Virus record (IMG/VR): IMGVR_UViG_3300045800_000023
Span: 1-64,000 of that record
Direction: 5' to 3' (one strand)
Length of the DNA: 64,000 bases
From: a virus
The notes beneath the pieces were generated by a model. That model was not told the origin of the DNA, ran no database searches, and saw nothing but the letters and a program-made list of their open reading frames with translations. Positions 1 to 64,000 of this stretch are shown here, in pieces. Within the stretch, counting starts at the first letter, position 1, and every line of letters begins with the position of its first letter. A program made the position numbers and the translations under genes.

Positions 1-1029
1 TTGTGCTCTGGCACCATGAACTTGACCCTTCCGGGGGCTACAGGCTCTGGTCGACCTTTACGAGTTGTTTTTGACGCTGGTACTGTTGCTGTAACAATTG
101 TCCGCTCGGGCACAGATACCTTAGGCCGGTTCGCTGCCAACGTTACTGTTACTACTGTGGGGGATTCTGTTGTCGTAACTGACGTTGCGACCGGAAAGTG
201 GTCGTGGTCTTACGCCCCTGGTAGTGAGCTTCGCGAAGCGTGGGCATCTACTGCAACCGCAGCGGGGACTACTACGTTAACGAATCTTAGTCCAGGTGGC
301 CAAATATGGACCGGGAGCACCACACAGAGCGTAGTACTCCCCAACGCCACAACAATGTCTAAAGGCTGGTCGTTTCGTAACCAAAACACAAGCACCGGGT
401 ACGTGACATTGTTTGCCGCAGACGGCACCACGGTCCTAGGTTATTTGGCTCCTAGCCACTTAATGGAACTGGTGCTAACTGACAACGGTACCAGCAACGG
501 TACGTGGCAGGTAATTGGTCAGCAGACCTATTTCGCCGCAGCGACACCGGCTCAAACACCAACAGCGACCACTAGAACGTACATTACTGGCAGTTCCGTC
601 AAGGCTCCAGTATCAGGCCAATTTAAGATCGGGTCGACCGTTGTTTGGCGTTTTGAGATTGATAAAACAGCGGCGGGCACAGCGACGAGCACGTATGACA
701 TCTGCTTTGGTACCGCAGGTACTACGTCGGATACGGCAAGGGTATCGTTCACAAAACCAGCCGGAACAGCCGTAGCTGACAAGGCTTGGATTGAGGTTTC
801 ATTGACGATCAAAGGACCTCTGTCGGCAAGTTGTGTAGCTGTCGGTACTTTTCAGCTTACTCACAATCTAAGTGCCACGGGTCATGCTACGATTCCAGGC
901 GTCGTACTCAATGTCTCGTCCAGCACCTTTGACATTACAGCAGTCAACACTGTCGGCCTGTGTGTTACTTCGGGTACTGCGGATGCTCTTACAATTCAGC
1001 AAGTGGTGGTTGAGGGCAAGGGACTGTAA
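1..1029 (+). CDS. Virion protein, 3' part (tail-fibre-like)
   Basis: The frame is open from the first base, so the real start probably lies upstream; a TTG at base 1 is the only in-window alternative. About 342 residues are visible, low in charge and rich in Thr, Ser, Val, Ala and Gly, as in beta-structured phage appendages. Residues about 100-175 (core NQNTSTGYVTLF, then a TDNGTSNGTW segment) resemble modules common in phage tail fibres. No catalytic motif or membrane segment is visible. It ends 12 bases before the next long structural gene on the same strand. A fibre or appendage role is inferred from composition and context. Confidence 0.6.
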   Translation: MCSGTMNLTLPGATGSGRPLRVVFDAGTVAVTIVRSGTDTLGRFAANVTVTTVGDSVVVTDVATGKWSWSYAPGSELREAWASTATAAGTTTLTNLSPGGQIWTGSTTQSVVLPNATTMSKGWSFRNQNTSTGYVTLFAADGTTVLGYLAPSHLMELVLTDNGTSNGTWQVIGQQTYFAAATPAQTPTATTRTYITGSSVKAPVSGQFKIGSTVVWRFEIDKTAAGTATSTYDICFGTAGTTSDTARVSFTKPAGTAVADKAWIEVSLTIKGPLSASCVAVGTFQLTHNLSATGHATIPGVVLNVSSSTFDITAVNTVGLCVTSGTADALTIQQVVVEGKGL

Positions 1030-1041
1030 GGGTCATGCACC

Positions 1042-4000
1042 GTGGCTAACCCGTTTTCGGTAGAAATAGGCCACACTGGTGGGGTCTATTTTAACATAGA
1101 CTCTGCGCCGACAGGCGGAACAACGGTAGAGGTCTGGGTACAACCGATTAGTGTTAGTACAGATTACCCAATCGCCGCAGTACTACACGGAACAAATTGG
1201 TACGCCCACCTCGGAATCGCAAAAGCTGGCGGGAATCTAGTCGATATCTCTTTGCAGGTTTGGGATTTCCCAGGCTTCGGTAGTAACCATTACGTTTATG
1301 CCGCTTCTAACCTGGATGTTGGTACAGACGCCGCAGGTTGGTTTTGTTTAACTCTGCAAGCGGTTATTGGCAGTCCAAACTCGACATTTACGGGATGGAT
1401 GCGTCGTGGCCTTGCTGGCTCGACAACCCTACTGGGTACTCAATCCCTAGCGAACACCAGCTTTACTACGTCGGCTAGTGCTGTAGCCTCGGAAGTATCT
1501 AGCATAAGTATTGGCTACCTCAACAGCGACGCTGCTTGTGATCAAAACGTAGTTGCGGCCAAAGTTTATGCTGAGGCAACACAGCCCAGTCTCGCCACGT
1601 TAGACGCTCGTTCAGGGACGATGGCGGCAGACACTACGGCATGGGCCGATTGGTCGCTGACCTACACCTCTGGCGCCCCTGTAGTAGCTGATCAGAGTGG
1701 GCATAGTCGTCCTATAACTGCCGTAGGAACCATGCTCCAAGGAGCAGTGGGTCCGCTCGACCAGTCCACAGGGACTACTTATACCGAAGGGTTAAGCGAT
1801 TCTATAAGTGAATCTGAAGCCGTTGCGGTATTGGCATCGATGTCGGTGGCAATACTAGATGGTGCCACCGTTACTGAATACGGTGGTCCTGACGGTGGTC
1901 CTGTTGGTGGGTTTTTCCAGAGCAACTTTTTTCAGCCCAGCTTTTTTCAAGTATTTTCCGGAAGTGGAACAACTTACACGGAAGGTCTTGCTGATTCCGT
2001 TACAGTATCAGATAGCGAAGTCACTGGGGTTGTAGCTTCGGTTCCATTAGCCGATACCATAACGGTACTAGAATCGCTATCGGCTGGGTCAGGCGTCATA
2101 TTCAACTCGGCTTTGGGAGAGACCGTTGGGGTTGCCGAATCAGGTACTGTCGGCGAAATCGCAAATATATCTAAAATCGAAACTGTTTCGATAGTTGAAA
2201 GTCTCGGGATTATAGCGCGCAATGCCGTTGGCATTAACGAATCGGTATCCCTATCAGACTCTGTAACGGGAACCATCCCTGGAACAACGGTAGCCCCTTC
2301 ACTGGGGATGAACTCCTTTGCCATGAAGAGCGGGACGGCAACCACAACGTTGTCAGCTCCAGCAATTACAACACAAGTATCAGGTGGCACTATGCTCGTT
2401 GCCGTTACGCGGGGGCAATGGAGCATGGCTCAAGCCCCGACTGACAATAAAGGCAACGCCTACACAATTATCCAACCCCTCCAGACCTATCCAGACTACG
2501 TTGAATCTGGAGCAATTGTCTACGGCTGCATAAACGCTACTGGTGGAACTAACCACATTGTAACGGCGGGCAATGTTGGGGGTGATGAGTGCACAATGTT
2601 CGTCATTGCGGTGAACAATGCGAACGTAATCAACAATCACCAAGTTTTCGTAACCTCTAACACAACGCTCACGACCTTAAATTCTCCAAACGTCTCAACA
2701 ACTGGGGCAGGAACAATCGCTGTTTTTTGTTTCCCTGGAGGGGGAAACGGTCCTTCAACCTATTCCGCCAATAATGGATTTGCCGTGTTGGACCAGGCGG
2801 TCCCCGCTCCTTCCGGGTGGGTCCAAGGGGCCAGTGCGGCGCGGGACGTAGCTACGGCGGGTACGTACACCACTGCAATATCCTACGACGTAGCGCAAGA
2901 TGGATTCATAATTGCCGTAGCTGTACAAAGCAGCCTTTCAAGCTATTCCGCGCCTTTGGCGGATTCGTTAACGTTGACTGACGCATGTAGCCTTTTGGTC
3001 AATTTCGCTCCAGGGGTAGCGGAACTTGTTTCTCTAAGCGAAAACACCAGTGGGGCAGCTACGTTTCTTCAAGGAACCCCCGAGACCTTAAACCTGTCAG
3101 AGTCTTCTTTTGTGTCCATGATGGTCCCGACTTCAATTTCAGACGCAATTACCTCGAATGAAGCGTCTGGGGTTTTGGCCAATTTCATCCAAGGTCCTGG
3201 GGAGGTAGTTAGCCTAACAGACCTTTTGTCGCCATACAGCATAATTCCTATCGGCATTTCTGATTCAGAATCGGAAGTGGAGTCGTTAGGGGTGGTCAGC
3301 GCCGCCTCGGTTCCTTTGAATGAGTCGGTCTCTGAAATTGAATCCGTTAGCGTGTACTCTCAGATCTCCCAAGCTCTTGTCGATTCTGTAGCTGCTATCG
3401 AGGTAGTAGTAGCCGGGCTGTCTTACTCGGTACCTTTAACCGACCTGGAAACATTTTCTGAATCAATATCCCCCAAACTCAACTTCATCTTAGGGGTAGC
3501 TGACAGTCTTGCCAATAGTGAGTCATTAGGCACCTCGACCGTTTCCCCGATAACACTGCAAGAATCTATTGCTTCACTAGAGTCAATTCAGGCTGTTATT
3601 GTTGGGACGCTACTACTTGCTGCCTTAAGCGAGACCGTAAATACCAGTGAATCTGTAAGCAATGCCTTTGTAGGTCAGGCCGTATTGAACGAAACCCTGG
3701 CCCTTGTTGACTCACTGTCCTCGATCGCTTCTTTTATTGTTGGGGTGTCAGAGCCGGTGGCTTTAGCTGAGGCCTTGTTGGCTGGGCTTTCGTTTGGGGT
3801 TCCTGTAGCTGAAGGGGTAGCTGTTAGCGAAGCTGTAGGTGACCGAGGGATATTTGCTCCTTCCATTACTGACGCTATGCTTCTTAACGAAGGGGTTGTA
3901 TCTGGGGTTCAGTTTGTAGTAAACGAGACCGATAGCGTCAACAGCTCAGAAAGTCTGTTAGCGTCAAGCATTATAACAATAGCTTTGTCTGAAGGCGAAA

Positions 4001-4299
4001 CTTTTGCCGAAGCACTAGGCCTAATCTCCTCGATGCGGGTTCAATTGGCCGAGACCATTACTCCCGTAGAACAAGTCCAGATTGTTGCCAGGACCATTAC
4101 AGCCGTAGCAGAAGCTTTAGACATTACAGAACGAGTCGCGGCCACCATAGTCGGGGCCGGTGGTTTTGGCGGACGTATTCTTGTCAATGGCGCCTGGAGA
4201 ATTGTGGTCAGTGCTTCTATTCTTGTCAATGGCTCCTGGCGGCAAATATCATCTGGATATGTACAAAAGAGCGGGGCCTGGCGCTCGATTACAAGCTAG
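1042..4299 (+). CDS. Large repetitive tail-fibre-like protein
   Basis: This 1085-residue protein starts at GTG, with AAGGG about 9 bases upstream. Residues 1-240 look like a LamG/concanavalin-type beta-sandwich. Most of the rest consists of degenerate units of about 25-35 residues with cores such as ESLS, ESVSLSDS and LSETV, interrupted near residues 415-640 by a distinct beta-rich domain. The C-terminus carries three short NG/SG-[AS]-W-R motifs (NGAWR, NGSWR, SGAWR), a tip pattern seen in phage fibre proteins. There is no signal peptide. The size, repeats and position after another structural gene suggest an elongated fibre or surface appendage; receptor specificity cannot be read. Confidence 0.65.
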   Translation: MANPFSVEIGHTGGVYFNIDSAPTGGTTVEVWVQPISVSTDYPIAAVLHGTNWYAHLGIAKAGGNLVDISLQVWDFPGFGSNHYVYAASNLDVGTDAAGWFCLTLQAVIGSPNSTFTGWMRRGLAGSTTLLGTQSLANTSFTTSASAVASEVSSISIGYLNSDAACDQNVVAAKVYAEATQPSLATLDARSGTMAADTTAWADWSLTYTSGAPVVADQSGHSRPITAVGTMLQGAVGPLDQSTGTTYTEGLSDSISESEAVAVLASMSVAILDGATVTEYGGPDGGPVGGFFQSNFFQPSFFQVFSGSGTTYTEGLADSVTVSDSEVTGVVASVPLADTITVLESLSAGSGVIFNSALGETVGVAESGTVGEIANISKIETVSIVESLGIIARNAVGINESVSLSDSVTGTIPGTTVAPSLGMNSFAMKSGTATTTLSAPAITTQVSGGTMLVAVTRGQWSMAQAPTDNKGNAYTIIQPLQTYPDYVESGAIVYGCINATGGTNHIVTAGNVGGDECTMFVIAVNNANVINNHQVFVTSNTTLTTLNSPNVSTTGAGTIAVFCFPGGGNGPSTYSANNGFAVLDQAVPAPSGWVQGASAARDVATAGTYTTAISYDVAQDGFIIAVAVQSSLSSYSAPLADSLTLTDACSLLVNFAPGVAELVSLSENTSGAATFLQGTPETLNLSESSFVSMMVPTSISDAITSNEASGVLANFIQGPGEVVSLTDLLSPYSIIPIGISDSESEVESLGVVSAASVPLNESVSEIESVSVYSQISQALVDSVAAIEVVVAGLSYSVPLTDLETFSESISPKLNFILGVADSLANSESLGTSTVSPITLQESIASLESIQAVIVGTLLLAALSETVNTSESVSNAFVGQAVLNETLALVDSLSSIASFIVGVSEPVALAEALLAGLSFGVPVAEGVAVSEAVGDRGIFAPSITDAMLLNEGVVSGVQFVVNETDSVNSSESLLASSIITIALSEGETFAEALGLISSMRVQLAETITPVEQVQIVARTITAVAEALDITERVAATIVGAGGFGGRILVNGAWRIVVSASILVNGSWRQISSGYVQKSGAWRSITS

Positions 4300-4795
4300 G
4301 TCTTTCGTCTAGGCACCCAAACCCTCCCATAGAGTAGTAAACGGGCTTAGAATCGCTCCTGGGGGCCAATAGAGCCATCACAGCAGCCAGGTGGACTTTC
4401 TTCTGGTTTGATTCACTTTCGTGGACTTCAAAATAGAAAATCACGGGGGTCTCAAACCTCTTTAACGTTTTGAGCCAATGGGAAGGCTGGGCTGGTTCGA
4501 TAGTCAGCTCAGGGTGTCGTTCCATACGCCTCCTGGATTTGTACGTAAGCTTAGGGGCGTAGTTTGGGTCTAGCCTAGCAGCAATCTCCTTGCGGAAGCT
4601 TTCGAGGCTTAAATCGCGTTTAGATTGGTTGCAATCGTAACACGCCGGGTTGAGGTTCTTGATTCCCCACGTACCACCCTTGGCTTCTGGGTTGATATGG
4701 TCTAACGTAAAAATGGCAGATGGCTCACCGCAGTAAGAACATCTGCCATTGTATTTGTCGTATATTTTTTGTCGTTTGGTTGGGCCGGGTCTCAT
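4289..4795 (-). CDS. HNH endonuclease
   Basis: This 168-residue protein has a classical HNH nuclease core: CSYCGEPS, then LDHINPEAKGG, then NLNPACYDCNQSK, giving two zinc-binding CxxC pairs around the DH catalytic motif. The motif lies in the N-terminal half; the C-terminal half is unassigned. It may be a homing endonuclease or a replication/packaging nicking enzyme; the sequence does not decide. It converges with, and overlaps by 11 bases, the preceding fibre gene. A sigma70-like promoter ends 7 bases before the ATG, so the mRNA is probably leaderless or nearly so. Confidence 0.85.
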   Translation of the reverse strand: MRPGPTKRQKIYDKYNGRCSYCGEPSAIFTLDHINPEAKGGTWGIKNLNPACYDCNQSKRDLSLESFRKEIAARLDPNYAPKLTYKSRRRMERHPELTIEPAQPSHWLKTLKRFETPVIFYFEVHESESNQKKVHLAAVMALLAPRSDSKPVYYSMGGFGCLDERPSL

Positions 4796-4802
4796 TCCCT
4801 TT

Positions 4803-4830
4803 AAGGTAACATATCTACACCCTCTGTCAA
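4803..4830 (-). promoter_or_regulatory. sigma70-like promoter of the HNH gene
   Basis: On the minus strand TTGACA and TACCTT are separated by 16 bases. The -10 box ends 7 bases before the ATG, leaving almost no 5' leader. Confidence 0.65.
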
Positions 4831-4832
4831 CA

Positions 4833-5882
4833 CTATTCTACCTTGCGACGGAACTTCTTGAACTTGGCACAGTGGGCGCCAACGAAGGGCCGATATCCTA
4901 GCTGCATTTGTTTAGTTGGACTATACAATTGGCCGATAGGACCGTAAACAGGCTCTTCCCCGTTAAAGCTGATAACCATTTCGTCAGTATCCGCAATATC
5001 TTCCAATTCTTTAAGGAACCGGTACTTCGTCTCAGGGGTCTTTTCGAGCTTAATTACCTCAAGTTCGTCTGCCCAGAACCAGCCCTGGACATACTTTTCT
5101 TTATCTTGCGGTGTGTCGTATTTGATAAGATAGGCCTTCTTGCCATTGATCCTCTTGAAGTTGTTGGCAAATCCAATAACCCCATAAAATCTAGAAGACT
5201 TATCTGACACGATAACTCTTAGGTAAGAGTAACGATGCTCCTTGACCTCAGGCTGTTCATACTTGTAATCGGCTGGGACCTTGCGGCGGAAAGAGAACTT
5301 TGACGATTCAAACATATAATCGTTCACAGCTTTACCAAGGAAACCGTTATGGCTTTGTAGCGGTACCCACCCCCTCTGCTTCTCAAAAAACCAGAAAAAT
5401 TCATCCCCTTCTTTAAACTTTTCCCCGGCCTTAAGGGGCCGATACTTTTGGACCACTGGGGCCGGTGGGATTGCAACCGGTTGAATCAAGCGCTTGGCTT
5501 CAAGTGTCTTAATGCGTCGACGCTCGCATTTACCTGCCTCGTCGGCACGGTTTGCCTTGTTTCCAAGACAGTGTACAGGCATCAGCTCCCATTTGCCACG
5601 ATAGAACCACTCGTCCCCTGATTCAAAGACCTCCCCCTCCTTGAGATAACGGTATTGGGGCTGTTCGACCTTGAGGGGGCGGCGGAAGGTTAGCTTGGCC
5701 GTATGTCGTTCAATACCCACCTTTTTTCCGACGGTGGTTAAACATGTGGACCACCATGGGCAGGCCACGAGGGTTCCCAACTCGTCAGTAAAAACAAAAC
5801 TATCCCCCTTCTTGACAATTTCTCCTTTGCTGAGGTAACGGTAGCCTGGGTCACACTTTGGTCGGTCGATCTTTTTGCTCAT
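4833..5882 (-). CDS. GE..GDE repeat-family protein, copy 1
   Basis: This 349-residue protein has several copies of a module of about 50-60 residues opening with Y-R-x-L-x-x-G-E-x-[FIV]-x-x-G-D (YRYLSKGEIVKKGD, YRYLKEGEVFESGD, YRPLKAGEKFKEGD) and closing with an F/Y-R-R motif. A segment near residues 210-280 resembles small beta-barrel modules, and the last module is degenerate. The start was set at the ATG at 5882 because AAAGGAGACACC directly precedes it. Four paralogues occur in this window, all on the minus strand. Function is unknown; a small-beta binding module is a guess. Confidence 0.7.
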   Translation of the reverse strand: MSKKIDRPKCDPGYRYLSKGEIVKKGDSFVFTDELGTLVACPWWSTCLTTVGKKVGIERHTAKLTFRRPLKVEQPQYRYLKEGEVFESGDEWFYRGKWELMPVHCLGNKANRADEAGKCERRRIKTLEAKRLIQPVAIPPAPVVQKYRPLKAGEKFKEGDEFFWFFEKQRGWVPLQSHNGFLGKAVNDYMFESSKFSFRRKVPADYKYEQPEVKEHRYSYLRVIVSDKSSRFYGVIGFANNFKRINGKKAYLIKYDTPQDKEKYVQGWFWADELEVIKLEKTPETKYRFLKELEDIADTDEMVISFNGEEPVYGPIGQLYSPTKQMQLGYRPFVGAHCAKFKKFRRKVE

Positions 5883-5908
5883 GGTGTCTCCTTTGTGAAG
5901 TTTCAAGA

Positions 5909-5936
5909 ATGGTACTACTTTTCAAAAGTTTGTCAA
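5909..5936 (-). promoter_or_regulatory. sigma70-like promoter upstream of repeat-family copy 1
   Basis: On the minus strand TTGACA, a 16-base spacer and TACCAT lie 26 bases before the ATG at 5882. Unlike several other promoters here it leaves a leader containing AAAGGAG. Confidence 0.6.
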
Positions 5937-5950
5937 TTGTTATTTTTATG

Positions 5951-5978
5951 TTGACTTTTTAACACAACGATATATAAT
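5951..5978 (+). promoter_or_regulatory. Strong sigma70-like promoter, leaderless
   Basis: TTGACT and a perfect TATAAT are separated by 16 bases. The ATG of the next gene begins 8 bases after the -10 box, so transcription is expected to start at or just before the start codon. It is the only early-type promoter I see on the plus strand. Confidence 0.75.
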
Positions 5979-5986
5979 GATAGGTT

Positions 5987-6202
5987 ATGAAGATTGTTAA
6001 AGTTGGCCCATATGTGTCAAAAGGGGTTTTGGAGTGGTGGGAAAAGCCTTTGTATTCTTGGCCTATTGTGTCAATTACCCGTTGGTGGAACTATAGACGC
6101 CTTGGTCACAATCTTGAAAAAGCATTTCAAAAAAGCGTAGCAGAAGTTACACGAACAGGCAAGAACATTGAACAACTGAATGAGGAAAGAAATGAAAACT
6201 AA
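5987..6202 (+). CDS. Hypothetical 71-residue protein
   Basis: A small basic, Trp-rich protein of unknown function (motifs WWEKPLYSWP and RWWNYRR). No signal peptide or domain is recognised. It is the first gene of a plus-strand run of small genes and is driven by a consensus promoter with essentially no leader. The next gene starts inside its last codons, which suggests translational coupling. Confidence 0.6.
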   Translation: MKIVKVGPYVSKGVLEWWEKPLYSWPIVSITRWWNYRRLGHNLEKAFQKSVAEVTRTGKNIEQLNEERNEN

Positions 6203-6584
6203 ACAAATTCCATATGTCTGCCCAGTGTGTCATGGAAGCGGGAACGGTCCCCTGACTGACGGAACCTCAACCCTACCACCAAAATGCAAGGCCTGCGGTG
6301 GAGCTTGCGTTTTATGGGGCACCGAAACAGACGACACTATCGACCTTAGCAAGACATTTCCTCAGCCCACCCTAGCGCCTGTAGAGAATCCTTGGACAAT
6401 AAACCCATATGAGCCCTATGTGCCACTTTCCCCTTATTGGTGGCAAGGACTTTACTATGGAGATCCTGTTTGGAAGCCTAGTGTTACTTGGTGCGCTACG
6501 AACACCCCAGTTTTGAAAAATCGCTCCAAGGTAATCAAACAAGAAGACTACCCCCAGTACGATTTGAGCAACTTCGGATATTAA
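6192..6584 (+). CDS. Zinc-finger-like small protein (DnaJ-type CxxCxGxG)
   Basis: This 130-residue protein has an N-terminal CPVCHGSG...CKACGG pair, the CxxCxGxG pattern of DnaJ-type zinc fingers, expected to bind one zinc. The remainder is Pro/Trp/Tyr-rich with no recognised fold. The ATG at 6192 is preferred over 6180 because GAGGAAAGA lies just before it. It overlaps the end of the upstream gene, and its stop codon abuts the next ATG. Function is unknown. Confidence 0.6.
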   Translation: MKTKQIPYVCPVCHGSGNGPLTDGTSTLPPKCKACGGACVLWGTETDDTIDLSKTFPQPTLAPVENPWTINPYEPYVPLSPYWWQGLYYGDPVWKPSVTWCATNTPVLKNRSKVIKQEDYPQYDLSNFGY

Positions 6585-6875
6585 ATGGCCGAAAAGATTG
6601 TCCAAATAATGCCCTGCCAGCCAGAGGTAAGGATAGCTATGTATGATTCTGGAAACGTTTCATTACATAAGCCTACATGTCTGGCTTTAGTCGAACGTGG
6701 CGCCATCCAAGAGGTCGTCTACCTAGAAATGGTTGACAATACAATCGAACAGGTAGATACTGCTAGTAAATTGTTTTTGGGCTTTGTAGAGGAAGAGGAT
6801 TTTGCCTCGATAAGCGCCCTAGAACAAGTTGCCCAAACCAGATATCAAAAGGAACAGAGTGTCAAACCAAAGTAA
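6585..6875 (+). CDS. Hypothetical 96-residue protein
   Basis: No family recognised. The protein is acidic and soluble-looking, without membrane segments. Its ATG follows the previous stop codon immediately (TAAATG), so it is probably coupled to the zinc-finger gene upstream. The next reading frame starts inside its 3' end. Confidence 0.55.
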   Translation: MAEKIVQIMPCQPEVRIAMYDSGNVSLHKPTCLALVERGAIQEVVYLEMVDNTIEQVDTASKLFLGFVEEEDFASISALEQVAQTRYQKEQSVKPK

Positions 6876-7200
6876 TAATTTTTGCACCCCACCAGAGTTA
6901 ATCCAACCAATCAAGGAATTCTGGGGAGGAAAGATAGACTTAGACCCATGTAGCAACAGAAACAGTTTAGTTAAGGCTGAGACTGAGACTGAGACTGAGT
7001 GGGCACTACCTACTGACAGCTTAAGGCAACCTTGGGCCATTAAACAACCCGTAACTACCGTTTTCGTCAATCCTCCTTATGGGCCTTATTGGTTGTCAAG
7101 CGATGGCAGGACTTGTCTGTCACCTAAGGAGTACGGGGCACACTTTGAAAGCCCAGCTCCTCTAGGCAATGGGAATGTGTCGAGTGTGGGATGCTTGTAA
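6859..7200 (+). pseudogene. Truncated phage-type DNA N6-adenine methyltransferase
   Basis: The first half matches the phage Dam-type methyltransferase family: FCTPPELIQPIKEFW, then IDLDPCSN, then the catalytic NPPYG motif near residue 75. Family members normally continue for another 80 or more residues, but here the frame changes character just after NPPYGPYW and stops about 40 residues later. The GTG at 6859 with AAAGGA upstream is a better start than the TTG at 6829. A (GAGACT)-like short repeat encodes ETETETE inside it. I read this as a deletion-truncated gene joined to part of the following reading frame, probably inactive. Confidence 0.6.
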
Positions 7201-7325
7201 TCGGGTTTGGCTTAGAACCACCAGACGGATGCGCCAATTGTAATAGTCAACCTCGTCTAATGGAAGTGGTTAAAATTTCGCAGGCATCTGGTCTCAGAAC
7301 CATTACCGCCAGGTGGAAACTATGA
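7149..7325 (+). pseudogene. Zinc-ribbon reading frame without a start codon
   Basis: From about 7170 this frame encodes WECVECGMLVIG followed by GCANCN, two CxxC pairs typical of a zinc ribbon, and ends in TGA overlapping the next ATG (ATGA). No ATG, GTG or TTG precedes the first CxxC after the upstream stop at 7146-7148. It could be joined to the methyltransferase-fragment frame by a single base near 7167-7170. The zinc motif and coupled stop argue that it was, or still is, coding. Confidence 0.5.
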
Positions 7326-7609
7326 AATATTATCACATTGCGTTCAACACACCGTTGGGGCCTGGTACCTACTTCTACCGGGGCGAGAGTCATCCGTTCA
7401 TGCCAAAAGAGTACGATGAAAGAACGTCGAAGTTAGCTAATAGTTTGAGTATCCAATATGCTAAACAAATCAGCCCTACTTCAATTATTTATATGTCTGT
7501 TATTGAGCTGCCCATTGACGTAGCTAGGGCCAGGTGGCCAGAGGATTTTAAAAGGCCAGAACCCCTATATAACAATATTCTTCCTCCGATTCATTCTGCG
7601 GTGGGATAA
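7322..7609 (+). CDS. Hypothetical 95-residue protein
   Basis: Family not recognised. The ATG at 7322 is chosen over the GTG at 7313 because AGGTGG lies just upstream. The N-terminus reads MKYYHIAFNTPLG, suggesting a small globular enzyme-like or adaptor protein. The stop codon overlaps the next start (TAATG), indicating coupling to the damaged zinc-protein gene downstream. Confidence 0.55.
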   Translation: MKYYHIAFNTPLGPGTYFYRGESHPFMPKEYDERTSKLANSLSIQYAKQISPTSIIYMSVIELPIDVARARWPEDFKRPEPLYNNILPPIHSAVG

Positions 7610-7795
7610 TGAAAATACTATCCAAAGGTCTACCCTTGTAGAGAGTGCGGCCTGTTGCGGTCTCTCCCAAGTATTGCAGCCAATTGTAAACATGAAGTCT
7701 GGTCTAAGAAATTTAATTCGCCGCCGCGTGGATTTCCTCCCAAGATGCCTAAAATCGTTTCTGGTAAGTATTATCTGTCTCCGGTAAAGCTTTAG
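7609..7795 (+). pseudogene. Frameshifted small zinc-binding protein
   Basis: The ATG at 7609 overlaps the previous stop but hits a stop after 10 codons. If one A is removed from AAAA at 7612-7615, the frame continues for about 60 residues (MKYYPKVYPCRECGL, later ANCKHE) to the TAG at 7793, with a C-x-x-C...C-x-H zinc-ligand pattern. The downstream frame is open from 7613 and has no start codon of its own. This is either a true one-base insertion, a homopolymer sequencing error, or a frameshift site. Confidence 0.5.
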
Positions 7796-7810
7796 TATCT
7801 GTCGGGTACC

Positions 7811-7816
7811 AATCTT
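7811..7816 (+). promoter_or_regulatory. Late-type AATCTT element before the matrixin-like gene
   Basis: CCAATCTT lies 9 bases before the ATG at 7826, with no Shine-Dalgarno sequence between them. It is one of 13 similar elements upstream of plus-strand genes. Confidence 0.45.
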
Positions 7817-7825
7817 CCCAGTACG

Positions 7826-8389
7826 ATGACCGGTGAAGTACAGGACGAATTTGATCAAAGCGTAACGAAACCTCTTCCTAGGAAGGTGGTTGGCAGCGCA
7901 TTAGGGCGGTTCTGGCCTGATATGCTTTTGCCGCTCCGCGTCTTGTATTCGCCACTTCTAAGGCTTCGGTTCCGCTCTACGTTTGCTTGTTGTGCCCATC
8001 AGGTCAACTTGGCTTGCGGTAGGATGATTCTAAGTGACCCTGAAGAGGCCCAGAATCGTTTTGCGGTGGAAGTGGAACAGTTCAATCTTGTTCCACCTTT
8101 AGGAATCGTCTACGTTCAAGACTCCCAATGGCGTAAGGCTACGGTCGGCGCTGTGCAGTTGTTTGAGGACGAACAGGGCGTCTTAGCTTCTGCTATTGTT
8201 AGACTTCCTGAGTCAGAAACGACGCCTCACCTAACGCTCGGAGTTACGATTCATGAAATCTGCCATCTCCTTGGGCTTACCCATAATGACGATCCTGGTT
8301 CGGTGATGTACTCTACCCCAAGCGTCAGACCTCAGATACTTTCCGATTATGACGCAGGAGTTCTAAAGAGGATCTACGGCAAGCATTAA
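7826..8389 (+). CDS. Matrixin-like zinc metalloprotease
   Basis: This 187-residue protein ends in a metzincin signature: HEICHLLGLTH (HExxHxxGxxH, about residues 143-153), then SVMY as the Met-turn. The three histidines would bind zinc and the glutamate is the catalytic base. The N-terminal 60 residues are basic and hydrophobic but form no clear signal peptide. In phages such proteases are rare; roles could be virion maturation or attack on a host surface protein. It opens a plus-strand block with an AATCTT element, so late expression is inferred. Confidence 0.75.
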   Translation: MTGEVQDEFDQSVTKPLPRKVVGSALGRFWPDMLLPLRVLYSPLLRLRFRSTFACCAHQVNLACGRMILSDPEEAQNRFAVEVEQFNLVPPLGIVYVQDSQWRKATVGAVQLFEDEQGVLASAIVRLPESETTPHLTLGVTIHEICHLLGLTHNDDPGSVMYSTPSVRPQILSDYDAGVLKRIYGKH

Positions 8390-8393
8390 TCTT
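8388..8393 (+). promoter_or_regulatory. Late-type AATCTT element (distal)
   Basis: AATCTT overlaps the stop codon of the metalloprotease gene and lies 18 bases before the next ATG, farther than at other sites. It may be functional or chance. Confidence 0.3.
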
Positions 8394-8411
8394 TAGGCAG
8401 TAGGACTTGAC

Positions 8412-8903
8412 ATGACGCCGCCACGTACAGCTATTCCTCTTGGGCCAATTGATGATGAAGAGTCCGGGGCAATACTTGTAACCGATACGATAAGGAGGCT
8501 AGGTAGATTGGAAGACCAAAATAGCCAAATCCTACCCGTGTTGAGCAACGTGGCTGAAGCTGTTAAAAATCTAACAGAGACGGTACAGGACATTAAGGTT
8601 AGCGTCAAAGACATAGGTTGCGATTTTAACGCATTTAGACTTGAAACGTCACCCTACAGTGGCAGATTGTTGTCTTTGGAGAATTTCCAGAACCGCCACG
8701 ACACAAAGAACCTGGACGATATTGAAAAGGCCCGGCTAAAAGCCGAAGCCATCCTCGAAAAGGACCGCATTGAAGCCGTTGCTGTCCTGGAGACTAAGCG
8801 CAGGGAACGGGTTGAAAAACGCAACCGAATCCTCACTTTAGTCGGAACTGTCTTTGCGGGTGTTATTACGGCCTACGTTCTGGGACTATTAGGCTTGAAG
8901 TAG
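8412..8903 (+). CDS. Coiled-coil protein with C-terminal membrane anchor
   Basis: This 163-residue protein has a long charged helical region (heptad-like, residues 30-135, rich in Glu, Lys, Arg) and one hydrophobic segment at the extreme C-terminus (LVGTVFAGVITAYVLGLLG). This tail-anchored coiled-coil layout resembles spanin or holin-accessory proteins, but no family is recognised. It lies directly before a two-helix membrane protein and a membrane metalloprotease, so a role in lysis or envelope interaction is plausible. Confidence 0.55.
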   Translation: MTPPRTAIPLGPIDDEESGAILVTDTIRRLGRLEDQNSQILPVLSNVAEAVKNLTETVQDIKVSVKDIGCDFNAFRLETSPYSGRLLSLENFQNRHDTKNLDDIEKARLKAEAILEKDRIEAVAVLETKRRERVEKRNRILTLVGTVFAGVITAYVLGLLGLK

Positions 8904-8904
8904 C

Positions 8905-8910
8905 AATCTT
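8905..8910 (+). promoter_or_regulatory. Late-type AATCTT element
   Basis: TAG-CAATCTT directly follows the previous stop codon. Six bases (CCTTGT) separate it from the ATG at 8917, and no Shine-Dalgarno sequence is present. Confidence 0.55.
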
Positions 8911-8916
8911 CCTTGT

Positions 8917-9240
8917 ATGGATAAACATTCGATTGCGGTTGATGGCGGTTTTCTTAGCCGTAAACTAGTTTTTGCTGTATTTATTGCAATTCTTATCCTT
9001 GTAGCTTCCAAATTGTGTCCTGGAGCTGGGCTTGGAGAGGTCGTAACAGGCCTGGTTGCTGTTTGTGGTCTTTACTTAACTGGCAATACGGTTGTTAAAT
9101 GGCGTGCTGGCAATATCGAACAAGCCAAAACAGGTCTTCCCGGAGCCCTTGGTAAGGCAGTAGACAAGGCAGTAGAGATTGCCGAAAAGAAATCAGAAGA
9201 AGCTCCAGAAGTCAAGCCCGAAGACGACGAAAGAGGTTAA
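8917..9240 (+). CDS. Holin-like two-helix membrane protein
   Basis: This 107-residue protein has two hydrophobic segments (about residues 17-33 and 40-57) and a charged, Glu/Lys-rich C-terminal tail, the usual layout of class II holins. No sequence family is recognised, so holin is an inference from topology and from the neighbouring membrane proteins. The ATG follows an AATCTT element by exactly 6 bases. The next gene starts 1 base after its stop. Confidence 0.5.
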   Translation: MDKHSIAVDGGFLSRKLVFAVFIAILILVASKLCPGAGLGEVVTGLVAVCGLYLTGNTVVKWRAGNIEQAKTGLPGALGKAVDKAVEIAEKKSEEAPEVKPEDDERG

Positions 9241-9241
9241 A

Positions 9242-9934
9242 ATGACCGATCAAGACAAATTCGACAAGTCTGTGGCTTTAGTCAAGAAATTCTCGCCTGA
9301 TTTCAATGTCAAGTACAAAACGGGGTCAAAACTGCACCAAGCAATCGGTTGGATTCTAGGCAAGCTGGGGAATCCTTTGTACAACACGTCATACGTTACC
9401 ACACTGGGTCAAACAACCTATCTCCCAAGCTCCTGCGATCAAGGCGTTACCCCTAATCTATGGCAAGTAATTTTACACGAGGGCATGCACGCAAAAGACG
9501 CCAAAGCCATCGGGATTATTCCATTTAGCGCAGCTTACCTTATGCCCCAGTTCCTAGGTATCCTCGGTGTCTTCTATACCCTCGTGGTTGGGCTTGGCTG
9601 CTTGTTTGGCTGGCCCTTGGCTCTTCTTTGGGGCTGTACCTCTCTTGTGTTTCTAGCGCCTCTCCCAGCGTTTGGCAGGGCCTATGCTGAGATCCGTGGG
9701 TACACCGTGTCAATTGCTGTTTCTTATTGGGCCGGTACCCTTGGGGACGAACAATCCTATTTGGATTGGCTTGTAGATGTTTTTAGTGGTGGTGCTTACT
9801 ATTTTATGTGGCCAGCAAAAAAATGGGTAAGGTCATACTTCGAACAAAAGCTCCAGGAGCTAAAGACCGGCCAGTTCCAGCTGGACGCTTACCTGGCCGC
9901 TTGCAAGGTGTTAGCTAAGGAACTGTCGGCTTAG
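9242..9934 (+). CDS. Membrane-embedded HExxH metallopeptidase-like protein
   Basis: This 230-residue protein carries HEGMHAKD near residue 80, an HExxH zinc-binding motif, followed by two or three hydrophobic segments (residues about 95-145) and a YAEIRGY segment whose glutamate could be the third zinc ligand. The ATG at 9242 follows AGAGG and is preferred to an upstream in-frame codon inside the previous gene. No named peptidase family is recognised. With the holin-like protein upstream it may act on envelope proteins. Its 3' end overlaps the converging gene by 20 bases. Confidence 0.55.
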   Translation: MTDQDKFDKSVALVKKFSPDFNVKYKTGSKLHQAIGWILGKLGNPLYNTSYVTTLGQTTYLPSSCDQGVTPNLWQVILHEGMHAKDAKAIGIIPFSAAYLMPQFLGILGVFYTLVVGLGCLFGWPLALLWGCTSLVFLAPLPAFGRAYAEIRGYTVSIAVSYWAGTLGDEQSYLDWLVDVFSGGAYYFMWPAKKWVRSYFEQKLQELKTGQFQLDAYLAACKVLAKELSA

Positions 9935-10706
9935 GCAAGGTAACGTCCACTGGTCTCGCCACTGGTCTCGCCACTGGTCTCGCCACTGGTCTCGCCACTG
10001 GTCTCGCCACTGGTCTCGCCACTGGTCGGTTGTACTGGTTCAGCCAGTTGATGTAATCCGGGTCTTGCTCAGTAGCTTTTTCGAGTCCCCCAGCCAACAG
10101 GTCAGCAACAATCTGGTTTCCCAGGTTCTTGCTTTCCCATGAATTCAAGTCCAGCTTCTTACACACCTTCCCTAGGCGTGCCAGGGAATGTAGCGGCCAG
10201 CGATGTCCAGGGGAATAAAAGGTGTTCTGTACTGCCATGGCGGCGATGAAGTCAGGGTGTACAAAAGCAACAGCTCTTGCTTTACCGAATGAGTCAATCG
10301 AAATAGACGCTGCCACCTTGCAATGCGCAAAATCAAATCCACTTGTCAGCTCCTCGATGTTGCAAACGGGAGATTGACACAGCTGTACTTTGATGCCGTT
10401 GACCAGTTCTTCACAGTAGTTCTTGCCCTTCAGCTTGCCCCTGATGTATGTATAATACGGCTCAACGTCCCAGGGGCTGGGCCAGATATCGATATCATTA
10501 AGCGGGCCTCTAATTAGAGCCCCTCCAGCTACAGTGAACCTTACAACGCCAACTGTCTTTCTCATGAACTGGATAATCGGCTCTGTAACCTCCAGAGCCC
10601 TCTTTACAATTTGCCCCTCCACGTAAGGCTTGACCCAGTCCATCCCAGACCGGTCAGGCGTTTCTTTGCATGGGGAGGAATTGATGTAGTCGCCTTCTCG
10701 GTACAT
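9915..10706 (-). CDS. Nucleotidyltransferase-like protein with RPVA repeat tail
   Basis: This 263-residue protein has a segment GGALIRGPLNDIDIWP (about residues 62-77), resembling the GG/S...D-x-D core of minimal nucleotidyltransferases, with DID as the metal-binding pair. The C-terminus holds six RPVA repeats plus RPVD, encoded by a 12-base tandem repeat. The ATG overlaps the stop of a tiny membrane-protein gene (TAATG). Substrate is unknown; NTP transfer to RNA or protein is only a possibility. Confidence 0.6.
   Translation of the reverse strand: MYREGDYINSSPCKETPDRSGMDWVKPYVEGQIVKRALEVTEPIIQFMRKTVGVVRFTVAGGALIRGPLNDIDIWPSPWDVEPYYTYIRGKLKGKNYCEELVNGIKVQLCQSPVCNIEELTSGFDFAHCKVAASISIDSFGKARAVAFVHPDFIAAMAVQNTFYSPGHRWPLHSLARLGKVCKKLDLNSWESKNLGNQIVADLLAGGLEKATEQDPDYINWLNQYNRPVARPVARPVARPVARPVARPVARPVDVTLPKPTVP
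9948..10027. repeat. 12-base tandem repeat, six copies plus a partial copy
   Basis: CACTGGTCTCGC is repeated six times perfectly, with a partial seventh copy. It lies inside the 3' end of the nucleotidyltransferase-like gene and encodes the RPVA tail. Perfect copies imply recent expansion, and copy number is likely variable. Confidence 0.9.
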
Positions 10707-10795
10707 TAGTTCAGCACCGTGTAGATGACCCAGGGAGCGATTGCCCAGGCTAGAGGGGCCAGGGCGAGGGCCAAGAGAATGGTAATTATTGACAT
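10706..10795 (-). CDS. Tiny membrane protein, 29 residues
   Basis: MSIITILLALALAPLAW and onward forms one transmembrane helix. A strong AAGGAGG precedes the ATG. The start overlaps the end of the upstream gene and the stop overlaps the next ATG (TAATG), so it sits tightly in a coupled operon. Function is unknown. Confidence 0.55.
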   Translation of the reverse strand: MSIITILLALALAPLAWAIAPWVIYTVLN

Positions 10796-11199
10796 ACTGC
10801 CTCCTTAACGATTTGTTGTACGGTTTCTTCGATTAATCTCAGGTCAGGGCTAGAAGGCAGTTTTGTCTTCTTGAGGGCAACCTGGATTAGGCTTTCTGCA
10901 TCAGAAGCCCAGGCCTCAATCTTTTCGAATGGCCAACTACCTTGGCGGACTTCGATTGCCGTCGTCACCTCGGGCGGGGAGGCTTCGGAAACCCTACCGT
11001 GACGAGCGAGTATTCGACGTACATATTCATCTATATCGCCCTGGCTTGGAGTCTCAAGCTGTTTGGCTTCGGGTAACTGAAACGTGTTACATGTGCAGGC
11101 ATAAGTCCCAGTGTTAGAGCAGCACGTCGCCTCACCCGCTTTCGGTGGTCCGTCTGGCCCAGAACCTCGTAGGGGCTGGTCTGTTTGATTAGTGGACAT
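10786..11199 (-). CDS. Hypothetical 137-residue protein with N-terminal cysteine cluster
   Basis: The N-terminal part has ATCCSNTGTYACTCNTF, four cysteines within 12 residues; the rest is helical and charged. The ATG at 11199 is chosen because the prepilin-like gene ends at 11204; the alternative GTG/ATG at 11259/11256 would overlap that gene. No family recognised. It lies between the prepilin-like gene and a tiny membrane protein, so an envelope-related role is possible. Confidence 0.55.
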   Translation of the reverse strand: MSTNQTDQPLRGSGPDGPPKAGEATCCSNTGTYACTCNTFQLPEAKQLETPSQGDIDEYVRRILARHGRVSEASPPEVTTAIEVRQGSWPFEKIEAWASDAESLIQVALKKTKLPSSPDLRLIEETVQQIVKEAVCQ

Positions 11200-11203
11200 T
11201 TGG

Positions 11204-11377
11204 TTACCGGCACACGCAATTGGAACTGTAGCCAGACGAGATGTAGGTGTTGCCATCACCGAGACTAGAATGCGTTCTGTGCGTAATCATAGGGATTGCA
11301 ACAGCCGCAAGAATACCTAAGATAGCGATAATAATCATCAGTTCGACGATAGTAAAGCCGTTTTTCTTGTTCTTCAT
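11204..11377 (-). CDS. Type IV prepilin-like mini-protein
   Basis: This 57-residue protein begins MKNKKNGFTIVELMIIIAI: a short basic leader, a Gly-Phe prepilin peptidase site, Glu at mature position +5 and a long hydrophobic alpha1 helix ending near a proline, exactly the class III (type IV pilin/pseudopilin) signal. After the helix only about 27 residues follow (ending NCVCR), so the usual globular pilin head is missing. It sits in a minus-strand operon after a secreted-protein gene. It could enter or jam a host pilus or type II secretion machine; that is inference. Confidence 0.75.
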   Translation of the reverse strand: MKNKKNGFTIVELMIIIAILGILAAVAIPMITHRTHSSLGDGNTYISSGYSSNCVCR

Positions 11378-11379
11378 TG

Positions 11380-11904
11380 TTAGTCCAATTGGAAGGGGGA
11401 AACGATAATTCTAGGTTCAACGTAAATTGGGGCAACCTTGTCACTATGGGGGTCCTTGCACATAACCCAGGTTCCCTCTGCTGCGGCTGGAGAGAATAGG
11501 CCATTAGGGTCAGCTTGAGGTACGGTAACCGTCGTGATGCCCGCACCGGCATAAGTTACAGTGTGGGCCTTTTGTGGGTTGGTGAACTGGGTAGCGTAAG
11601 GGATACCATAACCCACCGAGTTACAAAAGAAGACCTTCTTGCCCTGCATCTCATTCCAGAGGTAGGTATATGTAACCAAACCGTTTTGGTCACGAAGCTC
11701 TAGGATGTCCTTCAAAAGCTTGCGCTCCCTGAAGTTCTTGATAGCTGGCATTCCTGTCTGAGCTGTTCCTTCCTGGAGAAGCTTTTCCTGTTGGGCTCTT
11801 TGAATTTGGTCGCTGTCTGGCTTGCGTTCCTCGTCGCACCCCTGTTGAGCCATACACAGAGGCAGCAAGCACAAAAGCGGGATAATAGCAAATAGTTTCT
11901 TCAT
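11380..11904 (-). CDS. Exported protein of unknown function
   Basis: This 174-residue protein starts with MKKLFAIIPLLCLLPLCMA, a typical Sec signal peptide; the LPLC segment could be a weak lipobox, but QQGC is not canonical. The mature part is charged and helical near residues 25-75, then beta-rich. No family recognised. It lies immediately upstream of the prepilin-like gene in the same minus-strand operon, suggesting envelope or periplasmic action. Confidence 0.6.
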   Translation of the reverse strand: MKKLFAIIPLLCLLPLCMAQQGCDEERKPDSDQIQRAQQEKLLQEGTAQTGMPAIKNFRERKLLKDILELRDQNGLVTYTYLWNEMQGKKVFFCNSVGYGIPYATQFTNPQKAHTVTYAGAGITTVTVPQADPNGLFSPAAAEGTWVMCKDPHSDKVAPIYVEPRIIVSPFQLD

Positions 11905-11918
11905 TTTACGGTCCTTTC

Positions 11919-12263
11919 TTAATGGTTGTTCTTTAGGGTTTCGACAAAGTTGCGCAAACTGTCTGGTACGCCAGCGTCTTCCATATTGTATCCTGATGCG
12001 CGACGCAAGATAATACTTCCTAGAGCAGCCTTGGCATTGGGGTCCTTCTCCTTAGTGTAGTCGAATTGCATATTTTCCAATTCTTGTACCATACCCTGGT
12101 TAAAAGAGCGGGTCTTTTCAAAAACTTCTCGACGCACCGCTTCTTGCTTGGGGGCGAAGAACTTATAAGTCAACAAATTCCCTCCCTCCACAAGAAACCC
12201 AATGCCGAAGAATAGTACAATAATTCCAACAATGCAAGCGATAACCTTTAGCGCAATCTTCAT
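11919..12263 (-). CDS. Membrane-anchored hypothetical protein
   Basis: This 114-residue protein has one N-terminal transmembrane segment (IACIVGIIVLFFGIGFLV) followed by a charged helical domain. AAAGGAG precedes the ATG, and an early-type promoter lies about 37 bases upstream. It is first in the operon containing the exported and prepilin-like proteins. No family recognised. Confidence 0.6.
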   Translation of the reverse strand: MKIALKVIACIVGIIVLFFGIGFLVEGGNLLTYKFFAPKQEAVRREVFEKTRSFNQGMVQELENMQFDYTKEKDPNAKAALGSIILRRASGYNMEDAGVPDSLRNFVETLKNNH

Positions 12264-12299
12264 TTGTGTCTCCTTTGGTTTGTTCTGTGAAGTGAAGCA

Positions 12300-12338
12300 A
12301 TCTTACCACAATCGTCTGGGGAGTCAAGCAACAATCTT
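12300..12338. promoter_or_regulatory. Back-to-back promoter unit (early minus, late plus)
   Basis: On the minus strand TTGACT (12322-12327), a 16-base spacer and TAAGAT (12300-12305) serve the gene ending at 12263. Five bases beyond the -35 box, AATCTT (12333-12338) on the plus strand lies exactly 6 bases before the ATG at 12345, without a Shine-Dalgarno sequence. Confidence 0.6.
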
Positions 12339-12344
12339 TATAGT

Positions 12345-12650
12345 ATGATCATTCCGAGTGATGAAATTTGCTACAAAGAAATTTGTGGTAAGTTAGGTAA
12401 TAAAACTTTATACAAGGTGGGGGTGATCGGCGGATTGCATCTCGTAGAACTTCGGTCACCTGACGGTTCTAAACAGGTGATTGGCGCAGGAAGTCACCCA
12501 GGGGTCGCCAGAATGACAGCCAAGAGGCTGCACCCCGATATAGAGTGGACGGAGCTTGCCAAGTCCCAGGAGATTGACGAGAGGGATGTTTCCGACATTC
12601 TGCCTTTCTGGCTTGAAGTAGTAGCAAGCGCCCAAAAGAAACTGGGGTAA
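12345..12650 (+). CDS. Hypothetical 101-residue protein
   Basis: No recognised family. Probably a small alpha/beta protein (core YKVGVIGGLHLVELRSPDGS). The ATG is 6 bases after a late-type AATCTT element and lacks a Shine-Dalgarno sequence. The next gene starts 1 base after its stop. Late expression with a probable structural gene suggests a virion or morphogenesis role. Confidence 0.55.
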   Translation: MIIPSDEICYKEICGKLGNKTLYKVGVIGGLHLVELRSPDGSKQVIGAGSHPGVARMTAKRLHPDIEWTELAKSQEIDERDVSDILPFWLEVVASAQKKLG

Positions 12651-12651
12651 C

Positions 12652-13479
12652 ATGGCCACTCCTGGGCTAGCTCCAAGAATCAACCCTATCACCTTTCCTA
12701 CCGCTAACAGCGTCGCTTTCGACCTAGACGCTTTCAATGACGGGATTAGGGCGCATGGGCTAAGGTTCGTCCACCTAAGGGCCCTTAGAGATCCAGTAGG
12801 ATTAATAGATCGTCATGACGCACGTAGACCTAATCCTGGCAGCAAGGAAGCCTTGAACGGTTGTATCCACACTAGGGCCGGTATTGTAAGAGCGTTGTGT
12901 TTAAGCAACACCAAAGAGGTCAAGGCTTCTGATGCCGGTCTTGTTGACAGCTCCCAAGCACAGTTTACCCCTCTTAGTCAATATGAAGACACGGGCAAAA
13001 GGGTCTTCCTAGCCCCGTATGACCGACTATTGTTAGAGGAAGAATCTGTATTGGTAACAAGGCATGAGTTGGTAGAGGCATCTCCTACTGGGGTTGATAG
13101 GCCTAAGTTCCCAGCTGTAGAAATATTGGATTGTGTTGACGCGCGAGGCCTTAGATATTACCAAGGTGACGATTTTGACATTACTCCAGACGGCCTAATT
13201 GTTTGGAAAAGTCGTCGGCCTGGACAAGAGATTGATACGGGTAAAGGTGTTGTTTTTGGCATTAGGTATGTGTATAGGCCGTTTTGGATTGTGGCCAGAA
13301 TGATTCATGAAATCCGCATGGTACAAACCGAAGTGTTTTTGACCGGTGAACGTAAGATGGTCCAGGCTCCTCAGTCAGCTCTAATCTATCGTGAGTTCTA
13401 TTTTGAGTCGGAAGCGGCAGATTCAGGTACCAGGGCGGCTGAAGAGGGCCCCTCGGATGGTCAAATTACTTCCCGATAG
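12652..13479 (+). CDS. Probable virion structural protein
   Basis: This 275-residue soluble protein has no signal peptide or membrane segment. It is rich in beta-prone segments, with a conserved-looking stretch FWIVARMIHEIRMVQTEV near residues 215-235. I do not recognise the family. The late-type promoter and tight spacing to its neighbours favour a neck, tail or capsid-accessory role over an enzyme. Confidence 0.5.
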   Translation: MATPGLAPRINPITFPTANSVAFDLDAFNDGIRAHGLRFVHLRALRDPVGLIDRHDARRPNPGSKEALNGCIHTRAGIVRALCLSNTKEVKASDAGLVDSSQAQFTPLSQYEDTGKRVFLAPYDRLLLEEESVLVTRHELVEASPTGVDRPKFPAVEILDCVDARGLRYYQGDDFDITPDGLIVWKSRRPGQEIDTGKGVVFGIRYVYRPFWIVARMIHEIRMVQTEVFLTGERKMVQAPQSALIYREFYFESEAADSGTRAAEEGPSDGQITSR

Positions 13480-13480
13480 C

Positions 13481-13486
13481 AATCTT
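13481..13486 (+). promoter_or_regulatory. Late-type AATCTT element with leader
   Basis: CAATCTT follows the TAG stop of the previous gene. Here a 20-base leader containing TTAGGAGA separates it from the ATG at 13507, so this transcript would not be leaderless. Confidence 0.45.
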
Positions 13487-13506
13487 GAGGTTAGGAGAAA
13501 CACAAA

Positions 13507-13938
13507 ATGTCTGACATCGTAGCCACCGTTGAAAATGCCGTTAAAACCGTTGAACCTGTAGTTGAACAGGCAGTCGCCCCTGTAGCCGCTGTAGTTGAGA
13601 CAAAGGTCCAGGTTGTCGAGAAGACCTTGTCGGACCTAGCAGTGGAGGCCGTTCATGCCGCTGAAAAAGAACTTGAAGCAGCTAAAGCGAAGGCTGTGGA
13701 AATAAAGACTAGTCTAGAAGCAGAGCTTGACAAAGAAGTTGAACGCATCAAGTCAGAACTTACTAAGGTCCAGGCTATTTCGGAAGTCAAGAAAATTGAA
13801 CAGGCCGTTACCTCTGTGGCAAAAGAAGTAGTTGCCGAAGAAGTAACAGCCGTCAAGAGTCATCCCGTATTGTTCAACGTTGCTCTTGCTGTTATTGTTG
13901 CCGTTGTCAGCGTTGTAGCTACCTTGTTATTTAAGTAA
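13507..13938 (+). CDS. Coiled-coil protein with C-terminal membrane anchor
   Basis: This 143-residue protein is almost wholly Val/Glu/Lys/Ala helix with heptad-like patterning, ending in one hydrophobic segment (LAVIVAVVSVVATLLF). AGGAGA lies upstream of the ATG. The layout matches the tail-anchored protein at 8412 and suggests a membrane-tethered rod, perhaps lysis- or envelope-related. It converges with the next gene, overlapping by 12 bases. Confidence 0.55.
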   Translation: MSDIVATVENAVKTVEPVVEQAVAPVAAVVETKVQVVEKTLSDLAVEAVHAAEKELEAAKAKAVEIKTSLEAELDKEVERIKSELTKVQAISEVKKIEQAVTSVAKEVVAEEVTAVKSHPVLFNVALAVIVAVVSVVATLLFK

Positions 13939-14886
13939 CCTTGCGACGGAAACGCTTGCATGGCGCTGGATGGGAACAGTTCTTAGGCCAATCCTTGACA
14001 CTCCAAGCCACAGCAGACTTAACGTTGATCCAAGCACGAGTGGAGGTGCGTAACCCTGGTCTCCCTTTTGAATAATTTCATCTGGGCCCAACTCACGCCA
14101 CTTCGCTTTGGTTGAAGGCTTAACCGGCTCGGTAACCTTTTCCTCTACTAGCTCCAGCTCGTGATCTCCGTAATGCGTGGGCAGACCATCGATATTAACA
14201 GCATTGTTGCACTCGTGGGGGTACATCTGAGGAACAGATGAGGCAATTGTTACGACTAAATCTTTTCTTCCACCGAGGAGAATCTTGACGGTTTGCCCCA
14301 CCTTGAACTTGGGCTCGGCGGTATTTTCCTCTACCAGCTCTAGCTCTGAATCGGCATATGGCGGCCGGTCTCCGTTCTCCAATTTAACTTCATTGCGCCA
14401 CGCAGTTTCGCTGTAGTTTTCTCGAATCTTCGTAATAACGCCTCTTTGTCCTTGTCGAGCCTTATGAAGAATCTTTACCTTATCCCCAACCTTGAACTTG
14501 GTAGCGGGCTTGGGTTCTTCCTTCTTTTTTACAATCTTGCGGCGACAGCTTCCAACGTGCCAGGAGTACAGAACCGGATGCATGTCAGCAAATTCGGGTT
14601 GCTTAATAGGTCCCCATCCGTTATAATACTGCCATTCGTCGCCCTCTTTGAGAGTCTCTCCTTCCTTAAGGTAATAATACTGGATTGGACGGTAGTAGTT
14701 CTTGCCACCTCCCACACAAGCTGTTCTTCCTGGGCAGATAGTTGGTCGCGACTTCTCGCAAGCGTTTAAGGCAAGATCTCCTTCTTGAAGGATTTCATCT
14801 TTGTCTAGAAATTTACCTTCTGGTAGATTTTCAACAACGATCCTTGTAGTTGCTGGTACGTGTTCGGTATAAGTGTGTTGGTTCAT
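13927..14886 (-). CDS. GE..GDE repeat-family protein, copy 2
   Basis: This 319-residue paralogue of the gene at 4833 has a YYLKEGETLKEGDEW module and further GDxxY modules. It also contains two KFKVG-type segments (FKVGDKVKILHKARQGQRGV and FKVGQTVKILLGG), resembling KOW/SH3-like small beta-barrels followed by DSELELVEE or DHELELVEE. The ATG at 14886 is preferred because GAAAGGACC precedes it and the promoter lies 25 bases upstream. A nucleic-acid or protein-binding scaffold is possible; function unknown. Confidence 0.7.
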   Translation of the reverse strand: MNQHTYTEHVPATTRIVVENLPEGKFLDKDEILQEGDLALNACEKSRPTICPGRTACVGGGKNYYRPIQYYYLKEGETLKEGDEWQYYNGWGPIKQPEFADMHPVLYSWHVGSCRRKIVKKKEEPKPATKFKVGDKVKILHKARQGQRGVITKIRENYSETAWRNEVKLENGDRPPYADSELELVEENTAEPKFKVGQTVKILLGGRKDLVVTIASSVPQMYPHECNNAVNIDGLPTHYGDHELELVEEKVTEPVKPSTKAKWRELGPDEIIQKGDQGYAPPLVLGSTLSLLWLGVSRIGLRTVPIQRHASVSVARLLK

Positions 14887-14911
14887 GTAGGTCCTTTCGG
14901 TTGTTGAATGG

Positions 14912-14950
14912 ATAGTATCAAAGGTTCTGGTAGCAGTCAACAACAATCTT
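14912..14950. promoter_or_regulatory. Back-to-back promoter unit (early minus, late plus)
   Basis: On the minus strand TTGACT (14935-14940), a 17-base spacer and TACTAT (14912-14917) serve the gene starting at 14886. Four bases beyond, the plus-strand AATCTT (14945-14950) lies 11 bases before the ATG at 14962. Confidence 0.6.
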
Positions 14951-14961
14951 TCAATAAAGAA

Positions 14962-15720
14962 ATGCTACCGTTTTTCAAGGAAATACTAGGGAATCAAGGG
15001 GCCGAAGTTATAGCTAGGCTAGCCAAGGCTTCTAAGGATTTGGGGTACTACATGACCCCACGCATTATAGTTAGCTGGTTGCGACAATCGCCTTATGGGG
15101 AAGTCGTTGTCCCTGCTGGGTGTCCTTTGAAGAGTTTGGTAAAAAGTGGCTATGGGTATTCTGGCACAGCTGAGGTGCAGGGTCTAGATTATTCTTTCAA
15201 ATATTCACAAGAAGAACACGTTGCGGCAATTATTGCCGTTGCGTCAAACCAAAAAGTAAAACCAGTTGAAATAAAGGATGTTGACTTAGCTCGATTAGCT
15301 AAGACGATTGATCTACTTGTCAAGTCAGCCCCTAAAGCTCCCGCTAACCAATACGAGCATACCGTAGTTGCTAGCAATTTGCAACCAGAAGAACCGGTCC
15401 AGCCTACTTTAGTTCAGCCCGCTCAGAACCAGACAAAGAATCCTGTCAAGAGCAAGATCCCGAAGTTAAAAAAGAAGCCGTTGCTTAATGCGGCAATTAA
15501 GCCTTTGAAGGTCACGAAGAGCGAAGCTGAAAACAGTTGTGTTATATGCGGTCAAAAGATGTTTAGTCAAGGTAAATTCGTTGGGTGCGTTTGTTTTGCA
15601 CCTATGGCAAAAAGCGTCAAGACAATTGTAAGTGCTGGTGAGTATTTGCTTACATTTGACGACGACTGGGACGAGGACGCTTACCTGGCATTGATTGGAA
15701 ATATCAAAAATGGAAACTAA
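14962..15720 (+). CDS. Hypothetical protein with C-terminal zinc-knuckle motif
   Basis: About 252 residues. An ATG at 14908 is also in frame, but the region before 14962 is occupied by the divergent promoter unit, so the shorter form is preferred. The centre is Pro/Gln/Lys-rich and likely disordered (about residues 145-200). Near the C-terminus SCVICGQKMF...GCVCFA gives two CxxC-type pairs, probably zinc-binding. Function is unknown; its 3' end overlaps the next small zinc-protein gene. Confidence 0.55.
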   Translation: MLPFFKEILGNQGAEVIARLAKASKDLGYYMTPRIIVSWLRQSPYGEVVVPAGCPLKSLVKSGYGYSGTAEVQGLDYSFKYSQEEHVAAIIAVASNQKVKPVEIKDVDLARLAKTIDLLVKSAPKAPANQYEHTVVASNLQPEEPVQPTLVQPAQNQTKNPVKSKIPKLKKKPLLNAAIKPLKVTKSEAENSCVICGQKMFSQGKFVGCVCFAPMAKSVKTIVSAGEYLLTFDDDWDEDAYLALIGNIKNGN

Positions 15721-15817
15721 GATTTGCCGTAAGTGTAAAAAAGATCTCCCCGTATCTTCATTTGGAAAATCGACCGACCAAAACGACGGGCTAAAAAGAG
15801 AATGCTGTGGAAAATAA
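15710..15817 (+). CDS. 35-residue zinc-binding mini-protein
   Basis: METKICRKCKKDLPVSSF then ECCGK forms a CxxC...CC module closely resembling the N-terminal zinc finger of the two HNH nucleases at 42538 and 59172 (CSKCKREKPVSEF and CTKCNIEKPFSEF). It lacks the nuclease domain. It overlaps both neighbours and may be a stand-alone finger or the stump of a lost HNH gene. Confidence 0.55.
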   Translation: METKICRKCKKDLPVSSFGKSTDQNDGLKRECCGK

Positions 15818-16289
15818 AGAGCCAATAAAGTGGTTGGGTAGGCACATTGTCCAAGACCCAACGGACATCGATAGGTTGGATGCGGCCAGCAGCGTTCACG
15901 AATTCCGTGGGGGCCTTCCTAAGGAAGAGGCTGAGGATCGGGCTTATGGCGATTATCTAAACGACAAGGCCATGGATTCTTGCGCCTTCCACTACTTAGG
16001 TATGAGGGCCGCAGTGGCAGCCCAGCACGAACCAGCCGCCAAAAAACATGGGGGGGCCTACTCTTTGGCAATGAAGCATCTCGGTTTAAACCCGCTAGAT
16101 GCTCCCCCCAAAGAAATACTCGATAGAGTCAAGGATGCCGACAAGGGACCGTATTCGTTCAAGGCGCACGCTGCGGACTCGTTCTTCCAGCCCAAGGTAG
16201 AAATCCCTGGGGTAAAAGAAGAGCCCGCAAATCGCACGCTAGAGCTTTTAGAGCGCCTTAAGGCCTTGAAGGTTAAGCCACAGGAGTAG
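15807..16289 (+). CDS. Hypothetical 160-residue protein
   Basis: Soluble, helical, charged protein with no recognised family. It starts at GTG inside the end of the zinc mini-protein gene, suggesting coupling. Visible segments include PTDIDRLDAASSVHEFRGG and a C-terminal leucine-rich helix. Its 3' end overlaps the former 3' end of the converging repeat-family gene. Confidence 0.5.
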   Translation: MENKEPIKWLGRHIVQDPTDIDRLDAASSVHEFRGGLPKEEAEDRAYGDYLNDKAMDSCAFHYLGMRAAVAAQHEPAAKKHGGAYSLAMKHLGLNPLDAPPKEILDRVKDADKGPYSFKAHAADSFFQPKVEIPGVKEEPANRTLELLERLKALKVKPQE

Positions 16290-16317
16290 GTGGCACTTCG
16301 TGAGTTGCGTACCAATC

Positions 16318-16423
16318 GTCTCGTGCGTTGGTAGCACCGTCGAAAGCCTTTAGGCAGTTAACCAGGTACTGTCTCGTGCGGTGGTAGCGCCATCAAAAGC
16401 CTTTAGACATTTGACCAGGTACT
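16318..16423. repeat. 53-base imperfect tandem duplication
   Basis: Two adjacent 53-base units (16318-16370 and 16371-16423) begin GTCTCGTGCG and end ACCAGGTACT, differing at several positions. The period is not a multiple of three, so it shifts the frame at the 3' end of the repeat-family gene. Confidence 0.8.
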
Positions 16424-17156
16424 TGGCCAAGATGTAGTCTGGTGTGTCGCTACCGGTCTTAAGCTTGTACTTGGCCACCAACAACTTTAGCTCGTGGGTA
16501 AATGTAATGGTCTTTGCTGGTCCAAATTGGACAGGATCGACAGCTGCATCGGCCTTTACATCCGGGATTACTAGAGGCTTGGTCTGAATAGTTTCCTCAC
16601 TCTTTGCTTCAGGTGTCAGTAGTCGTCGATAAATCAAAGGTTCCTTCCCATTGTTCAAGGTAGCCCTGTCACCAACGATAACTCCCTTACACAAGGACTT
16701 AATCCACCAGGTGTCATTCTGCTGATAAGCCCACTCGTCACCATTGGCAATCTTTTCTCCAAGATCTAGGAAACGATGCGTTGCGTCTTGGAGACGAACT
16801 GGGCGACGATAAACGTCCTCCTCATAGGAGGTAACAACATGGCCGTCCAGTCCGTATACCTTATCCCACTTTCCGCAATTAACTTCGTCAGTCTTCGCAC
16901 TGGCGACTTCACCCACTTGAAGGAAGCGGTATTGAACCGGTGGAGTAGCAACTTCCTCAGGCCTGACAACCTCAGCGATCTGGGTAGGGGTCTTAGCGTG
17001 AAGGCGACGCCCATAGCTCTTGTATTGTTCGTCCTGCTGATTTACGACGGTTCCAGTCCTAAACGCTTCCTTTGGAGGGTTGGTTCCTAGCGCCCCAAAA
17101 TACTTGTCACCCTTCTTAATAACTTCTCCCTCTTTCAAAAATCGGTACTGTGTCAT
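16350..17156 (-). CDS. GE..GDE repeat-family protein, copy 3
   Basis: This 268-residue protein starts at the ATG at 17156, overlapping the upstream stop (ATGA). The first modules read YRFLKEGEVIKKGDKYFG and YRFLQVGEVASAKTDEV, then HRFLDLGEKIANGDEW and a final YRR. The C-terminal domain (TFTHELKLLVAKYKLK...ILAKYLVKCLKAF) is not a repeat. A 53-base duplication replaced the original ending: the old continuation (ARDDWYATHEV) persists out of frame to a stop at 16273-16275. The current protein ends ARDSTWLTA. Confidence 0.7.
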   Translation of the reverse strand: MTQYRFLKEGEVIKKGDKYFGALGTNPPKEAFRTGTVVNQQDEQYKSYGRRLHAKTPTQIAEVVRPEEVATPPVQYRFLQVGEVASAKTDEVNCGKWDKVYGLDGHVVTSYEEDVYRRPVRLQDATHRFLDLGEKIANGDEWAYQQNDTWWIKSLCKGVIVGDRATLNNGKEPLIYRRLLTPEAKSEETIQTKPLVIPDVKADAAVDPVQFGPAKTITFTHELKLLVAKYKLKTGSDTPDYILAKYLVKCLKAFDGATTARDSTWLTA

Positions 17157-17566
17157 TGTACTTTGTCTCCGTTTCTGTCTGATGCTTTTTTGTATTGTTC
17201 TGCGATTGATTGGGTGCAAATCTCAACTAGGTCCTTGATGCAGCTAGCCGCACAGTTCCTAAATTCTGGATACCGAATGGCTTTCATCGACCCCATAATG
17301 GCTTGCGTCAACTCTGTAATTTTGTCTGTCTCTTCCGAAATTACACTTAAAATCCCCGAAGGCCTCGACTGGTAGGCTTCCCTCAAAATAGGGATGGCCT
17401 GGCTTCTAAACGTCTCTAGACGGTCTTCAATGGCTTCGTTCAACTTTACCGTAGATTCAATGAAGTCCTTTTGATATTCAGCTTGTTGAGCCGCTGTTGG
17501 TTCATTTTGGGACTTAGCTATAGCCGCATTTTTAATGTTTTGAAGCTTCTTTTTTGGTAGTGCCAT
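17153..17566 (-). CDS. Hypothetical helical 137-residue protein
   Basis: MALPKKKLQNIKNAAIAK starts a wholly helical, charged protein with no recognised family. It has its own consensus promoter, with the ATG only 6 bases after the -10 box. Its stop overlaps the start of the repeat-family gene. Confidence 0.55.
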   Translation of the reverse strand: MALPKKKLQNIKNAAIAKSQNEPTAAQQAEYQKDFIESTVKLNEAIEDRLETFRSQAIPILREAYQSRPSGILSVISEETDKITELTQAIMGSMKAIRYPEFRNCAASCIKDLVEICTQSIAEQYKKASDRNGDKVQ

Positions 17567-17572
17567 GTACTT

Positions 17573-17600
17573 ATTGTACCTTAAGTTGAAGAATAGTCAA
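17573..17600 (-). promoter_or_regulatory. sigma70-like leaderless promoter
   Basis: On the minus strand TTGACT and TACAAT are separated by 16 bases, and the ATG at 17566 begins 6 bases after the -10 box. No Shine-Dalgarno sequence fits. Confidence 0.7.
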
Positions 17601-17604
17601 GTGA

Positions 17605-18735
17605 TTACTCATAGTCACGTACACATTTGGCTACCCCGAACCTCGGCACCCCATATGCCGACAAATTTTGATACTGAATGGTAGCATACTTCCCAATGAC
17701 GTTCTTAGAGTCTTGTAGAAGCCTAACCCTAAAAGCATCATTCCCCTTAGGACTGGCTCGAAACTCTTGCTTGTCAGTTGTCTGACACACTAAGACAGCC
17801 TGGCCCTCCCTTTTACCACGCCCAGACTCAACACCGGTAATCAGGAATTCGGCGTCCTGCATCTCTTTGACCTTCTGTAGGTTGTAAGATCTCTTGTTTT
17901 CATACCCGCCAGAAGCATTACGGGCCATAAGTCCCTCGTATCCATCCTCAAGGGCAGTAGCGAATTTTTCTTCCAGCTCTTCCTGGGAGCTTAGCTCGTA
18001 TGTTTGAACAGTGACAATACACTGAGGATCAAGTTGCTTTAGGAGGTTCGACAGGCAGATAGTACGATTGACAAAACCGACAGTAGAAACCAAATCGTAG
18101 ATCCAATACTGTATAACTTCGTGTCCTGGGGCTGGTTCTGCTTGTCGCGCCAGAGAGATAATCTTTTCAAAATCGTTCTTGTATTTGTGGACGTACAGTT
18201 CCCCATCAAGAACGATAGGGGTATTTCCCTCACAGAAGCGGGCGAATTTCTCAAGCTCCTTGACGATGTGCGGTACAGAAGTTATTGGCTTCCTGGTACG
18301 ACTCCACAAGGTAACCCTTCCGTTTGGCTCGACAATTGCAATACAACGCATGCCATCAAGCTTGGGTTGTCCGTAGCAAGGAAACTTGATTTTAGCTGAA
18401 TGGTCCCGGTACTTGTGAGCCAACATGGGATTGATACCGCCTAAGATAACGGTCTCGTCCACGGCTCCTTGTTCCGCTAACGCCAAATCGTGGACGTACC
18501 CCTTCTTTTTCTGCTTGGTCCACTTGGCCTCAGCCTCAGCTTCGGCTTGCTCCTCGATAGTGGTAGCGTTAACTCTACCTTCATTTTTACCAGATTTGAT
18601 TGTCTCAGTGGCAATTTGAATGGCTCCACCGACTTGGCCGTGAGACACTTTGATTTCCGCTCCATGGGTAGATATGGCCCACTGCTGGATTTTGCCCGTG
18701 CTTGCTTTTTTATACAGATATGGAAAAACTTTCAT
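17605..18735 (-). CDS. ATP-dependent DNA ligase
   Basis: This 376-residue protein has the nucleotidyltransferase motifs of ATP ligases: KLDGMR (motif I, adenylated lysine), LDGELY (III), YEGLMAR (IV) and LQKVKE (V), followed by an OB-like C-terminal domain. The first 90 residues, with QQWAISTHGAEI and VSHGQVGG, look like a WGR-type domain, a DNA-binding module sometimes fused to ligases. It would seal nicks in replicated phage DNA. AAGGAATCT lies before the ATG, and the DUF3310 gene is just upstream in the same operon. Confidence 0.88.
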   Translation of the reverse strand: MKVFPYLYKKASTGKIQQWAISTHGAEIKVSHGQVGGAIQIATETIKSGKNEGRVNATTIEEQAEAEAEAKWTKQKKKGYVHDLALAEQGAVDETVILGGINPMLAHKYRDHSAKIKFPCYGQPKLDGMRCIAIVEPNGRVTLWSRTRKPITSVPHIVKELEKFARFCEGNTPIVLDGELYVHKYKNDFEKIISLARQAEPAPGHEVIQYWIYDLVSTVGFVNRTICLSNLLKQLDPQCIVTVQTYELSSQEELEEKFATALEDGYEGLMARNASGGYENKRSYNLQKVKEMQDAEFLITGVESGRGKREGQAVLVCQTTDKQEFRASPKGNDAFRVRLLQDSKNVIGKYATIQYQNLSAYGVPRFGVAKCVRDYE

Positions 18736-18750
18736 AGATTCCTTCTACCT

Positions 18751-19227
18751 TTACTTGGCCTTCTTGGCAAGGGATTTCTTGGTGCGCTTGGCGATTTCTC
18801 GGTCTACGAACAGGCGGGCCATCCGAAGACTTGTGACAGAACCGTAAGAGGAATACCATACGTATAGCAAGGCTTTTTCGATATTCCCTGGCTTGTTACC
18901 TACGATTTTTTGCATCTGCTGCTGGCGCTCTTCAGTCTTCAGCTCCTTGAAGGTTTTCTTCCAGGCCGAGGGAGTGTCTTTCTTGCGTAGCTTCAGGAGC
19001 TTCCCCGTTTCTTGAAAGTACTCTCGGTTGATGTACCAGCGGGCCTTCTTCAAATCCTCCAGGGGACTCCATTTGTTTTCATACCGAAACAGGTACTTGA
19101 AAGCGTTGCCAGTGTTGAACCCTATCTTGCCGCACATTTCAATGGCTTCAATGCCCGAGGGATGGCTGGTGTAGTGGGAGGGGTGGTTGACAGGGTTGTT
19201 AGTGAGCTTAGACTTTTTTTTTGACAT
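18751..19227 (-). CDS. DUF3310-type phage protein
   Basis: The N-terminal 70 residues match the DUF3310 pattern common in phages: VNHPSHYTSHPSGIEAIEM, then GFNTGNAFKYLFRYENK, then EDLKKARWYINRE. Members are often annotated as nucleotide-kinase-like, but their function is not settled. The basic C-terminal extension is unassigned. The promoter -10 box lies 5 bases before the ATG. It is followed by DNA ligase, so a role in nucleotide or DNA metabolism is likely. Confidence 0.8.
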   Translation of the reverse strand: MSKKKSKLTNNPVNHPSHYTSHPSGIEAIEMCGKIGFNTGNAFKYLFRYENKWSPLEDLKKARWYINREYFQETGKLLKLRKKDTPSAWKKTFKELKTEERQQQMQKIVGNKPGNIEKALLYVWYSSYGSVTSLRMARLFVDREIAKRTKKSLAKKAK

Positions 19228-19232
19228 CCTTT

Positions 19233-19261
19233 ATTGTACCTCTTCCTTTTGGGGTTGTAAA
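19233..19261 (-). promoter_or_regulatory. sigma70-like promoter of the DUF3310/ligase operon
   Basis: On the minus strand TTTACA and TACAAT are separated by 17 bases. The -10 box ends 5 bases before the ATG at 19227, with AAAGG in between. Confidence 0.6.
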
Positions 19262-19268
19262 GCAAAAA

Positions 19269-19423
19269 TGTTGGAGGTAGGGATTGCACCTACACCATTG
19301 CTTTTTCTGGGTCAGTTTCAGATTACATTCTTGCAGCCGAAGCTGGGCGGTTGTCTTTACCTCTGACACTACTAGAGCAAGAGTAGCCCTTAAGCCGCTA
19401 GCAGCACTTCGGGTCTCCGTTCG
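19269..19423 (-). other. tRNA-like remnant
   Basis: The 3' end has a good T-arm (GTAGG-TGCAATC-CCTAC) followed by CTCCAACA, like an acceptor strand plus discriminator. No matching 5' acceptor strand is found within normal distance; GTCAGAG about 90 bases upstream pairs at only 5 of 7 positions. The interval also contains the hairpins CAGC-TTCG-GCTG and CTACT-N8-AGTAG. It is either a decayed tRNA or a highly expanded one. Confidence 0.35.
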
Positions 19424-19504
19424 TTGGGAAGGTAGGATTCGAACCTACGAAGCCGAAGCAACAGATTTACAGTCTGCCCCAGTTGTCCACTTTGGTACTT
19501 CCCA
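19424..19504 (-). tRNA. tRNA-Tyr(GTA)
   Basis: The acceptor TGGGAAG pairs fully with CTTCCCA, with discriminator A. The anticodon loop is CTGTAAA on a CAGA/TCTG stem, the variable arm hairpin is GCTTCGGC (class II, as normal for bacterial tRNA-Tyr), and the T-arm is GTAGG-TTCGAAT-CCTAC. CCA is not encoded. Confidence 0.9.
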
Positions 19505-19512
19505 GTGACTTG

Positions 19513-19594
19513 CTCTGAGAGTAGGACTCGAACCTACAATGTCTTTCGACGCACGGTTAACAGCCGTGTGGGTTGCCATTCCCCTCATCTCAGA
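19513..19594 (-). tRNA. tRNA-Asn(GTT) with long variable arm
   Basis: The acceptor TCTGAGA/TCTCAGA is perfect, with discriminator G. The anticodon stem-loop is CACGG-CTGTTAA-CCGTG and the T-arm GTAGG-TTCGAGT-CCTAC. The variable region is 14 bases and contains the hairpin GTC-GAAA-GAC, whereas tRNA-Asn is normally class I with a 5-base variable loop. Confidence 0.85.
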
Positions 19595-19603
19595 ATATAG
19601 TTG

Positions 19604-19702
19604 GGCGCTAGGTAGGACTTGAACCTACAACGGTCGTATTCGGACGAATTTTGACCATCCAGATTTTTCACTCTGGAGTGTTTACCCTTTCACCACTAGC
19701 GT
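19604..19702 (-). tRNA. tRNA-Phe(GAA) with 30-base variable arm
   Basis: The acceptor ACGCTAG/CTAGCGC pairs at 6 of 7 positions. The D-arm is GTG-N10-CAC, the anticodon stem CCAGA/TCTGG with an 8-base loop GTGAAAAA (GAA), and the T-arm GTAGG-TTCAAGT-CCTAC. The variable arm is about 30 bases and folds into two tiers: GGTC/GACC outside and ATTC-GTCC-GAAT inside. Confidence 0.7.
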
Positions 19703-19712
19703 CATAATTTAG

Positions 19713-19814
19713 TGTTGGAAGAAGGATTCAAACCTTCAAGTCCGACCTTTTTAGGGGCTCTTTTCTGGACTCGGGGCTAAATGCCCCTAGCGTTTATCGT
19801 TTCGCCATTCCAAC
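19713..19814 (-). tRNA. tRNA with 34-base variable arm, anticodon uncertain (TTT?)
   Basis: The acceptor GTTGGAA/TTCCAAC is perfect, the D-stem is GCG/CGC and the T-arm GAAGG-TTTGAAT-CCTTC. The anticodon hairpin GGGGC-ATTTA-GCCCC closes to a 5-base loop; by position the anticodon is TTT, with A instead of U at position 33. The variable region is 34 bases with an AGTCC/GGACT stem. Total length is 102 bases. Confidence 0.6.
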
Positions 19815-19820
19815 ATGTTG

Positions 19821-19921
19821 TCCAAGGGGCAAGATTTACACTTGCAAATTGTGGGCTATTGGTCCGGACCTATTCACCCACTCCGGTATCCCCGGCGCGT
19901 CTATAATTCCGCCACCCTCGG
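19821..19921 (-). tRNA. Leu-type tRNA with giant variable arm, anticodon uncertain
   Basis: The acceptor CCGAGGG/CCCTTGG pairs with one wobble. The D-arm GCGGAATTATAGACGC is typical of tRNA-Leu. The anticodon hairpin CCGG-GGATA-CCGG has a 5-base loop with no clear U33-anticodon. The variable arm of about 36 bases has GTGGG/CCCAC outside and GGT-CCGG-ACC inside. The T-loop is TGTAAAT. Confidence 0.55.
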
Positions 19922-19925
19922 TTGG

Positions 19926-19995
19926 TGCCGGGACCAGGATTCGATACCTGGAACCACCTCATTTCATAGAGGCTGCTGACTTCGCATATCCCGGC
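19926..19995 (-). tRNA. tRNA-Phe-like (GAA) with irregular loops
   Basis: The acceptor GCCGGGA/TCCCGGC is perfect, with discriminator A. The D-arm is TGC-N7-GCA. The anticodon hairpin CCTC-TATGAAAT-GAGG has an 8-base loop holding GAA. The T-arm CCAGG-TATCGAAT-CCTGG has an 8-base loop, one A more than canonical TTCGAAT. The variable loop is a normal 5 bases. Confidence 0.65.
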
Positions 19996-20004
19996 TATTT
20001 AGTT

Positions 20005-20214
20005 TTATTCAGTAACTTCTGGCGGAACAACTACTGTGACCGGTGCCACCACGAATGCCGCCTTCTTTAGCTCTCCAAGGCGCTTCAGTGACATTCGCAT
20101 ACGATACTTTGAGAACAAAGCCTCGTTTACATCCTTTGCCGTTGCCCCTGTCTTAAAGGCAGCTGTTGCTTCTGCTTCTCGTTCTACTACAAGGGTCTTC
20201 TTAAGTCTTGCCAT
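20005..20214 (-). CDS. Hypothetical 69-residue protein
   Basis: The first 45 residues are basic and helical (ARLKKTLVVEREAEATAAF) with a possible helix-turn-helix (GATAKDVNEALFSKYRMRMS), suggesting a small DNA-binding protein; the C-terminus is Val/Pro-rich. AAAGGAAACAG precedes the ATG and a perfect-consensus promoter drives it. The first tRNA begins 10 bases downstream of its stop, so the tRNA cluster may be co-transcribed. Confidence 0.55.
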   Translation of the reverse strand: MARLKKTLVVEREAEATAAFKTGATAKDVNEALFSKYRMRMSLKRLGELKKAAFVVAPVTVVVPPEVTE

Positions 20215-20235
20215 CTGTTTCCTTTCGATTTTGTA

Positions 20236-20263
20236 ATTATACTATAGTTCTTCTAATTGTCAA
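20236..20263 (-). promoter_or_regulatory. Consensus sigma70 promoter
   Basis: TTGACA and TATAAT, both perfect, are separated by 16 bases on the minus strand. It likely drives the 69-residue gene and perhaps the tRNA cluster. The leader TACAAAATCGAAAGGAA matches that of the next upstream small gene. Confidence 0.8.
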
Positions 20264-20432
20264 AGGTTAATTTGAGCTGAGTGGTGAGATTCCTTTTCAT
20301 CGACTAACACGTTGCTTCCAAGCATAGCGTCAAGTCGGGCCTTCTGTAGGTCACTTAGGGCTCGTTAAGCTTTGGAAACTGCCGCAGCTTGTCATTCTTC
20401 TTCAGGCCGGTGTTTACGCTCGTTTTTCCCAT
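20260..20432 (-). pseudogene. Small early gene split by a one-base frameshift
   Basis: The ATG at 20432 opens 25 codons (MGKTSVNTGLKKNDKLRQ...) ending at the TAA at 20355-20357. Shifting one base at the CCC just before that stop gives a continuous 57-residue protein (NEP joined to LSDLQKARLDAMLGSN) ending at the TGA at 20260. The coherent charged composition across the joint suggests one gene with a single-base loss, or a sequencing error. Confidence 0.5.
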
Positions 20433-20458
20433 CAATGTTTGTTCCTTTCGATTTTGTA

Positions 20459-20496
20459 ATTGTATCAGGTTTCTAAAAGCAGTCAACAACAATCTT
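20459..20496. promoter_or_regulatory. Back-to-back promoter unit (early minus, late plus)
   Basis: On the minus strand TTGACT (20481-20486), a 16-base spacer and TACAAT (20459-20464). Four bases beyond, the plus-strand AATCTT (20491-20496) lies 7 bases before the ATG of the giant baseplate gene at 20504. Confidence 0.65.
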
Positions 20497-20503
20497 CAAG
20501 GGG

Positions 20504-23500
20504 ATGGCAATACCAGTCCCCAGTTCATACCAACAAATTCTTGGCTCCCAACTAGGGGTTGTGAGGGCCAGGTTAGGCCTGCGCAAATTTAAGCCCGGTG
20601 GCCAGCTGCTGACTATTTTCGAAGCCGCTGCCCAAAGTGACGCCAGGATTTCTGCTGATATTTTCAAGACTTTGCTGTCTCAGGACCTAGATAGCTCTGA
20701 GGGTTTGGCGCTGGATAGGATTGGTAATGATGAAAAGGTACCCCGACGCAGCAAGAAATCGGCCAGGGGCGAGGTAACGATTTCTGACACTGCGTTTCTT
20801 AAAATTGCATCTACTGTTTATCATGGCAAGGCTGCTCCTATCGTGGGGTCGGTGTCGGTATATGTAAGTAAAGGTAGTTCGTTCGATTTGGCTCCTTCCA
20901 CAGGTCAAGTTTACCTGGGCCGAGGAACCCCAAACTACGAAGGACCTCTTACCTATTCTTCTAAAACAGATCTTGGATCTTACTGGGGTTTAGCTACCCA
21001 GTCAACTACTAAATTTCATAATCAAGGCGAGTCGGTAATCTTAGCTCAAGGTGGCAATCGGCCTATTCAAGTAGGACAAATTGTGTCAACTGCCCAAGGG
21101 GCTGCCACCGCACCCGTCACCTTTTCTGTAACTGAAGCTTCCGCAATTCCAGATGGTGAAACAGAAGTCACCCTAGTCCAAATTGTCTGTTCTGTAGACG
21201 GAATCGCGGGAAATCTTCCTCCCAATAGTATCGTCTCTTTTGGAAACGCCAACCCCTTCGATACGGCTCAAATAACCAACCCCACAAAAATCAGTTTTGG
21301 TAGAGACGTAGAGCAAGACAACGATTACCGAGACCGTATTCGTCAAGCTAGGGCTAACAAACAAAGAGGAATAGCCTCAGCTATCAAGAATTCCGTTATT
21401 GACGTTACAGCTTCGGACGAAGCATCTTCAATTCTCTCGGCCAATGTCGTCTCCCGCAAGGGAAAACCAACCGTCCTGTATATTGATGATGGTAATGGGT
21501 ATGAAGAAAAGTCTGACGGTGTAGGATATGAGCCTATCGTAGACGTCGCAACTGGTGGCGAAACCGATTTCCTGACCATCTCGTCACCTATCTCACAGGC
21601 CTTTGTCGAAGCCTCTAATCAAGCGCCTTGGGCAATGCCAGACGGGACAAGGCTTACCATAAAAGTTGGTGGAGTAGCCTCCACACATTATTTCGATAGT
21701 TCTTCTTTTACTTCGCCTTTGTCGGCTTCTTCATTTGACGTTGTTTCGTCTATCAATTCCAACAACAATCTGTTGTTTCAGGCCAGACTATCCCAAAACA
21801 CAGGCTCAGTAGCTTTCTATTCAAAATCAGAAAACAACGATGACCTAGAGGTTGTCTTTGGGACAAATGCTGAATCTGATGCTGCTATTATCTTGGGGCT
21901 AAGTAACACACCTACATATACCACATCTCTCTACAAGAACGACGTGTTGCTGTCTAAAGACGGCGAGTTGGCCCAGGTTGCCTCAAACTCTTTTTCAACC
22001 TGGAATTCTTTGGCTGTTTCTGAGACTCTGGAAATCAACACGGACTTTACCGGATCGATTGTCGTAACGATTACTGACACAGATTTTCAGGCCCTGGGAT
22101 TTCCCCTTCTAGGCAACGCAACTCCTCAGGTCTGGGCCCAGGCGCTATCTCTTAAAGTCCCCGGCATCACAGCAACTGGGGTAAACGACAAAGTCGTCCT
22201 CACTTCAAACAAGGGCAAATCTTCTTTGGCCTCGGTTGCTATCACCGGAGGTTCTTTGGTTTCAAAAGGAGTCTTTCTCGTTTCTAGTAGCCAAGGAGTC
22301 AACAATGATTATTCCCTAGATCGTTCTGTAGGGGCCATTGCTATCAATACTCCTTTAGTGGAAAAGGATCGCCTAACATTGGGTACTCAGTGGGCAGAAG
22401 CCTTCATTGAGACTGATTTTGGAAGTTCTACGTCTTATCTATCTACTGATGCTGCATATTATTTAACAGTCGACGATCCTGATTCGGTTGTTATCCCAAC
22501 CAGCAGATTCCTTAACGGCTCCTACACAGCCCAACTCAAAAAGTGTTCCCCACTGTTTAACTCTTTCGATATTTGTGATGGAACGGCCCCTGGGCCAATA
22601 CTACCTGTAATTCCTGTAACGGGCCTCAAAGAAGGCGACTGGGTTATGTTCAACGACCCGGCTTTTAACTCTGTTCCTTCGTGGAAAGGGACATATAGAA
22701 ACACTGGAGACGGATCTGTCAGGGTTATTAAAGATGCCGACACAGCAACTCGTATTGGCCACACTTCTACAGCTTTGAGTGGAGTGGCAGACTTGTTTGT
22801 TTTGGTTTGTGGGGGTTTGACTTCTATCCAAAACGGTATTGGTCTTCCCGGCGCCATCAAGGGTCGTGGGGTAACAGGTAATAGCTGCCTTTATGACGCC
22901 GGTACTGGAAACTGGATCCAGCTACCTAACTTAATTACCCCAAGAGCTTACCACACGGCTACTTTGCTGGCAAGCGGGCAAGTTTTCATTACTGGTGGAT
23001 TTGACGCATCCGGCAATCCGCTGGCATCTACCGAAATTTTCGACCCCACCACCAGAACCTTTACTGCCGGACTACACTTACCGACAAGCGAAAGCGACTC
23101 CACCCCTCTCCCTAGAGCCCACCACACAGCGACTCTAATGACCAATAATATGGTTTTGATCGCTGGGGGCTGCTCTGTCACTACCATGGGGGCAGCGGCT
23201 TTAAACAGCACCATTCGCTACGAACCAGTCGCCAATGTTTACAGCCATTCAGACACCATGACCGTGGCCCGATATGGTCATCAAGCTGTAGTAGACCTTA
23301 CGACAGGTTTTGTTATTGCTATCGGTGGCATTTCTACCATTGCATCTCCAGCAACCCCAATAACCAGCGTAGAAAGCTACAATGACTCTGCCCATAATTG
23401 GACAGTAAGAACAAGTATGGGAGTAGGTAGGGCCTTCTTTGGTGCAGCTAGCGTAACCACCAGCGGAAATAGTAAAATTGTTGTCGCTGGCAATACCGTT

Positions 23501-26500
23501 CATCCATATTTAACTAACGAAACTTTGCCATTTGGAATTTCAAGTAACACGTTCCAAAGCTACACTCAAGCTACGGCCACTTGGGGCACTGTAAAAAACA
23601 TCAATGCCAACTTTTCGACAATTCCAGTACAAATTGCACAAACAGACCTGGTGAAAAACGGCCATTCCGGCACCGTGTTCCTCGGCGGAATTATGCAAAC
23701 ATTGGCAACCTATAATGTCACAACTGACGCCTGGGACTCCTACAGCGCCGACCCTGGAATTAGCGAATACATTGCTAGCAGAGAAGGGCTAACAGGAGCA
23801 GCCCCTATTAGTGGAGGTCCTAAGGGAAATAACTGTCTTTGGTTTGGTGGAGCTATCCCCAACGGAATCAGTACTCGAAGCTTTCAGGGTATCGCCAATG
23901 TCGACTTCCTTGATACTGTATCTAATCTAAGGAACAGACTTCAATTTGGATTTTCAGCCTTGTCTTTGACGGAAGGTAGGGTTATCGCCACAAGGAGTAA
24001 GACCCCTCCCGAAACAATTGTAGTCCCTGCCAATGGTGGAACAAATTACACAGCCCAGTCGTTTGCTCCAGCCCTTAACCTAGTGGCAAGTGATGAAGTG
24101 GCCAAGGTTCTTCAAACTACAAAAGTCCGTCTTTCGACTCTTACGTCTCCTGACGGGTCAATTTCTATAATTGACAAAGACCACTCGTTACCGATCTTCT
24201 CCCCACAAAGAACCGTGGTTAGTCAAAGGTCTCAGTTTGCTACAGCTGTATCAAACAGCGAAATCGATGTTCCGTCTGGTTTTCAACTCCGCACAGTGTC
24301 ATCGAAGCAAACCAACTTAACGGGATTGCCTCAGTCTATCATTCTACCAGACTACAGCGAATTTTTAGGGACACAACACGCCCCAGAATCCTTAACCCCT
24401 AATGGCCACGTTGTTGGTCTAAAAAATATTCCCTATGGAGGGGCCCCTGCCGACTCGGAGACTCAGGGAACGGGCTTTGGTGACGCAAAGGGGATAAAAG
24501 CTGCCATAGGTACTTTTAGTAGCCCTGGAATTATAACTGAAGCCAGTACTTCTACTCGGGCCTCTCTTGGATCTTACATTGGGCTGAGGACTTCTATTCC
24601 TGTTACTGTCGGGAATCCTGTATATGTAGCGGAGCCTTTCAAATTTACTTCCGCTGACTCTATCAACATTACAATTGACGGAGATGTCTCTACCAAGAGA
24701 TTTACGATCCCTATGTCCCGAAAGATGGCTACCAACGGAAGCTATCAGTCCCCCTTGTCATTAAAGGACGCCGACAACTCAAACCACACAATTTCTACGG
24801 CATTCGGGATAGGGTATTCGTTTGATGACTTTGCTATTTTATCTAAAGCGAGGGTTATATCTAACTCTTCTGACGTTAGCAAACGGGCCATTTGGAGGTA
24901 CTACCGCTACGGTGAAGAAGGAAATAACGCTACCGTAAGGTATGTTTACCCTACTGGCCCTAGCCAACCTGTATCGGTAATTTGTAGTGCTGTTCAAAAT
25001 CTATCAGACTCGTCTTACTACAAAGGTATCCAAAAACTTGGAATTGATATCAATGTCGGTAGCGGTGTCTTGAGAAAGAACAGGCACCTCTCTCTAGATA
25101 CCAGGCTTGGGATAGCTAAGGTTAGCTCAGGGTCTTCTCCAAATTTGTGGTCCGTGTACCTGATTGCCGGGTATACCGTTACTTCTGGTGTTAGGGGGAC
25201 ATTGAACGGAGACACCACCTTAACCATATCGGGGCCCCCTGTCGGAATAGGTATAACCAGCGGAGCTGTGTTGTGGTACGAAGGAACGTCTCCCACTTCG
25301 TCTACTTTGCAAAGTGGGCAATTTACAATCAAGACCATTTCTCCTGGGGCTCCTGGGGTGTGGACAATTACCATTGATTCATTGTCTCTAAACGACGGGA
25401 CAGTTTGGGCAGCAGCGACCAACCCAGGAACAATTAGCGTTGATCCAAATCAAAGAGCAAGATTCGACGATGAGGTTGTTGTTGGCGATTTTGTGTCATT
25501 GATAGACCCCACAGGGACATTAACCTCCGACACCGCAAAAATTTCTTCTATTGAAACGAACCGCCAGTGGGTATTGTGCGCTGCAACAAACTTCAATCCA
25601 ACTGCGGTTAGCACAGTCTTATACAAAAATCTAGTGAAGATAACCGATCTCCAGATCTTTGCCCCATCCACAAACACTGTAGCCGCAATTGTCGCTGCTG
25701 TAAACGCAAATCCAAATAGCCCAATTCAAGGAACCGTAACCGGCACAGGAGCAGGGGTAATCGCCGATGCTGACTGGTATACCTACACCCAAGCGGACTT
25801 TAGATATGAATTGACAGACGGCGTCAACTTTGTAAGTAATACCAACAAGCCAGCAAACACCGGTCTCCAAACAACATTCGACCTGAAACTACCCGTAAAC
25901 AGCGCGTTAGCCGCCAACAACGACTTCACTAATGAGACATTTTACATTGTTCCACAGCTGGCGAAATCCGTAGTTCAGTGGTTTAATACCCCAGCCATAA
26001 CCGGTCTCTGGTCGGTTGCTACGGTTACCACTTGCTCGGCTGGTAACAAGGTCCAAATTAAATCAAATACTCCTGGAATCTCTGGTTCGGTTCTCGTAGA
26101 GGGTGGTACCGCCAATCTAGCAACCGCCGCTGTAGTAGGTACAGCTAAATCCAGCTTTTTTAACTCTGCTCTTATTAAAGGGATGGTTGTTACTACTACC
26201 AAGGCAGAGGCCGATGGCTTCTGTGGAAACTCTTGGGTGGAACTTGACAACGTAGAGCCAATGACCAAACTAAGCGACACCTCCTTTAACTGGAGCGGAA
26301 ACTCCATTGCTTACATTGCCCCCAATGGAGCTGTAACGTTTTCATCATCTCCCTATCTCTTTTCTGATTTAGGAAGCGGATCTCGGGTGTTCTTCACTGT
26401 TGAAAAGGTGGGGGAATACACCACGATAAACTTTACTAAGACCCTTGGGGCCACCTTCCCCATTGTTACGAATTCTGGAGACTGGATACAAATTACCGAC

Positions 26501-27442
26501 GCTGGAAATGTCAGCCCAACTAATCAAGGGATTTTCAGGATCTTAAGGTTCTCTCAAACGGAATCGGCTTACTCCTATTGGATTGATAACCCCAACGCAA
26601 TAGAAGAGCTGGGGTCTCAAAGCAACGTTTATATAATCTCAAGCAATAGCCCAATCCCCGGAGACATCCTGTCTATCAACAGCGATGCCTTCGGAGAGGC
26701 TAACCGGGGGGCGTGGCCGATTCTGTCGATTGACATGACCGGCAATACAATTACTCTGGCTATCACCTCCAGATCACCAAACCTTTTCGTTGGCTCTATC
26801 CCTACCTTGGTCAAAGACGTTTCTGTTATCGACAAGGAGCCAAAAAAAGCTATCAAAAAGGTTCTGTGCGTGGCTCCAAATCAATCCAATCCTGGGTACG
26901 CAGATATTTTGTTGGACGATTCTTCCTTGCTTGAGAACTGGAGTCAAGACGCCGGAACAGTTATTTCTTCCTTGAGCAAACTAGGATTCCCCAACACAAT
27001 CCAAACGGGAACTGACGCATATAGATACAACACCGGACTAATTGCCGAGGCAAAAAGGGTCATCTACGGTGATAGTGCTGACGTCGACAACTATCCTGGA
27101 TATGTTGCTAATGGGGCCCAGGTGTTAATCCAAGGCCCAACAATCAAGCAAATCAAAGTAACCCTACAGGTCCGCCTCCAAAGCAATGACCTAAATTCTG
27201 CTGATACTGTAGGGGCTATCAAGTCAGCTGTAGGAGGGGTAATCAACGGCTCTGCTGTAGGTGTTCCTATTGCTATTTCGGACATTATAACAGCCGCTCA
27301 AGGCATTAGCGGAGTCATGGCGGTTAGCGTTATTTCCCCAGCTTACGACTCTGTGCGTGATCAGATCCCAGTAAGGGGACAAGAGAAAGCCATGGTGGTT
27401 AATTTCGATACAGACATTCAGGTCCTTGTGGCAGGCATCTAA
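20504..27442 (+). CDS. Giant baseplate J-like protein with kelch insertion
   Basis: This 2312-residue protein has a baseplate J/gp47-like N-terminus: YQQILGSQLGVV..., an LDRIGND stretch near residue 70, and a GRDVEQDNDYRDRIRQAR segment near residue 270 like the D-x-E-x-D-x-x-x-R-x-R hallmark. The last 110 residues (VKVTLQV-type strands, VGVPIAISDIITAAQGISGV) match the family C-terminus. Between them, residues about 740-1100 hold kelch-type blades (RAYHTATLL..VFITGGF..STEIFDP; RAHHTATLM..VLIAGGC), predicting a beta-propeller, followed by further beta domains. It likely forms the baseplate wedge and may bind glycans. Confidence 0.75.
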   Translation: MAIPVPSSYQQILGSQLGVVRARLGLRKFKPGGQLLTIFEAAAQSDARISADIFKTLLSQDLDSSEGLALDRIGNDEKVPRRSKKSARGEVTISDTAFLKIASTVYHGKAAPIVGSVSVYVSKGSSFDLAPSTGQVYLGRGTPNYEGPLTYSSKTDLGSYWGLATQSTTKFHNQGESVILAQGGNRPIQVGQIVSTAQGAATAPVTFSVTEASAIPDGETEVTLVQIVCSVDGIAGNLPPNSIVSFGNANPFDTAQITNPTKISFGRDVEQDNDYRDRIRQARANKQRGIASAIKNSVIDVTASDEASSILSANVVSRKGKPTVLYIDDGNGYEEKSDGVGYEPIVDVATGGETDFLTISSPISQAFVEASNQAPWAMPDGTRLTIKVGGVASTHYFDSSSFTSPLSASSFDVVSSINSNNNLLFQARLSQNTGSVAFYSKSENNDDLEVVFGTNAESDAAIILGLSNTPTYTTSLYKNDVLLSKDGELAQVASNSFSTWNSLAVSETLEINTDFTGSIVVTITDTDFQALGFPLLGNATPQVWAQALSLKVPGITATGVNDKVVLTSNKGKSSLASVAITGGSLVSKGVFLVSSSQGVNNDYSLDRSVGAIAINTPLVEKDRLTLGTQWAEAFIETDFGSSTSYLSTDAAYYLTVDDPDSVVIPTSRFLNGSYTAQLKKCSPLFNSFDICDGTAPGPILPVIPVTGLKEGDWVMFNDPAFNSVPSWKGTYRNTGDGSVRVIKDADTATRIGHTSTALSGVADLFVLVCGGLTSIQNGIGLPGAIKGRGVTGNSCLYDAGTGNWIQLPNLITPRAYHTATLLASGQVFITGGFDASGNPLASTEIFDPTTRTFTAGLHLPTSESDSTPLPRAHHTATLMTNNMVLIAGGCSVTTMGAAALNSTIRYEPVANVYSHSDTMTVARYGHQAVVDLTTGFVIAIGGISTIASPATPITSVESYNDSAHNWTVRTSMGVGRAFFGAASVTTSGNSKIVVAGNTVHPYLTNETLPFGISSNTFQSYTQATATWGTVKNINANFSTIPVQIAQTDLVKNGHSGTVFLGGIMQTLATYNVTTDAWDSYSADPGISEYIASREGLTGAAPISGGPKGNNCLWFGGAIPNGISTRSFQGIANVDFLDTVSNLRNRLQFGFSALSLTEGRVIATRSKTPPETIVVPANGGTNYTAQSFAPALNLVASDEVAKVLQTTKVRLSTLTSPDGSISIIDKDHSLPIFSPQRTVVSQRSQFATAVSNSEIDVPSGFQLRTVSSKQTNLTGLPQSIILPDYSEFLGTQHAPESLTPNGHVVGLKNIPYGGAPADSETQGTGFGDAKGIKAAIGTFSSPGIITEASTSTRASLGSYIGLRTSIPVTVGNPVYVAEPFKFTSADSINITIDGDVSTKRFTIPMSRKMATNGSYQSPLSLKDADNSNHTISTAFGIGYSFDDFAILSKARVISNSSDVSKRAIWRYYRYGEEGNNATVRYVYPTGPSQPVSVICSAVQNLSDSSYYKGIQKLGIDINVGSGVLRKNRHLSLDTRLGIAKVSSGSSPNLWSVYLIAGYTVTSGVRGTLNGDTTLTISGPPVGIGITSGAVLWYEGTSPTSSTLQSGQFTIKTISPGAPGVWTITIDSLSLNDGTVWAAATNPGTISVDPNQRARFDDEVVVGDFVSLIDPTGTLTSDTAKISSIETNRQWVLCAATNFNPTAVSTVLYKNLVKITDLQIFAPSTNTVAAIVAAVNANPNSPIQGTVTGTGAGVIADADWYTYTQADFRYELTDGVNFVSNTNKPANTGLQTTFDLKLPVNSALAANNDFTNETFYIVPQLAKSVVQWFNTPAITGLWSVATVTTCSAGNKVQIKSNTPGISGSVLVEGGTANLATAAVVGTAKSSFFNSALIKGMVVTTTKAEADGFCGNSWVELDNVEPMTKLSDTSFNWSGNSIAYIAPNGAVTFSSSPYLFSDLGSGSRVFFTVEKVGEYTTINFTKTLGATFPIVTNSGDWIQITDAGNVSPTNQGIFRILRFSQTESAYSYWIDNPNAIEELGSQSNVYIISSNSPIPGDILSINSDAFGEANRGAWPILSIDMTGNTITLAITSRSPNLFVGSIPTLVKDVSVIDKEPKKAIKKVLCVAPNQSNPGYADILLDDSSLLENWSQDAGTVISSLSKLGFPNTIQTGTDAYRYNTGLIAEAKRVIYGDSADVDNYPGYVANGAQVLIQGPTIKQIKVTLQVRLQSNDLNSADTVGAIKSAVGGVINGSAVGVPIAISDIITAAQGISGVMAVSVISPAYDSVRDQIPVRGQEKAMVVNFDTDIQVLVAGI

Positions 27443-28755
27443 TGTTGTCCATATTGGATGTAGCAAGCAACAACTTAACAGTTACGATTGGAAACCCTTT
27501 CGTTGTTGCTTCTCTAGAAATCTTAACTGACCAGAACCTGCTTGTTTGGTTCACTAGAAATCCCACTAACGCAACCAACATAGCTAACTACACATTGAAT
27601 GGCCCCAATGCCAGGACAATTGTTCTTGCTCAGCTACAAACAGAGACTAATGGCATCGGTTCTTTATACAACACTGCGTCACGTGGAGTTAGGCTGTATA
27701 CAGACCTACCCTTAACGGTCGGGCAGTGGACACTTTCTATCAGCGGCCTTGTCTCTCAAGATGCCGATTCCTTGCCTATACCTACAGGGACCAAGCTAGT
27801 ATTCGATTTGGTGGATAAGTCTAGTCAAGGAGATATTGGATCTGGTCTGGTGGAGTCACCTGTATCGAAATTTATTCCAAAAATCTTCAGGGAGAAGACG
27901 GCCTACAAAGCTATCATTGCCGGAATTGAGGCAGGTGATGAAATTGTTCGGGACCAAGCCAGAACATCTTTTGACCAGGGGTTTATCTGCACCTCTAGTG
28001 GGAAATACCTGAACACAAAAGCTGGAGATAGAGGAGTCCCCAAGCCAACTAAATTGGGGATTTCGGACGTTGCGTTCAGAAAGCTGGCGATTGACGTAAG
28101 TAACAGTAAGTTGACTAACGATGCCATAATGTCTGTTCTTGAAGTTATGTATGGAACAGAATCAGTCAGGGCTTTCGTTGAAACGACTCTTGGCGGGTTT
28201 TTTGAAGTGTTCGACAAGGGGGATTTGGACATCCTTATTGATGGCAAGACCCCCCTAAAATGGACGTGTAACCTTTTTGACTACAAGAACCCACTACACG
28301 TAACCCCCATTGAACTTGTTAACTCGCTAAATCAATTCTTTGACAAGTCCGGTGATGTGGCATTTGCTGAAGTTACCTCCGACAATAAGGTCAGGATCTA
28401 CAGTAACACCAAGGGGGCCCGATCCACAATCTCCATCCAAGGAGGAACCCTCCAACCATATTTGCAATTTACAGATCCCGTAGAGTCTGGAATCGTCTTT
28501 GAAGGGCTTGGAGCATACACCTGGGATATCACCAATTCTAGTCCAGGTATCGTTAGGTTAGGGCTTGCCTCAGGGACTTTCCCCTTTCAGTTTAGCAAAA
28601 TACACATAGGCGATTATATAACTATCATAGGAGAAAACTTCCCCGTGGAACTAAGGGGTAGTTGGCCTATTGTTGGGACGAACTTTACCCCCATTCCGTC
28701 TGCCCCATATTTCTTGCAATGGATGGAGATTGAATCTTCATACGTAGTCCCCTAA
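27442..28755 (+). CDS. Baseplate/tail protein, 437 residues
   Basis: The ATG overlaps the stop of the baseplate J-like gene, so the two are coupled. The N-terminal 100 residues look like an Ig/SbsA-type beta domain (QNLLVWFTRNPTNATNIANY). The middle (KFIPKIFREKTAYKAIIAG..EIVRDQARTSFD) is helical. The C-terminal part (KVRIYSNTKGARSTISIQGG) resembles segments of the giant upstream protein (KVQIKSNTPGISGSVLVEGG), suggesting shared domains. The family is not firmly recognised; a baseplate or tail role rests on position. Confidence 0.6.
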   Translation: MLSILDVASNNLTVTIGNPFVVASLEILTDQNLLVWFTRNPTNATNIANYTLNGPNARTIVLAQLQTETNGIGSLYNTASRGVRLYTDLPLTVGQWTLSISGLVSQDADSLPIPTGTKLVFDLVDKSSQGDIGSGLVESPVSKFIPKIFREKTAYKAIIAGIEAGDEIVRDQARTSFDQGFICTSSGKYLNTKAGDRGVPKPTKLGISDVAFRKLAIDVSNSKLTNDAIMSVLEVMYGTESVRAFVETTLGGFFEVFDKGDLDILIDGKTPLKWTCNLFDYKNPLHVTPIELVNSLNQFFDKSGDVAFAEVTSDNKVRIYSNTKGARSTISIQGGTLQPYLQFTDPVESGIVFEGLGAYTWDITNSSPGIVRLGLASGTFPFQFSKIHIGDYITIIGENFPVELRGSWPIVGTNFTPIPSAPYFLQWMEIESSYVVP

Positions 28756-28761
28756 GGAAAC

Positions 28762-31203
28762 ATGAACGTAACCCAGACATACCAAAAGGACTTGTGGCTT
28801 TGGAGGCCTAAGACCAAAAGAATCTTTGACAATGATCTTTGGGCTTCCTCTACCCAGATAGATGGCAAAGCCAAGGTTTCCATCCCGGCTACGTCCAAAG
28901 CCGTTAACAGGACCAATGGGTATGCTGCCTATTTAAGGGCCCCTTTTTATCTCTCTCCCACCAAAGCTATTATCCCAGCTTTGTCTCAAGCGACTAGAGC
29001 CAGCCAGCCATATCCTGACGCGGACGGTAACGTTACCAAAAGAGTTGCGGCCATCTATTCGGCCTCTCAACAAGTCATAACCTCTGATGGCAATCCTTCT
29101 CCCCCTCCTCTTTTTCCTCTGGACGTTAACAGCATTTTGTTGGTTGAAGGATCTATAAACAACGGTGGGGTGCCTTCTACACCAGCTATCGTATCTCCGC
29201 TAGCAACCCTAGCAGTAAAACCCATCGTGGGAGCGTTAGGCAAGGCAGTTGTAGGACGAGCCACCAATTCAAATGTTCAAAACCTGTGGTTTGTTGGCGG
29301 CAATTCAAGTTTTGGGTCTACTGCTATCTATACTCCTAAGACAGGGATGGACTTTGTTCAAGTAACCCAAAACGTTGACAACACCTTAACCGTTAGTTCT
29401 ACCCTTATCGGAACCGCCAACCGTCTCTTTCCAACATGCTGCGTTATCGAAGGAGAGAGATACCTAGACCAGTTATTTTACACTGGGGGCATGACCTCTT
29501 GGACTGCCTTAAGCACAGGGACAATTATTTGTAAGCCCAACGGTACAGTAACGACTGCTACTGCGTGCCCCGAATCAATGACTCAGGCCTCGGCTATCAG
29601 TCTCCCTTACCCAAACAGCCTATCCGGTGCGGTAACGTCAGACTACGTTTTAGTTACGGGTGGATTGAACAGTGGACTTAACTCTTCTAAGACCTCGGTC
29701 TTCTTGTTTGACCCATATTTAGGAACTTGGAATACCTCTTCCTCTCCTCTTATAACAGCCAGGAGAGATCACAAGTCAATCCGTATTGATATTCAAAAGA
29801 CTCTTACTAGGTCCGTTTTGATCGTAGGTGGAAAGACCGGGGTTTTCTCTAATGTTGGTCAAATTGCTCCTGGCCCAGGACCTATTGGAATTCCTCTTAA
29901 TCAATGCGAAATAATTGACGCACCAAGCTCTGCTCCCAGTGGAGGGGCCGTTACCCTTACTCCCCGTAAGACTGGAAGCATGGCTGATGCTCGATATGCC
30001 TTTGGTATGACAAAATTGGGAGATGGCAGAATCCTTGTCTGCGGTGGTATTGGCTACAACCCAACTTACCCAATTGCAAGCAATACCGTAAATGAATACA
30101 CCTATGAGCTTAACCGGTGCGAAATTTACGACCCCGAAACAGAGATTTGGTCTCCAATTCAGAGCATGTTGGAGCCTCACAGTTATTGTACTTGCCATTA
30201 TGTGCCACAAGCGAACAAGGTCTACGTCTATGGAGGCTACACTTCTAAGCTAATCGAATACTTGGATCTTGACACTATGGTTTGGCATAATTCTTGTCAC
30301 ACAATGTCAACCCCTGTCGTGGCCGGGTCTGCTTTTGGAACTGCCTCTGGATTTATGGGCCTAATAGGTGGCGGGCACTACGACACGGCCTTAGGCACCT
30401 ACACCCCTAATGGTAGCCCTGGATATTCCTGGAATGCCGTAAGTCCTAACGTGCCAGAATATGCAAGGTACGACGGACTGAATGCTGAGTGGAGGGTAGA
30501 TAGCTATGACTCCAACACTGACACACTGTACCTTACATCTAACGCAATCGGTAACTATACCAACACCAACGTTAGATGGTCTGACGCGGCTAGTGATTCT
30601 CAAGGGGCTTCGTTCGTTCTGGCAAAAGCTGTGCCAAGTTCAGACATTGATATCATTGGGCCTTATATTTTTGATTTGACGCAACCTTTTGCGATCTCTG
30701 GAACTGTGTTGATCTTGAACCAAGAAGTGTACAAAGGTCTTTCGTACAATGCCCTTACGGTGACCGCAGGAGCGACTTCAGTAGGGTCCGGGTGGATAGT
30801 ACTCAACTACGGGTATGCGAGCCAGGAGGGCCCTATTAGGTGCCTTGGGGCGAATGATGACCTTACACTTGAAATTGATGCCGGGTACAAGTTCAAGAAC
30901 AACCTTGGGTATGGCAGTGTAATTAACGTATTGTTCCAAAGGGCTGCGTTTGAGCCAGAATCACCTGTTGGGTCATTTTGGGTAACTGCGTCAAACGCGG
31001 GTAGAGCCGCTGCAATTGACTTTTTGGGTCAAATCTCAGCGGCTGGTATTGAATTAGACATTACGACTCGTTACCCAGGAGATCGGGGACTCGGGGCTGA
31101 AGGTCTCCCCACCAAAGACAACTACAAATTATCCGACTTAGTAGAAATCTTTGGTAGGGACGACGTAGACCAAGAACTAGAAGAGGCCCGAGGGTTAGAT
31201 TAG
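28762..31203 (+). CDS. Kelch-repeat tail/receptor-binding protein
   Basis: This 813-residue protein follows AAGGAAAC. Residues about 150-560 contain kelch-like blades: VLVTGGLNSGLN, LTRSVLIVGGKTG, DARYAFGMTKLGDGRILVCGG...NRCEIYDPETEIWSPI and KVYVYGGYTSKL. These predict a beta-propeller related to that inside the baseplate protein upstream. The C-terminal 150 residues carry a beta domain and an acidic helix. No protease or glycosidase motif is seen. A peripheral baseplate or receptor-binding role is inferred. Confidence 0.65.
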   Translation: MNVTQTYQKDLWLWRPKTKRIFDNDLWASSTQIDGKAKVSIPATSKAVNRTNGYAAYLRAPFYLSPTKAIIPALSQATRASQPYPDADGNVTKRVAAIYSASQQVITSDGNPSPPPLFPLDVNSILLVEGSINNGGVPSTPAIVSPLATLAVKPIVGALGKAVVGRATNSNVQNLWFVGGNSSFGSTAIYTPKTGMDFVQVTQNVDNTLTVSSTLIGTANRLFPTCCVIEGERYLDQLFYTGGMTSWTALSTGTIICKPNGTVTTATACPESMTQASAISLPYPNSLSGAVTSDYVLVTGGLNSGLNSSKTSVFLFDPYLGTWNTSSSPLITARRDHKSIRIDIQKTLTRSVLIVGGKTGVFSNVGQIAPGPGPIGIPLNQCEIIDAPSSAPSGGAVTLTPRKTGSMADARYAFGMTKLGDGRILVCGGIGYNPTYPIASNTVNEYTYELNRCEIYDPETEIWSPIQSMLEPHSYCTCHYVPQANKVYVYGGYTSKLIEYLDLDTMVWHNSCHTMSTPVVAGSAFGTASGFMGLIGGGHYDTALGTYTPNGSPGYSWNAVSPNVPEYARYDGLNAEWRVDSYDSNTDTLYLTSNAIGNYTNTNVRWSDAASDSQGASFVLAKAVPSSDIDIIGPYIFDLTQPFAISGTVLILNQEVYKGLSYNALTVTAGATSVGSGWIVLNYGYASQEGPIRCLGANDDLTLEIDAGYKFKNNLGYGSVINVLFQRAAFEPESPVGSFWVTASNAGRAAAIDFLGQISAAGIELDITTRYPGDRGLGAEGLPTKDNYKLSDLVEIFGRDDVDQELEEARGLD

Positions 31204-31577
31204 ACCGGTCGGCGAACGCGGATAACGCCGCCCCCGATAGAATCAGTGTAGGCAAACCATTTTTCTACCGTATACCCGATAGAGATGTCGGCCTTACCCC
31301 AACCACGGGTTTGTTGACGATAAATCTGGTCACCCTTACGGATAATGTCCTTGGGGCCAAGCATCCGATACTTTGTGGCCTTAGGAGCGGGCTTGTTAGG
31401 GCGGAAGTACAAATCTTCGTGACTTGAGTCAATGTCTCGGCCAGCGTCGCCAGTCTTAAAAGCGACGCCGTCGGTCGCACATACGTCTCCTTCTCGGATA
31501 ACTGTTCCATCGCCCAGGAACTTACCCAGTTTAAAAAGTTGACTAAACACTTCGATGGCTTGAGCTGTTTTGTTCAT
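31200..31577 (-). CDS. GE..GDE repeat-family protein, copy 4 (short)
   Basis: About 125 residues. The ATG at 31577 lies 7 bases after a TAAAAT -10 box, so it is preferred over the ATG at 31586, which overlaps that box. One clear module is visible (YRMLGPKDIIRKGDQIYR) plus a degenerate first one (GKFLGDGTVIREGDV), ending RVRRPV. It is the smallest paralogue and may represent the basic functional unit. It overlaps the stop of the converging kelch gene by 4 bases. Confidence 0.65.
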   Translation of the reverse strand: MNKTAQAIEVFSQLFKLGKFLGDGTVIREGDVCATDGVAFKTGDAGRDIDSSHEDLYFRPNKPAPKATKYRMLGPKDIIRKGDQIYRQQTRGWGKADISIGYTVEKWFAYTDSIGGGVIRVRRPV

Positions 31578-31584
31578 GTTTTGC

Positions 31585-31612
31585 ATTTTACTACTTTCTA
31601 AATGGATGTCAA
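31585..31612 (-). promoter_or_regulatory. sigma70-like leaderless promoter
   Basis: On the minus strand TTGACA and TAAAAT are separated by 16 bases; the ATG at 31577 begins 7 bases after the -10 box. Confidence 0.65.
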
Positions 31613-31621
31613 CAACAACAA

Positions 31622-31858
31622 TTATGCCTTATCGATGTCGGCAGCAACCTTGGCAAGACCTTCGATATGAGAGTAAAGGGCCTCCAGCTGCTTTTCGGAT
31701 ACAATATCTCCGCAGTCTCCGTATTCAAAAACCGCTCCGTGACACAAAGCATTGTTGAAACCGCTTACGAAGGCTCTGAGTCCTCCTTGGATAATCATAG
31801 CTCGGATAAGACGCTCGTTCATTTCTACTTGGTTGGACAGCACAGGGTTTCTTAGCAT
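31622..31858 (-). CDS. Hypothetical 78-residue protein
   Basis: Small soluble helical protein (MLRNPVLSNQVEMNERLIRA...) with no recognised family. AAAGGAG precedes the ATG at 31858. It is driven by the early half of a back-to-back promoter unit. Confidence 0.55.
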   Translation of the reverse strand: MLRNPVLSNQVEMNERLIRAMIIQGGLRAFVSGFNNALCHGAVFEYGDCGDIVSEKQLEALYSHIEGLAKVAADIDKA

Positions 31859-31890
31859 TGGCGGCTCCTTTGTTGGGGTTTGATGGGAGA

Positions 31891-31928
31891 ATCGTATCAC
31901 GTTTTACCTACCTGTCAATAACAATCTT
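31891..31928. promoter_or_regulatory. Back-to-back promoter unit (early minus, late plus)
   Basis: On the minus strand TTGACA (31913-31918), a 16-base spacer and TACGAT (31891-31896). Four bases beyond, the plus-strand AATCTT (31923-31928) lies 6 bases before the GTG at 31935. Confidence 0.65.
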
Positions 31929-31934
31929 TGGGGG

Positions 31935-32354
31935 GTGGGCGTATCTAATCTAGTAACATCACCGCATTGTGTTGTATACGTAAACAGTGTCCCGTTTGCG
32001 CGCTGTTGTGGTCTTACGTATGATGTTATGAGTCCTAGAAAAGAGCTTCGAGGCATAGACGTATTGGAACCTGTGGAGCTGGTCCCGACTTCTCTGTCGA
32101 TTAATGGGACGTTGCAGGCTTATAGGCTTCATCAAGATGGCGGCGCAGAATCGGCGGGGTTGATTGCTACTTGGCAAAAAATGACCAAGGAGAAATACGC
32201 TGCGTTAATGGTTTTGGACCGGTCAACTGACACGGTTTTGGTGCAGGTAGACAAGTTTTGCGTCAATAATCAATCATGGCGCGTAGTTCCAAAATCATTC
32301 GTCCTGGGAACAATTACCTGGAGCGGGTTCGGTTATAGCAATGATTCAGAATAG
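31935..32354 (+). CDS. Probable virion protein, 139 residues
   Basis: The GTG start lies exactly 6 bases after AATCTT and lacks a Shine-Dalgarno sequence. The protein is beta-rich with an N-terminal PHCVVYVNSV strand and a YDVMSPRKELRGID loop, similar in feel to small tail proteins that bind the tube or baseplate, but no family is firmly recognised. It precedes two fibre-like genes on the same strand. Confidence 0.5.
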   Translation: MGVSNLVTSPHCVVYVNSVPFARCCGLTYDVMSPRKELRGIDVLEPVELVPTSLSINGTLQAYRLHQDGGAESAGLIATWQKMTKEKYAALMVLDRSTDTVLVQVDKFCVNNQSWRVVPKSFVLGTITWSGFGYSNDSE

Positions 32355-32355
32355 T

Positions 32356-32361
32356 AATCTT
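32356..32361 (+). promoter_or_regulatory. Late-type AATCTT element
   Basis: TAG-TAATCTT follows the previous stop codon. The first ATG, 7 bases later at 32369, opens an 11-codon reading frame; the fibre gene itself starts at 32394. Confidence 0.5.
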
Positions 32362-32368
32362 GAAAGGC

Positions 32369-32401
32369 ATGAAATGTCTAAGGATAACGCATAATGGCTA
32401 G
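32369..32401 (+). other. Short upstream reading frame (10 residues)
   Basis: ATG AAA TGT... ending TAG encodes MKCLRITHNG and overlaps the first codons of the fibre gene at 32394. Its ATG sits at the position expected for a leaderless start after AATCTT, while AAGGA inside it serves the real gene. It may couple translation or be incidental. Confidence 0.35.
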
Positions 32402-34535
32402 TCTCGGAGAATTCAACTGGCAGGGCCAACAACGGGCTGACGCACCCCATCTAAAAATGTTAGAGAGCGGTGTCCGTGGCGATCTTGACGCATTGGCCTA
32501 CACGCTGGTGGGGGAACAGCCGATGGTCGTCAAAGGCTTTGAGCTGCTGTCCAACCCAGTAGGCCTAGAAGCATCTCTAATCGCTTTCAAGGTGGCGTCA
32601 AGCAGAATTCTACATCCTCTCGCTTCTGAATCTGGGTCAATCTTCGCAGTCCCTAGCAATCGACCAAACGAAGTAATTGATCCAAACAGCAACCCAAGGG
32701 TACAGGGGTCGATTCAGCCAGGAACGACTACTTACATTGGCATTGACCTTAAGCGTAGTGCCGATGCTTCAACCGCAGACGTTGTTGCTTTCCTCGACCC
32801 TTCCCAGAATCAAGAATATTCCCAAAAAATTCCTCTAAGGCGAACACTTGATTATGTCTGGATTGTATCTCAGTCAGATTTTACCTTCAACCGTTCCGTT
32901 TGTCCAGTAGCGATTGTTACCACCAATAGCTTAAACGTAATCACGTCGTTTCAAGACGCTAGACCTCTACTAGGACGCCTTACCCCTGGGGGCTCGGTTC
33001 CTTCAGCGGTTTCAATGTATGGTTGGCCAGGTGGGCGTACTGAATCTATCACCAATCCAATCGCTGGCGACAAGGCCCTCAGAAGTTTCAAGGACGTGAT
33101 AAACGCGGTCGAGACGAGGTTGTGGGAGCTAGGCGGCGGCGATTTCTGGTACTCTCCCACAGCCGACAGAAACGTTCATCTTCATACAGGTGCGGCTACA
33201 TTTAGTTCCAGTGGTGAAAGCTTTGAGGTTGTTTTAGGAACGCCAAACCATTTACACTGGAAGGGGCTGAGTTTTTCATACGACAACTCCCCACAGTTCA
33301 CTACAGCTATTGAAGATCAAATAGTTTCCTTTGCCGGTCTGACAGACCTAGCTTCCGGCGACTGTATATATATTGATCTAGACAGAACCTCAGGAACTCC
33401 CGCCGCTGTTCAAAAAGGGCAACTGTCAACCTTAGGAATTGGCTCGAAGCCTGGTTCAAGATGGGTAATTGCTTCTCGTATTGGAGACAATTTCTATGTT
33501 TCGGGCCAACCCTGGCCTATTGGTAGTTCTTTCGCCTTAGCCACAACTTCCCATGCGGGGATGATGAAGACCAATCTAGACATGGCTTCACCTAACCCGA
33601 TTGCGGCCACTATTGTTCCCCCTGGGGGTCCGGCTTCTGGCACAGTTACAGGAAGAGGCCTGTCGAACAATATAGATCAAGGGACAGCGAGATCTCCTGG
33701 ATTTGATACCAATTCTGATATTCAAATTGGTCGAGGGACCGCCTCTGGAGACAATAACATAGTCGTATATACTGACAGCGCAACTACCGGTACTTCCATA
33801 AAGGGAAGTGGAGATGTGGGGCATCCATTGCTGTCGGTATCTCACAACAGCATGACGGCTCTTAGTGAGATTAACAGCACTCCACTGTTCCTAAATACTT
33901 CCAGATTTGAAGGAACCAGATCTTGGGCTATTAGAGCGATTGATACGTTGCCTGCAAGTCCTTCGGGAGGATCGGGCCTTGTAACACAAGAAATAAAATA
34001 CTTCTACAAACGAAGAAAAACCTTTAAAAGTAACTGTAGATTGCTGCAAACAGCTAGTGGTGCATTTTCCTATAACGACACCTCTAAAACTTTGACCAGA
34101 ACAGGGATTGGTGTATTCCAAATTGACTCAGTTACACCAGCAATTAACGACAGGGTCTTAGTTAACGTTTCTGGAGCATTGTACAATGGTATTTATAAGG
34201 TAACCACATTAGGAACGAATAATCCTGGAGGCGTTCCTCTCGTTCTAACAAGAGATTATGACTGTGGAGGGCTTCTTAGTGCTACCGTCACAGGACTGGG
34301 ATACGATGTTTTTGATGGTACATCTGTTAAGGTAACCGAAGGTACGGTTTACGCTAACACTTCTTGGATTGTCAATGCAACTCATGTGGGGGGTAGCGTG
34401 CTGCTGGATGGCACAATGGCTTTCTCGTGGGATCCAATTCCGTCAACTGAAAAAAATTCAGACCAATTATGCGTTATGTGGTTTGACGGTTCGTATACGA
34501 TCATTACTACCGGGCCAGAATATCCATTAGTCTAA
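32394..34535 (+). CDS. Tail-fibre/baseplate-associated protein, 713 residues
   Basis: Large soluble protein with no membrane segment. The N-terminal 200 residues are predicted as a mixed attachment domain (GTTTYIGIDLKRSADAS...VVAFLDPSQNQEY). From about residue 380 it is Gly/Ser/Thr-rich beta structure typical of fibre shafts (IQIGRGTASGDNNIVVYTD), ending in a compact domain. AAGGA precedes the ATG. It lies between a small virion protein and a glycine-rich adhesin, so attachment of distal fibres to the baseplate is a likely role. Confidence 0.6.
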   Translation: MASLGEFNWQGQQRADAPHLKMLESGVRGDLDALAYTLVGEQPMVVKGFELLSNPVGLEASLIAFKVASSRILHPLASESGSIFAVPSNRPNEVIDPNSNPRVQGSIQPGTTTYIGIDLKRSADASTADVVAFLDPSQNQEYSQKIPLRRTLDYVWIVSQSDFTFNRSVCPVAIVTTNSLNVITSFQDARPLLGRLTPGGSVPSAVSMYGWPGGRTESITNPIAGDKALRSFKDVINAVETRLWELGGGDFWYSPTADRNVHLHTGAATFSSSGESFEVVLGTPNHLHWKGLSFSYDNSPQFTTAIEDQIVSFAGLTDLASGDCIYIDLDRTSGTPAAVQKGQLSTLGIGSKPGSRWVIASRIGDNFYVSGQPWPIGSSFALATTSHAGMMKTNLDMASPNPIAATIVPPGGPASGTVTGRGLSNNIDQGTARSPGFDTNSDIQIGRGTASGDNNIVVYTDSATTGTSIKGSGDVGHPLLSVSHNSMTALSEINSTPLFLNTSRFEGTRSWAIRAIDTLPASPSGGSGLVTQEIKYFYKRRKTFKSNCRLLQTASGAFSYNDTSKTLTRTGIGVFQIDSVTPAINDRVLVNVSGALYNGIYKVTTLGTNNPGGVPLVLTRDYDCGGLLSATVTGLGYDVFDGTSVKVTEGTVYANTSWIVNATHVGGSVLLDGTMAFSWDPIPSTEKNSDQLCVMWFDGSYTIITTGPEYPLV

Positions 34536-34542
34536 GGAAAAC

Positions 34543-35568
34543 ATGCCAACACCAGGTTTTATAGGAAACGGGTTTTACACATCTAAATTGTTCTTTGGCG
34601 GGGTTACTGATTCGGTAGCCTCTCCTTCGGTTATCTTGAACGATCCGATCAATCTTTCTGTAAATTATCGAGTTCGTGATCTTACCGTCAATTCGCTTTT
34701 TAATGTATACCAAATAACCTCGGACTTTTCTTGCCACAAGATTTTTTGTAGCGGAACCCTGACCTTGAATGCTGGAGGTTGGATCTCGGCTGATGCAGAT
34801 TTACTTCATGGAGGTCCCAATCCGACTCAAGATGGATCTTATGGGTTCGGTATGGCTGGTGGGGTTGGGGGAAGCGGAGCAGGCGGCTCTGGACAGCTTT
34901 TAACTGGGTCAGCAGGGGCTCCAGATACGACCATTTCCCCCTTTCAACCTGTATTTTTAGGTGGTCCTGGTGGTAACGGGGGCACCCATGGTTCCCATCC
35001 TGGTGGGGTTGGAGGAAGCACGAGAGGTCTAGATACCATCAACGATAATTTTGAGGCGTCTATCTACGAACACGCTTGCCTATGGATTAATCCTGCCATT
35101 TATAGTGCAAATCCAACAACATTTACAAATTGGGCTGGCCACTACGCTCCAGGATACGCCATGGCCCCTATATGTGGCGGTGGCGGTGGTGGGGGCTGTG
35201 CTGATGTAGGAAGCTCTAATACGGGTGGAGGTGGTGCCGGTGGAGGGGTAGTATATGTGGCTGCTAACAGAATTGTCCTGAATGGCGGCGGCATTACTGC
35301 GAACGGTCAAAGAGCCGCTGCCGGGAATGGCGGCGGGGGCGGGGGCGGGGGTGTAATAGTCCTAGTAACAAACGAGCTGATGTTTGTCCCAGGGGCCGGA
35401 AGTATCATAAAAGTCGATGGGGGAGACGGTGGTGGGTTAGGGGCCTCTGATGGTGGGAAAGGAACTATTTTGGTGTTTAGCGATCAGTTAGTGGGACAAT
35501 TCTCAACCACACAATTGACCGAATCGGTATACAAACAAGCTCTTGTTAATTTTCACAAGCAAGGCTAA
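34543..35568 (+). CDS. Glycine-rich adhesin-like tail protein
   Basis: This 341-residue protein has several polyglycine blocks (GGGGGGGC, GGGGAGGG, GGGGGGGG) between residues about 105 and 300, separated by short variable loops. This resembles fibre-tip adhesins in which polyglycine helices display host-binding loops. The N-terminal 100 residues would attach to the fibre. AAGGAAAAC precedes the ATG. The distal receptor-binding role is inferred from this layout. Confidence 0.6.
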   Translation: MPTPGFIGNGFYTSKLFFGGVTDSVASPSVILNDPINLSVNYRVRDLTVNSLFNVYQITSDFSCHKIFCSGTLTLNAGGWISADADLLHGGPNPTQDGSYGFGMAGGVGGSGAGGSGQLLTGSAGAPDTTISPFQPVFLGGPGGNGGTHGSHPGGVGGSTRGLDTINDNFEASIYEHACLWINPAIYSANPTTFTNWAGHYAPGYAMAPICGGGGGGGCADVGSSNTGGGGAGGGVVYVAANRIVLNGGGITANGQRAAAGNGGGGGGGGVIVLVTNELMFVPGAGSIIKVDGGDGGGLGASDGGKGTILVFSDQLVGQFSTTQLTESVYKQALVNFHKQG

Positions 35569-36425
35569 TTGCACGTCGGGCCCTTAGACAGAATGTACGA
35601 CGGGGAGTTTTTGCAGCTGTGTGCGCAGAATCCACATGTTGCAAAATAGGTGTAGTCGCAAGCTCCGAATTCCGCAAAAAGTTGGCAATCAGTTAGTGTT
35701 CTCACTACCTTTTGCCCCGATATAGTAGTACCGTCGAAAAACATTCCTAGTGGTGGCAAAACGTCTTGGCAGGCTTCTGGTGCCGTTATCCCAATGAATA
35801 TACCACTACTATAGATAAACGGATGGGGCACGGTGCAATTGTTAATTGTATCGTTAACCGTAGTTGACGTATTTGTAACGGTTATTGTCTTTGTTTGATC
35901 TGATGCAGAAATAAAGGTGTAGACAATAGTTTTTGTCCCCGTTGAAGTAACCGTCTCTGTTTGAGTTCCTGCTCTAAATGTCTGTGTGGCGGTGCTGCTT
36001 GAAGCAAGCGTCTTTGTTTGACTGGCTGTCTGGGTCTGGGTTGAGGTGTCCGTCTGTGTATTCGTTGCGCTTTGAGTCACCGTCTGTGTCTGGGTATCGC
36101 TTTGCGTTACAGTTTGACTCACCGTTTCAGTAACGCTTTGTGTCTTCGTTTGGGTGTCTGACACCGTGGCGGTCACCGTCCCTGTAGAGGTCTGGGTTTG
36201 CGTCACAGTGTCAGTATCGGTCTTAGCCGCAGTTCTTGTGTTGGTAGAGGTTTCTGATACAGTATAAGTGCCAGAACCTGTCCCATACCCCAGCTTTGGA
36301 ACACTATGGGTAACGGTCTGTGTTAGGCTGTCCGTGTTGGTGTCAGTATCGGTAGGGAAGTTGGTTCCTTCTCCGCTTACTGCGCAACCTGTCAAAAGCA
36401 AAAATACTAGAATGATTGTTTTCAT
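35565..36425 (-). CDS. Lipoprotein with Thr/Gln repeat stalk and ShKT-like module
   Basis: This 286-residue protein has a lipoprotein signal (MKTIILVFLLLTGCAVSG; lipobox LTGC). Residues about 25-190 are a low-complexity stalk of T, Q, S, V, D (TQTVTQS-like). The C-terminal 100 residues contain eight cysteines, with the spacing DCQLFAEFGAC...ATCGFCAHSC resembling ShKT (sea-anemone toxin-type) domains. It would sit on the outer surface of the infected host on a flexible stalk. AAGGAGACC precedes the ATG at 36425, and its promoter is early-type. Superinfection exclusion or receptor masking is a reasonable guess. Confidence 0.65.
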   Translation of the reverse strand: MKTIILVFLLLTGCAVSGEGTNFPTDTDTNTDSLTQTVTHSVPKLGYGTGSGTYTVSETSTNTRTAAKTDTDTVTQTQTSTGTVTATVSDTQTKTQSVTETVSQTVTQSDTQTQTVTQSATNTQTDTSTQTQTASQTKTLASSSTATQTFRAGTQTETVTSTGTKTIVYTFISASDQTKTITVTNTSTTVNDTINNCTVPHPFIYSSGIFIGITAPEACQDVLPPLGMFFDGTTISGQKVVRTLTDCQLFAEFGACDYTYFATCGFCAHSCKNSPSYILSKGPTCN

Positions 36426-36449
36426 GTTTGAGGTCTCCTTAGTGGCATT

Positions 36450-36488
36450 ACAATACCTCAAAGATTGTAGCAAGTCAACAACAATCTT
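36450..36488. promoter_or_regulatory. Back-to-back promoter unit (early minus, late plus)
   Basis: On the minus strand TTGACT (36473-36478), a 17-base spacer and TATTGT (36450-36455) serve the lipoprotein gene. Four bases beyond, the plus-strand AATCTT (36483-36488) lies exactly 6 bases before the ATG at 36495. Confidence 0.6.
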
Positions 36489-36494
36489 TTGAAC

Positions 36495-36932
36495 ATGCCG
36501 CACATTCAGCTTGCCGACCAGGCCTATGCCGTTACCGGGGCCACTTACGGTACTTTGACGCTTACTGCCAATACAGGCTCCAGTCTGTCTACCCTCTACG
36601 TAGGGATGATTGGAACTATCCTAGGCCCTGCTGGTAGTCCGACCCACAAAAGGGTCGAAATCGTCTCTGTAGGTGCCCCCGGAACCATTACAGTTGCCTC
36701 TATGCCGTTTCAGTTTGAGGGTGGTGTACCGGTGCAGCTAGACCTCTCAGCTTACAACAACGGCTCCTTGACTTTCGAAGCTCAATTAGCAGACGTCCCT
36801 TCTCTGTACGCAACTTCAAATGGCAGCGCCTTTACTAACGTTGCGGCGGTTTTGATGGCTACAGGAACCGGCAAGACCGTAGACAACGTAATCACGGCTT
36901 TACAGACCCTAGGCCTATTCAAGCAATCCTAG
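36495..36932 (+). CDS. Probable virion protein, 145 residues
   Basis: The ATG at 36495 is chosen over the TTG at 36489 because it keeps the usual 6-base gap after AATCTT. The protein is beta-rich, with Gly/Thr/Ser turns (TGATYGTLTLTANTGSSLST) and no charged active-site pattern, typical of small capsid- or tail-decorating proteins. Family not recognised. Its end overlaps the converging gene by 4 bases. Confidence 0.5.
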   Translation: MPHIQLADQAYAVTGATYGTLTLTANTGSSLSTLYVGMIGTILGPAGSPTHKRVEIVSVGAPGTITVASMPFQFEGGVPVQLDLSAYNNGSLTFEAQLADVPSLYATSNGSAFTNVAAVLMATGTGKTVDNVITALQTLGLFKQS

Positions 36933-37309
36933 CAAGTGAATGGCCTCAACAAGGCACAATCGTTTGCCGACAATTGGTTTTTTTCGTTAGCCAGGATTGC
37001 GTCCTTGGGGATTTTATCTCCCGGAAGCTCAATCTCTGTGGCCAAAAGCTCGTCATTGTCTTTAGCGAAGGTCTCTCTGTTTTCTGGACCGACAGTAAGG
37101 TTACCTTCAAGCGTTGGAGTGCCGTACTTAACGAATAGTTTTTGCCTTGCTTCGTAGTATTGCTTATTCTTGATGATTGCCTCCAAGAGAGTGTCCCCAA
37201 ATGGCCAGGAGTATTTGACGGGCAGATCTAGGGCTGTCAATTTGCGTAGGGGCGCTCGGTCTTCTCCTGCCATGGCTTCTACTAGTTGGATTAGGGTAAC
37301 TTTGATCAT
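36929..37309 (-). CDS. Hypothetical 126-residue protein
   Basis: Soluble protein; the N-terminus reads MIKVTLIQLVEAMAGEDR. No family recognised. Its ATG overlaps the stop of the 5'-3' exonuclease gene (ATGA), indicating coupling and perhaps a role in DNA metabolism. Confidence 0.55.
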   Translation of the reverse strand: MIKVTLIQLVEAMAGEDRAPLRKLTALDLPVKYSWPFGDTLLEAIIKNKQYYEARQKLFVKYGTPTLEGNLTVGPENRETFAKDNDELLATEIELPGDKIPKDAILANEKNQLSANDCALLRPFTC

Positions 37310-38187
37310 TGTTCTCCTGTTAACGAATCAATTTGTGGTAGCAGACTAAAACACTCGTACGCTTTCAAGCGCATCTTCAAAGATTCAAACCCGCCCGTGA
37401 CTTTGGTGACGGACTCTGGCCGAAAGTCCAGCTGGGGCAGAACAACTTCGTAGTTCTTTTGGACCCTGGCTTTATCGGCCTGTAGTTTATCCCAGTTCTT
37501 AACGCTAACGCACTGAGGCTTAATTGCCCCCATAACCCTGTAGAAATCGTCAGGGGTGGTTACGTCCAGGGCGTTCAAAAACGGCTCGACTTGCTTCTTG
37601 GTTAGCCGCTCAACCCCTTTTATATTATCAGACGAATCTCCAAACAACGCCTTAGCCAGATAGATACGTCCTGGGTTGTCTATTAGGTGATAGTGCTCAT
37701 AAATGTCAGAAGGTTCGACAAATCGCTTCAGGTTGGGGCTAAACACTTTTACGTTGGGAAATTGCAGGAGGCCTTGGAGGTCTTTGTCGCCCGATAAAAT
37801 AACACAGTCCTGCCCTTTTATCATTTTCACAGCATAGGCGATGCCGTCATCTCCCTCTTTTGAGGGCTCTTCAACGTGTAGCCCCGGCCACGTTTTAAGG
37901 ACAGCGTATGCTTCAGGGAGTGGGTTAAAATCTCTCTGTTCTCTGTTCGCTTTGTAGGTTGGAAGTATGATCTTCCTGGAATCCCTACTATTGGCTCCAT
38001 CGTAGCAAAACACCATTCTTACATTCTTGCCAGACAACTCATTACGAAGGAAGGCCAGTAAGCTTGCGACACTTCCAAAGATATGTCCACTATTTTTGCC
38101 AGAAGACGTCAACAGTGTCGAATTAGCATACGCGGCCCGATAAATTAAGTTGCTGGTATCAATAATTAGGAAGGTCTTTTCTCTCAT
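37306..38187 (-). CDS. 5'-3' exonuclease (FLAP/PIN-type)
   Basis: This 293-residue protein matches the phage T5 D15 / PolA N-terminal exonuclease family: DTSNLIYRAAYA (first metal site), YDGANSRDSRK...PTYKANR (clamp region), EGDDGIAYAV, ILSGDKDLQGLL (second metal site) and ALFGDSSDNIKGV (helix-hairpin-helix and metal site). It removes RNA primers and 5' flaps. The ATG at 38187 is preferred because GGAG lies 6 bases upstream. It starts a short operon with a hypothetical gene. Confidence 0.88.
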   Translation of the reverse strand: MREKTFLIIDTSNLIYRAAYANSTLLTSSGKNSGHIFGSVASLLAFLRNELSGKNVRMVFCYDGANSRDSRKIILPTYKANREQRDFNPLPEAYAVLKTWPGLHVEEPSKEGDDGIAYAVKMIKGQDCVILSGDKDLQGLLQFPNVKVFSPNLKRFVEPSDIYEHYHLIDNPGRIYLAKALFGDSSDNIKGVERLTKKQVEPFLNALDVTTPDDFYRVMGAIKPQCVSVKNWDKLQADKARVQKNYEVVLPQLDFRPESVTKVTGGFESLKMRLKAYECFSLLPQIDSLTGEQ

Positions 38188-38235
38188 TGCAACTCCATAC
38201 AACTGGATTGGAAAAAAGTTTTGAGAAAAATTCCA

Positions 38236-38637
38236 TCATAGGTAAATTCCAGGCCTGAACCCTGCCACTACTGGGACTAAACTTTCCCTTGAGGTGAAGA
38301 ACCCCTCCACCAGGAAGAAGAATTGGACAAAGGTCATGTCAAGGCCATAGGAGCTGTGCATTGATGCCCAGCTTATGGCGACACTTTCGTTCAATGTTGC
38401 GAACGAAGCTCCCTCTAACAACCGGTACAAGACAACAGACAAATCCGACGCGGGATGATCCAAAACGTATTCTGCGTTTGATCGAAAGAAGCTTTGCAGG
38501 TAACCCAGGTGTGAACAGGGACCGTCAGCTAACATCATTCTGAACATTAGCCGAAGTTCTTCCATCTTCTCAGAATCCAGATCTTCTAGGCCCGTAAGAT
38601 CTTCCCAAGTATAGGGAATCGTTTTAGGGGGTTTCAT
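38236..38637 (-). CDS. Hypothetical 133-residue protein
   Basis: Helical soluble protein with aromatic-rich C-terminal half (TFVQFFFLVEGFFTS). No family recognised. Its start overlaps the end of a small membrane-protein gene upstream (4 bases), so it belongs to the operon starting at 39004. Confidence 0.55.
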   Translation of the reverse strand: MKPPKTIPYTWEDLTGLEDLDSEKMEELRLMFRMMLADGPCSHLGYLQSFFRSNAEYVLDHPASDLSVVLYRLLEGASFATLNESVAISWASMHSSYGLDMTFVQFFFLVEGFFTSRESLVPVVAGFRPGIYL

Positions 38638-38846
38638 GGCTCATCCTTAGGGAAGGCAGCAATTACAAGTTTGACTATCCCTGAACAGATACAGTATACC
38701 ATCATTAGAGGCCAAATGGGTGTCGCCAGGACTAGCTCTGCTGCTCGTTTTACATCATAAGAATTATAAGACATTCCCCACCGTATCAGAGCTATCCATA
38801 AGTAGATAACCCCAAACACAATATATGCAGGAATTAAATTGTTCAT
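38634..38846 (-). CDS. Small membrane protein, 70 residues
   Basis: Two hydrophobic segments (IPAYIVFGVIYLWIALI and IWPLMMVYCICSGIVKLVI) flank a charged loop. The start overlaps the upstream stop (ATGA). Function unknown. Confidence 0.55.
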   Translation of the reverse strand: MNNLIPAYIVFGVIYLWIALIRWGMSYNSYDVKRAAELVLATPIWPLMMVYCICSGIVKLVIAAFPKDEP

Positions 38847-39004
38847 GTCTTCTTCTTTCGTGGCTTCTTAGGAATTCTAGGTAAGGCCACATCATCACAT
38901 GGGTTTAGAAAATCATCGATTAGTTCACTTAGCAGCATAGGCTGCGGTTCAGTCATTGATTTTAGCCTGTCTTGTTCGTCTGGGGTCAGTCCATCTACGG
39001 TCAT
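38843..39004 (-). CDS. Hypothetical 53-residue protein
   Basis: MTVDGLTPDEQDRLKSM...ending in a lysine/arginine-rich tail (PRKKKT). AAGGAG precedes the ATG. It is first gene of a three-gene operon driven by the early half of the promoter unit at 39028-39065, and its stop overlaps the next ATG. Confidence 0.55.
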   Translation of the reverse strand: MTVDGLTPDEQDRLKSMTEPQPMLLSELIDDFLNPCDDVALPRIPKKPRKKKT

Positions 39005-39027
39005 TTGGTACTCCTTAATCTCTGGCT

Positions 39028-39065
39028 AGTTTACCATACTTGATACAAAAATCAACAACAATCTT
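39028..39065. promoter_or_regulatory. Back-to-back promoter unit (early minus, late plus)
   Basis: On the minus strand TTGATT (39050-39055), a 16-base spacer and TAAACT (39028-39033). Four bases beyond, the plus-strand AATCTT (39060-39065) lies exactly 6 bases before the endolysin ATG at 39072. Confidence 0.65.
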
Positions 39066-39071
39066 GATGGT

Positions 39072-39872
39072 ATGGGAACATTAGTTGTTGGTGGCAAAGA
39101 ACTACAGACACCTTTCGATACGGTAACCTTTCTTGACAATCCGCAGTGTAAACTAGGGCCTAGGAGCGTTCGGAAGCGGGGTTCAGACGAACAAAAAGGG
39201 TTGTGTGGAATTATCGTACATACAACTGGAGGGATTCCTGGTGGCAAAGATTTGAGGCCTCAGGTGTTGAAGTCTGGAGCTGGGCCAAGTACGAACGCTG
39301 GTCCTAAATATGCTTCAATGTGGCAGACTGATTTATCAAAATTTGGTGGAGCGCACTGCCTGGTTGATTTCGACGGCAAGGTGTATCAATGCTGCGATTT
39401 GTTACTTGACGCAGCTTATCATGCTGAATTGGCCAACGGCAGGACAATTGGTATCGAGGTGTGTCAAGATCGAAGTGATGCCGGTCTATACGAAATTCAA
39501 GTTAAGTCAAATGTAAAATTGGTAAGCTGGCTTACAGCTCAATTCGGTATCCAAAGGCAGATTTGCAAGCTGCCATATGAAGGTAAGCCAGTCGATTGCC
39601 TGGCAGGTAAATTAACGCGATATGGTGTATTTGGCCACCGCAACCTTACCTCCAAACGAGGTTCTGGAGACCCTGGCGATTACCTCCTACAAGCCCTCTC
39701 CAATGCGAATTACGAGGAGTTTGACTTCGACACTGGGGAAGACCTCGAAATCTGGAAGAACCGCCAAGGCTCGCTTGGTCTTAAGCCAGATGGCGTTCCA
39801 GGTCCCGCTACAGTAGCCGCTCTTAAAGAAGCTGGCTATCATAACGGTCTTTGGGTTCCCGACGCTACTTAG
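39072..39872 (+). CDS. Endolysin: N-acetylmuramoyl-L-alanine amidase with peptidoglycan-binding tail
   Basis: This 266-residue protein has an amidase_2-type catalytic domain: CGIIVHTTGG (zinc His), GAHCLVDFDGKVYQ, AAYHAELANGRTIGIEVC and VFGHRNL...GDPGDYL (second zinc His and downstream ligand). The C-terminal 45 residues (NRQGSLGLKPDGVPGPATVAAL) match peptidoglycan-binding domain 1. It cleaves the amide bond between sugar strand and stem peptide during lysis. No signal peptide is visible, so a holin is needed. The late AATCTT element fits late expression. Confidence 0.88.
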   Translation: MGTLVVGGKELQTPFDTVTFLDNPQCKLGPRSVRKRGSDEQKGLCGIIVHTTGGIPGGKDLRPQVLKSGAGPSTNAGPKYASMWQTDLSKFGGAHCLVDFDGKVYQCCDLLLDAAYHAELANGRTIGIEVCQDRSDAGLYEIQVKSNVKLVSWLTAQFGIQRQICKLPYEGKPVDCLAGKLTRYGVFGHRNLTSKRGSGDPGDYLLQALSNANYEEFDFDTGEDLEIWKNRQGSLGLKPDGVPGPATVAALKEAGYHNGLWVPDAT

Positions 39873-41327
39873 TTAAAGGTCCCCCAGTGCTCGGGCTCGG
39901 ATAACATCGAACCCCTCTTCGAATTCAAACTTGCCATCAATCCAAACCAGCTTAAGTTCGCTTTGTGTTTCTTGCTCTGGTGTAGCTTGGCTGATTAGCT
40001 CAAGCTTTCCTTTTGCATTCTTAAGGACGGCCAGTCGCCCCTTAGCAGAATTCTTCATACCATTGTCAGTTACGGGCTTCTTGAAGATATCGTAGCCCTT
40101 ACCGTCAATTTGGACCCACGTAGCCTTCATGGCAAAACCAAAGGTATCCCGCGTTACGTATTGATAACAGTATGACCCAATCCCTAAAACCATATTCCCT
40201 GAAGCAAACCCCTTCTTGGCCAAACCTGCACAAATTGCCTCAGCCCGCTCAAACGTAATAGAATCACCATAGATACAGCCAATGTGGCTGTCCAGTAGTC
40301 TGTGCCCAGTAGCCGTTTCCGTGCCACCAAAGACGTCCCAGAGGCATTCCACGACACCTTTGTAAGCAGGACTGTTTACGGCAGCTTCAGGGTCACCGCA
40401 AATGATCTTAACGGGGTCTCCACTGTCAGGACGAATGACAACCTTACCATCACGCGCCACGATTCTTGTCTTGAGGGCTGGCAAAATCTTGGTCAATACC
40501 GCCCAAAGGTCCCAGGTGTCAGAAACGATACTAACAATACCTGAGGGATAAAGGTCTAGCAAGCGTTCGAAGGTTTGCTGTTCCGACATTTCGCCACCAG
40601 CGCACATGACGCTGTGCTCAGTTGCCGCAACGCTTCCTCCGATAAAGTAATCTGAAGGTGGGGCGTAATAATCCTCAATCAGATCGAGGGCAGGTACTGT
40701 ATCTGTCCCAGTAAAGTACAACAAGTGCCCGGCCCCAGACAAAGCAGCCGCTTCAGGGCTGGCCATACCACGAAAGCTAAAGTCGTGCCCCTGCCAACCC
40801 ACAAATCCGTTTGGGCTACCAGTAAGCTTAGCCTTCTCGTTCAACAGCTTGCGCATCTTTGATGCCGTAGTTGCGGAAGTACAAGGCATCCAAAGAACAC
40901 AAGACATAATCGTCTCAAAGTAGTTGACCAACCAGGCAAAATCCTTGTGGGTGTTTTCAACTGTCAGCATTGGACAACGAAGAGGAACCTTGGAGCCTTC
41001 CTTAACCGCACTGAACTTAAGCGGTAGATACCCTAGGTTGTGAAGGGCTCGAATGTGGTCTGAGCCAATTTGATTGGGGCCCAGGTACCCATTAACCCGC
41101 TTGGTATACCGGTCGCATACTTCATCCACATTAGAAGCAAAGAACTTGTCCCATTCAGCCATCATATACTTCTTGAGGAAAAACTGAAGACCAAAGAACA
41201 CTACTTCGTTCTGGCCCTCAATCCTTGACATTCGTGGTGTCCAGTTGCTGTATACAAATTCCGTACATGTAGGGTATTGGCGCCTATGGTCAAATTTGTA
41301 TCCGTCAATTGCTGTTTCTGCCTTCAT
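39873..41327 (-). CDS. Nicotinamide phosphoribosyltransferase-like enzyme (NAMPT/Namat-type)
   Basis: This 484-residue protein starts TAIDGYKFDHRRQYP and contains SNWTPRMSR, FGLQFFLKKY, GHDFSFRGM, FTGTDTVPALDL, ATEHSVMCAGG, SIVSDTWDLW, VIRPDSGDP and GIGSYCYQYVTRDTFGFAMK, all typical of NAMPT/NadV (full length, catalytic His in ATEHS). The known reaction joins nicotinamide and PRPP to NMN; phage relatives can instead use ADPR-pyrophosphate. It is translationally coupled (TAATG) to the PRPP-synthetase-like gene upstream, forming an NAD-synthesis pair. Which substrate it uses cannot be decided here. Confidence 0.85.
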   Translation of the reverse strand: MKAETAIDGYKFDHRRQYPTCTEFVYSNWTPRMSRIEGQNEVVFFGLQFFLKKYMMAEWDKFFASNVDEVCDRYTKRVNGYLGPNQIGSDHIRALHNLGYLPLKFSAVKEGSKVPLRCPMLTVENTHKDFAWLVNYFETIMSCVLWMPCTSATTASKMRKLLNEKAKLTGSPNGFVGWQGHDFSFRGMASPEAAALSGAGHLLYFTGTDTVPALDLIEDYYAPPSDYFIGGSVAATEHSVMCAGGEMSEQQTFERLLDLYPSGIVSIVSDTWDLWAVLTKILPALKTRIVARDGKVVIRPDSGDPVKIICGDPEAAVNSPAYKGVVECLWDVFGGTETATGHRLLDSHIGCIYGDSITFERAEAICAGLAKKGFASGNMVLGIGSYCYQYVTRDTFGFAMKATWVQIDGKGYDIFKKPVTDNGMKNSAKGRLAVLKNAKGKLELISQATPEQETQSELKLVWIDGKFEFEEGFDVIRARALGDL

Positions 41328-42190
41328 TAGTAATTTCCTCCCATAAGTCGTTCACAAATTTCAATAACTTTTACCCCTGGGATTGTCTCGGGGCTGTTTA
41401 CAATCGAATCGGTAGTGTACACGTTTTCGAACACCTTTAGCAAGGACTTTGTTCCTTTACTGAAGATGCCGTGAGTTACAAAAAGGTCGGCCTTGATTTC
41501 TAGCTGAAGGAGTTTTTCTCCCAGCCCCAAGAATGTTCCGCCGCCATCACAAATGTCATCAACCACAAGGACCTTCTTACCAGCCTCACAGGCAAATGGC
41601 TCAACCCCAAAGCCAGAGATAGAACCGTCTATAACGCTACGTGTCTTCCAAGCATGAACCAGGGGAACCTTCCAAGCTTTAGCGAATCTGCTAGCTCGCT
41701 TTTCAGCTCCTGCATCTGGGCTGACTACCGCACAGTATAGATTATTACAATCCCAGAATGGAGAATAAGCCTGGCAAACAATGTCACTGTGAACAACCTT
41801 GCAATTATTGATAAGCCCGGAAATTACCTCAGAATGTGGATCCAGGATTGTCACTTGAGAAAATCGCCGCTCATTAATCATATTGGCGATTGACTTGGCC
41901 GTAAAAAGAAAGTCCCCGGTATCGTTCAGCCGGTCTTGCCTGGCTCCAGGGACACAGGGAAGAATAAGGTCTAGAAAATTGCCTCCACGCCACTTCCAGG
42001 CATCAATGAAGAACATTGCGGACATAAAATCCGTCATATGGAACGGCCTGACTACAATAGCCTCTAGGAAGGTCTTCTTGGGGTCTAGGTTTGTCTTTAG
42101 GATTGGAACATTGTCGGGATAAACACTACAATCCAGATGGTGGACCCCGCCTTGGTTATCTACTGCATATACATGTGAAAAGTTGGTCAT
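41327..42190 (-). CDS. PRPP-synthetase-like pyrophosphokinase (Prs/Adps-type)
   Basis: This 287-residue protein retains the family core: PGARQDR (residues 81-87), TILDPHS (114-120), VVSPDAGAEKRASR (155-168) and the PRPP loop VVDDICDGGGT (209-219). It transfers pyrophosphate from ATP to a ribose 5-phosphate group. Classical enzymes make PRPP; phage homologues in NAD-reconstitution operons phosphorylate ADP-ribose. The N-terminus is shorter than in bacterial Prs (about 310 residues). It directly precedes the NAMPT-like gene. Confidence 0.82.
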   Translation of the reverse strand: MTNFSHVYAVDNQGGVHHLDCSVYPDNVPILKTNLDPKKTFLEAIVVRPFHMTDFMSAMFFIDAWKWRGGNFLDLILPCVPGARQDRLNDTGDFLFTAKSIANMINERRFSQVTILDPHSEVISGLINNCKVVHSDIVCQAYSPFWDCNNLYCAVVSPDAGAEKRASRFAKAWKVPLVHAWKTRSVIDGSISGFGVEPFACEAGKKVLVVDDICDGGGTFLGLGEKLLQLEIKADLFVTHGIFSKGTKSLLKVFENVYTTDSIVNSPETIPGVKVIEICERLMGGNY

Positions 42191-42205
42191 GTCGGGTATC
42201 CTAAT

Positions 42206-42496
42206 CTACTTGACGATTTTGGTCAAGTCTTTTTTGAACAAACCAGCCACGGGGCTATAGATCCTAACCAACAAAGGTGTGTCTGGGCGGTCTCGTTTGT
42301 CGTGGCTATCACAAATCTTGTTCCAAAGTACAACTGCGTCAAAAAGCGTTTTCTTCTCAGCGACCCAAGCAAAACTACACCTTGCGTTAGAACAAAAAAT
42401 CGCTTTGATATCCTTAGGCTTAAACGAAAGCCCCCAACTTGAACCACACTTTGGACAGTTCTGAGGCTCTTCCCAGTTGATTAGATTAGGAGACAT
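42206..42496 (-). CDS. Lar-like zinc-finger protein
   Basis: About 96 residues. CPKCGSSWGLSF..., a second pair CSNARCSFAW and the closing AVVLWNKI match the C-x-x-C...W-N layout of Lar-type restriction-alleviation proteins common in phages. An antirestriction role is known for Rac Lar but not for most homologues. The ATG at 42496 is the first good start; a TTG at 42520 is also in frame. Confidence 0.6.
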   Translation of the reverse strand: MSPNLINWEEPQNCPKCGSSWGLSFKPKDIKAIFCSNARCSFAWVAEKKTLFDAVVLWNKICDSHDKRDRPDTPLLVRIYSPVAGLFKKDLTKIVK

Positions 42497-42525
42497 AGTG
42501 GCAATACTCGAAGAGTTCAAGTAAC

Positions 42526-42531
42526 AATCTT
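42526..42531 (+). promoter_or_regulatory. Late-type AATCTT element of an HNH gene
   Basis: AATCTT lies exactly 6 bases (ATAACC) before the ATG at 42538, with no Shine-Dalgarno sequence. A TTGAAC box on the other strand sits 5 bases away, as in the back-to-back units, but its -10 box would overlap the ATG at 42496. Confidence 0.5.
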
Positions 42532-42537
42532 ATAACC

Positions 42538-43155
42538 ATGACAACTCCTGACAATACTAAACAGTGCTCTAAATGTAAACGAGAAAAACCTGTGTCCGAA
42601 TTTCACAACACAAAAAGATCCAAGGACGGCAAGGCCTCCTGGTGTAAGGTGTGTATGGCTATTCGGTATCTGGAAAACAAGGATAAGGTCGCTCAAAAAA
42701 ACAAGGAAAATTCAACCTCGATTTCTGTTAGAATGAAAGCTTGGAGGGCGGCCAATCGGTTAAAGATAAAAGAAAACAAGAAAAGATGGGACCAAGAAAA
42801 CAAGAATTGGATAAACACTCAACAGAGAGAGCGCAGAGCCACGGACATAAACTTCAGGATAGCCGAATCATTACGCAAAAGAGTGTGGAAATCGGTAAGG
42901 AAAGGGAAAAGGGCTGGCTCTGCGATTAGAGACTGCGGGTGTTCTGTAGGGTTTCTGCGAAGTTATTTAGAATCTAAGTTCCTCCCTGGGATGACCTGGG
43001 ACAATTGGGGGCCGAAAGGTTGGCACATTGACCATATCACGCCACTGGTCGCCTTTGACTTGACAGAAAAAGACCAGTTTCTTGCAGCCTGCCATTACAC
43101 TAATTTACAGCCTCTATGGTGGAAAGACAACCTTAGCAAGTCAGCAAAATTCTAG
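42538..43155 (+). CDS. HNH endonuclease with N-terminal zinc finger
   Basis: This 205-residue protein has an N-terminal CSKCKREKPVSEF...CKVC zinc finger, a basic helical middle and a C-terminal HNH-like core (GWHIDHITPLVAFDL...HYTNLQPLWWKDNLSKS). It is a paralogue of the gene at 59172. It sits alone on the plus strand among minus-strand genes and overlaps the next gene by 4 bases, the pattern of a mobile homing-endonuclease gene. Confidence 0.8.
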   Translation: MTTPDNTKQCSKCKREKPVSEFHNTKRSKDGKASWCKVCMAIRYLENKDKVAQKNKENSTSISVRMKAWRAANRLKIKENKKRWDQENKNWINTQQRERRATDINFRIAESLRKRVWKSVRKGKRAGSAIRDCGCSVGFLRSYLESKFLPGMTWDNWGPKGWHIDHITPLVAFDLTEKDQFLAACHYTNLQPLWWKDNLSKSAKF

Positions 43156-44240
43156 ACACAGCCCACAATCCGCATGTAAGAGTCTGTTGTTATTTTAGCG
43201 GAGGACAAAGCTTGAGTTACCGATGCCCCCGTTTTCCGCATCTGGAACAGAATCGACGAATAAGGATACGCGGTCGCGACTGAGGCAAATTCTTTTTGGG
43301 ATATTCTATCCTTTATACTGTTGTAGGTCTTACCGATGGTCTCTACGGTATCCACATGTTTTTGTTGAATTTCTTCAAAAATATCCAGAAGAGTTGGGAA
43401 CGACGATATGGCTATTTTTAGTTCACTATACTCGCCCTTGCGGATTACCTCGCACATGCGCTTCTTGGACAACGAGTCCTTGGCATGATGCAGCATAACG
43501 TAGGCCGGTGACTTGATTTTGACCCGGTTAAAGTGGCTGTCCACTACAACGAACCCCTCGTGCTCCAAAGGGTTGAGCCCCTCAGCCGCCTTGATGCAAT
43601 CTTCAATAGAATTGAGGGGGTAGACCTTGACAGAATTGAAGGCTTCCGGTTGTAAGGATACAGAAACCTCCTTAAGGGTATTCTTGTTTCGTCCACCGAT
43701 AAGGTGTAGGGACGCTTCTTTGTGGTCTACCACGACTCGGTTGAGAGGCCCGGTAAGCTCAAAGGCGTAAGAAAAATCTGTCCCCAGCCATTCTGTCTTG
43801 CACCCCTGCTTCTCCCAGGTTTTCCAAAACAATTCTTCAAAGGTCTTGCCGTAATCACCTACCTGGCCGCTTGCGTCTGGAGTGCCAGAGGTTGCGACGT
43901 GCCAATCGTCGTCATAGTAATACAGTTGACACAACGATCCATCTTCTTTAGCCTGTACCTCAGCCGTAGACCAATCGATTTTGGCAGCGAGGGGCTCCCC
44001 ATAGTTGAAGAACTTCCTGAAGGTATAGCAGATTACCTTCCAGTTGTCTTTTTCGTCCAGGATGATGCCTCGGGCCTCCTGGACAATTGGCTCCTTGAAG
44101 TCAGACTCGATTTGGCTATACTTGAACAAACAGAGCTGGTTATATCCAGAATGCCGCTTGCAGTCAATCGAATACAGCTCCTTGAGCTTTTCAATGCCGT
44201 TAGGCGTATTGCGCAAGAATTTTTGGATTTCGAGTTCCAT
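43152..44240 (-). CDS. T4 Rnl1-like RNA ligase
   Basis: This 362-residue protein has the Rnl1 hallmark FRKFFNYGE, then motif I KEDGSL (adenylated lysine), YAFELTGPLNRVV (III), HEGFVVVD (IV) and VKIKSPAYV (V). T4 Rnl1 repairs tRNA cut in the anticodon loop by host defence nucleases. It has its own promoter whose -10 box ends 6 bases before the ATG. Neighbours are a phosphoesterase, an Rnl2-like ligase and tRNA genes, consistent with RNA repair. Confidence 0.85.
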   Translation of the reverse strand: MELEIQKFLRNTPNGIEKLKELYSIDCKRHSGYNQLCLFKYSQIESDFKEPIVQEARGIILDEKDNWKVICYTFRKFFNYGEPLAAKIDWSTAEVQAKEDGSLCQLYYYDDDWHVATSGTPDASGQVGDYGKTFEELFWKTWEKQGCKTEWLGTDFSYAFELTGPLNRVVVDHKEASLHLIGGRNKNTLKEVSVSLQPEAFNSVKVYPLNSIEDCIKAAEGLNPLEHEGFVVVDSHFNRVKIKSPAYVMLHHAKDSLSKKRMCEVIRKGEYSELKIAISSFPTLLDIFEEIQQKHVDTVETIGKTYNSIKDRISQKEFASVATAYPYSSILFQMRKTGASVTQALSSAKITTDSYMRIVGCV

Positions 44241-44246
44241 GTAGGT

Positions 44247-44274
44247 ATCTTACTCTCATCTGGCTAGATGTCAA
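44247..44274 (-). promoter_or_regulatory. sigma70-like leaderless promoter of the Rnl1-like gene
   Basis: On the minus strand TTGACA and TAAGAT are separated by 16 bases; 6 bases (ACCTAC) separate the -10 box from the ATG at 44240. Confidence 0.7.
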
Positions 44275-45013
44275 TAATTTTCGGCTCCCAAAAAGCAGGT
44301 AGCTCGTGGATGTACCCAGCTGGATTAGAAACAATCCGGGTATTTCCAATCTTGTAGTCCACCGGTTCATGGCTGTGGCCGTGTACGAAGGCTAAAATAT
44401 GACTGTCGGCAATCAGTTCATCATTGTCGAACCCAACGAAGAACCGGTTGATAGAGCTTCGGCGGTATTTTGGATGGACAGAGCTGGAGCTAGGCAAATG
44501 ATGCGACACGACGATACAAGGTTCGTCTTTGATACCGTGCAACAAAATGTCGAATCTTTCGTTCCTGCGGTAAATCTCTGGCTCCAGGCCTTGGATATAC
44601 CCAAAATCGTTCATCAAGTCTTTGTAGTACCTATGGTCTGGTGCATCTGGGAACCACAGGGTCCCTGCCAACATAGAAAGGTTTCCTAATGCTGGAATAT
44701 CTTGGCTAGTCAGGATTTTGGCCCTGGAAGCAACTGTTAGGTTGGGTATTTTGTCAGGAAGTTTGTGAGCTTTGATGTCAACTTCAGTAATTGATGCACT
44801 GTAGCATTCGTGGTTACCCAGTACATAGAGAACATGCCTCGATTTGGCACAGATTTCTCTAAGATTTAGCTTCCACCTCCAATGGTCAGCTTGGGACAAA
44901 TCCCCAGCAATGACGGTAAGGTCGCAATCGGGTACAACCAACTGCGACACAAACTCTTCCCCACCGTCTCGGTGCATGTCCAGGTGGAGGTCGGAAAGTA
45001 GACAAATTTTCAT
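44264..45013 (-). CDS. Metallophosphoesterase
   Basis: This 249-residue protein has the full calcineurin-like motif set: DLHLD, AGDLSQ, LGNHE, VSHHLP and HGHSH, which bind two metal ions. Substrate is unknown; phage relatives act as phosphodiesterases or phosphatases on nucleic acids or nucleotides. It lies between two RNA ligase genes, so trimming 2',3'-cyclic phosphate or other RNA-end processing is a testable idea. The promoter leaves a 6-base gap before the ATG. Confidence 0.85.
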   Translation of the reverse strand: MKICLLSDLHLDMHRDGGEEFVSQLVVPDCDLTVIAGDLSQADHWRWKLNLREICAKSRHVLYVLGNHECYSASITEVDIKAHKLPDKIPNLTVASRAKILTSQDIPALGNLSMLAGTLWFPDAPDHRYYKDLMNDFGYIQGLEPEIYRRNERFDILLHGIKDEPCIVVSHHLPSSSSVHPKYRRSSINRFFVGFDNDELIADSHILAFVHGHSHEPVDYKIGNTRIVSNPAGYIHELPAFWEPKIIDI

Positions 45014-45019
45014 GGGCCT

Positions 45020-45047
45020 ACACTACCAGGATCTAAAGAATTGTCAA
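45020..45047 (-). promoter_or_regulatory. sigma70-like leaderless promoter of the phosphoesterase gene
   Basis: On the minus strand TTGACA and TAGTGT are separated by 16 bases; the -10 box ends 6 bases before the ATG at 45013. Confidence 0.65.
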
Positions 45048-45928
45048 TCCTTGATAATGCTCAAATGCTGCTTAAACAGCTTGGCCGTCCTGTTACCAAT
45101 TTCCTTGCGTAGGGGCATGGTATCAACAACTTCGCCGTCAGATTCTCTTAAGACATCTTCTGTCATTCGAGCAATTACGTCCTTGGTCCTTTCGATGCTG
45201 ATACTCTCGGTCTCTCCCATCTTGTCGAGTATGTGCTCAAGGCGCATCGGGGTAACCCATTCATCAATGATTAGAGCTACGCCTTCAAGAACCCGTCGTT
45301 TTTCCTCAGATTCAACGGTCCTTACAGACTTGGTCTCACGAAATTCTTCCCGCTTGTGCTTACAAATGATGCGGGAATTTTCATCCGTACCATAGGAGAA
45401 TTCCATCAAGGGCCTGGCGACGATACCTTCACGCAGCTTGTCATTGCCGCAGCCGTTCCTGATGGCCTGCACTGAAAAAGCATCGCGTTCTGCGTCAAGA
45501 GCTTCGACCGTGGCCGGTACCCTCTTGTAATGAACAAACTCCAGGCCCAGGTTGTTGGCGTACTGTTCAGCTCTCGGGACCTCAAGCCACCTTTCGGCAA
45601 CCCAGGCATCAAAAGCGATGAACTTTAGAGAAGGCCCATAGGTAGCAGACATTCTCTGCATCTTGCCGCCATATGCTTCACCATACAAAGTGAACTTTGT
45701 GTAGCCGATGCTCTTGATTTTTTCAAGGAGTTCTTCCTGGTTGAACAGCTTCACGAATTCCTCGTACTTGGCCCCTCCAGAGAAGAAACGAAGCTGGCTT
45801 CCTTCGGGCTTTTCGACGTCATAAGAGACATGAGCGGAGGTTCCATGAATTTTTTCAAGAGCGTAGCATTCCTTGAACAGGAGGATGTTTTTTGACGCAT
45901 AGAGATTTTTAATGTGTAAGTAACCCAT
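45044..45928 (-). CDS. T4 Rnl2-like RNA ligase
   Basis: This 294-residue protein starts at the ATG at 45928 (AAGGAG upstream). Motif I EKIHGTSAH matches the Rnl2 type, with YGEAYGGKMQ (III), EGIVARP (IV) and ICKHKREEF (V). Rnl2-type ligases seal nicks in double-stranded RNA. A 90-residue C-terminal helical domain follows. It lies directly downstream of a tRNA cluster on the same strand, so it may be co-transcribed with the tRNAs. Confidence 0.83.
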   Translation of the reverse strand: MGYLHIKNLYASKNILLFKECYALEKIHGTSAHVSYDVEKPEGSQLRFFSGGAKYEEFVKLFNQEELLEKIKSIGYTKFTLYGEAYGGKMQRMSATYGPSLKFIAFDAWVAERWLEVPRAEQYANNLGLEFVHYKRVPATVEALDAERDAFSVQAIRNGCGNDKLREGIVARPLMEFSYGTDENSRIICKHKREEFRETKSVRTVESEEKRRVLEGVALIIDEWVTPMRLEHILDKMGETESISIERTKDVIARMTEDVLRESDGEVVDTMPLRKEIGNRTAKLFKQHLSIIKD

Positions 45929-45954
45929 TGTGTCATACTCCTTGATGCGGTGTG

Positions 45955-46029
45955 TAGAGGTGGTGAGAATTGCACTCACGAATTTCCCGATTATAGATCG
46001 GGAGCCTTCGACTACTTGGCCACACCTCA
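45955..46029 (-). tRNA. tRNA with TAT anticodon by position (irregular, C33)
   Basis: The acceptor TGAGGTG/CACCTCT pairs except T1-T72. The D-arm is GCC-N11-GGC, the anticodon arm CCCGA-TCTATAA-TCGGG and the T-arm GTGAG-TGCAATT-CTCAC. By position the anticodon is TAT (Ile) but base 33 is C rather than U; reading T as base 33 would give CTA. The T-loop has TGC in place of TTC. Identity is uncertain. Confidence 0.55.
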
Positions 46030-46030
46030 G

Positions 46031-46104
46031 TAACCCCGGCCAGAATTGCACTGGCAACCCCAAATTTAGGAAATTTGTACTCTATCTAATTGAGCTACGG
46101 AGTT
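46031..46104 (-). tRNA. tRNA-Arg(CCT)
   Basis: The acceptor AACTCCG/CGGGGTT is fully paired (with wobble), discriminator A. The D-arm is GCTC-N9-GAGT, the anticodon arm CAAAT-TTCCTAA-ATTTG, the variable loop GGGTT and the T-arm GCCAG-TGCAATT-CTGGC. It reads AGG. CCA is not encoded. Confidence 0.88.
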
Positions 46105-46112
46105 GAATCTAG

Positions 46113-46186
46113 AGGCCCTGGTTGGATTCGAACCAAAGTGACGGGTTTTGCAGACCCGCGCCTAAACCAGGCTCGACCACAGGACC
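46113..46186 (-). tRNA. tRNA-Cys(GCA)
   Basis: The acceptor GGTCCTG/CAGGGCC is paired with one wobble, discriminator T. The anticodon arm is CGGGT-CTGCAAA-ACCCG. The T-arm has loop TTCGAAT on a four-pair stem. The D-stem is short (GTC/GGC). Confidence 0.8.
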
Positions 46187-46285
46187 AAAAATAAGAGCAG
46201 GCGATTAACCACTATCTTACAGCCTTCCGTATACGAGCGTATCTTGGTTGGCCGTCAGGAATTGAACACTGAGTTCCCGCTTTGT
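46187..46285 (-). other. Spacer with T-arm-like fragment
   Basis: No protein gene fits. On the minus strand TCAGTG-TTCAATT-CCTGA resembles a T-arm with an extra base, followed by CGGCCAAC, but no matching 5' acceptor or anticodon arm is found. A further hairpin, ATACGCTCGTAT, lies nearby. Possibly a decayed tRNA. Confidence 0.25.
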
Positions 46286-46424
46286 GATATGAATGGGAGT
46301 CGAACCCAGCCGGAAATATCTTACTCTTAAAGCTACATCTCCCCGGTTTTGATGACCTGAATCTAGCGGCGTTCCTTCCGCGTCGTCATTCAGAACAAAG
46401 CAGACCTCTCTGCCAGTTCATATC
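46285..46424 (-). ncRNA. tRNA-like RNA of 140 bases
   Basis: The ends pair perfectly as an acceptor stem (GATATGA with TCATATC), and a canonical T-arm (CTGGG-TTCGACT-CCCAT) directly precedes the 3' strand. A D-arm-like GCAG-N6-CTGC lies near the 5' end. The middle is about 65 bases longer than in a tRNA: one helix CTGAAT/ATTCAG enclosing GCGG/CCGC, and one CCGGGGA/TTTCCGG arm. A promoter lies 23 bases upstream. It is either a tRNA with insertions or a tRNA mimic. Confidence 0.45.
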
Positions 46425-46447
46425 GTTATTTTGTTTTCAATTCGTGT

Positions 46448-46476
46448 ATACTACCTCAGGACCTGTTTCTTGTCAA
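46448..46476 (-). promoter_or_regulatory. sigma70-like promoter of the second tRNA cluster
   Basis: On the minus strand TTGACA and TAGTAT are separated by 17 bases; the tRNA-like RNA begins 23 bases downstream. Confidence 0.6.
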
Positions 46477-46479
46477 CTT

Positions 46480-46659
46480 TTATTTTCCCCAAACTTTGTC
46501 AAGCTCTTCTTCGGTCAAATCGACCATTTTTCCATCGACTACTTTAACATAGTGGCCACAGCCCTGCCGAAGCTTTCCTGGAACCGCGTCATAATCGCCA
46601 GACTCCAGGCCCCTAATCAAGGCCTCTACCATATCTATATAAGCGGCCTTGCCGGTCAT
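46480..46659 (-). CDS. Hypothetical 59-residue protein
   Basis: MTGKAAYIDMVEALIRGLES... then CGHYVKVVDGKMVDLTEEEL. The start overlaps the stop of the HAD-like gene (TAATG). The composition is coherent and acidic, which supports coding on this strand. Family not recognised. Confidence 0.6.
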   Translation of the reverse strand: MTGKAAYIDMVEALIRGLESGDYDAVPGKLRQGCGHYVKVVDGKMVDLTEEELDKVWGK

Positions 46660-47111
46660 TAAGAGTGTTGTTGTCGAATGATCGAGTTTAGGTGGAACTT
46701 AACGCTACGCAAAATATCTCCTTCTGTGTACTTTGGATTTTGCTCCAATTCATCTATCATCTTAGCCAGCCGTTCTTCTCGGGTTAGCCCAGTGTTGATA
46801 TCGATGTGTTCTGCTCGGTCGTCATAGAGTACATCGAACATTGTCTTTTGGCAAGTAACTTCTAACTCCTGCCCCAAATGCTTAACGCACCAATCCTTAA
46901 CGGCCCTGGTCGAGGCCTCTACGTCGGCAAGCTTGGTGTACCTGGAATCAGGGCTAATGCGGGCCGTAAAAATAGTTACCTTGTCACCGTTAGCCAGCCA
47001 GCCTTTGACCTTTTCTAGCATTGCCGGGATAGGATCTCCAATATGAGTTGCGCCCCTCCATTCATCAAAATGAGCTAATGTTCTGTCTAGATCTACAAAT
47101 CGTTCTCTCAT
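46659..47111 (-). CDS. HAD-like phosphatase
   Basis: This 150-residue protein starts at the ATG at 47111 with AGGAGACTC upstream. The N-terminus FVDLDRTLAHFDEW has the DxD of HAD motif I (nucleophile and acid/base aspartates). VTIFTAR is motif II, and VLYDDRAEH the acidic motif IV. The cap insertion is small. Substrate unknown; close to RNA ligases and tRNAs, a 3'-phosphatase role is possible but unproven. Confidence 0.75.
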   Translation of the reverse strand: MRERFVDLDRTLAHFDEWRGATHIGDPIPAMLEKVKGWLANGDKVTIFTARISPDSRYTKLADVEASTRAVKDWCVKHLGQELEVTCQKTMFDVLYDDRAEHIDINTGLTREERLAKMIDELEQNPKYTEGDILRSVKFHLNSIIRQQHS

Positions 47112-47118
47112 GAGTCTC

Positions 47119-47727
47119 CTAGAATGAAAGAGATAGCTGCAAACCGGCCCCAGGTTGCGTATTGGCCCAGATACCAGCATTCAGGGGGCCAAGTACCTTG
47201 CGCTCGACAAAGCCGCCTAAGACGAGCCCTGGGACGCCTGTAATGATACCTGTAGAGTTGTGACCGTAACCTCCCAAGATACCGACATGCCAATTTTTAG
47301 TGTTGTCAATGATTGTTGTCTTAGAATGTTCCTCTGCGCGGTAGTCGTCCAAGAGCTTCTTAAAATCTGTAATTTGGCTTACCTTTGTTTCGTTGGTGGT
47401 ATCTGTGTGTTGCTGTGAGTCAACGTGGGACTTGTCGGTCTCTGTCTCTGTCCTGGTACCGTCTGGCTTAATTGTAACTACCCTTACAACATCCCGGTCA
47501 ACAAACTTTGTCTTGTCTTGGACCTGCTTCAAAAGCTTGTCTAGATCGATTTGCTGAACAACCTGGGTGTTCTCATGGCGTGTCTCAACCACCTTGTCAA
47601 CAGTCACAATTTTAGTATGCTCCGGGGCCGTATACTTACCTCCTAGAAAAGCTCCAATAGCTACTAGAACAATAAAGAATGGCCCCTTAACAAACGCCTT
47701 CCAGTCTACATTCTTGAGGAAGTTCAT
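47119..47727 (-). CDS. Membrane-anchored protein with beta C-terminus
   Basis: This 202-residue protein has an N-terminal transmembrane segment (FFIVLVAIGAFLGG), a charged helical/coiled linker (residues 35-135), and a C-terminal Gly-rich beta segment (LGGYGHNSTGIITGVPGLVLGG...LQLSLSF) resembling small outer-membrane or porin-like strands. This layout suggests an envelope-spanning protein. No family recognised. Confidence 0.6.
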   Translation of the reverse strand: MNFLKNVDWKAFVKGPFFIVLVAIGAFLGGKYTAPEHTKIVTVDKVVETRHENTQVVQQIDLDKLLKQVQDKTKFVDRDVVRVVTIKPDGTRTETETDKSHVDSQQHTDTTNETKVSQITDFKKLLDDYRAEEHSKTTIIDNTKNWHVGILGGYGHNSTGIITGVPGLVLGGFVERKVLGPLNAGIWANTQPGAGLQLSLSF

Positions 47728-48810
47728 TTAGCCAATCTTTCGACGGTATTGAAAAGGAGTTTCCCCATTAAGCTGTACTGTGTAACGGTGACCAATGGTC
47801 TTGCCTGCATTACAAGTTTTGTTCCACTTCTTTGTGTCTGGGTCATAGCACTCGTCCCCCAACAGAAGAGTCTCTCCTACCTCTAAATTTCTGTACCGGG
47901 GCTCTTCAGGCGACTTAGCCTTCAGCTCATTAATCTCGGCCATTGCGTTGGCTAGCTGGTCCTTGAGGGTTTTTATCTCTGCCTCATAAGTATTTACAGA
48001 CACGTTATGTATGTCGCAAACATGTTTAAGAATCCCGGAAAAATAAGCAAAACGATTGTTGTCGATAGGCATACCCGTCAAATCACCATGGTGACAATTA
48101 CTTTGGATAACAACGTCCTTCTTCCTGCGGTAGCACTTGAGATTGGCTTGAAATTTTGATACAATGGCCCCAATGTTACCATTCTTGACGGTCTCCCAGT
48201 ATGGCTTCTCATAAGTGGAAAGCAGTACCTCGTCTCCCGCCTTGGTGAATTCGCCCGCCTTGAGGTAGAAATAGTTTGGGTCGTCAGGAAGCTTGTCTAA
48301 TTCTGGCTTGGCTGGTGATAAAAACTGTCGACGAAATTGTTCGGGACAGTTGTTCCCGAGATTGCAAAACCCAACGTCTCCAACCTTAGCCTTCCATTGA
48401 GGAAGGTGCCCTTCAGATAGATCCCAACCAAAACGAAAGAGCCTTTCGTCCCCTTCAACAATCTTCTCCCCGACATCCAAGTAACGGTGCGTGTTATCTT
48501 GCATACGGATGGGGCGGCGGTACACATACGTGTTTCCACAAAAAAGATTTGTGGGTTCGGCCTTACGTCCAGCATAGCCGTGACCAATTGGCGACCAATC
48601 AAAAACTCTACCAGCGCTATTGGTACACTGCACCTCATCACCTTTACAGACAATTTCTTCTTCCTCAAGAAAGCGATACACGGGCTTGGGCTTTGGCGGG
48701 TCTACATCCCAGCTATTGAACCACATATACTTAGGGGGTTCCGGAATCCTGATTTTATAGTTTCCGTAGACAAAAACGGGATTTATGAGGTCATAGGGGC
48801 TATTTGCCAT
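47728..48810 (-). CDS. GE..GDE repeat-family protein, copy 5
   Basis: This 360-residue protein has clear modules: YRFLEEEEIVCKGDEV...YRRPI, HRYLDVGEKIVEGDERLF...RRQFL, YFYLKAGEFTKAGDEV...YRRK and YRNLEVGETLLLGDECYD...YRRKI. A predicted helix (YEAEIKTLKDQLANAMAEI) separates modules three and four. The full-length last module begins YRNLEVGE and ends at the C-terminus with YRRKIG, giving a module size of about 58 residues. AAGGAAAG precedes the ATG. Function unknown. Confidence 0.7.
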   Translation of the reverse strand: MANSPYDLINPVFVYGNYKIRIPEPPKYMWFNSWDVDPPKPKPVYRFLEEEEIVCKGDEVQCTNSAGRVFDWSPIGHGYAGRKAEPTNLFCGNTYVYRRPIRMQDNTHRYLDVGEKIVEGDERLFRFGWDLSEGHLPQWKAKVGDVGFCNLGNNCPEQFRRQFLSPAKPELDKLPDDPNYFYLKAGEFTKAGDEVLLSTYEKPYWETVKNGNIGAIVSKFQANLKCYRRKKDVVIQSNCHHGDLTGMPIDNNRFAYFSGILKHVCDIHNVSVNTYEAEIKTLKDQLANAMAEINELKAKSPEEPRYRNLEVGETLLLGDECYDPDTKKWNKTCNAGKTIGHRYTVQLNGETPFQYRRKIG

Positions 48811-48812
48811 GG

Positions 48813-49382
48813 TTATTTCTTTCCTTTTCGTCTTTTTGTTTGTCCTAAGATGCCGTCAGCGAACCCGTTTTTACAGGTGTCTTCGGCGGTTAAGTAGGTA
48901 TCATTGTCACACAGGTCTTTGACTTCGTCAATGGTTAATTCAGATCTTTCAGCTAATTTTTCGTAGTACTTAAGCGTCAAGAAGTTTTCTTCCTGCAACG
49001 CTCCACGTACCTTTTCCAGGGGTCCGTTAAAGGCACATGTGCCGTTGTGCACCATAAAACGGCAATTGGGTGAAAGCAAGCGGGTATCACAGGCCTGCAA
49101 AATCAATGATGCAATAGACATACACTCGCCATAACATTGTGCAATAACTTTAGATCTCGTGAGGCACAAAGCATCGTAGATAGTCCACCCGGCCCCTTCC
49201 TCGCCCCCACCACTGCTAATAATCAACGTAATGTTCCCCCTCCCAACTCTGTCCAGCTGCCTCAAGGCGACAACTACCTGGGAGGCCACCTCTATATCAA
49301 CGGCCCCAAACAAGTAAATCTCTCGGGCATCTTCATCCATCGTTACGGTAACAGTGTTCATATCTACCTCACATAATGCCAT
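48813..49382 (-). CDS. ClpP-like serine protease
   Basis: This 189-residue protein has the ClpP fold pattern with all three catalytic residues in place: Ser89 in GECMSIAS, His112 in FMVHNGT and Asp161 in NDTYLTAED. AAGGAGTATC precedes the ATG. Phage ClpP-like proteins often mature the capsid, but this one is in the replication block on the minus strand, not with virion genes. It could degrade host or defence proteins if it finds an unfoldase; no Clp ATPase is in the window. Confidence 0.82.
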   Translation of the reverse strand: MALCEVDMNTVTVTMDEDAREIYLFGAVDIEVASQVVVALRQLDRVGRGNITLIISSGGGEEGAGWTIYDALCLTRSKVIAQCYGECMSIASLILQACDTRLLSPNCRFMVHNGTCAFNGPLEKVRGALQEENFLTLKYYEKLAERSELTIDEVKDLCDNDTYLTAEDTCKNGFADGILGQTKRRKGKK

Positions 49383-49390
49383 GATACTCC

Positions 49391-50863
49391 TTATTCAATG
49401 TTGGAAATGTCTGTGATATTTCTGTCGGGGTTTACCCAGTAAGGCAATTCACCTTTCAAAGACTCCCACTTTTGACCATTCTTGCTTAGGTGACCAACAG
49501 AATAGTAAGGCGAATACGTGTTGGTGTAGGTGTTAAAGAAGGTCATCCCCGTGTAGTACAATAGGCCTCCATCCAATCGTGACTTAACGGCTTTAATCAA
49601 AGTAGGAGACCCAATGGCCCTAGAGTCAGCTGAGGTGATACCTTCGCACTTAGACATCATGATGCCAGTGGTGGCAGTTTTGAACAAATTGGAAGCGCCG
49701 TGGAAGTCTTCCATCTCGGGAACAAGCCCCTGACTTCTACCAGATTTTTTCAAGTGGGCGACACAAATTACTGGAATCTTCAAGACCTGGGCGGTTTGCC
49801 GGACCCTCTTAATCAAAGCTGATAATTCAGCGACTTCATTCCTGGCATCCAGGTCGACGAAGTGAATATGGTCAAGAACAATAAGCCTGGACTGCCCCTT
49901 CAGACGATAGACGGCCCTATCAAAATCTTCCATGTCAAAATCAGTCTTTGACCGGTAGTAGGCATGTAGGGTCGAGTATTGGTCTGTAAATAGCTTGTCC
50001 GCTTTGTCTCGGTACTGGTCTAGCTCTGCCTTCAGTAGATTTTGCCTCCACCGTTTGTAGCTAACCATTCCCCTAGGGGCGCCTGGGTTCTCTTCTTTGT
50101 ACCACAGGGCCATGTACCCATACTTAATACGTCGTTCAATTTCGTAAGGTTCGGCCTCTAGAGCAAAATAATGTACAGGGAATTTCTTTTCCCTGGCAAC
50201 TTCACTGGCGATTAGCTTCGCCATTTCTGTCTTCCCAGCCCCAGAAGTAGCACCCAATAGGATGACATCTGTCGGGAGGATCATTCCTAAGGCATCTTGG
50301 AGAAAGGTACAGCCAGCATAAGGAACCGCCATCTTTGCGTCCTCGTCCCTATCGGCTTCTTCTTCCTTTACCCGGTCAGCGACTGACATAAACGTATCCG
50401 CCTTCATTCCGCATATTGAGTCTATCCTTTGTAAGGCCACAGCGTTGCTTTGCCATAGCTCGAATGATTTTTGATAACTGTTTGAGTTGAAATTCTCCTG
50501 TAGATCTTTGATTGAAACGAAGATAATTCTGGCTTTAGCCCAGTCAGATAGTTTACTTTCTAGGACATCCCAAGGGTGGTGTTTCTTTGACTCGACGCAT
50601 TTAGCTAAAGATCTCTTTGTCGCCTCTTTGATTAAATCGTCTTTGATTGTATCCAATAGCTCTTCCATGGAGTACGGGGCTCGCTTGTATGTCTTGCGGA
50701 ACTCAAGGATTTTCTTGAAGGCTTCCCCAATTGGTGGCGAATTTATCCAGGCTGGGGTCAAGCCGAAGTCGTCTAGCTGGTCCCAAATTTTGGGTTGCAT
50801 CAGCGCGTGACCAATTACGGCCTGCTGCTGCGGTTCAGAGAGGTGGATAGGTATGTCAGACAC
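49391..50863 (-). CDS. Replicative DNA helicase (DnaB/gp41-type)
   Basis: This 490-residue protein has the DnaB layout: an N-terminal domain starting SEPQQQAVIGHALMQPKIWD, then an SF4 RecA core with Walker A GATSGAGKTE, FALEAEPYEIERR, Walker B RLIVLDHIHFVD and an arginine-rich C-terminal motif. It unwinds DNA at the fork as a hexamer. The primase gene lies directly upstream in the same operon. Confidence 0.88.
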   Translation of the reverse strand: MSDIPIHLSEPQQQAVIGHALMQPKIWDQLDDFGLTPAWINSPPIGEAFKKILEFRKTYKRAPYSMEELLDTIKDDLIKEATKRSLAKCVESKKHHPWDVLESKLSDWAKARIIFVSIKDLQENFNSNSYQKSFELWQSNAVALQRIDSICGMKADTFMSVADRVKEEEADRDEDAKMAVPYAGCTFLQDALGMILPTDVILLGATSGAGKTEMAKLIASEVAREKKFPVHYFALEAEPYEIERRIKYGYMALWYKEENPGAPRGMVSYKRWRQNLLKAELDQYRDKADKLFTDQYSTLHAYYRSKTDFDMEDFDRAVYRLKGQSRLIVLDHIHFVDLDARNEVAELSALIKRVRQTAQVLKIPVICVAHLKKSGRSQGLVPEMEDFHGASNLFKTATTGIMMSKCEGITSADSRAIGSPTLIKAVKSRLDGGLLYYTGMTFFNTYTNTYSPYYSVGHLSKNGQKWESLKGELPYWVNPDRNITDISNIE

Positions 50864-50888
50864 GAAAATCCATTCTACGCCTTAGGCG

Positions 50889-51899
50889 CTAAAAAGTCAA
50901 CGGCTTCAGCCAAATATAAAGCTTCCCCTTCACCATAGGTTCAGCTGCTAAGATTGCCTTAAAGGCATCTTCCATGGACAAAGACCCAAGATCGACCTTG
51001 CCCTTTATTCTTTCGGGGAGTCGAATTAGACGAATGTCTACGCCATTTCCTAGCTTATCAAGTAGCGGGTCAAGTTCGGAAAATGCGTCGGGGTCTAGGC
51101 CCACATAGACGGTTTTGACGCCAGACCTAAGAAGAATCGCAACGTGGGCCGACGAGATAGCCTTCCCCATTGACGCAACGTTACCTTGATTAAAAAGGTG
51201 GCATTTTATACAGTCAATTGGCCCCTCACACAACACCGCCGCATCGGCCCCCTTCAGCCGGTTGGAAAACATAAACGCCTTGTCCCTAGGCAAATCAGGA
51301 GACGACCACGTTTTAGGCCTTTCTTTGATTACATCGTCAACTAGAACCCGGTTAGGATCTATTGTCCTGTACTGCCAACCCAGGAGGTCTGTCCCAACCT
51401 GCACTGGGAAGACCACAGCTCGATTCTGGGGTGAATATCTGATTCCGTAGAGGGTTGCTATCTCTAGGGGTATCCCACGGCCCTGTAGGTAGTCCTGGCC
51501 GCTTTTGGCGCCTGGTTCAACAATAGGTATACAATGGTAGGGCCATGTAAGTACAGGTAGTTTTTCCTCCTTAATCTCTTCATCTTCTTCCTGGTCAAGG
51601 AAATCTTTCATCTTTAGCTCAAGATACCCAGACCGTACTTGAGCCGACCCATACAAACTTTCCTTGACCTGTTCTAGCGGAAGGTCTGTCAGTTCAATTA
51701 TGGCATATTCAACATTGCCACCAAACCCCTTGTCAGTAACGCACCTAAAACACCTGAACCTACCATCACTTTTCCTAATGTATAATTTGTCCTTACCCCC
51801 GCACAAAGGACAATTGAACAAAAAGGACTTGGAGTTCTCATGAAAGGACAACCCCAAGTCCCTTATGTACTGTGCCAATTTGTTTGGCGACAGTTTCAT
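50889..51899 (-). CDS. DNA primase (zinc ribbon plus TOPRIM)
   Basis: This 336-residue protein has an N-terminal zinc ribbon (CPLCGGKDK...FRCFRC, residues about 30-55) like CHC2/T7-type primases and a TOPRIM domain with the acidic motif LCEGPIDCI and YVGLDPDAF. It makes RNA primers and probably pairs with the DnaB-type helicase downstream. It overlaps the recombinase stop by 1 base. Confidence 0.85.
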   Translation of the reverse strand: MKLSPNKLAQYIRDLGLSFHENSKSFLFNCPLCGGKDKLYIRKSDGRFRCFRCVTDKGFGGNVEYAIIELTDLPLEQVKESLYGSAQVRSGYLELKMKDFLDQEEDEEIKEEKLPVLTWPYHCIPIVEPGAKSGQDYLQGRGIPLEIATLYGIRYSPQNRAVVFPVQVGTDLLGWQYRTIDPNRVLVDDVIKERPKTWSSPDLPRDKAFMFSNRLKGADAAVLCEGPIDCIKCHLFNQGNVASMGKAISSAHVAILLRSGVKTVYVGLDPDAFSELDPLLDKLGNGVDIRLIRLPERIKGKVDLGSLSMEDAFKAILAAEPMVKGKLYIWLKPLTF

Positions 51900-53035
51900 T
51901 ATTCGTCGTCTTCAGGGGCTTCGAATTGCTGCTCGGCTACATGCTCTGGGATAACAATAGAACCAGTGGTCTTTTCTCGTTCCAACAACCCCGCCAGGAT
52001 AATCTTTTGTAAGTCTGGGCGTGTAGCTAAGGCATTTAAGACGGCAGGCTTGCCATTAAACTGTTCTGACCCGATTACATAAACCAGTTTATTGGGCCTA
52101 CCAATTACCCCCCAGTTCTTTCCTAGACGGAAGATTTCTTCATGTTGATTGACAAACCCTTTCGTATAGTCGAAGGTGGCCTCGGCTTGACGGTTAGCGG
52201 GACCAAGCGTATTCCCTGACATAAAGAATCGAATCTTGTGACCAGTACGTTCAGCACTGTCCTTGCCTTCTGACATGTCCAGCTTGGTTTCGTCAACTAA
52301 CTTGTTGTCCAGTTCATCAACATTACCGGTCTTGGTAACGTTGCGTTCCACGTTCAGGATGAATTCGCAGAGGTGCTTAACCGCCATGGCGGCTGCGGGC
52401 TTCTTCTTGTTGCCACGCATAATTTCGGCCTGGTCCATCTCGTCCCTGGCGTGGGCCGTAAGGTACAGGTGGATGCGGTTTTTAAACAACATCTCCCTCA
52501 TTGACTGGAGACCGATTTGGAGGGTCATTGCGTGGTCTCCAATTTGGAAATTGGAAACCGACTTCTGAACAGCTGTTCTACGCCCCATTAGCATCGAAAT
52601 CGAATCGATGCCCATAAGCTTGACGTTCCCTCCCTGTTGAATAATGTCCAGGACCTCACTGTTGATAAGGTCGAATACCTTTTCTGGCTTGTTTGTTTGA
52701 AACACGATATAGCGGTCAAGGTCGATTCCATAGGCGGCTGCATGTGCATCGTCCAGCTGACCATCATCTCGGAATTCGGTATCAAACTTGATGGCGATGG
52801 AGTCTTTCCACTTTTGGTGCATCTGACCAACCATGTCATAGAACAATACCGACTTACCTGCCTTTTGTTCTCCCCAAGCTAGCGTAGTATAGCCAAGAGG
52901 AATACCGTGATTTTTGCCCCATAGCCAATTAACCCCTGGGCTGGATGACCTCAATAGGTTGTCGGGGGCCCACACATCAAAGCGTTCAGTGACAGCGTTC
53001 TCTAGATTCCTTAACTTCATCGCGAATTTATTCAA
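51899..53035 (-). CDS. RecA/UvsX-like recombinase
   Basis: About 378 residues. GIPLGYTTLAWGEQKAGKSV gives the Walker A site, and MGIDSISMLMGRR Walker B with a downstream loop; QIGLQSMREML and YLTAHARDEMDQ follow. A UvsX/RecA-type strand-exchange role fits the context of primase, SSB and MazG-like genes. The TTG at 53035 is favoured because AGGAG lies 7 bases upstream; the ATG at 53020 is the alternative. The C-terminus is acidic (EAPEDDE). Confidence 0.8.
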   Translation of the reverse strand: MNKFAMKLRNLENAVTERFDVWAPDNLLRSSSPGVNWLWGKNHGIPLGYTTLAWGEQKAGKSVLFYDMVGQMHQKWKDSIAIKFDTEFRDDGQLDDAHAAAYGIDLDRYIVFQTNKPEKVFDLINSEVLDIIQQGGNVKLMGIDSISMLMGRRTAVQKSVSNFQIGDHAMTLQIGLQSMREMLFKNRIHLYLTAHARDEMDQAEIMRGNKKKPAAAMAVKHLCEFILNVERNVTKTGNVDELDNKLVDETKLDMSEGKDSAERTGHKIRFFMSGNTLGPANRQAEATFDYTKGFVNQHEEIFRLGKNWGVIGRPNKLVYVIGSEQFNGKPAVLNALATRPDLQKIILAGLLEREKTTGSIVIPEHVAEQQFEAPEDDE

Positions 53036-53045
53036 CTTCGTTCTC

Positions 53046-53120
53046 CTATCGTAATAGACAAAGGGCCAGAAAAATTGCCGCCAAGATGACAGCTCCACAA
53101 ACTTCCGCGTATTTTCTCAT
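53046..53120 (-). CDS. Tiny membrane protein, 24 residues
   Basis: MRKYAEVCGAVILAAIFLAL forms one transmembrane helix. The start overlaps the stop of the MazG-like gene (ATGA). Small, but its tight fit between coupled genes and clear hydrophobicity support it. Confidence 0.45.
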   Translation of the reverse strand: MRKYAEVCGAVILAAIFLALCLLR

Positions 53121-53488
53121 GCCAACTTACCGTGCATGTGCGGACGGGTTTTGTTGTATTCGTTTTTGAGGTGAATAGCCCGACCAATATCGATACCTAA
53201 AGCGTAAGCAGTGTCGAGCGCCCTAATCACAATGTCAGCCAGCTCCTCTTCCGCACAGGTAAGATTGCAGGCTTTGTCACATTGTTTGCCCAAGCTTCCC
53301 TTACGTGCAGCTTCCCACAATTCAGACACTTCACCATGTAGATTGGCACAAAACACGGCCATACGATCTAAGGTCACCGATTCGCCGTTCAACCTTGCAG
53401 AATATTCTGGGTGAAACCCTTTCTCCCAAGCTAATGTGTAAACTTCTCTGGCCACATCTGAAAATATCTGTTGTTCTGTGCTGTTCAT
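53117..53488 (-). CDS. MazG-like nucleotide pyrophosphohydrolase
   Basis: This 123-residue all-helical protein has HGEVSELWEAAR, then EEELADIVIRALDTAYALGID, and ends KNEYNKTRPHMHGK, the E-x-x-E and E-x-x-D metal-binding pattern plus C-terminal signature of MazG-like proteins. It hydrolyses NTPs to NMPs, possibly lowering dUTP or alarmone pools. It overlaps the upstream gene by 4 bases. Confidence 0.8.
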   Translation of the reverse strand: MNSTEQQIFSDVAREVYTLAWEKGFHPEYSARLNGESVTLDRMAVFCANLHGEVSELWEAARKGSLGKQCDKACNLTCAEEELADIVIRALDTAYALGIDIGRAIHLKNEYNKTRPHMHGKLA

Positions 53489-54054
53489 AGTGCTCTGAAT
53501 CCCGGTGGTAGGTCGTCATCCGACGATTTGACGATGGTTTTAGGAGCCGCGTATGGGTCTGGCCGATTAGCATCCCCATATTTCTGGCCAGGCAGGTTTC
53601 TGTCGCTTACCAATTTCTTGACGCTGTTGTAGGCGTTATAGAAGGCCTCCATTTTACCACGCAACGTGTCTAAAATAAAGGAAATTTCGTCCAATATGTC
53701 TTTTGTTGCTTGTACTTGAGGGTCTTTTTGAACAAAAGCAGCCCTTAGGTCGGCACTGGCTTTAGTATGTCCAAGTTTTTGTAAGGCCTCCTCAGTGCAG
53801 GCGAGTTTGGCGTCAGCAATTGCGTTTTTGTGATGGTTGTCGGCAATGTTCTTTTGGTAGGTCAATTGAGTAACAGACCTATTGAGCTTAAGCCACGTTG
53901 CGTTAAATGTAGACAACATCTCAGGAGCCGTAAATTGATTAACAATTGCGACGTCCTGAAGCCTCAGTTCAGCCTGTACAATTTCCTCAATGTTGATAGC
54001 AATCTTGGCCTTGCCATCCCCAGTAGGAACCATATAGTTCGTTTCTTCGTTCAT
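53485..54054 (-). CDS. Helical protein, possible recombination accessory
   Basis: This 189-residue, mostly helical protein has no recognised family. Its C-terminus ends DDDLPPGFRAL, and the SSB-like protein two genes upstream begins DDNELPPGF, a shared short motif. Lying between the recombinase and SSB genes, it could be a UvsY-like mediator; that is inference from position only. Confidence 0.55.
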   Translation of the reverse strand: MNEETNYMVPTGDGKAKIAINIEEIVQAELRLQDVAIVNQFTAPEMLSTFNATWLKLNRSVTQLTYQKNIADNHHKNAIADAKLACTEEALQKLGHTKASADLRAAFVQKDPQVQATKDILDEISFILDTLRGKMEAFYNAYNSVKKLVSDRNLPGQKYGDANRPDPYAAPKTIVKSSDDDLPPGFRAL

Positions 54055-54296
54055 ATATAGTGCTTTCTGTCGTCAACGATACCGTCTATGTAGGGCCCAG
54101 AAGGCCAATTTAGCTGGTAGCGGGTGATACATGTGCTATCCATTTCGTAAGATGGCCAGTGAACAGACACGGCGGATACAATATCTCCTGTTTTTTGATT
54201 TGCCCATTGATGTGGTGTTCCGAGATACTTCCAGTTGCCATCTGGAAATATTTGACGCAATTGATCAATAATTCTAATACGTTTTAGCATAATCAA
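54051..54296 (-). CDS. Hypothetical 81-residue protein
   Basis: Begins MIMLKRIRIIDQLRQIFPDG, soluble and basic. No family recognised. It lies just downstream of the SSB terminator hairpin and overlaps the next gene by 4 bases. Confidence 0.5.
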   Translation of the reverse strand: MIMLKRIRIIDQLRQIFPDGNWKYLGTPHQWANQKTGDIVSAVSVHWPSYEMDSTCITRYQLNWPSGPYIDGIVDDRKHYI

Positions 54297-54342
54297 AAGA
54301 AAGGCTAGCCAGAGACGAAAGGAGCACCGCCCCTGGCTAGCT
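54289..54342 (-). terminator. Intrinsic terminator after the SSB-like gene
   Basis: On the minus strand GCTAGCCAG, a 20-base loop and CTGGCTAGC form a perfect 9-pair stem, followed by CTTTCTTTTG. It lies 11 bases after the SSB stop and would limit read-through into the downstream recombination genes. Confidence 0.65.
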
Positions 54343-54352
54343 GTATTAGTTG

Positions 54353-55381
54353 TTAACCCCAGAGATCGTCGTAGTTCGCTGCTGGAGCGGCCTTAGGTGC
54401 TTCTGCGGGTGTAGGAGCCGGGGCTGGCTTAGGGGCCTCCGCTGGGGCTGCCTGGGCCGCTGGAGCGGGTGTGGGGGCTGGGGCTACAGACGCACCGCTG
54501 GGGACAGCACCAGTGTAATCGACTTCCTCGTCGACCGGTTCGTCGTTCTTCTTGCCAATCTCAAGAATCCGGTCCACTTCTACAGGGTCGGGGCTACCCT
54601 TGCCAAGCTTGTCTAGCTCTACCAAGGCTACTATCTGGTCTACCCGAATAAGGTTCTGGTTCTTTAGGGTCACCAGGTCGGGAAGACGATTGGAGGCTTC
54701 GATAAGCTGCTCATTTGAAATTCGGTAGACATCCTTGATTTCGGAGCCGTCTTTCTGGACAATCCGGTTGACGACCGCCTTGTCAGAGGTAGGGGACGCC
54801 TTGCCGGTGCGGATAAACCGGAACCAAACTCCCTTACGGCCAGCTGGCTTAATAAGCTCGTCAGTCCCAGGGTAAGTTTGCTTGCGTAGCTCTTTCATCT
54901 CAGCCTTTAGGCTCTTGACGAAGTTGTAAGGGGCGTGGAAGATACCGAATTGCCCTTGCTTATTCATAACAGGGATGCGGAACTTGCCGTCGAGGCCGTG
55001 GGCATCCTTCCAGGCAAGGAGCTGTTTTCCTCGTTCAGAAGTGGGGTCAGCGGCCTTTAGCTTATCAATGAATGGGGTGCGGTATGTACAAACCGGACAC
55101 TCAGTGCTAATAATACCGTAGTTCTTTTCCTGGATACATAGGAACGGATGGTAAGCCTTCTTGGAGGGGTCCTTTGCGTTGACTCCATTCCAGCCATAGT
55201 GAAGTGCCCAATACAGACCGATATCATCAATCTGTAGCATCGACTTCATTGCTGGAAGGACAAGAAGGAGGTGTTCGTCTGTCTCACCGTCCTTAATGTT
55301 CTTGAACTTCCAATTTTCGTACTTCTGGGTAGACCCGCTTGGGTCTGCAAATCCTGGGGGTAGCTCGTTGTCGTCACTCAT
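54353..55381 (-). CDS. Single-stranded DNA-binding protein (gp32-like)
   Basis: This 342-residue protein has a core with HPFLCIQEKNYGIISTECPVCTYRTPF (zinc-type cysteines) and basic patches, then a Pro/Ala-rich flexible linker (residues about 295-335) and an acidic aromatic tip DDLWG. That organisation is typical of SSB/gp32 proteins, where the tip recruits partners. It lies upstream of recombinase, primase and helicase and ends in a strong terminator, so it may be expressed at high level. Confidence 0.7.
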   Translation of the reverse strand: MSDDNELPPGFADPSGSTQKYENWKFKNIKDGETDEHLLLVLPAMKSMLQIDDIGLYWALHYGWNGVNAKDPSKKAYHPFLCIQEKNYGIISTECPVCTYRTPFIDKLKAADPTSERGKQLLAWKDAHGLDGKFRIPVMNKQGQFGIFHAPYNFVKSLKAEMKELRKQTYPGTDELIKPAGRKGVWFRFIRTGKASPTSDKAVVNRIVQKDGSEIKDVYRISNEQLIEASNRLPDLVTLKNQNLIRVDQIVALVELDKLGKGSPDPVEVDRILEIGKKNDEPVDEEVDYTGAVPSGASVAPAPTPAPAAQAAPAEAPKPAPAPTPAEAPKAAPAANYDDLWG

Positions 55382-55630
55382 TTACTTCTTCTCCTTTTTG
55401 GTTTTCTTCTTCGGTTTTAGGTCTTCGACCTTATTCTTTGCTTCTCGGGCCTCTTCGCCCATTTTGAATTCTGGGTATGTGGCGGCAAAATCAACAGGGG
55501 ACATCCCAAGGAAGTCATAGCGAACGGAAAGAATCTCCTCCAAATACTCCTTGCGTTCTTTATCCGGCATCTTCCCCAGCTCGTAAATGAACGAGTAAAT
55601 CCTGGGTTGGCTATCAGTCAGTTTGTTCAT
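55382..55630 (-). CDS. Hypothetical 82-residue protein
   Basis: Helical protein with a lysine/glutamate-rich C-terminus (LKPKKKTKKEKK). No family recognised. It directly precedes the SSB gene in the operon and overlaps the upstream gene by 17 bases. Confidence 0.55.
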   Translation of the reverse strand: MNKLTDSQPRIYSFIYELGKMPDKERKEYLEEILSVRYDFLGMSPVDFAATYPEFKMGEEAREAKNKVEDLKPKKKTKKEKK

Positions 55631-56354
55631 CTACCACCTTCTTTTGTTCCTTGAACAATGAAACGATTTTAGCTACCGTTGGGTCGAAATCCTTAGGAAA
55701 CGTAAAGTCAATCGACTTGTTGAACAATGTTGCAATCGCGTTTCGTTCATCTACAGATCCGACACCAACAACCATAACCGGGATCTTCTGCGAGTCGATC
55801 TGTTCTCGTACTATAACATCCAAGATGCTCTTTGTCAACAAATCAATGTTGGCTTGGTCTCCTACTCGACACTCTCTCAGGATCCTGCGAATGTGACCTA
55901 AAGTTGCAGCCGTATCAGGGCAAGTAGTTTCCCGATGTTTAGGAGCTTCGATTTCCAAATAGCCCAGGTCAATAGCAATGCTAGTGATTTTTTGGATCAT
56001 TAGGTGGAACTGGGTAGAACAAAACACCCGATCCCGAGAATAAGAAGGCTCTACCAGGTCAGTGACCGACCGGTACATTTGAGCGGCGTCTAAGACAATA
56101 CCTTCGTTCTTGGTCAACAACTCAGCCGTCTTATCAATAGACGTCTTGTCACCGCTTGCGAACAGCCCTACCAGCTTGCTCGGGATAACGATAGACTTCA
56201 TTTCGTCTAGAAGCTTGGGCAATCGCTCCGAGGCCTGAATCATCGCCATCTGTACAGCGGGCCTGGCAGTGTAATGAACAGCTTCAATCTCTTGGGACAC
56301 TACCCTGGTGGTCTCTTCTACGTCTTTACTAACTTCGGCCAATGTTCTACTCAT
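55614..56354 (-). CDS. Hypothetical 246-residue protein
   Basis: Soluble, helical in the first 130 residues (MSRTLAEVSKDVEETTRVV), alpha/beta after that (KIPVMVVGVGSVDERNAI). No recognised family or catalytic motif. Located between the polymerase C-half and SSB genes, so a replication-associated role is plausible. Confidence 0.55.
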   Translation of the reverse strand: MSRTLAEVSKDVEETTRVVSQEIEAVHYTARPAVQMAMIQASERLPKLLDEMKSIVIPSKLVGLFASGDKTSIDKTAELLTKNEGIVLDAAQMYRSVTDLVEPSYSRDRVFCSTQFHLMIQKITSIAIDLGYLEIEAPKHRETTCPDTAATLGHIRRILRECRVGDQANIDLLTKSILDVIVREQIDSQKIPVMVVGVGSVDERNAIATLFNKSIDFTFPKDFDPTVAKIVSLFKEQKKVVDEQTD

Positions 56355-56562
56355 GGATCTCCTTTAACAGTTGTAATACATATTCTTGCAATTCGGTGTT
56401 ATCGGGTGGTGTTGCTTCTTGCTGACACGACTTACCAATAAGGCCTTCTAGAAAGACCAGGTGCTTGTCCTGGTGCGCTAGTAATTGTAGGCTGGCTTCA
56501 AGCTGCTTCGACAATAGCCTGACCTGCTTCTCCAGGCGCTGTTCTTTACTTAGAGTCTTCAT
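56347..56562 (-). CDS. Hypothetical coiled-coil 71-residue protein
   Basis: MKTLSKEQRLEKQVRLLSKQ... predicts a leucine-patterned coiled coil. It overlaps both neighbours (8 and 17 bases). Function unknown. Confidence 0.5.
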   Translation of the reverse strand: MKTLSKEQRLEKQVRLLSKQLEASLQLLAHQDKHLVFLEGLIGKSCQQEATPPDNTELQEYVLQLLKEIHE

Positions 56563-56860
56563 CGGGCCTCGAATGGTTCTTTAGGTCGTCTAGGGTAAAC
56601 TCATTGTCGGCCCAGAGAACTCCCTGGATAAAGCCCAGCCACCTCATAGCCTTCTCGATTCTTCCTTCGTCTACAAACTTCTGTGCTTCTTGACACATGA
56701 AGAGAAAGTGAGAAACCTGAGCGTCAGTATTGATAAAAGCGACAAAAGAGCTTGATTCGCCTAGATTCATTTGTTTAGGCTTTACACCACTGGCAGCCCA
56801 CCTTTCTTCAATGTGCTTGAAATAGTATTCAAATACCGACTTAAGCTTTTCCTTCGTCAT
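56546..56860 (-). CDS. Hypothetical 104-residue protein
   Basis: Acidic helical protein (KLKSVFEYYFKHIEERWAAS). No family recognised. It overlaps the end of the polymerase C-half gene by 20 bases. Confidence 0.5.
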   Translation of the reverse strand: MTKEKLKSVFEYYFKHIEERWAASGVKPKQMNLGESSSFVAFINTDAQVSHFLFMCQEAQKFVDEGRIEKAMRWLGFIQGVLWADNEFTLDDLKNHSRPDEDSK

Positions 56861-59117
56861 CTTTCACCTTTTCTACGGGTCCTCGAATCAATTGCAACTT
56901 CCTGAAGCTCCAGCCCTTGTTCAAATCTGTCTTGGTAATTACACCAACAATGACCGACCCTTCCTGTAAGTTTTTCACTTCTGCCGGGAATCCCCCATCT
57001 TGATTCGGCCAGTATACCACCTCAGACTTGAATCCGCAAGCGTCAATGAAGATCTTTTTGGCGGTCTTGGACTTGTTTTGGTAGGAGAACGACTCGATAC
57101 TATCCACATGTGCTACAATGGCGCACTTGAACCCACCTTGTGGCAATTCCACAGCTGTGTTCATGTCGATAAGATCACCCAGACCGACCAGCCTATCACA
57201 ACAAGGAACCTCTTCTCTCGCCTCTCGGCTCCAAGCTGTGTAAGTATAATACAAGCCCCCATTTGTGTCTTCGATGAAGGCATTTGTCTCCATCATATCA
57301 CGGATATCCTCCGAATACGCAGGTAAAACAGACTTCTTGACCTGGAACCTCCCCAATGCGTCTAACGTTGGGTATTGGGCTTTGGACTTATTGTACTTTT
57401 TTCCAGCTTCCAGCGTATACTTCTTGAGGAGCTCTTGATATTCGTCCAGGCGTTCATTGACAGTTGTATTGGGGTCGAACAAGGTGTCTAAAATTCCTGA
57501 GACAAACAAGGTATGCATGGTTCCAATGGTAATTGCACTTCGTCGCCATTTTCCATCTGCTTCCCCAGCTTTACGATACTCCACAATTTTCTTGCAGAAA
57601 TCGTCAGCTGATTCGTACGGGGCCCCTTCATTCAATTGTGCCTGGGCGGTCTCCCCAATCCCGTAGCAAATATCAATAGGGGCCCTGATACGGTCTCCTA
57701 CAATGGCCCAATTTTCCTTAGACAGCTTGATGTCTGGCAAGTCTACGATACTTTCGACATATGGCCAGAATTTTGAATAGATTTCGTCTTTCTTAGCGTT
57801 CTGAAGGACGCTGCACCACCATTCAAGAGGGTAATAGTGCTTGAGCCAGGCGCAGGCGTAGGAAATAACAACGTACCCAACCGCGTGAGCTTGACAAAAT
57901 GAGTACGCGGAAAATTCTAGTAAGCCAGCCCACACTTCTTTTGCCTTGTCTAACCCAATTTTAGACGCAGCCCGTTCAATGAAAAACGTGTAAAGTTTTG
58001 CCATTTCTTCTGGCTTCTTCTTGGCTGACAGCCGACGAAAGGCCTCAGCTTCACCGCCTGTACAGCCGGTCAACCCCTGGTAGACCTTCTGTAACCCCTC
58101 CTGAAACACAATTAGACCGTAGGTTTCAGGAAGCAAATCGTCAAATATCGGAAGGACGTCTTTGCTTCCTACCAACCCCCGAATGCGTCTTGCGTATTCT
58201 ATAAGTAAATTGTGTTTTTGACTAGGGGCTTCAGGGTTGCTCACCATGAAGTTAAGTGGTCCTGGTCTATCTAGAGCCGTAAAGGCAGCCATTGCAGCAA
58301 TGCTGTTAATACCAGGTGTTCCATCTGGTCGAGTATGGTTAAATTGCTTTAGCCACTGAATTGCTGATGGGGTATTGTACTGAAAAACCGTCTCAGTCTT
58401 CCCTTGGCTAATGTCCTTGTACACCTCTAGGTCGCTGGGGAGGTCCCAGATATCGACGAAGCTTTTTGACACAGGGTCCAGTACCAGTCTGTGCCTTGGC
58501 ACCCTTCGACCATTGACCGTCTGTTCTTTGGGAGACAGCCCCTCTTCTTTGTCGGCAATTAGCCGCAGACACGATTGGATATCTTTGAGGCACGCCACAA
58601 CAAGAAAATCAAATTTCAATGCTCCTACGTTTTCAATTTCGCTCCCTGTAAAGGCAGTCACCTTAACATTTGATATGGTAGTAATAGGGATGAAGTCACT
58701 GATTGGCTTAGGAGCGATTACAAAGGCCGAAGCGTGTCTCCCTCTTTGACGCGGCAATGCAAGAGCCGCCTTTGCTATTTCCCACTGTTCAGGGTACTTG
58801 GCTATGTAGGCTTGTAAGGCGGGGTCTCTTTCGATACTTCCTTGGTGGTTCCCTTCGTCATCAGACCACCCCATGATAAATTTGATGTCCGAAAGCCCTT
58901 GTGGAGGCATCTCGAATTTCTTAGCAAGTTCTTCAATGTCTTGAGGAACCGATCCGAAGGTAAAGCGCGCTACGTCTTTTACACTGTTCTTCAGTTTCAG
59001 TGTGGTCAAAACACTTACCTGAGCCTGACAGTCTCCAAACCTTTCCTGGAGCCAACCTGGGAAATACGGCTTAAGGGTGCCGTCTTGGGAGCTATTTGTC
59101 ATTTTCGTGAATTTCAT
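56841..59117 (-). CDS. DnaE-type DNA polymerase III alpha, C-terminal half
   Basis: This 758-residue protein continues the catalytic domain of bacterial PolIII alpha from just after the PDxDxDF site: RFGDCQAQVS...KDVARF, ALDRPGPLNF, ETYGLIVFQEGLQKVYQ, GEAEAFRRLSAKKKPEEM and FCQAHAVGYVVISYACAWLKHYYP, then fingers and OB-like regions. It cannot work alone because the catalytic PDVDLDF lies in the gene at 59791. The start MKFTKMTNSS has no obvious intein C-domain. Its TATAAT box ends 9 bases before the ATG. Confidence 0.88.
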   Translation of the reverse strand: MKFTKMTNSSQDGTLKPYFPGWLQERFGDCQAQVSVLTTLKLKNSVKDVARFTFGSVPQDIEELAKKFEMPPQGLSDIKFIMGWSDDEGNHQGSIERDPALQAYIAKYPEQWEIAKAALALPRQRGRHASAFVIAPKPISDFIPITTISNVKVTAFTGSEIENVGALKFDFLVVACLKDIQSCLRLIADKEEGLSPKEQTVNGRRVPRHRLVLDPVSKSFVDIWDLPSDLEVYKDISQGKTETVFQYNTPSAIQWLKQFNHTRPDGTPGINSIAAMAAFTALDRPGPLNFMVSNPEAPSQKHNLLIEYARRIRGLVGSKDVLPIFDDLLPETYGLIVFQEGLQKVYQGLTGCTGGEAEAFRRLSAKKKPEEMAKLYTFFIERAASKIGLDKAKEVWAGLLEFSAYSFCQAHAVGYVVISYACAWLKHYYPLEWWCSVLQNAKKDEIYSKFWPYVESIVDLPDIKLSKENWAIVGDRIRAPIDICYGIGETAQAQLNEGAPYESADDFCKKIVEYRKAGEADGKWRRSAITIGTMHTLFVSGILDTLFDPNTTVNERLDEYQELLKKYTLEAGKKYNKSKAQYPTLDALGRFQVKKSVLPAYSEDIRDMMETNAFIEDTNGGLYYTYTAWSREAREEVPCCDRLVGLGDLIDMNTAVELPQGGFKCAIVAHVDSIESFSYQNKSKTAKKIFIDACGFKSEVVYWPNQDGGFPAEVKNLQEGSVIVGVITKTDLNKGWSFRKLQLIRGPVEKVKDDEGKA

Positions 59118-59126
59118 GAAGACCTC

Positions 59127-59135
59127 ATTATAGCA
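59127..59135 (-). promoter_or_regulatory. Extended -10 promoter of the polymerase C-half
   Basis: TGCTATAAT on the minus strand is an extended -10 box without a clear -35. The -10 box ends 9 bases before the ATG at 59117. Confidence 0.5.
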
Positions 59136-59159
59136 TGCCGAACAACTTGGGGGAACAAC

Positions 59160-59165
59160 AATCTA
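59160..59165 (+). promoter_or_regulatory. Late-type AATCTA element of the HNH gene
   Basis: CAACAATCTA lies exactly 6 bases before the ATG at 59172, one base different from the AATCTT consensus. Confidence 0.45.
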
Positions 59166-59171
59166 TAGTGT

Positions 59172-59840
59172 ATGCAAACTTTTCCAAAAACAGAAAACAA
59201 ACCCTGTACAAAATGCAATATTGAGAAACCCTTCTCTGAATTCTTCAAAGATCCTAGGGCCAAAGACGGAAGGAGGTCGGAGTGCAAAAAATGCTCACAA
59301 AAAGACTCCTTAAGATGGGGCCAGGAACACCCAGACAAGAGAGCAGAAATCTGGAAAAAGTGGAATGACAAAAACCCAGGAGGAGGCGCACTTAGAGCAA
59401 AAAGATGGAGAGAAGAGCACCCAGGAGCCAGGGCCACCTATATGAGAAACAGATACAAAACAAATCCGGTTCACAGAATAGTTACTATCATGAGATCTGC
59501 TCAAAAAAGAGCACTTAACGGTGCGTCTAGAGCGGGGAAGACTCTAGATCTCCTGGGGTGTTCAGTTGAACACGTAAAGGAGTTAACCGAGGCCTTGTGG
59601 TGGCCAGGAATGGACTGGAGCAACCAGTCTCGCCATGGGTGGCACTGGGACCACATCCTGCCCCTTGACAGCTTTGATTTATCAAACCCAGAACAGCAAA
59701 AAATTGCATTTCACCATATGAATCTGCAACCCCTGTGGGCAGACGACAACTTAAAAAAACACAGCCGACTCGATTGGACTCCAGCTGAATCTAAACACCC
59801 GCTTCCGGAACGGCTAAAGCACTTTGCCACCAAGGTGTAA
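59172..59840 (+). CDS. HNH homing endonuclease-like gene between polymerase halves
   Basis: This 222-residue paralogue of the gene at 42538 has an N-terminal finger CTKCNIEKPFSEF...CKKC, a basic linker and the HNH-like core WHWDHILPLDSFDLSN...HHMNLQPLWADDNLKKH. It is on the opposite strand, exactly between the two polymerase gene halves, and overlaps the N-half 3' end by 50 bases. This placement is typical of a homing endonuclease associated with a fractured gene. Confidence 0.82.
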   Translation: MQTFPKTENKPCTKCNIEKPFSEFFKDPRAKDGRRSECKKCSQKDSLRWGQEHPDKRAEIWKKWNDKNPGGGALRAKRWREEHPGARATYMRNRYKTNPVHRIVTIMRSAQKRALNGASRAGKTLDLLGCSVEHVKELTEALWWPGMDWSNQSRHGWHWDHILPLDSFDLSNPEQQKIAFHHMNLQPLWADDNLKKHSRLDWTPAESKHPLPERLKHFATKV

Positions 59841-61581
59841 ACTCAACCCCAGCCGACACAACCTCTTTGATTGGTAAAAGCCCTTGCTCAGTTTCCACCA
59901 CAAATCCATCGGGCAGAATGTGCTTCGTTCCGTCGTCCGCTTCAACCTCAATCACCTCACACTCTTTCCCACAAAGCAAATCCCTGTTGGAAAAGTCCAG
60001 GTCCACGTCGGGCATGGTGTGAGATTTGATGCGGTCAAGAGTAAGAAACCTGTCTAGACTAAGCCCGTATTGAATAGGATCAATCGAGGTGATGCCCAAT
60101 AGATAAGACAGCAAAACTCCCCCAGCTGATCCTCGTGAGCTGCCAACAAGCACCCCTTGGTTTTCATACACTCTACACTGCTCCTCACAGGTGAAGAAAT
60201 AGGGCAATAGATCTACCGTTCCATTACGATGAAACAGCTGTATTTCTTGCTTGAGCCTGGCGACATACCTGGGGTCGTCCTTGGGCATTCTTCCGTGTTT
60301 GTCAATCAGCGTCTTGGTATGGGCAAGTGTATCTTGTGGATAGAATTTTGTCGGCAACTGCAACGTGCTGTCAAACTTGAAGTCCTTAAATAGGTCCCTA
60401 AAGGAATAGCTGTTGTCAACCCAAGACTCGAATTCCTTTTCAGAAACATTGTGTTTTTGTTTGAAGTGAGTAAAGGCCTCGCCACTTGACATCCTGTGGT
60501 ACGAGGAAAAGAACCGCCAATCCCCCATTTGAGAGAGCTTTACGTCCTGAACAATTTTCATATCTTTTGACGCAAAGTGACAGTCGTCACTAACCAATAT
60601 GGGCAACTTGTGCTTCTTGGCCATGCCCATCATAAACACGTTCACTCCCCACTGAAGGTCACCGTCAGGAGCGGCGGGACTACACTCATTGACAATGAAT
60701 CCCTCCTGTTTGCGTACACTAACAATCGGAAGAGGGAACTCCACATCTTGCCAGGTATGAAAATTCTTAATAGCAAGAAGTGTCAACTTCTTCTTATCGT
60801 TCCATTTGTCGGCCAGCTCTTCGGCTTTAACTTCACCTTCTTCTGTCTTTAGGGTCTTCCCATAATAAAACTTCAAGGTCTTCTTGACATCACCGGCCCC
60901 CACCTCGATGAATACCCCCTTGGAGTATTCCCTGTCACATACGTGAGGAAAAACCTCGACAAACATCCTGTCTCCAAATAGATGGTGAAGCCTTTTAAAA
61001 TAGGCCTTGGCTGCGCCTACCTTCACTTCTGGAGAGCTTTCGGTGTTGATTAGGTGTCTGGCTATCATTCCGACGAGGCAGCCAGCGCCTATCGTTGTTT
61101 TGGTGGCTGCCAGCTCTTCAAGGTCTGACCAGTCAAACAAAGGCTTTCTCTCTGAACCATGGGTTTCTGCCCGGTCATCGGCCTTGGATAGAAGCTTGAC
61201 CCCCTTAAGGTATGCTTCATAATTCTGAAAACCTAACGTGATATGGTAATATTTGTTGTACGAATAGAAACTACCGGTTGGATGTTCCAGTTTCCACTTT
61301 TCTTTGTCCATCCCCCTAGGCACAACGTCGGTCTTAGGCACTCCAAGCTTTGTCAAAATTGGACAGTCATCCGACCTAAAATAAGCCTCAATCCCTGAAA
61401 TGGCGATTAGTCCATTCTTTTTTGCTAAAGACGAAATCCTGTAGATAGCAGAAAGGCTACCGTGATCCGTGGCGGTTATTGCCCCCGTTTCCAGTTCCAG
61501 TTCTTTAATACAGAAAGCCTCAGGAGTTGAAGCGGAGTCCAATGACATTACGTGGCAATGTGGCGTCACAAAATTACGCAT
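59791..61581 (-). CDS. DnaE-type DNA polymerase III alpha, N-terminal half with intein-like tail
   Basis: About 596 residues from the ATG at 61581 (AGGAAAGAAAC upstream). The PHP domain opens TPHCHVMSLD with ATDHGSL. The palm has GSSRGSAGGVLLSYLLGITSIDP and the catalytic MPDVDLDF. Right after NRDLL come 60 residues starting with Cys (CGKECEVIEVEADDG, then FVVETEQGLLPIKEV), resembling an intein N-terminal block. The rest of the polymerase is in the gene at 56841. The two products must associate or be trans-spliced. Confidence 0.85.
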   Translation of the reverse strand: MRNFVTPHCHVMSLDSASTPEAFCIKELELETGAITATDHGSLSAIYRISSLAKKNGLIAISGIEAYFRSDDCPILTKLGVPKTDVVPRGMDKEKWKLEHPTGSFYSYNKYYHITLGFQNYEAYLKGVKLLSKADDRAETHGSERKPLFDWSDLEELAATKTTIGAGCLVGMIARHLINTESSPEVKVGAAKAYFKRLHHLFGDRMFVEVFPHVCDREYSKGVFIEVGAGDVKKTLKFYYGKTLKTEEGEVKAEELADKWNDKKKLTLLAIKNFHTWQDVEFPLPIVSVRKQEGFIVNECSPAAPDGDLQWGVNVFMMGMAKKHKLPILVSDDCHFASKDMKIVQDVKLSQMGDWRFFSSYHRMSSGEAFTHFKQKHNVSEKEFESWVDNSYSFRDLFKDFKFDSTLQLPTKFYPQDTLAHTKTLIDKHGRMPKDDPRYVARLKQEIQLFHRNGTVDLLPYFFTCEEQCRVYENQGVLVGSSRGSAGGVLLSYLLGITSIDPIQYGLSLDRFLTLDRIKSHTMPDVDLDFSNRDLLCGKECEVIEVEADDGTKHILPDGFVVETEQGLLPIKEVVSAGVEFTPWWQSALAVPEAGV

Positions 61582-61620
61582 TGTTTCTTTCCTACCTTCC
61601 AAAAGTGGACAAAGCCACAC

Positions 61621-61629
61621 ATTATACCA
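61621..61629 (-). promoter_or_regulatory. Extended -10 promoter of the polymerase N-half
   Basis: TGGTATAAT on the minus strand, with no good -35 box; it precedes the ATG at 61581 by 39 bases. Confidence 0.45.
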
Positions 61630-61671
61630 CGACCAAGGCCGGAAGTCGCCCTGGTCGCAGGTTAACTCCTC

Positions 61672-61840
61672 TTACAAAATATGTTCGTTAACAACCCAAG
61701 CGAAAACGGGGATCCCTAGAATGCTAATAACGCGCCAAACACGGATATAGTGAATGGTCTTGCTAGTTTGCGTTCTCCAGGAATAGGTCCGCTCTTTGGC
61801 AAACTTCCAGATATCGACTGTAATCAACTGTAATCAACAT
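61672..61840 (-). pseudogene. Small membrane-protein gene broken by a 10-base duplication
   Basis: A frame of 51 codons (LITVDIWKFAKERTYSWR..., ending with the hydrophobic VISILGIPVFAWVV) runs to the TAA at 61672. The ATG at 61840 is out of frame with it. Removing one copy of the 10-base tandem repeat at 61817-61836 restores one ATG-initiated frame. A TTG at 61827 could still start the protein. Confidence 0.55.
61817..61836. repeat. 10-base tandem duplication
   Basis: ACTGTAATCA occurs twice in direct succession at the 5' end of the small gene read on the minus strand, shifting its frame. Confidence 0.85.
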
Positions 61841-61842
61841 TG

Positions 61843-62046
61843 CTAAAACTCCTTCGCGAGAATCTTAATTTTCTCCTCGATGTGGTCGCGAATCTTACCT
61901 AACTCACTTAGCTCGCGTTCCTTTTCTTGAAGCTGAGACGTAAGCACGCCGATTTGTCGCTCGATATCTTTAATGGTAATATTCCTTCGGTCCCTGTCAG
62001 ATGTCAACCGATGCAACTTGTCAAACTTGTTTTCTTCACTGTCCAT
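61843..62046 (-). CDS. Coiled-coil protein, 67 residues
   Basis: The ATG at 62046 overlaps the previous stop (TAATG), with AAAGGA upstream. The sequence from DIERQIGVLTSQLQEKER on is a predicted coiled coil. Function unknown. Confidence 0.55.
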   Translation of the reverse strand: MDSEENKFDKLHRLTSDRDRRNITIKDIERQIGVLTSQLQEKERELSELGKIRDHIEEKIKILAKEF

Positions 62047-62213
62047 TACTTCATAATCCTTTCTATAGCAGATGCCAAGCAAATCCAATTTACTGCCACA
62101 AGAATTGAATAGAACAAGGACCAACCATATTTGCGTTTAGAAAGACTAAGTATCGTTAAGAAGACGCACCACACCATAACCGCAATGCCAAAAATGATTC
62201 GAAAAGTCAACAT
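62046..62213 (-). CDS. Small membrane protein, 55 residues
   Basis: Two hydrophobic helices (IIFGIAVMVWCVFLTILSL and LFYSILVAVNWICLASA) joined by a basic loop. Start and stop both overlap neighbours by TAATG. Function unknown. Confidence 0.55.
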   Translation of the reverse strand: MLTFRIIFGIAVMVWCVFLTILSLSKRKYGWSLFYSILVAVNWICLASAIERIMK

Positions 62214-62377
62214 TACTTGCCTCCCAAAACGACAGCAATTCCAAAAAGCAAGTTAACGATTCCGGTACAGCCCAACAAAATAGCTGGCCACAGGTTGTCT
62301 TTCTTGAGGTGGTGAACCGCCAAGCAGAGCCCGGCTGATGCCAAAAACGAATCGATAATCAACTGAGTTACATTCAT
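62213..62377 (-). CDS. Small membrane protein, 54 residues
   Basis: MNVTQLIIDSFLASAGLCLA and WPAILLGCTGIVNLLFGIAV form two helices. GCAGGA precedes the ATG at 62377, which overlaps the upstream stop. Part of a run of coupled membrane-protein genes. Confidence 0.55.
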   Translation of the reverse strand: MNVTQLIIDSFLASAGLCLAVHHLKKDNLWPAILLGCTGIVNLLFGIAVVLGGK

Positions 62378-62547
62378 TAGAAAATCCTGCTTTCTTCCCA
62401 GGCATCTTCGAACTGGGAGACAAAACAGTAACACAATAGTCCGTACAAAGCAAACCCTAAAAGGTCTCCTTCGCAAAAATGACAAATTGACGCGCAGCCA
62501 AAAAAGGCTGACAAGAACCCGTTAACGCAGTTAGAAATTGTCTTCAT
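62377..62547 (-). CDS. Small cysteine-rich membrane protein, 56 residues
   Basis: MKTISNCVNGFLSAFFGCAS, then HFCEGDLLGFALYGLLCYCF: hydrophobic, with six cysteines. The stop overlaps the next ATG. Function unknown. Confidence 0.5.
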   Translation of the reverse strand: MKTISNCVNGFLSAFFGCASICHFCEGDLLGFALYGLLCYCFVSQFEDAWEESRIF

Positions 62548-62554
62548 CCGTGTA

Positions 62555-62764
62555 CTATAGCCGAAACCCGGCTCTAAGTACAGAGATAATTTTCTGATAA
62601 CGAATTTCTACTTCTTCTTCGGGGATTTCTAGGGCCCGAGCTATGACGTGTGTCGGAGCGCCCTCTGGGTAGCGCTTTTCTAACGCAGCGATACTGTTGT
62701 TATAGCGCTTAATAGCTATATAATCCGGTAAGGTAGCTAACATGTCTTGTACATCTTGTGTCAT
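62555..62764 (-). CDS. Small helix-turn-helix-like protein, 69 residues
   Basis: APTHVIARALEIPEEEVEIRY resembles a helix-turn-helix of sigma-factor region 4 type, preceded by a short helix. It could be a small regulator. No family firmly recognised. Confidence 0.5.
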   Translation of the reverse strand: MTQDVQDMLATLPDYIAIKRYNNSIAALEKRYPEGAPTHVIARALEIPEEEVEIRYQKIISVLRAGFRL

Positions 62765-63151
62765 TTAGCTGCCGGTTAGCTTCAGTATGTTGTCATCTGC
62801 CTTTGTAAATTGTGAACTGAGTTGTTCGTAAAACTTTTGCCCCCGCTCCTGCGCCAAGGACAACTTGTTGAGGTTAGCTTGCAAGACTTGCCGGTGGGTC
62901 TGGGCCTGTTCATAGAACTTTTCCAAGGTCTCAACATCCTTTCGAGCCGCAACAAACTTCGCTATTTCTACTAATCCTATCGCTTTACATCCCCTAGCCC
63001 TCTTCCTGGCTTCCTCCAGTCCTTCCCCAGTCGTTAGCTCTGTAGATAACGCTTTCCCGACTTCAAATGACATAGCCTGAATCTGTACCTCAAGCGTCTT
63101 CAACCCCTCAAACACTACCCCCATCCTGGTTTGAATTTCGAATGGAGTCAC
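62765..63151 (-). CDS. Hypothetical helical 128-residue protein
   Basis: Long helices with heptad-like patterning (MSFEVGKALSTELTTGEGLEE...). Its start overlaps the stop of the phosphoesterase gene by 4 bases. Function unknown. Confidence 0.5.
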   Translation of the reverse strand: MTPFEIQTRMGVVFEGLKTLEVQIQAMSFEVGKALSTELTTGEGLEEARKRARGCKAIGLVEIAKFVAARKDVETLEKFYEQAQTHRQVLQANLNKLSLAQERGQKFYEQLSSQFTKADDNILKLTGS

Positions 63152-64000
63152 AGCCCCTCAAAAGGCTTGATTATATCATTGTATCTAGGATCGGTTTCTG
63201 CTCCGTCCACAACAACAAATCTCTGATCTCCAACAGCGTGTCCTGCGACAGACTCAAACAACCATTGTCCACAGGTGTTATCAGGGTTGCCTATACTCAA
63301 ACTAAAGTGGTCAACGGGGACCAAGCACCCGTTGGTTATCATTGATACATTTCCTGGCAACATAGTTAGACTTCCTGTATGTACGTGCCCAACGGCAAAA
63401 ACAGAGAACGGCCCTCCAACATTTCTAGCTGTGTTCCACTTACTTACCTGCTGGGCCAGACTCGCTATATTGATTGAGCGCCCCGGATACCCAGGCTTGA
63501 GTACTCCGTCACCGTGTGTGGAAAACATCTTTGCGTCAAAAAGCTGTGTCACACAATATGGGGTTTTAGGTATGTTAATTTTGCAGTTTTCAATTCCGGA
63601 ATTCCTAATAGCCGTCTTACAGGCAATGTAGATCATACTCTCTATGCTGTCATATTTTTGGACAACCGCTCTTTCCGGATGTCGAGACATGTTTCTACCG
63701 TGGTTGCCAGTCTGACAATGAACTTCGACACTTGAATAACAGCTTGACCAGTACATCAAAATTTGGTTTAAATAATGAACAGCTGCCGCAAATTGAATAG
63801 CCAACGGCTCGCCATCTCTTTGGTCGTGGAGTTGCCCTTGAATGATATCTCCAAGAAGGTAAACATTTAAACGAGTTTCTGGGCGGTACTGTGTTTTGTA
63901 TTCGGCTACTTGCTGAGCAACTCGTCCTAGCCTGCGGCTTTCTTGGATCGTGTTGTACTCAAAAGGACACTCTTCTGGGGATAGGTGTGACCCAAAATGA
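63148..64000 (-). CDS. Calcineurin-like phosphoesterase, 5' end outside the window
   Basis: The frame stays open to the window edge. Motifs in order: HFGSHLSPEE (end of the first metal motif), LLGDIIQGQLHDQ, TGNHGRN, STHGDG and VGHVHTG, matching phage DNA-repair-exonuclease-like metallophosphoesterases. Substrate not determined. It heads an operon of small genes. Confidence 0.8.
   Translation of the reverse strand, partial: HFGSHLSPEECPFEYNTIQESRRLGRVAQQVAEYKTQYRPETRLNVYLLGDIIQGQLHDQRDGEPLAIQFAAAVHYLNQILMYWSSCYSSVEVHCQTGNHGRNMSRHPERAVVQKYDSIESMIYIACKTAIRNSGIENCKINIPKTPYCVTQLFDAKMFSTHGDGVLKPGYPGRSINIASLAQQVSKWNTARNVGGPFSVFAVGHVHTGSLTMLPGNVSMITNGCLVPVDHFSLSIGNPDNTCGQWLFESVAGHAVGDQRFVVVDGAETDPRYNDIIKPFEGL

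What the first reader, a model, noticed from the sequence alone, without database searches (positions are those of the whole stretch)
19513..19921. Four adjacent tRNAs with abnormally long, structured variable arms
Seen: tRNA-Asn(GTT) has a 14-base hairpin variable arm. The next three tRNAs (99, 102 and 101 bases) have variable arms of about 30, 34 and 36 bases, each folding into an outer stem plus an inner paired element (for example GGTC/GACC outside ATTC-GTCC-GAAT). Acceptor and T-arms remain well paired, so these are not random decay. Known tRNAs rarely exceed about 25 bases here, and Asn and Phe tRNAs are class I. Possible roles: evading tRNA-cutting toxins, acting as decoys, or a novel recognition element.
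Basis: seen in the sequence. Interest (0 to 1): 0.75.

Follow-up and report, generated by a model that had tools for sequence, protein, structure and literature searches.

The report
Phage tRNA look-alikes with giant arms
A phage genome carries a row of tRNA-shaped RNAs whose side arm is well beyond the usual maximum size while the part that reads the genetic code is malformed, which suggests that they imitate tRNAs, perhaps to distract host enzymes, rather than help build proteins.

Summary
On the minus strand, 19513-19921, tRNA-Asn has a 14-nt hairpin variable arm and the next three tRNA-like genes have variable regions of 30, 34 and 37 nt that fold as described. The review I checked allows about 21 nt at most.

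None of the three long-arm RNAs has a normal anticodon loop: one has 8 nt, one lacks U33, one has 5 nt. And a relative phage has, at the same place, an RNA with the same arm. Between the two, 24 stem pairs outside the anticodon arm show 7 double compensatory changes and none broken (P = 2e-5), while 3 of 5 anticodon pairs are broken.

So selection seems to keep the tRNA shape and the arm but not decoding. I favour non-decoding tRNA mimics, perhaps decoys for tRNA-attacking host factors (confidence 0.38). Decay of old tRNAs and evasion of V-loop nucleases remain open. A single intron is not supported for the three.

Closest known: irregular allo-tRNA-like polycistrons of soil metatranscriptomes. 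A side result may be more surprising: a distant relative carries circularly permuted tRNA genes.

The parts
20236..20263 (-). Consensus sigma-70 promoter (TTGACA-16-TATAAT) upstream of a small ORF and the array
   Evidence: 12 of 12 matches; same in the sister. A consensus match, not proof of use.
19923..19995 (-). Irregular tRNA-like RNA with encoded CCA; 8-nt anticodon and T-loops
   Evidence: fold; score 12 against 25-32 for the array's and second cluster's regular tRNAs
19821..19921 (-). 101-nt tRNA-like RNA, 5-nt anticodon loop
   Evidence: no Rfam match
19846..19882 (-). its 37-nt variable region
   Evidence: p = 0.020
19713..19814 (-). 102-nt tRNA-like RNA, A33 or 5-nt anticodon loop
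   Evidence: Rfam 39.3 bits; fold
19738..19771 (-). its 34-nt variable region
   Evidence: p = 0.122
19604..19702 (-). 99-nt tRNA-like RNA, 8-nt anticodon loop; counterpart of the sister's 98-nt RNA
   Evidence: Rfam 36.6 bits; folds; covariation
19629..19658 (-). its 30-nt variable region with inner hairpin AUUC-GUCC-GAAU
   Evidence: (p = 0.080)
19513..19594 (-). tRNA-Asn(GUU), regular anticodon loop, class II-like arm
19538..19551 (-). its 14-nt variable region GUC-GAAA-GAC
   Evidence: p = 0.0045
19424..19504 (-). tRNA-Tyr(GUA), regular
   Evidence: similar to jumbo-phage tRNA-Tyr
19268..19420 (-). Conserved tRNA-like end element of the array
   Evidence: shared blocks with the sister; no Rfam match
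43152..46063 (-). T4 Rnl1-type RNA ligase, phosphoesterase and second RNA ligase near the second tRNA cluster
   Evidence: Pfam PF09511, PF00149, PF09414

Best explanation
The array is transcribed as one RNA from a sigma-70 promoter and cut into tRNA-sized pieces. Tyr and Asn are ordinary decoding tRNAs (Asn with an added class II-like arm). The three long-arm RNAs, and the irregular one next to them, are tRNA mimics: they keep the acceptor, D and T stems and (the three) carry a variable region of 30-37 nt, but have no workable anticodon loop. Shown: structure, covariation with one relative, promoter match, retention at the same place in a relative. Inferred: expression, processing, and that they act by being bound by host factors that recognise tRNA shape, acceptor end or variable arm, most likely as decoys for tRNA-attacking defence enzymes, in a phage that also encodes two RNA ligases of the kind used to repair tRNA.
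For: Minimum-energy folds are cloverleaf plus variable arm. 99-nt RNA against the sister RNA: 24 stem pairs outside the anticodon arm, 7 double compensatory, 0 broken in the sister, hypergeometric P = 2.3e-5; anticodon stem 3 of 5 broken. Outer variable stems of four RNAs pair 20 of 20 with themselves, 23 of 60 crosswise (the stems were chosen because they pair, so this overstates). None of the three has a standard anticodon loop. The sister's array at this place has no regular uninterrupted tRNA: ARAGORN calls two genes, a 71-nt 'Phe', which I read as part of the 121-nt interrupted RNA, and a 99-nt 'Gly', which is the 98-nt RNA. Perfect promoters in both phages. Both RNA ligase families in both phages. 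[quoted passage not shown]
Against: One homologue only: 8 viral and 2 genome collection scans gave no other, and the next relative contig stops before the array. The 99-nt and 102-nt arms alone are not clearly significant. The run of five A in the 99-nt RNA could be a sequencing slip that makes the loop 8 nt. No target, no expression data. Decoy action is not tested. Decaying tRNAs are common in phage arrays (general knowledge).
Confidence: 0.38

Rival explanations
1. Decay: old phage tRNA genes that have lost their anticodon function and gained extra sequence by slippage or insertion; the remaining stems reflect recent loss.
For: Anticodon arms, D-loop GG and T-loop consensus are lost in several members; two of three arms are not significant alone; the array content differs between the two phages.
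Against: Acceptor, D, T and variable stems are nearly all intact (55 of 56 acceptor pairs over eight RNAs) and covary with the sister, which decay would not give; decay does not usually add a paired arm.
Confidence: 0.27
2. Decoding tRNAs with remodelled variable arms that defences which cut the variable loop (retron-Eco7, Septu, VapC types) cannot cut.
For: Such defences exist and T5 tRNA-Tyr resists retron-Eco7 because of its distinctive variable loop (PMC13096335 passage). Asn here and the sister's Ile(UAU) have regular anticodon loops with an added arm.
Against: The three long-arm RNAs lack regular anticodon loops and the sister's counterpart has no anticodon stem. The known targets are tRNA-Tyr, whose arm here is ordinary.
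Confidence: 0.17
3. Interrupted tRNAs: the extra segments are short introns removed by a nuclease and rejoined by the phage RNA ligases.
For: The sister's 121-nt RNA becomes a near-perfect tRNA-Phe when 47 nt of the D-loop are left out (score 34.0, 0 of 60 shuffles); a distant relative has permuted tRNA genes; two RNA ligases.
Against: For the three long-arm RNAs and the sister's 98-nt RNA the best deletion is no better than shuffles with the D-arm kept (0.50, 0.12, 0.82, 0.35). With only the acceptor kept the fractions are 0.05, 0.02, 0.57, 0.08, a weak signal in two that I ascribe to their good D-arms.
Confidence: 0.1
4. Insertion of a mobile hairpin element into variable loops.
For: The inner hairpin AUUC-NNNC-GAAU is alike in the 99-nt RNA and the sister's.
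Against: The three arms in the window differ in sequence, and their 11-mers recur only singly elsewhere.
Confidence: 0.03

Closest known systems
Allo-tRNAs and irregular allo-tRNA-like polycistrons of soil metatranscriptomes (Mukai et al. 2017, seen only through the review PMC7609411, section 5)
   Same: Long variable arm, anticodons that do not match identity, polycistrons with irregular members, extra loops, G-1; some not charged by E. coli enzymes.
   Different: Allo-tRNAs have an 8/4 or 9/3 acceptor branch; here it is 7/5. Here the RNAs lie in a phage genome, with larger variable arms and abnormal anticodon loops.
Nematode nev-tRNAs (Gly CCC, Ile UAU)
   Same: Class II arm on tRNAs with class I anticodons (PMC4033280 passages; PMC4300185 abstract in a search listing).
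   Different: Nuclear genes of an animal group that do decode (nev-tRNA-Gly reads GGG as leucine). Nearest to Asn here and to the sister's Ile(UAU).
Anti-defence phage tRNAs (T5 and T6 tRNA-Tyr)
   Same: Phage-encoded; the variable loop decides sensitivity to retron-Eco7 (PMC13096335 passages).
   Different: Those supply or replace a decoding tRNA; the three RNAs here lack a regular anticodon loop.
Ordinary bacterial class II tRNAs (Leu, Ser, Tyr) and tRNA-Sec
   Same: Paired variable arm right after the anticodon stem.
   Different: Large variable region up to about 21 nt in the review's numbering (PMC9976931 passages); 30-37 nt here.
Engineered allo-tRNAs with hairpin aptamers in the arm (PMC7590224 passages)
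   Same: A long hairpin on the variable arm that a partner protein can bind, which can sequester the RNA.
   Different: Synthetic, with a working anticodon.

Membership tests
Canonical class II elongator tRNA | 7-bp acceptor, 5-bp T stem with 7-nt loop | tested here: met
   99-nt: 6 of 7 and 5 of 5; 102- and 101-nt: 7 of 7 and 5 of 5
Canonical class II elongator tRNA | 7-nt anticodon loop with U33 | tested here: not met
   8 nt; A33 or 5 nt; 5 nt
Canonical class II elongator tRNA | variable region up to about 21 nt | tested here: not met
   30, 34, 37 nt against the review's limit
Canonical class II elongator tRNA | D-loop GG with T-loop U55 and C56 | tested here: inconclusive
   99-nt has both; 102-nt lacks GG and C56; 101-nt lacks GG, U55 and C56 (sequence)
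Allo-tRNA | 12-bp acceptor branch as 8/4 or 9/3 | tested here: not met
   7/5 by the stems; a G-1:C73 pair could add one pair in the 99-nt and sister RNAs, and a U-1:A73 pair in the 102-nt RNA
Allo-tRNA | long variable arm | tested here: met
tRNA-Sec | long D stem and 8-bp or longer acceptor (definition partly recalled) | tested here: not met
   3-4-bp D stem, 7-bp acceptor
Intron-containing tRNA | leaving out one insert yields a regular tRNA | tested here: not met
   for the three long-arm RNAs; met for the sister's L030 8598-8719
Permuted tRNA | 3' half upstream of 5' half | tested here: not met
   none in window or L030
Anti-defence tRNA or decoy | protects the phage from a tRNA-targeting defence | not testable with these tools
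   needs infection assays
tRNA charged in the host | aminoacylation | not testable with these tools
   host unknown; needs an assay

The most novel reading that the evidence does not exclude
Phages of this group encode a family of anticodon-less tRNA mimics with a giant variable arm, kept by selection for a role outside decoding. In the 99-nt RNA and its sister both G-1 and C73 are kept, the main histidine identity pair (PMC7590224 passage), so they might even be histidine-accepting RNAs that cannot decode. They would give the irregular tRNA polycistrons of soil RNA a phage origin.
Probability: 0.22. Interest if true: 0.82.

Novelty: new variant of a known kind. Interest (0 to 1): 0.58.

Why it matters
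Phage tRNAs are usually read as helpers of translation or as replacements for tRNAs that host defences cut. RNAs that keep the tRNA shape and a covarying giant arm but cannot decode would point to a further use, as mimics or decoys, and could explain where the irregular tRNA polycistrons known from soil RNA come from. Both claims can be tested with one cloned array.

Tried and rejected
Single intron in the variable or anticodon region: not supported for the three window RNAs nor for the sister's 98-nt RNA by deletion scoring against shuffles (in the 101-nt RNA was cut short of its last base, so one search replaces those rows). The alternative Rfam alignment of the 102-nt RNA (25-nt anticodon loop) keeps A33, so it does not make a better tRNA.

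Mobile palindrome: 11-mers of the arms recur only singly elsewhere in the sequences compared. Pattern scan for the inner hairpin plus T-arm: the sister and three other contigs, in which I saw no such arm. Scans for the conserved end element: only the sister. Y RNA/Ro link: no TROVE match in window or sister. Permuted-gene reading for the window: none there. More relatives: the baseplate alignment gave one contig that ends about 350 bases upstream, before any array, and two distant ones without tRNAs; genome contigs gave none. A covariance model of the long-arm class was not built, because the four-row alignment puts the arms out of register. Other long hits of my own tRNA finder in relatives include composites of neighbouring tRNAs, so I do not count them. 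The two-row alignment misplaces one gap in the arm; the pair counts use a hand register of the stems.

Full report
What is there. The window is part of a 65,981-base viral contig with a baseplate wedge gene, DNA polymerase, primase, helicase and ATP-dependent DNA ligase. Its nearest relatives are one IMG/VR contig (IMGVR_UViG_3300050025_000126; polymerase 83%, baseplate 67% identical), here called the sister, and, far off, Myxococcus phage Mx1 (polymerase 40%). The host is unknown; a myxobacterium is only a guess.

The observation. Read on the minus strand, the array runs: consensus promoter, small ORF, an irregular RNA with encoded CCA, the 101-, 102- and 99-nt RNAs, Asn, Tyr, and a tRNA-like end element. 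Shuffling tests give p = 0.0045 for Asn and 0.080, 0.122 and 0.020 for the three long arms (99-, 102-, 101-nt), 0.009 combined. A review of tRNA identity gives the large variable region as up to 16 nucleotides beyond positions 44-48 (passages of PMC9976931), so 30-37 nt is well outside.

The 99-nt RNA has an 8-nt anticodon loop (GUGAAAAA), the 102-nt RNA has A in place of U33 or a 5-nt loop, the 101-nt RNA has a 5-nt loop, and the neighbour at 19926-19995 has 8-nt anticodon and T-loops. Two of the three also lack the D-loop GG and the T-loop C56 that form the elbow (sequence; the role is recalled). So in this array only Asn and Tyr look able to decode.

The sister. At the same place, upstream of the baseplate gene and downstream of the same kind of perfect promoter, the sister has no regular uninterrupted tRNA but a 98-nt RNA, an armless stem with CCA, a 121-nt RNA and the same end element. 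ARAGORN calls two genes there, a 71-nt 'Phe' and a 99-nt 'Gly', which I read as part of the 121-nt RNA and as the 98-nt RNA. The 98-nt RNA shares the D-arm, the internal loop and the inner hairpin AUUC-NNNC-GAAU with the window's 99-nt RNA. In hand register, 24 stem pairs outside the anticodon arm show 7 changes on both sides, one one-sided change that repairs the A1-C72 mismatch, and none broken in the sister; P = 2.3e-5 if the changes on the two sides were independent. In the anticodon stem 3 of 5 pairs are broken. This is the core evidence, and it rests on one pair of sequences.

Introns. I scored every single internal deletion for how regular a tRNA it leaves. The sister's 121-nt RNA becomes a near-perfect tRNA-Phe(GAA) when 47 nt of its D-loop are left out (score 34.0; 0 of 60 shuffles reach it). 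For the 99-, 102- and 101-nt RNAs and the sister's 98-nt RNA the best result is matched by 0.50, 0.12, 0.82 and 0.35 of 60 shuffles with the D-arm kept. With only the acceptor kept the fractions are 0.05, 0.02, 0.57 and 0.08, so there is a weak signal for the 99- and 102-nt RNAs that I ascribe to their good D-arms.

How it may work. The window and the sister both encode a T4 Rnl1-type and a second RNA ligase, and the window has a phosphoesterase between them. T4 uses such a ligase to mend cut tRNA (recalled). [quoted passage not shown] PMC11555353, passages). RNAs with tRNA shape, a giant arm and no decoding loop could occupy such enzymes. This last step is inference, and no defence that binds these arms is known to me.

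Compared with what is known. The nearest kind is the allo-tRNAs and, above all, the irregular polycistrons reported from forest and peat soil RNA, with extra loops, G-1 and no charging by E. coli enzymes (PMC7609411, section 5; the original 2017 paper was not held). The acceptor branch here is 7/5, not 8/4 or 9/3, so these are not allo-tRNAs by definition. I found no paper on phage tRNAs with such arms in six searches on tRNA structure and phages (listings, plus the passages cited); that library lacks most subscription journals and all bioRxiv preprints. I therefore call it a new variant of a known kind.

Beyond the window. In a distant relative (IMGVR_UViG_3300049215_000686) two tRNA genes are circularly permuted: T-arm and acceptor 3' strand first, then a spacer, then acceptor 5' strand, D-arm and anticodon arm, with 7 of 7 acceptor pairs; one of them reads as a regular tRNA-Asn(GUU). 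Over the 53 loci named in the script the finder gave these two (each seen in two overlapping loci) and one case formed by two adjacent normal tRNAs (also seen twice), which I discount; shuffles gave 1 hit in 1.54 Mb. The 3' halves follow a repeat ending in CTTACAAGC, and parts of the repeats are complementary to segments further downstream. A 2014 review lists permuted tRNAs only in algae and one archaeon (passages of PMC4033280), and two searches (listings only) showed no phage case.

Noticed in passing
L092 2800-3360 (IMGVR_UViG_3300049215_000686, about 122300-122860): Circularly permuted tRNA genes in a phage contig: 3' half upstream of 5' half, two clear units (one tRNA-Asn GUU) and one likely third with an unusual T-loop, each preceded by a repeat ending CTTACAAGC, with complementary flanking segments.
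   Followed up: partly
L030 8598-8719 (-): tRNA-Phe(GAA) with an insert of about 47 nt in the D-loop; leaving it out gives a near-perfect tRNA.
   Followed up: partly
window 19268-19420 (-) and L030 8440-8597 (-): Conserved tRNA-like element at the end of both arrays: identical block GAAGUGCUGCUAGCGGCUUAAGGG, variable middle, identical T-arm; no Rfam match. Function unknown.
   Followed up: partly
L081 617-704 (-): Sister tRNA-Ile(UAU) with a normal anticodon loop and an added 19-nt variable region, the same anticodon as one of the nematode nev-tRNAs.
   Followed up: partly
L030 8725-8793 (-): A 7-bp acceptor-like stem CGGAACA/UGUUCCG followed by CACCA with no T-arm, between two irregular tRNA-like RNAs.
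   Followed up: no
L062 2181-2283 (+): 103-nt tRNA match in a distant relative with a hairpin in the D-loop and a bulged anticodon arm; deletion test inconclusive.
   Followed up: partly
window 43152-46186 (-): Two RNA ligases and a phosphoesterase next to the second tRNA cluster; both ligase families also in the sister.
   Followed up: partly
L086 (Myxococcus phage Mx1, 36000-66500): 22 annotated tRNAs interspersed with a TROVE-domain protein, a calcineurin-like phosphoesterase and a peptidyl-tRNA hydrolase.
   Followed up: no

What the first reader, a model, noticed from the sequence alone, without database searches (positions are those of the whole stretch)
56841..61581. Fractured DnaE polymerase: intein-like N tail, HNH gene in the gap, no obvious C-intein
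Seen: PolIII alpha is split right after PDVDLDFSNRDLL. The N-half continues into 60 residues starting with Cys, with FVVETEQGLLPIKEV, which resembles intein block A. An HNH gene lies in the gap on the other strand. The C-half restarts at MKFTKMTN-SSQDG... before GWLQERFGD. Known: split inteins with free-standing homing endonucleases (fractured genes) occur in phages. Unusual: the C-half has too few residues before the polymerase sequence for a normal C-intein, though Asn-Ser sits at the right place. Either an atypical split intein or a relic leaving a two-subunit polymerase.
Basis: partly seen in the sequence, partly recalled or inferred. Interest (0 to 1): 0.8.

Follow-up and report, generated by a model that had tools for sequence, protein, structure and literature searches.

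The report
Two-piece phage polymerase clasped by dead intein
A virus of bacteria makes its DNA-copying enzyme as two separate proteins, cut right beside the active site, and the cut ends carry matching scraps of a protein-splicing element that has lost its chemistry and now most likely just holds the two halves together.

Summary
This phage's DnaE polymerase is encoded by two genes (59791-61581 and 56841-59117, minus strand), broken between the catalytic DxD motif and the third catalytic Asp. An intact HNH gene (59172-59840, plus) lies in the gap. At least 13 other uncultivated phage lineages carry DnaE broken at the same loop. All have a homologous N-half tail and C-half head. Unsplit relatives, including one 76% identical in the N-half, lack both.

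The tails are not a working split intein. Position 1 is C, V, E, A or T. The block-B TxxH is PxxF in nine lineages. The terminal Asn-Ser is not conserved. Yet a 13-tail profile searched against all PDB sequences puts 14 DnaE inteins first (best E 8e-4), and the predicted tail+head fold matches Npu DnaE intein residues 52-114 (Z 8.0), spanning its natural break.

Best reading: a decayed split intein, without both catalytic ends, kept as a non-covalent clasp for a two-subunit polymerase. The gap is empty, or holds HNH or unrelated genes, in different lineages, so the halves are separate proteins. Trees force at least four changes between split and unsplit. Assembly and absence of splicing are inferred, not shown.

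The parts
59791..61581 (-). DnaE N-half gene: PHP domain and first part of the polymerase domain, ending in the intein-like tail (ORF open from 61620)
59995..60003 (-). DLD of PDVDLDF, equivalent to the two catalytic aspartates D401/D403 of E. coli DnaE (residue numbers from general knowledge), in the N-half
   Evidence: sequence; aligned with unsplit homologues
59827..59973 (-). N-tail, 49 aa from CGKEC to WW: Hint block-B-like segment; TxxH replaced by PxxF (P at 59911-59913, F at 59902-59904)
59791..59826 (-). Lineage-specific end of the N-tail (QSALAVPEAGV and stop), antisense to the 3' end of the HNH gene
   Evidence: alignment
59172..59840 (+). Free-standing HNH endonuclease gene of endonuclease VII type in the seam, opposite strand, 222 aa, reading frame intact
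59123..59126 (-). GAGG, likely ribosome-binding site of the C-half gene
   Evidence: sequence
59058..59117 (-). C-head, MKFTKMTNSSQDGTLKPYFP, 20 aa before GWLQERFGD; predicted beta strand, corresponds to the start of a C-intein
56841..59117 (-). DnaE C-half gene: remainder of the polymerase domain, fingers and C-terminal region, 758 aa
58608..58610 (-). Asp of KFDFL, equivalent to the third catalytic aspartate (D555 in E. coli DnaE, from general knowledge), in the C-half
   Evidence: column D170 of alignment A2

Best explanation
This is a replicative DNA polymerase III alpha subunit made as two separate polypeptides, split inside the palm so that the active site is shared between them. The N-half tail and the C-half head are what is left of a split DnaE-type intein. 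About the first 51 residues (block A, nucleophile) and the last residues (blocks F and G, Asn) are gone, and the block-B Thr and His are replaced. What remains is the part where the two intein fragments interlock. It no longer splices; it most likely works as a non-covalent clasp that brings the halves together to form an active two-subunit polymerase. Shown: the two genes, recurrence of the break, conservation of tail and head as protein, loss of all splicing residues, intein-like sequence and predicted fold. Inferred: decay from a splicing ancestor, clasp function, activity, absence of a ligated product.
For: Same break with tail and head in 14 lineages; absent from unsplit relatives. Position 1 of the tail is C,C,V,V,E,A,V,V,V in the main group; P-x-x-F is invariant in those nine; head positions 8-9 are NS, NN, RT, RS, AR and others. 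The profile of 13 tails against all PDB sequences ranks 14 DnaE inteins first, E 7.6e-4 to 4.4e-3, in one register; the 8-tail profile gave 8 DnaE inteins first. A control profile of reversed tails gave no intein, best E 0.68. The predicted tail+head model (pLDDT 68) has inteins as nearly all top Foldseek hits; best VIA match Npu DnaE intein 4kl5_A, Z 8.0, rmsd 2.0 over 62 residues, model 17-83 to Npu 52-114, so the head falls about where the C-intein begins. The read-through model of both halves has a DnaE fold (pLDDT 84; Foldseek E 6e-43 to 4iqj) with the same strands in tail and head. Tails evolve as protein: window/L004 pN/pS 0.21 and L005/L006 0.32, synonymous sites saturated. Genuine inteins lie at other sites of the same gene in relatives: L031, L004, L026, L046, L048, L132, L150.
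Against: Sequence similarity to inteins is modest: the first non-intein has E 0.008, and in the divergent subset chance hits outrank inteins. The head alone finds nothing. The small model has only moderate confidence, and the AlphaFold training set contains inteins. No relative with an intact, splicing-competent intein at this site was found. Binding of the two halves could not be computed or tested.
Confidence: 0.72

Rival explanations
1. The tails are an unconventional split intein that still ligates the halves in trans, with non-standard nucleophiles.
For: Cys at tail position 1 and Asn-Ser in the head of the window; intein-like predicted fold; naturally split inteins are known to trans-splice.
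Against: None of these residues is conserved in the other split lineages; the ~51 residues carrying block A and the terminal blocks F/G are missing, so neither splice junction can be formed; TxxH is absent.
Confidence: 0.05
2. The tail and head are a docking module of independent origin that merely resembles half a Hint domain.
For: Sequence E-values are only about 1e-3; the tail lacks every catalytic residue; Hint domains have internal symmetry, so a single subdomain could look alike.
Against: All top sequence hits are specifically DnaE inteins in one register; the break between tail and head falls about at the natural intein break; the same gene carries true inteins in relatives.
Confidence: 0.2
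3. The halves are joined at the RNA or translation level (intron, frameshift or stop readthrough) into one chain.
For: Halves overlap by 4-29 nt in several lineages, and L033 has a single in-frame TAG between them.
Against: In the window an antisense HNH gene of about 650 bp separates them; L031 has 1.25 kb of other genes and L038 a 163-aa ORF in between. No intron family match. Tail and head evolve as protein.
Confidence: 0.05
4. The N-half and/or C-half are decaying pseudogenes, and another polymerase replicates the phage.
For: The contig may be incomplete (66 kb), so a second polymerase cannot be excluded.
Against: Both halves stay open and under purifying selection between the window and L004 (pN/pS 0.13-0.15) and across deep branches; catalytic Asp residues are kept.
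Confidence: 0.04

Closest known systems
Split DnaE inteins (Npu/Ssp DnaE, PDB 4kl5, 4qfq, 1zde)
   Same: DnaE host protein in two genes; the tail aligns with N-intein residues about 52-98 and the head with the start of the C-intein
   Different: Different insertion site (palm loop after DxD; site of the cyanobacterial intein from general knowledge); block A, TxxH, blocks F/G and terminal Asn missing; no splicing expected
Fractured genes with split inteins and a free-standing homing endonuclease in the gap (Dassa et al. 2009, known here only by citation; example PolB of phage MIJ3, PMC6892783)
   Same: Host gene broken at a conserved site, intein pieces at the break, HNH gene in the gap in the window, L135 and L139
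   Different: MIJ3 is reported with intein blocks A, B, F and G; here they are lost, and the HNH is absent in most lineages
Phage genes in pieces: Aeh1 NrdA (mobE), Aeromonas phage 25 gp43A/gp43B (PMC2988022)
   Same: Two polypeptides rebuild one enzyme; for gp43A/B co-purification and polymerase activity are reported; a nuclease may have invaded an already split gene
   Different: B-family polymerase or reductase; how the halves assemble is described there as an open question; here an intein-derived clasp is conserved in many lineages
Unsplit DnaE of Myxococcus phage Mx1 and of IMG/VR phages L028, L007, L009, L039
   Same: Same polymerase family and, for Mx1, similar replication neighbours
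   Different: One gene, short loop of a few residues at the site, no tail or head

Membership tests
Bacterial-type DNA polymerase III alpha (DnaE) | PHP, catalytic and fingers domains with three catalytic Asp | tested here: met
   Pfam/NCBIfam matches over both halves; DLD in the N-half, KFDFL in the C-half; Foldseek of the joined model
Split intein (splicing) | Nucleophile (Cys/Ser, sometimes Ala) at intein position 1 in block A | tested here: not met
   C,V,E,A,T at tail position 1 in relatives; block A segment absent
Split intein (splicing) | Block B T-x-x-H | tested here: not met
   P-x-x-F in nine lineages; other letters without T-x-x-H elsewhere
Split intein (splicing) | Block G: terminal Asn followed by Cys/Ser/Thr | tested here: not met
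   Head positions 8-9 are NS, NN, RT, RS, AR or others; no block F
Split intein (splicing) | Hint fold | tested here: inconclusive
   Only about half: predicted model matches Npu 52-114, Z 8.0, rmsd 2.0, with model pLDDT 68
Fractured gene with homing endonuclease | Free-standing endonuclease between the gene halves | tested here: met
   Window, L135, L139; absent in L004, L005, L006, L033, L034, L120, L150, L168
Fractured gene with homing endonuclease | Host protein restored by trans-splicing | not testable with these tools
   Needs co-expression and mass spectrometry; sequence argues against
Gene in pieces with non-covalent assembly (gp43A/B, Aeh1 NrdA) | Two polypeptides assemble into an active enzyme | not testable with these tools
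   Only indirect: purifying selection on both halves, predicted joint fold

The most novel reading that the evidence does not exclude
A family of mobile elements that break an essential gene at its active site and survive without any splicing: they bring a two-part half-Hint clasp (tail and head) plus, when still mobile, an HNH nuclease in the seam, so that the broken enzyme re-forms non-covalently. The scattered distribution of the split in the polymerase tree and the repeated HNH genes in the seam fit an element that has moved between phages in this non-splicing state.
Probability: 0.25. Interest if true: 0.85.

Novelty: new variant of a known kind. Interest (0 to 1): 0.7.

Why it matters
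Split inteins are thought of as splicing devices. Here one seems to have lost its chemistry and been kept for its other talent, bringing two chains together. That gives a natural route from a selfish element to a stable two-subunit enzyme, in a replicative polymerase whose catalytic aspartates sit on different chains. It bears on how split phage enzymes assemble, described as an open question for gp43A/B and NrdA (PMC2988022), and the window/L004/L028 trio (split, split, unsplit) is a natural experiment. A non-splicing clasp of about 49+20 residues could also be a useful dimerisation tag.

Tried and rejected
Single tails against Pfam, NCBIfam and PHROGs: no family, although the same Pfam scan does find the true inteins in L004 and L031. 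Scan of 84,980 prokaryote genomes and of INPHARED phages for the tail: none. C-head profile against PDB: none. Group I intron in the seam: Rfam finds only tRNAs in the window. Bacillus phage KLEB27-3, also annotated as two DnaE genes with HNH between, was fetched; its break was not aligned, and no similar tail was found in phage records. An alignment for a wider scan was too gappy and was replaced.

Full report
Observation. The window encodes DnaE in two genes on the minus strand. The N-half (ATG at 61581, stop at 59791) holds the PHP domain and the first part of the catalytic domain; the C-half (59117-56841) continues the same Pfam domain (PF07733 positions 20-111, then 120-259) and adds the fingers. 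The break lies between PDVDLDF, which carries two catalytic aspartates, and the Asp of KFDFL in the C-half, so the active site is divided between two chains. The gap holds an HNH gene on the plus strand (59172-59840) related to phage endonuclease VII families.

Recurrence. Scans of IMG/VR with the halves and with profiles of the junction found the same break in L004, L005, L006, L031, L033, L034, L038, L120, L132, L135, L139/L144, L150 and L168. Counting L139 and L144 as one, that is 14 lineages with the window. All have an N-tail of about 50 residues after DLL/EPL and a C-head of about 12-25 residues before the GWL helix. Unsplit homologues have only a short loop there, for example DLLVNEENGWL or DLLIDFL. 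L028, 76% identical to the window's N-half, is unsplit.

The halves are separate products. The seam contains: a 4-nt ATGA overlap (L004, L150, L168); TAGGATG (L005); a 20-nt overlap (L006); an in-frame TAG followed by a TTG start (L033); abutting genes (L034); a 29-nt overlap (L120); a 163-aa ORF (L038); several small ORFs over 1.25 kb (L031); an antisense HNH gene (window); sense-strand HNH genes (L135, L139; shortened in L144). No single recoding event could join halves separated by whole genes. The window HNH therefore sits in a break that its nearest relative has without it. Whether HNH genes made the original break or came later is open.

Tail and head are protein, under selection. Between window and L004 the tail differs at 11/6/37 positions in codon positions 1/2/3. 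pN/pS for the tail is 0.21 in window/L004 (core 0.13-0.15) and 0.32 in L005/L006 (core 0.29-0.31); in L033/L034 the corrected dN/dS of the tail is 0.17, with pN/pS 0.43. Synonymous sites are near saturation, so these are rough. In the nine lineages of the main group E13, D18, G19, P25, F28, E31, T32 and G35 of the tail alignment are invariant. In eight of them M1, K2, T7, G13, G21 and R26 of the head are invariant.

Not a working intein. Intein position 1 would be Cys or Ser; the tails have C, V, E, A or T there. Block B TxxH is PxxF, invariant in nine lineages, and other letters elsewhere. Block A and blocks F and G are missing altogether.

Yet intein-like. A profile of eight tails, searched blind against all 177,635 distinct PDB sequences, ranked eight DnaE inteins first (E 0.002-0.02). 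Thirteen tails ranked fourteen DnaE inteins first (E 7.6e-4 to 4.4e-3; first non-intein 8e-3). The divergent subset alone found DnaE inteins at 0.02-0.05, below chance hits to a tudor domain. A control from reversed tails, typed by hand, found none (best E 0.68). AlphaFold2 of tail plus head (L033, stop read as a residue) gave strands in both parts at pLDDT 68. Foldseek hits were nearly all inteins, and the best structural alignment was Npu DnaE intein, Z 8.0, rmsd 2.0 over 62 residues, model 17-83 to Npu 52-114. Npu's natural break lies within that range (residue 102/103, from general knowledge), so tail and head correspond to the interlocking core of N- and C-intein. Z 8 alone would be middling; the agreement with the blind sequence search makes it credible. 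The joined model of both halves has the DnaE fold (pLDDT 84, Foldseek E 6e-43 to a DnaE structure).

History. Trees of N- and C-halves built separately agree that nine split lineages form one group containing unsplit L028, which implies re-fusion or replacement there. With more taxa the split appears in four places (main group; L132+L139/L144; L150; L135), with at least four changes forced by well-supported branches. So the element was gained several times, moved, or was lost repeatedly. The same gene in relatives carries true inteins at several other sites, so intein invasion of this gene is common.

Mechanism. Most likely the tail and head are an intein-derived clasp that brings the two chains together, after which the polymerase folds across the interface without ligation. 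Published precedents show that split phage enzymes can work as two chains: gp43A/B of Aeromonas phage 25 co-purify and polymerise, and Aeh1 NrdA is active (PMC2988022). I found no paper in the held library describing a non-splicing split intein kept as a clasp, but that library lacks most subscription journals and the fractured-gene paper of Dassa et al. 2009 was not held.

Limits. All split relatives are uncultivated contigs. Assembly, activity and lack of splicing are untested. Intein ancestry of the tail rests on modest E-values plus a moderate-confidence model.

Noticed in passing
L139 6850-8050, L144 6670-8090, L150 6400-7860: Inteins in the C-half at YGFN^SHA (ending TSN|S) are open in the polymerase frame throughout, while a 271-353 aa nuclease-like ORF (WVEVDGFFHF motif) lies inside them in a different frame. 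The nested ORF is better conserved (48-56% identity) than the intein linker it overprints (31-41%): possibly a homing endonuclease encoded out of frame inside an intein.
   Followed up: partly
L031 8705-9081: A mini-intein of about 128 aa in the C-half at the same fingers site (AAYGFN|CLYED...VAHN|CSHATAY); closest PDB match is the Npu DnaE intein.
   Followed up: partly
L004 4340-5690; L026; L046; L048; L055: Full inteins at other sites of the same polymerase: at GSSRG^SAGG with LAGLIDADG in L004, the same site in L026, SDDC^HFT in L046, and others in L048 and L055.
   Followed up: partly
L028 7489-7614: Unsplit DnaE nested among split lineages with full support in separate N and C trees: apparent re-fusion of a split gene with exact loss of tail and head, or replacement by recombination.
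   Followed up: partly
L005 3342-4037 and 12940-13500 (-): Two relatives of the window's HNH protein (38% and 34%) outside the seam, one just upstream of the N-half gene.
   Followed up: no
L124 4780-5433: Bacillus phage KLEB27-3 DnaE annotated as two CDS with an HNH gene between; nature of this break not determined; no Rfam intron match.
   Followed up: no
window 51899-63804: Replication neighbourhood resembles Myxococcus phage Mx1: phosphatase-like gene, polymerase, SSB-like and RecA-like genes in similar order, judged by eye.
   Followed up: no
window 19604-19702: A sixth tRNA-like match found by Rfam (36.6 bits) but not by ARAGORN, next to tRNA-Asn and tRNA-Tyr.
   Followed up: no
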